Shown piece by piece: positions 1-22,172 of a stretch of DNA of 22,172 nucleotides. The DNA lies in assembly GCA_016840305.1 (NCBI GenBank), contig JAEOSP010000351.1, positions 1-22,172 on the forward strand. The letters are read 5' to 3'. The translations under genes were made by a program, and so were the position numbers. The stretch's first letter is position 1, and every line of letters starts with the position of its first letter. This DNA is from Candidatus Hodarchaeota archaeon. GTDB lineage: Archaea; Asgardarchaeota; Heimdallarchaeia; Hodarchaeales; Hodarchaeaceae. The notes under the pieces are model-generated. The model was not told the origin of the DNA. It did not search any database and saw only the letters and a program-made list of their open reading frames with translations.

Positions 1-101
1 AAACTAACAATTACAATTGCAAAAATCAAAATACGATCTCTTATTAGAGAGTTATAGAAATTGTCTGAAAAATTAAGTATGTTCTTTCTAGTAAGTTCCA
101 T
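1..101 (-). CDS. N-terminus of a probable membrane protein, cut by the window edge
   Basis: An ATG at 101-99 on the minus strand opens a frame that stays open to the left edge (33 codons). The peptide begins MELTRKNILNFSDNF and, after a basic stretch (LIRDR), enters a hydrophobic run (ILIFAIVIVS) that looks like the start of a membrane helix. The ATG is preceded by a weak GGA-type ribosome site and an A/T-rich stretch near 140-155. The product cannot be named. A chance open frame of this length is possible in AT-rich DNA, but the order of charged residues followed by a hydrophobic helix favours a real gene. Confidence 0.45.
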   Translation of the reverse strand, partial: MELTRKNILNFSDNFYNSLIRDRILIFAIVIVS

Positions 102-253
102 TAGAATTCCAACAAATTTGGTTAATTTGGGAAACATAACCCATTTTATTTTTCGATTGACCATAACTTATGTCAATTAATGCTACATTACTTCCAATTA
201 GGCATCTATATTGTCGCATACTAAATCTTTAGGTAAGGAAAGTAAAAAATTGT

Positions 254-1396
254 CTAAGTAGCTTCAGTTGACGCATTTCTCTTACGATCGAAATACAAAT
301 CGACTGAAGCTAGTAACCCACCAAGAACTGCACCTATAGCATCAGACACAAGATCCTTTGGAGCATCAAGAATTTCGTCGATGAAATGACCTAGATCTAA
401 TAATGCATTTGTAATCCACTCAAATATCTCCCATGCTAAACCCAAAGATATCATTAAAGAAATTGCTACTACCAAAGCAAATAATGTGGACGATGTTCCT
501 TCCGCCCCGTACTTACTAAATTGATTTGTGACTATATAAACGAGTAACATTGTAATTGCTGCACTTGTTAATCCATGAGCTATCTTATCAAAAGCGATCC
601 AAGCTCCAATATCAGTGAATCCAGTACCCCATTGACCTTGACCATAAAGTTCGAAGGGTAAATGACCAATACCGTGGAAAATCATAACCGAAAGTAGAAG
701 AATTAAGAAAGCTGTCCGATCAAGGGCGAATGAAACAAAATCCTCGCCGAATTGTTTACCTGGGCGTAATCGAACATATATTACGTATATTAACATCGCC
801 AGAATTGCTGTGTCCATGATTACAGCAAATCCTCCATATGTTGATAGAGATGGGAGATCGCTTAATGGTACAAGTGGGAAATAATCTTGAAGATAGGGTT
901 CTCGGAGAAAGTATAATGGTCCTATATTGGGATAAGTGAGGAGATTAAAAAACCACATTAAAGCGAAAATAACTGATGCTAAGAATAATATCACGAAGTT
1001 CCTATCAGTTTGTAGGTTAAGTTTTATGCTTTCAACTATAGACTGCTCAAACTGTCTGGGGGTCTCTAAGTGCTTATCAAGTAAACGATTAATGAAACCA
1101 TAAAGGACTAAAAGCATACCAAATAACAAAATGATCCATCCCAAAACAATACCAATATCTCCTACGAACTGCAAAGTTTTCACTCTACTCTCATCAAAAG
1201 TCCATAATGGCCTCATGGTCAGAGGCAATATTAGCTCAGGTGGACGTCGCAACTTGACGAAAAAGTCTTCCATTAAGACAGCAATAAACATAAGCACAAA
1301 TCCTATCCCGAGAATTCGTACCTTAATTATTCGATTGCGTTTTACGTTCTGAGGATCATCTTTCTGTTCTTGTGGCTCTTTTGAAATCTTTGTCAC
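254..1396 (-). CDS. Multi-spanning membrane protein, YjdF/DUF2238-like
   Basis: This 380-residue protein has about eight hydrophobic segments (near residues 26-44, 77-101, 132-153, 188-209, 227-245, 270-290, 304-322 and 350-365) and a charged, lysine-rich N-terminal tail. The C-terminal half carries polar residues inside or beside the helices: D270 and H274 (DKIAHG), E323 and E326 (WEIFEW), then D344, K347-D348 and D352 followed by IGAVLGGLLAS. This spacing of His, Glu and Asp recalls the YjdF/DUF2238 and VanZ-like membrane families, whose biochemical function is not established. It starts with GTG at 1396. An A/T-rich TATA-like stretch lies near 1436-1444. The next gene upstream is divergent, so this is probably a single-gene transcript. 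The family match is from memory of motif layout, not from a search. Confidence 0.75.
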   Translation of the reverse strand: MTKISKEPQEQKDDPQNVKRNRIIKVRILGIGFVLMFIAVLMEDFFVKLRRPPELILPLTMRPLWTFDESRVKTLQFVGDIGIVLGWIILLFGMLLVLYGFINRLLDKHLETPRQFEQSIVESIKLNLQTDRNFVILFLASVIFALMWFFNLLTYPNIGPLYFLREPYLQDYFPLVPLSDLPSLSTYGGFAVIMDTAILAMLIYVIYVRLRPGKQFGEDFVSFALDRTAFLILLLSVMIFHGIGHLPFELYGQGQWGTGFTDIGAWIAFDKIAHGLTSAAITMLLVYIVTNQFSKYGAEGTSSTLFALVVAISLMISLGLAWEIFEWITNALLDLGHFIDEILDAPKDLVSDAIGAVLGGLLASVDLYFDRKRNASTEAT

Positions 1397-1637
1397 TTCC
1401 CTATCATACAGTTAGGAAAAAACGATATTTTTCCCATATTTTAAAGCTATGGTTCTATGATAGAGTACTCGTATAAATGAAGATAGAACGAAATTAGACT
1501 TATCGAGATGAATTCATACGTTAACTTTACAATAATTAGTAATACCTAATTGATTATTCTCAATTTCTGTAGTTATAATGTAGCAATAGATCTAGATACT
1601 GCGTTTTCCGAATAGAAATTTTGAATAAGTACTTCTA

Positions 1638-1647
1638 AATTATATAG
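1638..1647 (+). promoter_or_regulatory. TATA-like box for the cysteine synthase-family gene
   Basis: The sequence AATTATATAG lies about 24 bases before the GTG start at 1668, the usual archaeal spacing from TATA box to transcription start. The transcript would therefore begin at or very near the start codon (leaderless or nearly so). A GAGG at 1651-1654 could still act as a ribosome site if transcription starts earlier. The rest of the 1397-1667 intergenic region is AT-rich, with one short 6-base inverted repeat at 1534-1551 that may be chance. Confidence 0.4.
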
Positions 1648-1667
1648 ATTGAGGCAAAAAATCATGG

Positions 1668-2630
1668 GTGACTATTTTTGTTGAACATTATGAACAGTAC
1701 TCCCCTCCTTTGAAAAAGCACGATCATCCTCAAGCCTTTCACATAATCGGGAATACTCCACTGATTGAACTAGTTAATCAGACTGAATTGGACGCTTTTC
1801 CGAATGTGCGAGTCTTTGCTAAATTGGAGATGTTTAATTTTGGAGGTTCTGTAAAAGACCGAATTGCACTTCACATGCTTGAAAAAAGCCAATCATCTGG
1901 AGAATTAAATGGACGAACCATTATTGAACCCACATCGGGTAATACAGGGATTGGCCTTGCTTGGGTAGGTAGATTATTAGGAATAGACATAACTCTTATA
2001 ATTCCTGATTCAATGAGTCAAGAAAGAATGGATATTCTACGTTCTTATAGAGCTAACATAATTACAACTCCTGGTGAAGACGGAATGGATAGCGCGATAC
2101 AAAAAGCTCGGCAAATTGTTCAGGAATCTCCTGAGCAATATTTGATGCTTGATCAATTCAATAATGCAATGAATTGGCAAACGCATTACTTAACTACGGG
2201 TCCTGAAATCTGGGAACAATCCAATCATCAAATTGATTATCTATTTGCGGGTGTTGGTACAGGTGGAACAATTATTGGAATTAGTCGTTATTTGAAAGAG
2301 CGAAATCCTTTGGTAAAAATATTCGGTGTGGAACCTACATTATCTAGTCGAATTCCTGGTTTGAAAAATTGTAATGCTGTTAAGGAAAAACCAAGTATTT
2401 TCAACCGCAATGAACTCGATGGAATACTTCAGGTCACTGAAACCGAGGCTAACGAAATGACACGCAAGCTAGCTTCAGAATCTTCACTGCTTGTTGGTCC
2501 AAGTTCAGGAGCAGTATTTTGTGGGATCCTCAAATTCTTAAAAAATGAAAAAAATCCCAAAGGAAATATTGTCACTGTTTTTCCTGATTCTGGTCAAAAA
2601 TATTTGAGCAAAGGTCTCTTTTCATACTGA
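1668..2630 (+). CDS. PLP-dependent cysteine synthase / cystathionine beta-synthase family enzyme
   Basis: This 320-residue protein has the full fold-type II PLP signature. IGNTPLIEL (27-35) is followed by FGGSVKDR with the Schiff-base lysine K63, the substrate loop EPTSGNTGIGLA (87-98), the phosphate-binding loop GVGTGGT (195-201), and PDSG with S308, expected to contact the pyridine nitrogen. Family members replace the beta-substituent of O-acetylserine, O-phosphoserine or serine with sulfide or a thiol to make cysteine or cystathionine in the cytoplasm. The segments SRIPGL (227-232) and LLVGPSSGA (274-282) look closest to CysM/CysK and to archaeal O-phosphoserine sulfhydrylase. The substrate cannot be decided by eye, so no symbol is given. 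Length is normal for the family and there is no CBS-domain extension. The start is GTG, because the nearby ATG at 1664 runs into a stop within seven codons. It stands alone and converges on the next gene with a 12-base gap. Confidence 0.9.
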   Translation: MTIFVEHYEQYSPPLKKHDHPQAFHIIGNTPLIELVNQTELDAFPNVRVFAKLEMFNFGGSVKDRIALHMLEKSQSSGELNGRTIIEPTSGNTGIGLAWVGRLLGIDITLIIPDSMSQERMDILRSYRANIITTPGEDGMDSAIQKARQIVQESPEQYLMLDQFNNAMNWQTHYLTTGPEIWEQSNHQIDYLFAGVGTGGTIIGISRYLKERNPLVKIFGVEPTLSSRIPGLKNCNAVKEKPSIFNRNELDGILQVTETEANEMTRKLASESSLLVGPSSGAVFCGILKFLKNEKNPKGNIVTVFPDSGQKYLSKGLFSY

Positions 2631-2642
2631 TCCTAGGAAAAA

Positions 2643-3182
2643 TCACATTGGGTTTAGAATTCCCCCACTTGTAACTGTTATATTGGTTTCATATGTTATG
2701 CTAGAAGTTACCACCAAGAATAATGCAGGTGCATGCATTGTTAATGGCCCAGTAACGTAAAATGTGACGTTATCATCATTAATAAAATCATAAAAAAAGT
2801 TTGCATAAGTAATCAATGAAACACCTGTAAGCTCTAGAGTTGTATTGATACTTAAAAATGTCACATACTCTTCAATTATCATATCTGGTAGATTGATAAG
2901 ACCAAATTGTGTTCCTTTGTAAAGGATTTTAAATTGTGTTTCATCCAAAGTGACCACAATGTCGTAAGGATTCGATGCTGATACATTTACTGTTAAATTG
3001 GCAGCCATTGGGTAAAGAGTGATACCTGTTATTGAGACGGAATTGATATTTGTTTCTGTGTTTTCTAATTGATTTTGTACCTCATTATCAATCCATGTTT
3101 GAAGAACTATTGTAGAGATTACTATACCTCCAACAAGTAAGACACCAATTACAGGAATAAGCACGCGTTTAGACATCAGCAT
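2643..3182 (-). CDS. Membrane-anchored extracellular protein with an LEA14/WHy-like beta domain
   Basis: This 179-residue protein has one N-terminal hydrophobic helix (about 7-27) after a basic start (MSKR), then an ectodomain of alternating beta-type sequence. The stretch from about 48 to 115, with its NPYDIVVTL-type motif, resembles LEA14/WHy or DUF3712-like domains, which are small immunoglobulin-like beta sandwiches. Five N-glycosylation sequons (N62, N66, N113, N138, N167) support exposure outside the cell. Function is unknown; such domains are often found in stress or envelope proteins. GTGATTTTTC directly before the ATG at 3182 is a plausible ribosome site and favours this start over the ATG at 3176. 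It is the last gene of the minus-strand run, 70 bases after the acetyltransferase gene. Confidence 0.65.
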   Translation of the reverse strand: MLMSKRVLIPVIGVLLVGGIVISTIVLQTWIDNEVQNQLENTETNINSVSITGITLYPMAANLTVNVSASNPYDIVVTLDETQFKILYKGTQFGLINLPDMIIEEYVTFLSINTTLELTGVSLITYANFFYDFINDDNVTFYVTGPLTMHAPALFLVVTSSITYETNITVTSGGILNPM

Positions 3183-3252
3183 TGAAAAATCACAATGATA
3201 TCAATTCTATTCTTCAAACGAAATGTCTACATCGTAACTCATAAAGCTGACC

Positions 3253-4173
3253 CTATTTACCTTTTGTCCAAGAATTGATAGCAAATTTTTTCGAAAATCC
3301 TGTAACATCATATAAACGGTTAGCTGCTGGTGTGGTGGCAGCTCCATCAATATAAAAGAATGGGGGATCATATTTCATTGATCGTTTAATCCCTTCACTT
3401 AACAGTGCTTTCCCCAGCCCAAGTTTTCTGAAATCAGGATTCGTTCCCATTGGTTCTAGGCTAATAATCCTACTATTTGGATCAAATCTAAATGTACAAA
3501 ATGAAGCGATGATTCCTGCAGGAGTAACCGCAACTAAATCTAATTCTTCCTTATAAAAAGTACAATTAGAAAGCCATTCAAGAACTCCAGCAGTAAACCA
3601 TTCTCCATGCCCAAATACTCTACGAATCAATAAGGCCTGTTGTTCAAATTCTTCTTTTTTTATTGCTCTAATTTCAAATCCTTCAGGACAACTGTAATCT
3701 GGGATAGGTAACTTTGCATCTCGAATTCTGTAATAACCGTATAATTTTTCGTTCACATAACCTAATTCTTTCAAAAGTGCTTCACGTTGGGTATTCCCCT
3801 CTAAAATGTTAATTGCGAATTTCCTACCTCTCTTCTCATCCGTTTTCCTCTTAGTATCGTATTTTTCCAACCATTCTATCATTTCTTTCTCCAAGTAACG
3901 GTAGCTTGGATCAATGTGAAGAAAAAAATCACTTGAGGAATCACGTGTTGTCAATGCGACAATCTTATGTACATTAGGACGGACAGCTGTATCGATTTCT
4001 TCCCAAATTCGTATTGCATCTTCTCTCTCCTCGCTACTATTTTCAAACCGATCTGGGAACCAATTCTCATAACTTTGAGTTTTAAGGAATAAATCTGCTA
4101 AAAATTCCATAACAGGTTTGAAATCCTTTTCTTTAATGTAAGCTCGAGATCTTATTGACATGTTTACACCCAT
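3253..4173 (-). CDS. Two-domain GNAT-family N-acetyltransferase
   Basis: This 306-residue protein is twice the length of one GNAT domain. The C-terminal domain (about 163-303) has the acetyl-CoA pyrophosphate-binding motif RKLGLGKAL (249-257, pattern R-x-x-G-x-G) after a beta strand ending LEPMGT. It also has the family's closing segment AANRLYDVTGF (283-293). The N-terminal half ends in ILEGNTQREALLKELGYV (123-140), which resembles the last strand and helix of a second, degenerate GNAT fold lacking a clear CoA motif. The family transfers acyl groups from acyl-CoA to amines or protein N-termini; the acceptor is unknown. The second ATG (4161) has GGGTG five to six bases upstream, so a start four residues shorter is possible. 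A second protein of the same two-part design lies at 18587-19528. Confidence 0.82.
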   Translation of the reverse strand: MGVNMSIRSRAYIKEKDFKPVMEFLADLFLKTQSYENWFPDRFENSSEEREDAIRIWEEIDTAVRPNVHKIVALTTRDSSSDFFLHIDPSYRYLEKEMIEWLEKYDTKRKTDEKRGRKFAINILEGNTQREALLKELGYVNEKLYGYYRIRDAKLPIPDYSCPEGFEIRAIKKEEFEQQALLIRRVFGHGEWFTAGVLEWLSNCTFYKEELDLVAVTPAGIIASFCTFRFDPNSRIISLEPMGTNPDFRKLGLGKALLSEGIKRSMKYDPPFFYIDGAATTPAANRLYDVTGFSKKFAINSWTKGK

Positions 4174-4204
4174 TGGAACGAAATGTTAGTGAATTATTAT
4201 AAAA

Positions 4205-5053
4205 CTACGTTTTGGGCAATAATGATCTGTTTTTTCTTATGAAAAATATGATAAAACCTGTAGGTACAAATATTATGACAGGTATTAAAAGAATCTGAAA
4301 AAAATCTGGAGGTGAAGTTGAAGAGGAAGAATTTAAACCTTCTACCATTGTATAGCTGTCCGAAATATATTCCAAGGAAGTTGTAGAAACATAAGTTCCA
4401 AAAAATAATACACTAATAGCTGTTTCTACTTTTATCAAATCGCGAATCCCAGAGATTACAAAATAGCGAAGAGTTTGTTTGATTTCGAAAGATGAAACCA
4501 AAAATTTAATTGAATCTGGAATCTTAGGCTTAAATGATAAAATTGAAGTGAAATAGGTATCATTTAATTCTAAATGTATGACTGTTATTGTTTTATCGTC
4601 AATTACTTTCTTCTCTTCCATTGTATTGATTACTTCTATCCAACTTTCCCAGTTATTAGACACAACAGGTTCACCCAAGACAAAATTAAAAGCTAAATTT
4701 GTATAATTCTGACTAATATTATACCTAATAGTCCCTGGTGATGAATTATCAGGAAAATTAGTTATATTTAGTGATATTGCTGTTTCCACTGCCGGTAATG
4801 GATTGATAACAGGTCTTAAGGTAAAATTATCTAAATTAAAATTCATTAATTGTGTAAAATTCACCCCTGCAGGAGGATCGTCTCCCTGAGAGATACTTGG
4901 ACGTTCTGGCAGATCTGTAACCAGAAGATTGAACTTATCTCCAATATTAACTCCAAAAGGTCGATTTTCTTCAGTTCTGGCCAGAATGGATGTGGATGTA
5001 ACTAGAAAAAGCAGAATGATAGGAGAATTCACAAGAAAATAAGTTTTAGCCAA
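4205..5053 (-). CDS. Sequon-rich type I surface protein (signal peptide, ectodomain, one C-terminal helix)
   Basis: I do not recognise this protein (282 residues from the chosen start). A hydrophobic segment near residues 10-26 looks like a signal peptide. A long ectodomain follows, with eight N-x-S/T sequons (about N65, N76, N96, N103, N112, N116, N164, N241). A C-terminal membrane helix (about 253-272) is followed by a short basic tail (RKNRSLLPKT). This predicts a cell-surface protein with a small cytoplasmic end. No ATG is available. The TTG at 5053 starts one base after the stop of the hydrolase gene and has AAGGG about eight to nine bases upstream, so I chose it. A TTG at 5086, overlapping that gene by 32 bases, and a GTG at 5032 are alternatives. 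Close coupling suggests co-transcription with the hydrolase gene. Confidence 0.65.
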   Translation of the reverse strand: MAKTYFLVNSPIILLFLVTSTSILARTEENRPFGVNIGDKFNLLVTDLPERPSISQGDDPPAGVNFTQLMNFNLDNFTLRPVINPLPAVETAISLNITNFPDNSSPGTIRYNISQNYTNLAFNFVLGEPVVSNNWESWIEVINTMEEKKVIDDKTITVIHLELNDTYFTSILSFKPKIPDSIKFLVSSFEIKQTLRYFVISGIRDLIKVETAISVLFFGTYVSTTSLEYISDSYTMVEGLNSSSSTSPPDFFQILLIPVIIFVPTGFIIFFIRKNRSLLPKT

Positions 5054-5054
5054 G

Positions 5055-5915
5055 CTAAAAACCCTTAGTATTCTTAAAATGGTCAATCATCAATTTATTG
5101 AAACGATCTGGTTCATCCTGATGAACCCAATGAGAAGCTTCTTCAAATGTAATAAGCTGTCCATTCTCACAGGCATCTAAACTGAGTTCTGCCATTTCAT
5201 AGCTGAGATGTGGATCTTGCTTTCCCCATAGAATAAGTGTAGGAACATTTATTTGAACCAAAGAAGTTGATTTAGAAGATCTGAAGCTCATAGCACGATA
5301 CCAGTTAATCATACTTGTTAATGCGTTTTTTTGGGCCCATGCTTCACGATATCGGTTTCTTTCTTCTTCTGACAACCCTTTCGCCATAACAGACATAAGC
5401 ATTCTCCAATTTCTCCTTCGTATAAACCATTCAGGTATTTTTGGTATTTTGAAAAAGAAAGCATACCAACTTTTCCTTAATTGTGCGAAGTTACTCCTTA
5501 GGTATTTTTGCATTACCTGGGGATGTGGTACATTAGCAATTACGAGATTATGTAAACGATCAGGTGAAAACATTGCAATAGACCAACTAACCATAGCACC
5601 AAAGTCATGTCCAGCAAGATAGAATTTATCCAAACCCAGAGTATCCGCCAAACAGAGAATATCTTGAACTAGAATATTCATACGATAGTTGTTCTTCCCC
5701 TTTGGTTTATCACTAAGATTGTAACCTCTTTGGTCAGGAATAATTACACGAAAACCTTCTGAAGCAAGCGCTTGAATCTGAGATTCCCAACCAAACCAAG
5801 CATCGGGAAATCCATGTAACAGTATAACTGGTTTTCCATTTTTTGGCCCGAAAAAGGCCGTATGCAATTTTATTCTATTTGAAGATAAATAATCAAAGGT
5901 TATGTCCATTTCCAT
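5055..5915 (-). CDS. Alpha/beta hydrolase, epoxide hydrolase type (Asp nucleophile)
   Basis: This 286-residue protein has the core of soluble epoxide hydrolases. The oxyanion loop is HGFPDAW (34-40), followed by DQRGYNLSDKP (61-71). The nucleophile elbow GHDFGA has aspartate, not serine, at position 104. The acid is D234 (WGKQDP) and the catalytic His is H262 (SHWVHQDEP). A cap tyrosine in NWYRA (Y206) sits where epoxide hydrolases activate the epoxide oxygen. The expected reaction is hydrolysis of an epoxide to a diol through an ester on D104. Haloalkane or fluoroacetate dehalogenases also use Asp, but the NWYR tyrosine favours epoxide hydrolase. There is no signal peptide, so it is probably cytoplasmic. 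The ATG at 5915 is used; a second ATG lies two codons in. It sits in a minus-strand run, 56 bases after the DUF1330-like gene. Confidence 0.85.
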   Translation of the reverse strand: MEMDITFDYLSSNRIKLHTAFFGPKNGKPVILLHGFPDAWFGWESQIQALASEGFRVIIPDQRGYNLSDKPKGKNNYRMNILVQDILCLADTLGLDKFYLAGHDFGAMVSWSIAMFSPDRLHNLVIANVPHPQVMQKYLRSNFAQLRKSWYAFFFKIPKIPEWFIRRRNWRMLMSVMAKGLSEEERNRYREAWAQKNALTSMINWYRAMSFRSSKSTSLVQINVPTLILWGKQDPHLSYEMAELSLDACENGQLITFEEASHWVHQDEPDRFNKLMIDHFKNTKGF

Positions 5916-5971
5916 TCACTTCTATAGCTTTGTTATCATGACCAACGAAATTGTCTTCTTTTGATTCAATC

Positions 5972-6739
5972 TCAGGAGTTTGGCTTCAAAGCAATAACTT
6001 GAGTTTTATCTAAGCCAGCATCACGATGGATCTTAAGTGCACCATTCTTATGTTCATTCAATGAAAACATCACCCTTAAAGCATTACGATCTGGATAACG
6101 CATTATCGCATATTCTTCCCAAGAATTGTCTTTGTCACCGATTATTGACCTTTCCACTTTACCGAGGTGGAGAATGTACCCTCCAAGTTTAGATACCACT
6201 CTTAACACAGACATACTATACTTATTATATGCAGCAGCACCTGTTTTTTCAGGTTTACCAGTGAAACTAGAGGGATACAACGGGTCTGAACGGTATTTAA
6301 AAAAGTTTAGCATCGCAACAGGAATTTCTCCTTCCCCATCTTCATATAAACGTGAAAATTGGTTTGAAGAAGGAAGAATTGGACTATCAACCTTTTCCAA
6401 AAGCTTCTCCACATTAACACCTTTATCTACAGATAATTTAAAAGGTAGCCAAGAAAGTACACTGCGCATCATTAGTTTTATAATCCTCAATTTAGTAAAA
6501 GAAGGTTTTACAGCTAAGAGATTTAAATCTGTAAAGGAAGCACTCTTAAAGCGTTCAATTGCAGGTTGAAATTGAGATTCCGAATATTGAACAATATAGA
6601 CACCCTTCCATTCCTCATTATCTGGGCCTATCCATTCAAATCCATTTCTCCCTTGCCAGAGGATTTTTCCAGAACCGATAACTGACAATATATCAATTTC
6701 ACTAGAATAATTTACCATGGCGAGCAAAGTTTTCTTCAT
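5972..6739 (-). CDS. Duplicated DUF1330-like (dimeric alpha/beta barrel) protein
   Basis: This 255-residue protein appears to hold two ferredoxin-like halves. The C-terminal half (about 139-251) runs VAMLNFFKYRSDPLYPSS, then a YNKYSMSVLRVV helix, GGYILHLGKVE, a WEEYAIMRYPDR strand and an HRDAGLDKTQVIAL end. This is the layout of DUF1330-type dimeric alpha/beta barrels. The N-terminal half (about 1-80) repeats it loosely: AMVNYS, then GSGKILWQGR, then VYIVQYSES. A basic linker lies between. Such folds include monooxygenases and small-molecule binding proteins, but no catalytic residues can be assigned. The ATG at 6739 is preferred over an upstream TTG at 6754, because the TATA-like TTTTCAAATA at about 6763-6772 would start transcription next to 6739. 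It heads the minus-strand run towards the epoxide hydrolase. The upstream gap (6740-6965) otherwise shows nothing clear. Confidence 0.6.
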   Translation of the reverse strand: MKKTLLAMVNYSSEIDILSVIGSGKILWQGRNGFEWIGPDNEEWKGVYIVQYSESQFQPAIERFKSASFTDLNLLAVKPSFTKLRIIKLMMRSVLSWLPFKLSVDKGVNVEKLLEKVDSPILPSSNQFSRLYEDGEGEIPVAMLNFFKYRSDPLYPSSFTGKPEKTGAAAYNKYSMSVLRVVSKLGGYILHLGKVERSIIGDKDNSWEEYAIMRYPDRNALRVMFSLNEHKNGALKIHRDAGLDKTQVIALKPNS

Positions 6740-6965
6740 GAATGCACTTTCCAAAAGTAGTATTTGAAAAGCATTACTGGTGAGGGAAATTTTTAGTCCT
6801 CAATAGAGTGGAAGGGTCAAATAGCTAGAGTTGAGTAATTGGTAACTATCACTTACGGTATTTCGTAAATCAGCTAAGAATTTGGAAGTCAAGAATAATT
6901 TTGATATTTTATTAACCTCTGGTCAACGATTAAAGGATGCATTAAAACGATTATAATATGACAAT

Positions 6966-8753
6966 CTAAACAATACTCTGATGTTCATAATATTGTTTGT
7001 ATAACATTCCATATTTTCCATTTTTAGCGAGTAAAGAACTATGTGTACCTTCTTCAATGATTTTTCCTTTTTCCATCACAATAATTCTGTCTGCTTTTAA
7101 AATAGTTGAGAGCCTATGGGCTATAAAAATAGAAGTGCGTCCAGTTAATAGTATTTCGAGAGCTTCTTGAATAATAGCTTCTGTATAGGCATCAACACTA
7201 GAGGTGGCTTCATCTAGAATTAGTATTTTCGGATTAGTTAATAATGCGCGTGCAAAGCTTATTAATTGTTTTTGACCAGCTGATAGTCCTTTCCCTCTTT
7301 CACCTACTTGAGTCTGAAGACCATCAGGTAGATATTCTATCAATTCACTTAAATTTACCGCCTCTATCGTTTTTATAAGCTCCTCTTCTGTTGCATACTG
7401 GTTACCAAACCTAATATTTTCTTCTAAAGTGCCTGAGAATAAAAATACGTCTTGTTGAACCATCGCAATATTTCTCCGATAAGATTCTAATTTCAGGTCT
7501 CGAATATTGATTCCATCAATATTGATAGTTCCACCTTGAAATTCATAAAGTCTAGCTATTAATTTGACTAAACTGGTTTTACCCGCACCAGTATGCCCTA
7601 CAATGGCAAGTTTCTCACCATCTTGAATTTTAAGATTAAAATCTTTTAGCACGTATCCTCCCTCTCTATAAAAGAAATCTACATCCTTAAATTCAATTTC
7701 CCCTTTTAATTTATCAACCTCAATTTCTTTAGAATTCTGCTGTATGTTTGGTTCTGAATCTAAAATTTCAAGGATCCGTTCATATGCTGCCATTCCTGCA
7801 CTAAGCTCAGGATAAAAAGTAGCCAAAACCATGACTGGTTGAAAAAATTTTTGAACATAGAAAATATACACTACAACCACTGCTATATCAGCTAATCCCT
7901 GAACTATCATTTGCTGCCCAAGCAATATTATAATTACTAAAATAATTGCAGTAATTGTATCTAAAATTGATCTCCAAACGTGTGTAACAGCTGTTAACCG
8001 AAAAGCACTTTTAAAATACTCCTCATTCGTGTCATTAAATTTCATCGAAACAGTTGTTTCTTGTCCATAACTTTTACATACCTGTATTCCCTCCATAGCT
8101 TCAACCATTGAGGAATTTACATTACTTATTGAGAGTCGATAAGTACGACTTACTCGTCTAGCTAGTTTTCTTAAGGAAAACATCAATAAGAAGAGAATTG
8201 GGATACCTGTTACCGTTATCAGAGCCAAAACTGGATTTAATATAAACAGAATCCCAAAAGTTAGTAAACTGACAAGTAAATTTCCTACAGTATCTGTTAG
8301 TAATATAGTGGTGTTCCCAAAATCAAGGGCATCATTTAAAACGCGTGAATTTAAATTTCCTGAAAGGTATTTATCATAAAAACTCATATCTTGGATCTGT
8401 AACCTATCGAATATTTCCATCCTGATATCTTCTAGGAAAAAAGGTACAAAATTACCAACTTCTCGTCGTCGTAAGCTGAACATGATCCAAATCAATGTAG
8501 ATAGGATAAGATAAAGGGCTCCTGCAATTATAATACTCTCAAAAATCGGATTTAATCCCTCAAATTCACTTACAACTATTCCAAATATCAATGGAATTAA
8601 GATATCAGCAATAGTAGATATCAAAATGAACATTGACAGTAATATAACGCTTTTCTTATAAGGAATAATACTTTTAATATAACGTTTAAGCAATTCCTGA
8701 TCAGAGTATTCACTTCTACTCCTATCCTTCAAGAGGCCTCTATAAAGTCCCAT
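6966..8753 (-). CDS. ABC exporter half-transporter, consensus partner (ABC-B, MsbA-like)
   Basis: This 595-residue protein is a type IV ABC exporter half. Six membrane helices lie in residues 30-315 and an ATPase domain in about 350-590. Walker A is GHTGAGKTS (386-394, K392), the Q-loop VQQD is at 432-435, the signature is LSAGQ (490-494), Walker B is ILILDE with the catalytic Glu E515, and the switch His is H546 (AHRLST). The Walker motifs are intact, but the signature is LSAGQ rather than LSGGQ. This deviation is known from the consensus subunit of heterodimeric exporters, where the altered signature completes the partner's degenerate site. It starts 17 bases after the partner gene stops, so the two are surely co-transcribed. 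Substrates of this family range from lipids to drugs and peptides and cannot be told from sequence. Confidence 0.93.
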   Translation of the reverse strand: MGLYRGLLKDRSRSEYSDQELLKRYIKSIIPYKKSVILLSMFILISTIADILIPLIFGIVVSEFEGLNPIFESIIIAGALYLILSTLIWIMFSLRRREVGNFVPFFLEDIRMEIFDRLQIQDMSFYDKYLSGNLNSRVLNDALDFGNTTILLTDTVGNLLVSLLTFGILFILNPVLALITVTGIPILFLLMFSLRKLARRVSRTYRLSISNVNSSMVEAMEGIQVCKSYGQETTVSMKFNDTNEEYFKSAFRLTAVTHVWRSILDTITAIILVIIILLGQQMIVQGLADIAVVVVYIFYVQKFFQPVMVLATFYPELSAGMAAYERILEILDSEPNIQQNSKEIEVDKLKGEIEFKDVDFFYREGGYVLKDFNLKIQDGEKLAIVGHTGAGKTSLVKLIARLYEFQGGTINIDGINIRDLKLESYRRNIAMVQQDVFLFSGTLEENIRFGNQYATEEELIKTIEAVNLSELIEYLPDGLQTQVGERGKGLSAGQKQLISFARALLTNPKILILDEATSSVDAYTEAIIQEALEILLTGRTSIFIAHRLSTILKADRIIVMEKGKIIEEGTHSSLLAKNGKYGMLYKQYYEHQSIV

Positions 8754-8770
8754 GGTAGTTCACTTCGCTA

Positions 8771-10537
8771 TCAATGCATTACTAATTCTGGTAAAGCAAG
8801 ATGTTTTCCAAAAATACGACGATAATCTTCTGAGCTCTTCAATAAATTGTCATGATGTCCTTCTGCTACGATTCTTCCTGATTTCAAAACAATGATTTTG
8901 TCTGAGGATCTAATGGTATGCAATCTATGAGTTATAATCAATGTAGTTCGATTTTCCGTAATATTATTCATTGCTTGGCTTATTTTTTCTTCTGTTTCAC
9001 TATCTACGGCTGAGACTGAATCATCCAAGATCAAAATTTCTGGATCTGTTAAGAAAGCTCTTGCAATAGCAATTCGTTGTTTTTCTCCACCAGATAAGCG
9101 TGTTCCTCGTTCACCTACAACAGTATTGTAACCTTCTGAAAATTCTGAAACGAATTCATCGACTTGAGCAAGTTTAGCTGCTGCGATTATTTCATCACGA
9201 GTCGCTTCAGGTTTCCCAAAGGCAATATTCTGATCAATTCCTCTTGAAAATAGATAAAGGTCTTGCTCAATATAACCTATGTGTCTACGCAGTGTATCTA
9301 GTGGATAAGTTCGAATATCTTTGTCATCCAGTAGAATTTTACCTTCCTGGGGTTCATAAAGGAGTAGTAATAACTTTACCAATGTGGTCTTTCCACAGCC
9401 CGTTGGTCCGCAGAGAGCGATTTTTTGATTTGGCTCGATAGTAAATGAGAGATTTTTCAGAACAGGTAATTTCTTATCATTTTCATAAGCAAAAGTAACA
9501 TTTTTGAATTCTATTTTTCCTTTAAAATTGTCTGGCCAGTTTTCAACATGATTGTAATAATCTTCACTTTCCTCCATAATGAGTGCTTTGAATAATCGTG
9601 AGCACGCTGCAAATCCACTCATCATATCATTCGTTGCCCAATAAATCATATTTGACGGATGTATTAGGGATATTAACATCAAATTGACTGCAGTCAATTC
9701 ACCAATGGTGAAAGTTTCTTGAAAAACAAATACACTGCTTACAAGAAAACTAATTCCTATAGTTATGTACAGAAATAATAGAGAATAGAATTTTGATTGT
9801 GCTATTGTTTCACCAATCGTATTATCTTTGTATTCTTTAACTACTTTGCTAAATTTTTTCCTTTCTGAAGCTTCTGCTACGAAAGATCTAATAATAGCTG
9901 CTCCACTTATATTATCTTGTAATCCTACTGCTAGATTTGAATGTTTTTCCATTCTAGCAACTGCATATGGTGTGATTTTTTTTCTGTAGTCAAAAATGAA
10001 ATAAAAGTAGAGAATGAGAAATGGGATAGTTATGAATGAGAGGCGTTGATCAATCGTAAAAATTATCAATATTGCTGCCATTAACAGTTGAAAGAATGGG
10101 TAAATGAAAAAAGCCCCATGAGAAATCATTGTATTAATCACGCGAAGATCATTTGTGGCTAATGCCTGTAAGTCCCCCGTACGAGCTTTATCATGATATC
10201 TGAGGGGTTTATACTGCAAAGAGTCAAAGAATTCCTGTCTCATGGTTTTTTCAATCCTAAATCCTAGAAAGTGACCAACCATCATCGTTAAATAATCCAT
10301 CGAGTTACGAATGAGATAGATAACGAGAAATATTAGTAGTAATAGCAGTAAATTAGATATTTCTCGATTCGTGATTATGCTATCAATGATATTGCCAATT
10401 ATGACAGGAATAATCACTCTTGAAAGCGTTACAATGCTTATTCCTAAGAGAGTACCTATCAATAATGTCTTCTGATTGAGAAGATGATAAACAAGCCATT
10501 TTCTGTAGCTTTTGTACTTTTTGATGTTTGATATCAT
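8771..10537 (-). CDS. ABC exporter half-transporter, degenerate partner (ABC-B)
   Basis: The protein has 588 residues from the chosen start. The membrane domain covers about 15-310 and the ATPase about 340-580. Walker A is GPTGCGKTT (377-385), the signature LSGGE (481-485) is intact, and the H-loop His is H537 (THRLHT). Walker B reads ILILDDSVS, so the catalytic glutamate position is Asp (D506). A Glu-to-Asp change at this place marks the non-hydrolysing or slow site of heterodimeric exporters such as TM287/288. The next gene supplies the consensus partner. An ATG at 10537 is preferred over a TTG at 10567, because a TATA-like element at 10574-10584 would put the transcription start near 10550, downstream of the TTG. 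It is the first gene of the two-gene transporter operon and is divergent from the small membrane protein gene. Confidence 0.92.
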   Translation of the reverse strand: MISNIKKYKSYRKWLVYHLLNQKTLLIGTLLGISIVTLSRVIIPVIIGNIIDSIITNREISNLLLLLLIFLVIYLIRNSMDYLTMMVGHFLGFRIEKTMRQEFFDSLQYKPLRYHDKARTGDLQALATNDLRVINTMISHGAFFIYPFFQLLMAAILIIFTIDQRLSFITIPFLILYFYFIFDYRKKITPYAVARMEKHSNLAVGLQDNISGAAIIRSFVAEASERKKFSKVVKEYKDNTIGETIAQSKFYSLLFLYITIGISFLVSSVFVFQETFTIGELTAVNLMLISLIHPSNMIYWATNDMMSGFAACSRLFKALIMEESEDYYNHVENWPDNFKGKIEFKNVTFAYENDKKLPVLKNLSFTIEPNQKIALCGPTGCGKTTLVKLLLLLYEPQEGKILLDDKDIRTYPLDTLRRHIGYIEQDLYLFSRGIDQNIAFGKPEATRDEIIAAAKLAQVDEFVSEFSEGYNTVVGERGTRLSGGEKQRIAIARAFLTDPEILILDDSVSAVDSETEEKISQAMNNITENRTTLIITHRLHTIRSSDKIIVLKSGRIVAEGHHDNLLKSSEDYRRIFGKHLALPELVMH

Positions 10538-10573
10538 TATAATAGCACGAAGCAAGCCTTTAATCAAGCCAAG

Positions 10574-10584
10574 ATAAATTTAAT
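10574..10584 (-). promoter_or_regulatory. TATA-like box for the ABC exporter operon
   Basis: On the minus strand this reads ATTAAATTTAT. Archaeal spacing of 25-30 bases places the transcription start near 10550, giving a leader of about 15 bases to the ATG at 10537. It excludes the TTG at 10567 if this is the promoter in use. There is no experimental support, and AT-rich DNA makes chance matches common. Confidence 0.35.
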
Positions 10585-10640
10585 TGATGCAAAACATTCC
10601 AAAGAAAATAAAAAATAGAAATAGAAGCGAATTCTACTTG

Positions 10641-10658
10641 TAGAGTAAAACTACTCTA
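10641..10658. repeat. Perfect inverted repeat just upstream of a start codon (operator or leader hairpin candidate)
   Basis: TAGAGTA (10641-10647) and its exact reverse complement TACTCTA (10652-10658) flank a 4-base AAAC spacer. The right arm ends where the ribosome-binding sequence AGGTGATG (10658-10665) begins, two bases before the ATG at 10668. A TATA-like A/T stretch at 10607-10616 would place the transcription start at about the left arm. The element could be a repressor operator over the start site, or an RNA hairpin at the 5' end of the message. A 7-base perfect arm is unlikely but not impossible by chance. Confidence 0.5.
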
Positions 10659-10667
10659 GGTGATGAT

Positions 10668-11114
10668 ATGGTGAGTTTGACTGATAACCAGAAATTAAAA
10701 GCAATTAGATTAGTCTATTGGTTAGGAATAATTATGGACGGTTTGTTTGCGATAGATATGACAGTAATTGCCCTATTTGGAATTTCAACTCCGCTTTTGA
10801 CCGATTCGTTTACGCAAATCTCTTTTATTGCAGATGGAGGTCTTACTTATCAATATGCAATGGGCATAGGAGCAGCTTTAATGTGGGGTTGGACAGTACT
10901 TCTCATCTGGGCTGAACAAAAACCACTTGAAAGACGAGGTGTTCTTCTAATAACGTTATTTCCTGTAATTATAGGAATTTTCATTACTAACATAATGACA
11001 ATATTGAATGAATTAGTTACTCTTCAAGATTTCCTATTTCGGATATTAGTCCAAATAGGTCTAATGATAGTATTTCTTATCAGCTATCTTACCGCAAAAG
11101 ACTTAGAAAACTAA
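10668..11114 (+). CDS. Small four-helix membrane protein of unknown function
   Basis: This 148-residue protein has four hydrophobic segments (about 15-37, 58-82, 90-112, 118-142) with short loops. The second loop carries AEQKPLERRG and the C-terminus is short and charged (TAKDLEN). I do not recognise the family. No catalytic pattern is visible beyond acidic residues within helix 1 (D24, D30). The start has AGGTGATG at 10658-10665, a strong match to the archaeal anti-Shine-Dalgarno. It fits either the ATG at 10668 (very tight spacing) or the GTG immediately after it at 10671 (better spacing). The gene is divergent from the exporter operon and convergent with the ABC-2 permease gene. The T-rich stretch at about 11116-11127 could serve as its terminator. 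Confidence 0.7.
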   Translation: MVSLTDNQKLKAIRLVYWLGIIMDGLFAIDMTVIALFGISTPLLTDSFTQISFIADGGLTYQYAMGIGAALMWGWTVLLIWAEQKPLERRGVLLITLFPVIIGIFITNIMTILNELVTLQDFLFRILVQIGLMIVFLISYLTAKDLEN

Positions 11115-11143
11115 CTGTTTCTTTCTTACTACACTGTTGATTA

Positions 11144-12454
11144 CTAATTCCGCCTTCTCCAACTGAAAAGCAACTTTTTCATAGATATTTCTAGAATTCC
11201 TTCATTTTCTATTACTCTTCCCGCGAACCATATGGTGATTCCAATCCATACTAGCTGAAAGACCAAGGTTAACCATGTAACAATTGTCATCTGACCAGTT
11301 AAAATCGCCATATACATTCCAAACATATAACCTAATAATGGTAGAAGTAGTAGTATTATTTGTAATATTTCAGGTAGCTTATCTAGTGGAATAAATCCGA
11401 GGAACATAACACCAAGCATCGGGAATAGGATAAAAGATGATACTACCATGTTCGCTTCTCGTTCATCTTTTGCAAGCATGCTAAACAAGACAGCAGCTGC
11501 TACTAGCAATATTGAAATCAATATCAAACCTATTATAACGTAACCAAAGAACAACCAGAGGCTAGCATCTGCAGCATCTAGCACAAACGTTAGAACATCA
11601 TCTACTTGATCTCTCATTTCACTTGGTAACATTAGTAATATTGTAGCAATTATTACAATAGTTGTTAACGCAAGAGAAAACAGATTGAAAGCGACTAATA
11701 TCATTCCGTAGAGCATTTTGCCTGCAATAATGTTCCTTCTTTCTATAGGCTGCAATAACAAACTTTCCAAAGTTTTTTGCTCTCTTTCAATCGTTACGGA
11801 AATTAATACTAGTGTTAGTGACGGTATCACAAGAAGAAATATTGCATATAATGGTATCGTCGTTAGGTACCCCGTTATCACAGATGGTAACTCTTCTCCA
11901 ATTCTTACATCATAAACTGCTGTCAATCTAGTTATTTTTACTGGACCGTGTTCACTATAGACCAGCATTAGGTTTAATTGATTAGCAATTGACGTGATAC
12001 TCGTCACAGCTTCAATAGCTTCCGATTTATCGCCATTGTAGTAAATATAAAACAATGCAGGAATAGGATACAATGTTACATTAGATCTGGTAACCATTTC
12101 ACTGAAATTTGCAGGTATATATAGTAGGACTGTCAAATTTTCTGAGTCAAGCAAATTATCTAGCTCATGAACTGACTTGTTTACATAATGAAGATCTTTA
12201 GTGCTATTTTGAGTTTTCAGCATACTATAGAAAATGTCACCGTAAAAATTCCCGTTGTCACCAGTGTCATCCTGTATTACTATAACATCTAATACCCCCC
12301 CTCCAGGTGGGGCGAATACAAATGCAAAAAAGAGCGTTGCTATAACTACTAATAAAATGATTGCTGGTGTCATCACAAGCAATAAAATTCGTCTAGTCGA
12401 CTTGAATAATAATCTTATCTCTTTTTTAGCAATAATCCATGCATCTTTTACCAT
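11144..12454 (-). CDS. ABC-2 type transporter permease (NatB-like)
   Basis: This 436-residue protein has the ABC-2/NatB layout. One helix (about 23-48) is followed by a large extracytoplasmic domain (about 50-195) with several N-x-S/T sequons. Then come six further helices (about 199-220, 246-275, 298-325, 336-355, 362-381, 393-411). The segment EREQKTLESLLLQPIERR (223-240) before helix 3 is the expected cytoplasmic coupling region that contacts the ATPase. The C-terminus is basic (SWRRRN). It should form the membrane channel of the transporter whose ATPase is encoded directly upstream: the ATPase stop codon TAG is followed at once by this gene's ATG, which implies translational coupling. NatAB-type pumps export sodium or organic molecules, but the substrate here is unknown. 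Confidence 0.88.
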   Translation of the reverse strand: MVKDAWIIAKKEIRLLFKSTRRILLLVMTPAIILLVVIATLFFAFVFAPPGGGVLDVIVIQDDTGDNGNFYGDIFYSMLKTQNSTKDLHYVNKSVHELDNLLDSENLTVLLYIPANFSEMVTRSNVTLYPIPALFYIYYNGDKSEAIEAVTSITSIANQLNLMLVYSEHGPVKITRLTAVYDVRIGEELPSVITGYLTTIPLYAIFLLVIPSLTLVLISVTIEREQKTLESLLLQPIERRNIIAGKMLYGMILVAFNLFSLALTTIVIIATILLMLPSEMRDQVDDVLTFVLDAADASLWLFFGYVIIGLILISILLVAAAVLFSMLAKDEREANMVVSSFILFPMLGVMFLGFIPLDKLPEILQIILLLLPLLGYMFGMYMAILTGQMTIVTWLTLVFQLVWIGITIWFAGRVIENEGILEISMKKLLFSWRRRN

Positions 12455-13237
12455 CTAAACATCCTCCTGATCACCTTTCCACCCTATCAGCTTTACAACG
12501 GCATCTTCCAGATCACCGCTCTCTTTGGCGTACTCTTCAACTATTCCAGTCGGAGTATCTTCAGCAACTAATTCTCCACAGTGTAAAACTCCCACTCTAT
12601 CGCATAAACGCTCTGCTGAAATCATATCGTGAGTTGAAATCATCACGGTCATATTCTTTTTTTTTGCAAATGATTTGATGAGTTCTCTAACACGACGGGC
12701 AACTAATACGTCAATCCCTGCAGTAGGTTCGTCCAAGAAGAGTACTTTTGGATTTCCTAAAATTGCTCTAGCAATCATTAATCTTCTCTTCATCCCCCCT
12801 GAATAGGTATCTACACGATCATTTTTTCTATCCGTTAATCTAATTAATGCCAGTAGTTCCTCAATTTGGCTTCTTCTTTCTTCTTCATCAAGTCCTCTTA
12901 ACTGTGCAGTGAAATCGAGATTCTCAACTGCGTTAAATTCTTCGTAAAGACCAGCATCTTGAGGAAGGCACCCAACCATTTGTCTAACGGCACTTGATTC
13001 ACTCACGACATCTTTACCGAGAATATATGCTGAACCTGATGTAGCTTTCATCATAGTGGTGAGAACACGTACAGTAGTTGTTTTACCAGCTCCATTCTCT
13101 CCTAATAATCCGTAAATTTCTCCTTGCTTAATCCCCAATGAAAGGTTTTTTACTGCATGTAGTTCGCTAGAATGACCAACATTGTATATCTTGTTCACAT
13201 TATTTGTATAAATTGCGTAACTTTCCACCAGAATCAC
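12455..13237 (-). CDS. ABC transporter ATP-binding protein (NatA/CcmA-like)
   Basis: This 260-residue ATPase has Walker A GENGAGKTT (46-54, K52), a Q-loop at LPQD (Q93), signature YSGGM (145-149), Walker B VLFLDEP with catalytic E170, a TAGID D-loop and switch His H203 (STHD). The YSGGMKRRL form of the signature and the short C-terminal extension are typical of the NatA/daunorubicin-resistance group that pairs with ABC-2 permeases, and the permease gene follows with no spacer. It hydrolyses ATP at the cytoplasmic face to drive export. The start is GTG at 13237, with a second GTG three codons later (13228). The TATA-like TTTTTTAAAC at 13261-13270 would give a leaderless transcript starting at about 13238, which favours the first. 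Confidence 0.92.
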   Translation of the reverse strand: MILVESYAIYTNNVNKIYNVGHSSELHAVKNLSLGIKQGEIYGLLGENGAGKTTTVRVLTTMMKATSGSAYILGKDVVSESSAVRQMVGCLPQDAGLYEEFNAVENLDFTAQLRGLDEEERRSQIEELLALIRLTDRKNDRVDTYSGGMKRRLMIARAILGNPKVLFLDEPTAGIDVLVARRVRELIKSFAKKKNMTVMISTHDMISAERLCDRVGVLHCGELVAEDTPTGIVEEYAKESGDLEDAVVKLIGWKGDQEDV

Positions 13238-13298
13238 TAAGGTAACATTAACTTATCAGTTTAAAAAATGATGTTGCTTTCAGACTATATCTGCTAAG

Positions 13299-13673
13299 CT
13301 AATCTGATTTGAGTAACCTTTGTGAAACGATTATTGAATCGGCATATGCACCTAGGCTTTGTAACCTCTTTTCCAATGGTTGACTATCATCAAGGAAGTA
13401 TTTCAAGCTCATTTGCGAGAATTTCTTTTCTAACTTATCTATGACAGTATTTCTTGAGATCTTTGTTAAACGAATACGGGGTTGACTTTGAATAAAAACG
13501 ATTAAATCCAACCAATTATCTACTGCATCAATACTTATGCCAGCCTTCTTCAGTCTTGACTTCGGGAATGGAGATTCTTCAGCATCTATTATGTTGAAAA
13601 TCTTCTCAGCTCGTTTCATTAGCGACCTTCCAGAAGTTTTTTTTCTAGTAGGTTTTTTTGATGGAGTGTTCAT
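13299..13673 (-). CDS. Small basic protein, possible winged-helix DNA-binding protein
   Basis: This 124-residue protein has a strongly basic N-terminal tail (KKPTRKKTSGR) and then a helix-rich region, about 18-72. There, FPKSRLKKAGISIDAVDNWLDLIVFIQSQPRIRLTKI is spaced like helix-turn-helix plus wing: a short helix, a GIS turn, a recognition-type helix, and a beta pair ending in RIRLTK. The C-terminal 40 residues are helical. No family is recognised; a transcription factor is the most likely reading but is inferred. The ATG at 13673 lies about 22-31 bases downstream of the TATA-like element at 13695-13705 with no ribosome site, so the message is probably leaderless. It is divergent from the HEAT / nucleotidyltransferase pair and may regulate it. 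Confidence 0.55.
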   Translation of the reverse strand: MNTPSKKPTRKKTSGRSLMKRAEKIFNIIDAEESPFPKSRLKKAGISIDAVDNWLDLIVFIQSQPRIRLTKISRNTVIDKLEKKFSQMSLKYFLDDSQPLEKRLQSLGAYADSIIVSQRLLKSD

Positions 13674-13694
13674 GGTTACAATAATATACCTTTG

Positions 13695-13705
13695 ATTATA
13701 TAAAT
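13695..13705. promoter_or_regulatory. Shared, near-palindromic TATA element between divergent genes
   Basis: ATTATATAAAT reads as a TATA box on both strands. On the minus strand, TTTATATAAT is positioned for a leaderless transcript of the 13299-13673 gene. On the plus strand it would start transcription near 13727, leaving about 34 bases of leader that end in the purine-rich ribosome site GGAAGGA (13749-13755) before the ATG at 13761. The whole intergenic space is only 87 bases, so the two directions must compete for or share promoter factors. Confidence 0.4.
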
Positions 13706-13760
13706 GTGTTTATTAATGAGGGTACAGTCAACTTTATTATAGTTTACAGGAAGGATTCTT

Positions 13761-15734
13761 ATGTCTACAATAATTGATATAGACCAGATATTCCAATTCT
13801 TTATTGTATTAACTTCAAACCAGATAAAAAAGACTTTTGATTTAGAAGAATCAGAAAAAATTCTAGCTCAATTCTCTAAAAGGTTTAATGAACTTTTTGA
13901 ACAATTAAAAGAGACAAAAAAAGATACTGAAATTTTTCAGGGAATCAATCCGATATTTGTAATATCCTTAGAGGAGTCTCTCCCTACTACTGAAAAAGAA
14001 AAAAAGCGATTAACGGAACATGTACTTGCAGTTTATAAAATGATGCTGAAAGATCTTGTACTAGAACCACAGAGACGATTTATGACATCCTCCAAAGATC
14101 CTTGGTCAACATTCATTGAGAATACGAGAACTGGGAATAAAAGAACATATGATAATGAATATTTCAAACTTCATGAGATCTCAGCTAGTGATAAAGAGTT
14201 TGCTTTTGACATTAACCGTTGTTTATATCAAGAAATTTTCAAAGAATTCGGACGTGAAGATCTAGGTCCAATCATGTGTGAGTATGATTCAATTATTGCT
14301 CATAATGTAGCAGAATGGGTAAGATTTGAACGTAAAGAGACTATTGCGGCAGGTTGTGACAGATGTACATTCAGATATTTCAGTATTAAGAAGAAATATT
14401 CTGATAATCCAGTGATTGATAGCATATACTCCTTTCTCAATATCATTGATAACTCTGATGAGATGTTAACAAGACAGGAAATTAATAAGAAAGGATTTGA
14501 TAAACAAGTTGATCTTGAAGATATAGTAAAACTCTACCAGTTCGTAAAGAACCATTCAGGACTTAAAACCTCAACAGAAAACGAGGAACTATTATTAGGG
14601 AATGTAAACAGTTATGAACAGTATGAGGAATGGAAATTACTTTTCAACCGTAAGATTTCCAAGAATAAAAGATCATATATAATCAGAAAGTTGCCCATTG
14701 TTCTTAAAGACGAGAAAATCAATCGATTAATTACAGATATTCTTGATAACCCTTATGAACTTGCATCCATTAAATGGGTCTGTCTTAACTATCTGCAGAA
14801 TCACTTTTCATCTCGTGTTGAGTTTGAGGTTGAGGGTGTCGATATATTCCAAGTAAATGTAGGTTTATTGGAGGAATTCAGATCTAAATTTCCTAAAATT
14901 TCTTTTGAAACCCGATCAATAGATAATACGAAGATAGTCCTTCAAGCTTTCGGTAAGGGGGTTCCAGAGTATAAATTAAAAGAACCTATTCAACTTTTAC
15001 GTAGAGAAATAGTCAAAGATTTTCCTGATGCAGGTATTTCACCTATTAGGCCTATTATATCTATTGATCCTGTAGCGAAGAAGTTTTTTGATATTTTTGA
15101 GGATTCCGATCAAGAATTCCAACTACGTGAATTGGCACTTAGAATTCTCATTAGCCGAGTTGGGGATAAGCTAGTTCCGTTCCTTAATATTGTGGCCGAA
15201 AATAAAGAAGATGATCAATTCCTAAGAGGGAGGGCTATAGACTCGCTTTCTTGGGTCACAAGCACTTTACCTAACGTATATACAACAAACGAAGATTTTA
15301 CTGATTTACCTAATCCAGTAAAGCGATCAATCATAGACTTCGTTGCAAGGCAGGGTACGGAGGAAGACTTGTTGCTAAATATCGCACACAATGAAAAAAA
15401 TGATGATATCATTCGAATCATTGCAATACGCAATTTACAAACGTATCAAGATCCGAAAGTGACAAATTTTCTGTTGAAATTCACAATTGATAAATTGAAT
15501 ACTGAACGATTAAGACAGGCTTCATTAGAAGCTCTTGAACAGCACAATGTTGACTATAAAGGCAAAATGCAGTTATTCGAGATTTTCACTGATCCAGGAG
15601 AGACTACATTCATACGGATGGAGGCTTTTGAAACTCTCAAAGAACTTGTCCTTGAACTCGAAAAAGACACTGCTAAATTAGATAATCCTGATTGGATTAC
15701 ATCAATTGGGATTAAACTGATTATGGTGGACTAA
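13761..15734 (+). CDS. ATC-hydrolase-like domain fused to HEAT-like repeats
   Basis: The protein has 657 residues. Residues about 85-210 match the L-2-amino-thiazoline-4-carboxylic acid (ATC) hydrolase family pattern. It has FDINRC (149-154), an EFGREDLGPIMCEYD segment (162-176, C173 and D176), RFERKETIAAG (188-198) and CTFRYF (202-207). The cysteines C154, C173 and C202 sit at family-conserved places. In bacteria the named enzyme opens a thiazoline ring on the way to cysteine, but most relatives have no known role. Residues about 210-430 are unassigned. Residues about 440-640 form repeated helix pairs (LRELALRIL, RGRAIDSLSWV, IRIIAIRNL, LRQASLEALEQ, IRMEAFETL), typical of HEAT or PBS-lyase repeats used for protein binding. 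No signal peptide or membrane helix is seen. The stop is two bases before the next ATG, so the two genes are translationally coupled and their products probably interact. Confidence 0.75.
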   Translation: MSTIIDIDQIFQFFIVLTSNQIKKTFDLEESEKILAQFSKRFNELFEQLKETKKDTEIFQGINPIFVISLEESLPTTEKEKKRLTEHVLAVYKMMLKDLVLEPQRRFMTSSKDPWSTFIENTRTGNKRTYDNEYFKLHEISASDKEFAFDINRCLYQEIFKEFGREDLGPIMCEYDSIIAHNVAEWVRFERKETIAAGCDRCTFRYFSIKKKYSDNPVIDSIYSFLNIIDNSDEMLTRQEINKKGFDKQVDLEDIVKLYQFVKNHSGLKTSTENEELLLGNVNSYEQYEEWKLLFNRKISKNKRSYIIRKLPIVLKDEKINRLITDILDNPYELASIKWVCLNYLQNHFSSRVEFEVEGVDIFQVNVGLLEEFRSKFPKISFETRSIDNTKIVLQAFGKGVPEYKLKEPIQLLRREIVKDFPDAGISPIRPIISIDPVAKKFFDIFEDSDQEFQLRELALRILISRVGDKLVPFLNIVAENKEDDQFLRGRAIDSLSWVTSTLPNVYTTNEDFTDLPNPVKRSIIDFVARQGTEEDLLLNIAHNEKNDDIIRIIAIRNLQTYQDPKVTNFLLKFTIDKLNTERLRQASLEALEQHNVDYKGKMQLFEIFTDPGETTFIRMEAFETLKELVLELEKDTAKLDNPDWITSIGIKLIMVD

Positions 15735-15736
15735 AG

Positions 15737-18547
15737 ATGAATTTTGACGTAGCAGTTAAAACAATACAGCTTTATTTAAACAAACAGAGCTTTTTACATG
15801 AAATTACTTCGATTGAGGATCTTAAACAATTACAAACTCCAGTTATTAGTTTAATACTTACAAAAAAACGAAATACCTTCCATATTTCTGACGAAATACT
15901 GTTTAGAAAAGGTATTTCCTTTTTAAATGACGATTGGGTGGATTATAAATCATTAGAAAAGGAAAAAGCTAGAATTAAACAGCTTCTCAAAGGTAAGGAA
16001 TTGAAAATAACTGAAAATCAACAAACAAAGCGTCTCATCATTAAATCATCAATTGACCTTTTCAACAACTTAGCTGAGGGTAAAATAATCAAATCGGGAT
16101 TCAGGGATCTCTTCGATAACTGTAAAGAAATAAAACTTGAAGATAGTATTCTCATCTTAAAGAGAAATCCAGAAACCTCAACATTCGACGAACTCTTACT
16201 AATTAGAGGACCCATGAATGATAAAACTACTGAATTACCCGATTTCTTAAGTTCAATAGAAAAAATTACTGAATTTTCCTATCAAAACACACCTCATACT
16301 CTTCCCCCAAGGGTGGATCATTTCCTTTCTTATCGGGTTTTGAAAAATACCAGCAAACTCAATTGGGATATGAACCAAATAAGAACGTATTTAGGATCTA
16401 TTTGGAATGAAAGAACTCCATCCACGGTTAACTCGCGTTTGAATCTTCTGTTTGAAAGTACCGTACTTTTAACAGAAAAAAATAAGGTCTTTAATAAATT
16501 CCTACAGGTTGATAAAGTACAAAAAAGAATGGTAGGTATTCCAAGTAATTTCATCTTAGGAGTGTGCGGAGGTTATGCTAGGGGTGAATTTTCTGATACT
16601 TCTGATTTGGATATGCTTCTGATACATGAAGGTAACAATCAACAATTCCGACAAGTAGGTGAAGCTCTCAATCAAGTATTACAACATGTTCCTAATCTTG
16701 AGTTATGCAAATTAGAGAACCTAGTTAACCTAAATTTTCACGAAAATTCGATTCCAAATCTTTTAAAGGCGTTCATTACAGGTGATGAACATTTCCTTGA
16801 GCTGAGTCAGAGAAAAGGACTCGACGAGATGTTAAGTAACATTGAAACACTGCGTAAGACTCCAGTATCTCCTGAAGAAAGAAAAGATGGCATTAGTAAA
16901 TATTGTTGGTCAATTTACAAATCTATAGTCAATATGGTTCCCATTTATGAAAAGCCCATTGGAAAAGGGAAGTTTCTAAGGGAACGGATCACCAAAATGA
17001 CCAAGAGTGAAATCCATGATATAATTCCAATTCTTCTTCGAGTTACCCCATCGCTCAAAGACGACAACAATTCTCTAGGTGAAAACCTACGAGTATGTCA
17101 GCCTTTTCTGTACGATTCAGTCTTTAAGACCTATTCTGTTATCACTGCTTTGCAGGATCTTAGTACAATTTTAGCCATTCTTACCAATACTACTTTTAAT
17201 TCTTCTACTATTGATAGGTTTAAGATAGCGATTGAGAAGAAAATATTATCTGAAGAACAGGGAATTAAATTAATTCAAGGATATAAGTGTTTTTCAGAAA
17301 CAAAATACAAATTAAATAAAGAAATGCCCATTGAAGCTGTAGAACACATAAATGAGGAAATTAAAATAATCTTAAAGGAAGCGTATAATAACCTAATTCA
17401 AGGTTTAGGTCCAAAAGAAGTTGTTGAGGAAAGTATAAACATTGCTTATCCTCTTCTTATTTTTAGCGACCTTCATTGGGGTTTAAACAGTAAATTAGCT
17501 GAGCAATCCCTCATTAAAGTAAAGAGAGTTTGCGAAGAGCATCATGTTCGATCTATCATTATTGCTGGTGATGTTCTAAACGTTGATCGTGTTAATGAAC
17601 TAGAAAAATCCGATAAAGAAGGTATCTCTCTTCTCAACGAACTATCACGAATTCAAAATTCTCTAGGAGATCAAAGGATACATATTTTATCTGGTAATCA
17701 TGATCCTGAATCCTTTTATAATAGGTTCAGTAGTAAAATGATCAATGAGTTAGATATTCATTTTTTAGGTAAAATCTACAAGAATGATCAAATCTGGATT
17801 GAACATGGTGATCTAGATTTTTGGAGCAATTTTACTCCCCCATTAAATGAATATGTTTCCACTTATAGAGAGAAAAATCAGATAAAAAATCAGAAAATTA
17901 TTGTTGGCCACAATCACCGTGTCCATGAGGATATAGGATCAGGATTTTATGCTAATGGCTCCATTGGAAAATCTTTTTCCTCGATATTAGTAACAGAAAA
18001 CTCGATTGAGCTATTAAAGTTACCTATAGAATACTCTATCAACTTTGATGAAATATTGACAGAATATTCGGAAATAATAAATGCAGACACTTCAATCAAT
18101 GAATATGTACAAGAAAATTTTGGATTAGTTGAATGGAACCAATATACCACCAGCTTAGCTGAGAATGGTACCTCTCAAAAGAAGACATGGATTGTAACAG
18201 AGAAAAGTGAACCTACTGGAATAATCCCTTTCAATAGAGTTGAAAAAGTAAGTAAATTGGAGAATATCCAGGTCTTTGAAGTCGCTTTTCCAATAAATTA
18301 TTCTTTCAAGATGGATCAAACTCTGAAAGAAGTATGGGCAGTATTTTCTGTTACTGGTGATTCAATACTCCCCGTCTTGAATCAAGAAAAAGAGATAGTA
18401 GGGACATTATCTATCTTCAGTGTTCCCAAACCGCAAAAGGAACATGCTGAAACTAAAGAAGCTGAAATCGATGAAAAAATGAAGAGTGTCGGGGACTTTT
18501 TGGTGGAGAAACTTCTTGGCAAACAAGAGAAAAAAAAAGGAAATTAG
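15737..18547 (+). CDS. Nucleotidyltransferase - metallophosphoesterase - CBS fusion protein (GlnD/DUF294-like)
   Basis: The protein has 936 residues. Residues 1-200 are unassigned. About 235-360 is a GlnD/DUF294-type nucleotidyltransferase: GGYARGEFSDTSDLDMLL (278-295) carries the GG and the metal-binding D290 and D292, and LLKAFITGDEHFLEL (342-356) follows as in GlnD relatives. About 370-555 is helical, and TIDRFKIAIEKKILSEEQ (491-508) resembles the DUF294 C-terminal region. About 570-760 is a calcineurin-type phosphoesterase with all five motifs: D578-x-H580, G611-D612, GNHD 653-656, H690 (EHGD) and GHNH 724-727. About 785-895 looks like a CBS pair (WIVTE, TGIIPFNRV, then SILPVLNQEKEIVGTLSI). 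The tail is charged. It could attach and remove a nucleotide on a target or handle a nucleotide signal, with the CBS part as sensor. The start ATG follows GGTGGA in the upstream gene, two bases after that gene's stop. Confidence 0.85.
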   Translation: MNFDVAVKTIQLYLNKQSFLHEITSIEDLKQLQTPVISLILTKKRNTFHISDEILFRKGISFLNDDWVDYKSLEKEKARIKQLLKGKELKITENQQTKRLIIKSSIDLFNNLAEGKIIKSGFRDLFDNCKEIKLEDSILILKRNPETSTFDELLLIRGPMNDKTTELPDFLSSIEKITEFSYQNTPHTLPPRVDHFLSYRVLKNTSKLNWDMNQIRTYLGSIWNERTPSTVNSRLNLLFESTVLLTEKNKVFNKFLQVDKVQKRMVGIPSNFILGVCGGYARGEFSDTSDLDMLLIHEGNNQQFRQVGEALNQVLQHVPNLELCKLENLVNLNFHENSIPNLLKAFITGDEHFLELSQRKGLDEMLSNIETLRKTPVSPEERKDGISKYCWSIYKSIVNMVPIYEKPIGKGKFLRERITKMTKSEIHDIIPILLRVTPSLKDDNNSLGENLRVCQPFLYDSVFKTYSVITALQDLSTILAILTNTTFNSSTIDRFKIAIEKKILSEEQGIKLIQGYKCFSETKYKLNKEMPIEAVEHINEEIKIILKEAYNNLIQGLGPKEVVEESINIAYPLLIFSDLHWGLNSKLAEQSLIKVKRVCEEHHVRSIIIAGDVLNVDRVNELEKSDKEGISLLNELSRIQNSLGDQRIHILSGNHDPESFYNRFSSKMINELDIHFLGKIYKNDQIWIEHGDLDFWSNFTPPLNEYVSTYREKNQIKNQKIIVGHNHRVHEDIGSGFYANGSIGKSFSSILVTENSIELLKLPIEYSINFDEILTEYSEIINADTSINEYVQENFGLVEWNQYTTSLAENGTSQKKTWIVTEKSEPTGIIPFNRVEKVSKLENIQVFEVAFPINYSFKMDQTLKEVWAVFSVTGDSILPVLNQEKEIVGTLSIFSVPKPQKEHAETKEAEIDEKMKSVGDFLVEKLLGKQEKKKGN

Positions 18548-18586
18548 AGTATTCTTGTTAATAGATTCAACTTCAATCGCTTAATA

Positions 18587-19528
18587 CTATTCATTATTTC
18601 TTTTATTCCAAACATAAACAATATATTGATTTGTTTCAGTGAATCCAAGAGATGCATAGAGTTTCGAAGCATTGCTGTTATCAAGGGTGACATCTAACTC
18701 AATTTTGGGAGAGGATGGTTCATTTTTAATGAATTCCTTCAAACTAAAAGCCATTATCTGTTTCCCCAACCCTTTATTTTTCTCAGTATTGGATACTACA
18801 ATTTCTGGTATATAACCAACCTCATTTGCTAATAATGTTAAGAAGCAAACTGCTATTGGCTTCCCATCTTTCTCAATGACTTTACTGAGATGGGGATTGA
18901 ATTTCCCATATTGATTACTTTCAATTCCATTTAGGAGATCCATACATCCTTTTATACCATTCCAATTCTCCCATATCAATCCATCTGGATGATTTTTATT
19001 GAAATGAGATAATGACATTACTTCAGCTAAACTTTCTTTGTCTTCAATCTTGTATTCTCTAAATTTATAACCAGGAGGAAGAGTAGGTTCAGCTAAGGAT
19101 TCTAAAGATCCTTGATTAATCCTCATTCGTGCTCGCTTGAAGGATAGAAAATTGTTTTTATCCATATGCAGGGCTAGGAGTTCAGAAACTGAACCCATGT
19201 ATTTCACTGATTGAGATACTTTCTTCAATTTGGAAAAAGCTTCATCGAAAAGGTCTAGTTCAACCATAGTGAGTTTCATTTCTTCTATCAAATATTCATT
19301 AAGAATTATATTCATTCCAGCGGCATTAAGATTAATTACTACAAAACCAATGACTTCATTGTTTAGAAATTTTGCATAAATTTCTATTGATTTCTTTTTC
19401 AACCCTTCATCTAATCTATCCTTTAATGGATATTTTGGACGATTAAATTTCTCATTTAAATATTGTAAGTACCCAGTTATTGTTGAATCCAATAAATCTA
19501 ATTCTTTACTTGTTATCCTCTTAATCAC
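18587..19528 (-). CDS. Two-domain GNAT-family N-acetyltransferase
   Basis: This 313-residue protein has a GNAT domain at about 153-310. It contains the strand YIPEIVVS and the acetyl-CoA motif KNKGLGKQI (250-258, R/K-x-x-G-x-G type), then IELDVTLDNSNASKLYASLGF (277-297), the classical last strand and helix. The N-terminal half has a strand pair, EVIGFVVINLNAAG (58-71), suggesting a second GNAT-like half without a CoA motif, as in the acetyltransferase gene at 3253-4173. The acceptor is unknown. The start is GTG at 19528 with GAGGAA about seven bases upstream. It converges on the nucleotidyltransferase-phosphoesterase gene with a 39-base gap and appears to be transcribed alone. Confidence 0.82.
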   Translation of the reverse strand: MIKRITSKELDLLDSTITGYLQYLNEKFNRPKYPLKDRLDEGLKKKSIEIYAKFLNNEVIGFVVINLNAAGMNIILNEYLIEEMKLTMVELDLFDEAFSKLKKVSQSVKYMGSVSELLALHMDKNNFLSFKRARMRINQGSLESLAEPTLPPGYKFREYKIEDKESLAEVMSLSHFNKNHPDGLIWENWNGIKGCMDLLNGIESNQYGKFNPHLSKVIEKDGKPIAVCFLTLLANEVGYIPEIVVSNTEKNKGLGKQIMAFSLKEFIKNEPSSPKIELDVTLDNSNASKLYASLGFTETNQYIVYVWNKRNNE

Positions 19529-19775
19529 TTCAATTCCTCAGACAAAAATAAATTTAAAGAATAAACTGTCCGATAAACAAGGAAGATTTATCCAAATATA
19601 TAGCTACTTTTCATGGCAATCCAGTAGATACTATTTACTACTAATATCTTCCTTAAAAAAACTAAATATTCAGTTATAATAATTCTTATTGAACCAATCA
19701 GTTTCAGTCACAACTTTGTGGGACAAAAGTCTTGGATTTCTGTCCCATTTCAAATCACTTTTTAACAGACACAAC

Positions 19776-19785
19776 GTTTATATTT
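19776..19785 (+). promoter_or_regulatory. TATA-like box for the seven-helix membrane protein gene
   Basis: GTTTATATTT lies about 43-52 bases before the GTG at 19828. Normal archaeal spacing puts the transcription start near 19806, leaving a leader of about 20 bases that contains the strong ribosome site. If used, this promoter lies downstream of the TTG at 19732, so that longer start could not be translated from this transcript. Confidence 0.4.
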
Positions 19786-19811
19786 CTGAAAAATGAATAT
19801 AAGACTGAGTT

Positions 19812-19820
19812 AAGGAGGAT
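19812..19820 (+). promoter_or_regulatory. Strong Shine-Dalgarno site that decides the start at GTG 19828
   Basis: AAGGAGGAT is the best ribosome-binding sequence seen in the window and ends seven bases before GTG 19828. The TTG at 19732 has no comparable site. Together with the TATA-like box inside the longer reading, it supports the shorter protein. Confidence 0.7.
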
Positions 19821-19827
19821 AAGGCAA

Positions 19828-20724
19828 GTGTCATCTGGAATTGCAAGAATCAGAGAGAGTAAATATTTCCCTTATGCAATTATTGTCTATTTAGGGTATC
19901 TTATCGTCTTATTTATCCTAGCCATTCCATACATATCTGATTTCATTCCTTTATTTTCAAAAACTGAAATATCTGCTGATGAGTTATATCAAAGCCCTAT
20001 TCTCCCTTTAGGAATAGCTATTTTCATACCTTTGGTAATCGCATATATCGTGGTAGATTATAGATCTATTTTCGATTTAATTAAAAGGATGTTTATTCCT
20101 TTTAAAGAATTGAATCGGCATATTACTGCATTCACCACCCTTTATCTACTAGTTCAACTTGTATTTAATGCAATAGTTGTGGTTTTTCTTGTTTTAGTCG
20201 AACCAAATTTGCAGAATTTTTCTAATTACACAGCAGAGTCCACTTTCTTAATCTGGTTAATTGGTTGTGGATCTAGTGTAGTAATTATCCTTTTGGACTC
20301 GTATATTGGTTGGAAGTGGGTAAAAACTGGTCTAAAGCAGCCAAATGGGTTACATTGGGTATTAAGTTATATTATATATCTTATAGCGGTCGGAATAACC
20401 GTAATAATAATTGAAATTTTCAATCCATCAACAAAAGAAATTCTACTTTGGCCGATTGTAGGAATAGTAATGGTTGGTGCATTGAGTTATTTTATTGTCA
20501 CATCTGGTTTATTTGTTCTAGGACTTGAAACAGTGCTAGCACCTTATACCACGAGCCAAAGTGATGCTTGGGTAGGATTGGTTTTTATGGCGGGTATTTT
20601 CCTCATAGGATTTAGCATATTGTTACTCTTTATTCATATGCTAACGTTTTATTCAGGTATTTTCATTGCTAACTGGCAAAATAGGAATATTAGAAGAGGA
20701 AATGACCAAAGTGACCTAGTTTAA
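19828..20724 (+). CDS. Seven-helix membrane protein of unknown function
   Basis: The protein has 298 residues from the GTG at 19828. Seven hydrophobic segments lie near residues 14-36, 58-77, 99-124, 140-160, 175-197, 205-230 and 248-275. A short basic N-terminus and a polar C-terminus (WQNRNIRRGNDQSDLV) follow the positive-inside pattern. I do not recognise the family, and no transport or enzymatic motif stands out. An in-frame TTG at 19732 would add 32 residues (MDFCPISNHF...) that are neither membrane-like nor supported by a ribosome site. The gene converges on the aminotransferase gene. Confidence 0.72.
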   Translation: MSSGIARIRESKYFPYAIIVYLGYLIVLFILAIPYISDFIPLFSKTEISADELYQSPILPLGIAIFIPLVIAYIVVDYRSIFDLIKRMFIPFKELNRHITAFTTLYLLVQLVFNAIVVVFLVLVEPNLQNFSNYTAESTFLIWLIGCGSSVVIILLDSYIGWKWVKTGLKQPNGLHWVLSYIIYLIAVGITVIIIEIFNPSTKEILLWPIVGIVMVGALSYFIVTSGLFVLGLETVLAPYTTSQSDAWVGLVFMAGIFLIGFSILLLFIHMLTFYSGIFIANWQNRNIRRGNDQSDLV

Positions 20725-20779
20725 ACTTTTTCAGGGATTTACTACGTTGATACAGCCGTTAATGAACTTAACAGGCTCA

Positions 20780-22072
20780 TTATTCATTTAAAGAAGAGGT
20801 AAATTCTTTAAGAATATCACATGAAACCACTAAATTTGGAGCAAATTCATTCACAAATTTTAAAGGATTCTTATCTATTTTAGAAGCTCTCTCCCTGTAT
20901 TCATTTAGCACGAGACTGCCATCATAATCAACTGTGGATAATCGAAGACAGAGATTATTTTTTGGCATCCCGAACTCTGATCCAGGTAATGAGGCTAAAT
21001 TGTATTTTTCAAGCAAAAATTCAGCTAATTGTTTTGATGTAGTTATATCCATTCTTTTGAGAATTTCTTTTTTGTCATTCCAATCTGGAAAAAGGTAAAA
21101 TCCTCCTTTTGGAGAAACACATGAAATTGCCGCCTCTATCAAGCGATTATACACGTAGTTCGTCATCATTTCATGGATTCGTGTGCAGATTTGAATATGT
21201 CCTAATATTTCTTCATCTGGAGAATATGCATCGATTGCTGCATGTTGAATGGGAGAGGATGCTGAAGACCAAATTTCACTGTTAATTGATAGAATTGATT
21301 TTTTAACATCATCATTACCTTTTGGAAGTAAAAGAACACCTAAACGGTATCCACCTAGTGATCGATCCTTTGAAATTCCTCCAGTAATTATTGTGCCTTC
21401 TGGGTAATATTCTACGAGAGAATGGTGTTCTTGACAATTATAACTAACCAAGGAATAAATTTCGTCTGAAATAACAATTATATTATTCTTTCTTAAGATT
21501 GGGACTAATTCCTTAAGTTGTTCTTTCGTGTATGATTGTCCAGTCGGATTATTAGGATAATTCAATAACAATAGCTTCTGTCTAGATGTATCTAAGTCAA
21601 TTTTTTCTAGTGAAGCTTCTAATAAAGATGGAGTTAGAAGATAGGAGGATTCAGGAGAGGATTCAATATATACCACCTTTTTATGGACTAAATAGGCTTG
21701 ATGTTGGTAACTTACCCATGATGGTGTTGGCAATAATAGAGGTCCATCTAGGACTGCCATTATGTGGTAAATGAGTGATTTACTACCTAGAGCAACAATC
21801 ACCTCTTCTGGTGCGAATTTAAAATTGAAAACTTTTTTATAAAAATAACAAATTTGTTTCCTTAAATCAAAGATTCCTTGAGTAGGAGAATAATACTTCT
21901 TATCAGCATGAATGCAGAGTGCTCTCTTAATTCTATCCAGTACAGGAAATGGTGATTCTCCAAATCCCATATGATAGATTTCTTGTCCTTGCTTCCGTTT
22001 ATTAACAACTAATTCATTCATTGCTAACGTTGCTGAAGGTTTGAGTTTGCTTATTTCAGGCACAATTTCCAT
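20780..22072 (-). CDS. PLP-dependent aminotransferase, class I/II (AspC-like)
   Basis: This 430-residue fold-type I enzyme shows LPTPSWVSY (114-122, W119 expected to stack on the cofactor), NYPNNPTG (171-178, N175), SDEIY (202-206; D203 pairs with the pyridine nitrogen, Y206 with the cofactor), GGISKDRSLGGYRLG (231-245, Schiff-base lysine K235) and LCLRLS with R377, which should bind the substrate carboxylate. The family moves amino groups between amino acids and 2-oxo acids. The motif set fits the aspartate, aromatic and alanine aminotransferase branch, but the substrate is not decidable by eye. Length is slightly above average because of a C-terminal extension after about residue 400. The start is the ATG at 22072 with no obvious ribosome site, so it may be leaderless. 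Confidence 0.9.
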   Translation of the reverse strand: MEIVPEISKLKPSATLAMNELVVNKRKQGQEIYHMGFGESPFPVLDRIKRALCIHADKKYYSPTQGIFDLRKQICYFYKKVFNFKFAPEEVIVALGSKSLIYHIMAVLDGPLLLPTPSWVSYQHQAYLVHKKVVYIESSPESSYLLTPSLLEASLEKIDLDTSRQKLLLLNYPNNPTGQSYTKEQLKELVPILRKNNIIVISDEIYSLVSYNCQEHHSLVEYYPEGTIITGGISKDRSLGGYRLGVLLLPKGNDDVKKSILSINSEIWSSASSPIQHAAIDAYSPDEEILGHIQICTRIHEMMTNYVYNRLIEAAISCVSPKGGFYLFPDWNDKKEILKRMDITTSKQLAEFLLEKYNLASLPGSEFGMPKNNLCLRLSTVDYDGSLVLNEYRERASKIDKNPLKFVNEFAPNLVVSCDILKEFTSSLNE

Positions 22073-22105
22073 GATTTGTCAATTCCCATGAATCTAGAAG
22101 GATTT

Positions 22106-22171
22106 CTAAAGGTTTAGGTTTTCCACTACTTGTGTATATTTTCTTGATAAAATTATCTCAGTAAGGTCCCA
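22106..22171 (-). CDS. Possible C-terminal tail of a gene entering from the right edge
   Basis: One minus-strand frame is open from the right edge for 21 codons (ending TQVVENLNL) before a TAG at 22108-22106. The other two minus-strand frames stop within six codons. The composition is protein-like, but 21 open codons are common by chance, and only the neighbouring sequence outside the window can decide. If real, it would be an upstream neighbour of the aminotransferase gene, 33 bases away. Confidence 0.2.
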   Translation of the reverse strand, partial: WDLTEIILSRKYTQVVENLNL

Positions 22172-22172
22172 A

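Follow-up and report, generated by a model that had tools for sequence, protein, structure and literature searches.

The window, the whole 22,172-nucleotide stretch of contig JAEOSP010000351.1 from a Candidatus Hodarchaeota archaeon, contains on its forward strand (positions 15737..18547) one open frame that encodes a protein of 936 amino acids, P0001, for which 45 other proteins were found. Along this single chain, a GlnD-like nucleotidyltransferase core comes before a region that may be helical; a complete phosphoesterase of the calcineurin type follows, with a CBS pair at the C-terminal end. The frame, the motifs and the profiles all confirm what the earlier note had read here, namely, a transferase motif, five phosphoesterase motifs and a CBS-like pair in one chain. 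The order of the three modules in its domain map stands as well, whereas the map itself had to be revised: a further region (residues 1-204) was added, the region after the transferase is at best weakly similar to DUF294_C, and the ligand motif of the CBS pair is degenerate. Judging by its domains, P0001 probably unites a nucleotide-attaching enzyme with one that cleaves bonds of this kind and with a sensor for small molecules. Our literature search found no description of such a transferase-phosphoesterase-CBS protein, and sequence searches of the PDB yielded nothing significant (best E-values 0.12 and 0.055). The homologue set comprises 46 proteins, P0001 and partial ones included, and residue counts refer to 37 aligned homologues; profiles of the individual regions were compared, using hhalign, with 188 non-overlapping Escherichia coli ORFs of at least 130 aa, some of which may not be genes.

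The transferase core (residues about 240-375; 16454..16861, + strand) was identified by Pfam, NCBIfam and profile ranking. PF01909 matches it in 33 of the 37 members at E 0.01, and the NCBIfam GlnD models match up to 31 of the 37 at the same threshold, with scores in P0001 far below the cut-offs (for TIGR01693, 19.3 bits vs the curated 519.4). In the profile comparison, GlnD ranks first among the 188 E. coli ORF products (92.8%, score 53.7), the runner-up being GlnE with 25.6. The catalytic motif, G278-G279-Y-x-R282-x-E284...D290-x-D292 (16568..16612, +), includes a D-x-D signature, D290-L-D292 in P0001, and the spacing of 11 between GG278-279 and the D fits the polymerase-beta-type pattern. 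The residues G278, G279, R282, E284, D290 and D292 are invariant in all 37 homologues and are kept also in a split form of the gene (see below); the motif is present in 46 of 46 proteins, P0001 and partial ones included. The reading of this domain as a GlnD-like transferase is thus backed both by profiles, with negative controls, and by the conserved active site.

The regions on either side of the core are less readily classified. The N-terminal region (residues 1-204; 15737..16348, +) is the least conserved part of P0001; its consensus has no Pfam match, and it showed no convincing match among the 188 E. coli ORF products and is not a CBS domain. The stretch that follows the transferase (residues 376-562; 16862..17422, +), possibly a helical substrate-binding domain, appears at best weakly DUF294_C-like: this family matches 4 of the 37 members (best E 0.0058), and the consensus scores 17.3 bits (E 0.0044), under the cut-off of 22.5, and DUF294 in P0001 reaches 14.9 bits vs a cut-off of 21. 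The possibility that this region is GlnD-like was dropped, given that it gave no signal in the comparison with E. coli ORF products; the helical domain GlnD_UR_UTase (PF08335), present in E. coli GlnD, matches neither P0001 nor the consensus nor the split protein.

The metallophosphoesterase (residues about 570-762; 17444..18022, +), supported by Pfam and by profile ranking, retains all five calcineurin-type motifs, as previously noted, and so do nearly all relatives that are long enough to cover them. Motif I, D578-x-H580 (17468..17476, +), is present in 37 of 37 homologues, as are D612 and N615 of motif II, G611-D612-x-x-N615 (17567..17581, +), and H690 of motif IV (H690-G-D; H690 at 17804..17806, +); motif III, G653-N654-H655-D656 (17693..17704, +), is invariant, and in motif V, G724-H725-x-H727 (GHNH in P0001; 17906..17917, +), H725 is found in 37/37 and H727 in 36/37. 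Among the proteins of sufficient length, the counts are 43/43 for DxH, 42/42 for GD..N, 42/42 for GNHD, 41/41 for H690 and 40/41 for GHxH, the exception being P0011 with GHNN; together with the transferase motif, the set thus recurs beyond what chance would give. Apart from a single H727N, therefore, D290/D292 and the metal ligands, the loss of which in close relatives would have spoken against the reading of the active sites, are intact throughout the 37 aligned homologues. PF12850 and PF00149 match 35 and 26 of the 37 members, respectively, at E 0.01; the Pfam phosphoesterase score of the split relative P0051 is well above the cut-off (37 vs 21.5 bits), and that of P0001 is just under it (26.8 vs 27). 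The nuclease SbcD ranks 1/188 among the E. coli ORF products for the phosphoesterase profile, and the NCBIfam SbcD and PdeM models both match 37/37 members at E 0.01; the SbcD subfamily model scores 29 bits in P0001 vs a cut-off of 77.65.

The C-terminal CBS pair (a Bateman module; residues about 813-898; 18173..18430, +) was recognized through a profile-profile match. Pfam finds a CBS domain in 1 of the 37 members, whereas P0001 itself, the C-terminal consensus and P0051, the split relative, give none. Single E. coli sequences also failed to reveal the CBS pair (guaB ranks 12, and the kdsD product, although ranked first, aligns outside the CBS part), so that a CBS-pair profile was needed; this profile, run with negative and positive controls, matches residues about 816-893 (93.8%, 78 aligned columns over both halves), in support of the CBS-like pair proposed for the C-terminal end. 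DUF294 proteins carry such a pair at the N-terminal end; this placement was considered for P0001 as well and discarded, the score there being 8.4. Matches of the NCBIfam PseH model in 11/37 members, which in P0001 cover residues 797-843 around the first CBS half, were taken as chance. In CBS domains that bind adenine nucleotides, the ribose-binding motif is G-h-h-T/S-x-x-D/N (PMC6429129). In P0001, the T/S and D/N positions are occupied by P831/R834 in the first half and by S892/S895 in the second, that is, both halves are without the usual ribose-contacting Asp/Asn, and gating by adenylate binding, as suggested in the earlier note, is therefore unsupported.

Upstream of the fused gene and ending 2 bases before it lies P0047 (13761..15734, +), which encodes an ATC_hydrolase-type domain (residues 82-206) and HEAT repeats, with the Pfam score for HEAT_2 just under the cut-off. 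A gene of this type adjoins the fused gene in all 6 compared loci (the contig of L001 includes no more than its end) as well as in G049, and a HEAT-type gene is directly upstream in 8/8 carrier genomes: the ATC_hydrolase/HEAT gene is a fixed partner of the fused gene. A ribosome-binding-like GGTGG (15725..15729, +) lies inside the end of P0047, before the ATG of the fused gene, and at this position, 6 of the 7 other loci have GGAGG. The divergent gene P0048 (13299..13673, - strand; 124 aa), a syntenic neighbour, adjoins the pair in L002-L006 and L023; it is found in 25 of the 58 genomes of the class and, being more widespread than the system, is probably not a dedicated part of it. Apart from P0047 and P0048, most flanking genes of the compared loci are different from those in the window. 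Nucleotide transfer to the neighbouring HEAT protein is possible. A tyrosine target was rejected, because the HEAT part has no tyrosine shared by the fused-type and split forms; among the hydroxyl residues of the HEAT proteins, only Ser465 is invariant, an assignment that depends on one divergent sequence.

A search of 227 phylum genomes located the family in 7 of the 14 that belong to a single Asgard order, plus one other genome. In this last one, G041, the transferase (533 aa) and the phosphoesterase-CBS protein (376 aa) are encoded by separate genes that overlap by 11 bases, with a HEAT gene upstream that overlaps the transferase gene by 10 bases. The split pair is 24-41% identical to the fused proteins, both active sites are intact, and the CBS pair travels with the phosphoesterase. 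An in-frame stop lies 7 codons upstream, which argues against a mere frameshift; as judged from these gene sequences, the arrangement is a natural two-enzyme version of the fused protein. Three sets of candidates were not counted: the matches in G110, G160, G165 and G181 (E 1.8e-4 to 4.0e-4), whose coverage is confined to the transferase motif or the CBS stretch; P0046 and P0054 as a split pair, each recorded with 10,786 bases as its longest contig, where P0046 ends mid-domain and P0054 is partial; and P0049 (403 aa, on a 2,915-base contig), which starts at fused residue 530 and may be a cut-off fused gene. A mobile origin was rejected, as searches of viral contigs, plasmids and phages returned no relatives. 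Pairwise comparison of six fused genes gives dN values of 0.05-0.29 and, where computable (13 of the 15 pairs), dS values of at least 0.246, most dS values being saturated; the fused gene is under purifying selection.

The bacterial nitrogen regulator GlnD, a PII uridylyltransferase/uridylyl-removing enzyme, is the textbook example of a single protein that both adds and removes a nucleotide mark in response to a metabolite. P0001 resembles it in the GGYxRxE...SDxD stretch of the transferase core and in the order of transferase, further region, hydrolase and sensor. The parallel is apt: E. coli GlnD scanned in the same way shows NTase, helical domain, HD, ACT and ACT. However, where GlnD has an HD and two ACT domains, P0001 has a metallophosphoesterase, a CBS pair and an extra N-terminal region, and Pfam finds neither HD nor ACT in P0001 or the members. 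PII, the substrate of GlnD, was detected in 0/8 carrier genomes, most of which are drafts, compared to 13 of 14 control genomes. In DUF294/DUF294_C proteins (COG2905), CBS domains are N-terminal to the transferase. These proteins share with P0001 a GlnD-type transferase combined with CBS and the weak DUF294_C signal after the core, but in P0001 the CBS pair is C-terminal and a metallophosphoesterase is inserted; DUF294_C itself was found in 0 of the 227 phylum genomes at E 0.001 and in 2 of the 14 control genomes. SbcD-type metallophosphoesterases, the best profile match, have the same five motifs, and the domain in P0001 differs in its placement between transferase and CBS. RelA/SpoT proteins hold a synthetase, a hydrolase and a regulatory domain in one chain. 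The bacterial CCA-adding enzyme, under the same scan, likewise combines a polymerase-beta-type core with a phosphohydrolase, but in both of these the hydrolase is HD rather than a metallophosphoesterase; neither PolyA_pol (PF01743) nor tRNA_NucTransf2 (PF09249) matches P0001 in Pfam. CBS-PPases, described in PMC11172384 as regulated by adenine nucleotides, also carry a CBS pair on a phosphohydrolase, and P0001 differs from them in the hydrolase and in the missing D/N of the ribose motif.

We tentatively favour the reading, plausible although short of an even chance, that P0001 is a bifunctional, sensor-gated enzyme which both writes and erases a nucleotide mark, its target being a protein that is not PII; the GlnD plan would here be assembled from other components. 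From an NTP, the GlnD-like core would pass an NMP on to a partner protein; the metal-dependent phosphoesterase would hydrolyse the phosphodiester bond and so free the NMP, as HD does in GlnD; the CBS pair would set the balance between writing and erasing by binding a small molecule; and the ATC_hydrolase/HEAT protein would serve as scaffold, adaptor or substrate, adding a second possible ligand-binding domain. This reading builds on the closest similarity of the core being to GlnD, the GlnD-like order, the intact active sites, the split version, the CBS profile match and the upstream HEAT gene. We count against it the failure to detect PII in any of the eight carriers, the region 376-562, which is not clearly GlnD- or DUF294-like, the failure of Pfam to see the CBS pair, the lack of a significant PDB match and of a conserved HEAT tyrosine, and the closest similarity of the phosphoesterase to SbcD-type nucleases. 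A literature search on de-AMPylation with a metallophosphoesterase found no paper. Of the functional proposal in the earlier note, the domain reading and the GlnD parallel hold up on the profiles and conserved sites, and adenylate gating, given the degenerate ribose motif, is unsupported.

The fusion of a transferase with a hydrolase does not by itself point to a protein as the target, and other substrates have to be weighed. P0001 could process or repair RNA ends, the transferase adding nucleotides to 3' ends and the phosphoesterase trimming or healing them, for which the bacterial CCA enzyme (transferase plus HD) and Pnkp offer functional comparisons. The kinship of the phosphoesterase with SbcD and the uniform SbcD and PdeM matches fit this scenario, as does the partner gene, given that HEAT proteins often serve as scaffolds. 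However, the core matches GlnD, whereas the E. coli CCA enzyme ranks only 49/188; a different CCA-type family protein is present in 8/8 carrier genomes (of the archaeal class in G002 and the PolyA_pol class in the other 7); and Pfam shows no RNA-binding domain in P0001, which makes RNA a rather unlikely substrate. A role in making and degrading a nucleotide second messenger, following the RelA/SpoT logic, would account for a polymerase-beta-type core, a phosphodiesterase-type domain and a sensor in one chain, and for the partner gene encoding what may be a second ligand-binding domain; we consider this quite unlikely, because the nearest relative modifies a protein and none of the families found in P0001 by Pfam or NCBIfam is a messenger synthetase.

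Many polymerase-beta-type transferases act on small molecules, and it is conceivable, if improbable, that the transferase of P0001 modifies a small metabolite or sugar and the phosphoesterase acts on a related metabolite. The mostly variable genes beyond P0047 and P0048 are what would be expected of such a housekeeping enzyme; yet, no metabolic gene is consistently linked in the compared loci, and the partner is a HEAT protein. Least of all do we expect P0001 to belong to an MNT-like defence or toxin-antitoxin system. This is hinted at by a weak MntA match in 1/37 members, matches to the anti-phage phosphoesterase DS9_1 in 8/37, and PADLOC PDC-S09 matches (E 0.002-0.009) that fall on the P0001 transferase motif, in a run that covered P0001, P0047, P0048, P0051 and P0056. 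All these matches are weak, the PDC-S09 stretch being the generic transferase motif, and the distribution among half of the genomes of the order, the fixed pairing, the purifying selection, the absence from the mobile elements searched and the lack of any prominent defence-type family among the window neighbours in Pfam all speak against such a role.

Returning to the writer and eraser of a protein mark, a fuller version is more doubtful, namely, that Asgard archaea possess PII-independent reversible protein nucleotidylation with a metallophosphoesterase as the eraser, carried out by two enzymes that are separate in one lineage and elsewhere fused with the CBS pair into one switch, partnered by the ATC_hydrolase/HEAT protein and responsive to a ligand other than the canonical adenylate. 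In the split version, each of the two enzymes is available for assay on its own. Asgard archaea are held to be the group closest to eukaryotes. If the proposed role is correct, the GlnD plan would have arisen again, with interchangeable hydrolase and sensor, in genomes without detected PII, and would point to a new regulatory target in Asgard archaea.

A single uninterrupted open reading frame (15737-18547, forward strand) encodes a 936-aa protein, P0001, that combines a GlnD-like transferase, a middle region (residues 376-562), a metallophosphoesterase and a CBS pair. Among the named homologues the closest, at 79% identity, belongs to a Hodarchaeales archaeon; all matches carrying an organism name are Asgard, mainly Hodarchaeales, Hodarchaeota and Heimdallarchaeota, with single Thorarchaeota, Kariarchaeaceae and others. 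Searching with P0001 among 7,989 scored candidates (those sharing most words) yielded 46 proteins including the query, of which 37 were aligned and the 9 shorter ones excluded.

The earlier note held that the GlnD-type motif and the phosphoesterase motifs are intact, and this is borne out among the relatives of P0001. The transferase residues G278, G279, R282, E284, D290 and D292 and the phosphoesterase residues D578, H580, D612, N615, N654, H655, H690 and H725 are identical in all 37 aligned sequences, one of which replaces H727 with asparagine. The transferase motif is present in 46/46 homologues; where the piece is long enough, DxH is found in 43/43, GD..N in 42/42 and GNHD in 42/42. Among the 41 homologues reaching that far, H690 is present in all, including P0012, which the search pattern had overlooked, and GHxH in 40. 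A third acidic residue is harder to assign in the transferase: 34/37 sequences have E or D at position 322, and E327 is identical in 37/37 but differs in the split relative described below.

Pfam recognizes the two enzymes faintly, with Metallophos_2 reaching 26.8 bits (E 5.8e-6), just short of its cut-off of 27, and NTP_transf_2 at E 0.0038, also under its cut-off. Profiles of six P0001 regions, derived from closely related sequences, were each run against 188 E. coli ORF products. The transferase core ranked GlnD first (92.8%, score 53.7) and GlnE second (25.6). The phosphoesterase ranked SbcD first (90.9%, score 50.0); CpdA, also a phosphoesterase, came second at 25.6 but, with the third product at 25.1, is not set apart from the rest. 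The N-terminal, 376-562 and C-terminal profiles gave no convincing match in this set. NCBIfam models agree with this ranking: those for GlnD match up to 31 of the 37 members and that for SbcD all 37 (E 0.01), with scores in P0001 far under the curated cut-offs. Sequence searches of the PDB gave no significant match. In region 376-562, DUF294_C matches 4/37 members (best E 0.0058). PMC3710099, in the part available, places the domain at the C-terminus of GlnD, of GlnE and of DUF294 proteins in one group and does not describe the P0001 domain order.

A CBS-like pair had also been proposed at the C-terminus, and profile comparison supports such an assignment, though Pfam is nearly blind to it (CBS matches 1/37 members and is absent from the C-terminal consensus and the split relative). 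A CBS-pair profile of 33 protein segments from four Asgard genomes scores 45.0 (93.8%) against this region and at best 15.8 against the remaining ones; in the control set of 188 E. coli products, the top scores of guaB (88.7) and kdsD (63.6) stand clear of the next (19.8). The nucleotide motif, G-h-h-T/S-x-x-D/N in the part of PMC6429129 available, is degenerate: where T/S and D/N are expected, the first CBS half has P831/R834 and the second S892/S895.

Two bases separate the fused gene from the upstream gene P0047 (13761-15734, +), the end of which contains a ribosome-binding-like stretch; this gap recurs in 7/8 fused-gene junctions, the exception being locus L023. P0047 lies upstream in 6/6 loci compared (in L001, only its end) and in genome G049. 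It carries HEAT repeats attached to an ATC_hydrolase/MetOD1-like domain (residues 82-206), with C154, C173 and C202 identical in 7 sequences. Five further genomes of the class encode this domain unattached to HEAT repeats, and no transferase or phosphoesterase relative lies within the 8-13 kb read around it. The divergent P0048 (13299-13673, -), a small basic 124-aa protein with no Pfam match, is a syntenic neighbour, yet present in 25/58 genomes of the class. The window further encodes tandem ABC half-exporters of 595 and 598 aa (6966-10567, -), an ABC-2 type permease with an ABC ATPase (11144-13237) and two GNAT acetyltransferases (3253-4173, -, and 18587-19528, -); a 67% identical relative of the former directly follows the fused gene in L003.

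Across the phylum, 12/227 genomes match at E 0.001, 8 with long matches; the four short ones were left out of the carrier count. The eight carriers are G001-G006, G041 and G049, represented by loci L001-L006, L022 and L023 respectively. In the order of G003, 7/14 genomes are carriers; the G049 contig covers residues 2-225 only, and in G001 and G004 the gene matches spread over two contigs each. The eighth carrier, G041, has three genes overlapping by 10 and 11 bases. They encode a 288-aa HEAT-type protein, 22% identical to the corresponding stretch of P0047, then a 533-aa transferase and a 376-aa phosphoesterase-CBS protein. Each of the two enzymes has an intact active site and exceeds a Pfam cut-off for its own domain. 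A stop 7 codons ahead of the ATG in the phosphoesterase frame speaks against a simple frameshifted fusion. In this one genome, the CBS region sits on the phosphoesterase gene. Homologue searches with the split proteins (~8,000 candidates each) gave no other clear complete split; the proteins P0046/P0054 and P0049 are candidates for one.

Scanned with the same library, GlnD consists of NTase, helical domain, HD, ACT and ACT; its transferase attaches the uridylyl group and its HD domain takes it off again (PMC4285133 and PMC3480911). P0001 keeps this domain order but fills it with other parts. Literature searches found no paper on a GlnD-type transferase-metallophosphoesterase-CBS fusion, an Asgard nucleotidyltransferase with a metallophosphoesterase, a calcineurin-like phosphoesterase-CBS-nucleotidyltransferase architecture or deAMPylation by a metallophosphoesterase; most subscription papers lay outside their scope, so these negatives do not prove absence.

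From this anatomy alone, we infer what P0001 might do. RNA processing appears unlikely, and a CCA role in particular is unlikely because each of the 8 carriers encodes another CCA-type family protein (the archaeal class, PF09249, without a PolyA_pol match in G002; PolyA_pol, PF01743, without an archaeal-class match in the seven others, five of which have two such matches). Synthesis and destruction of a second messenger is somewhat less probable, action on a metabolite is doubtful, and a part in defence is highly improbable. The reading that we tentatively prefer is that P0001 would write and erase a nucleotide mark on a protein. PII was found in none of the 8 carrier genomes, most of them drafts and G003 a chromosome record, versus 13/14 controls. 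Glutamine synthetase is encoded in all 8 (in G041, a partial, weaker match) and may therefore be a target.
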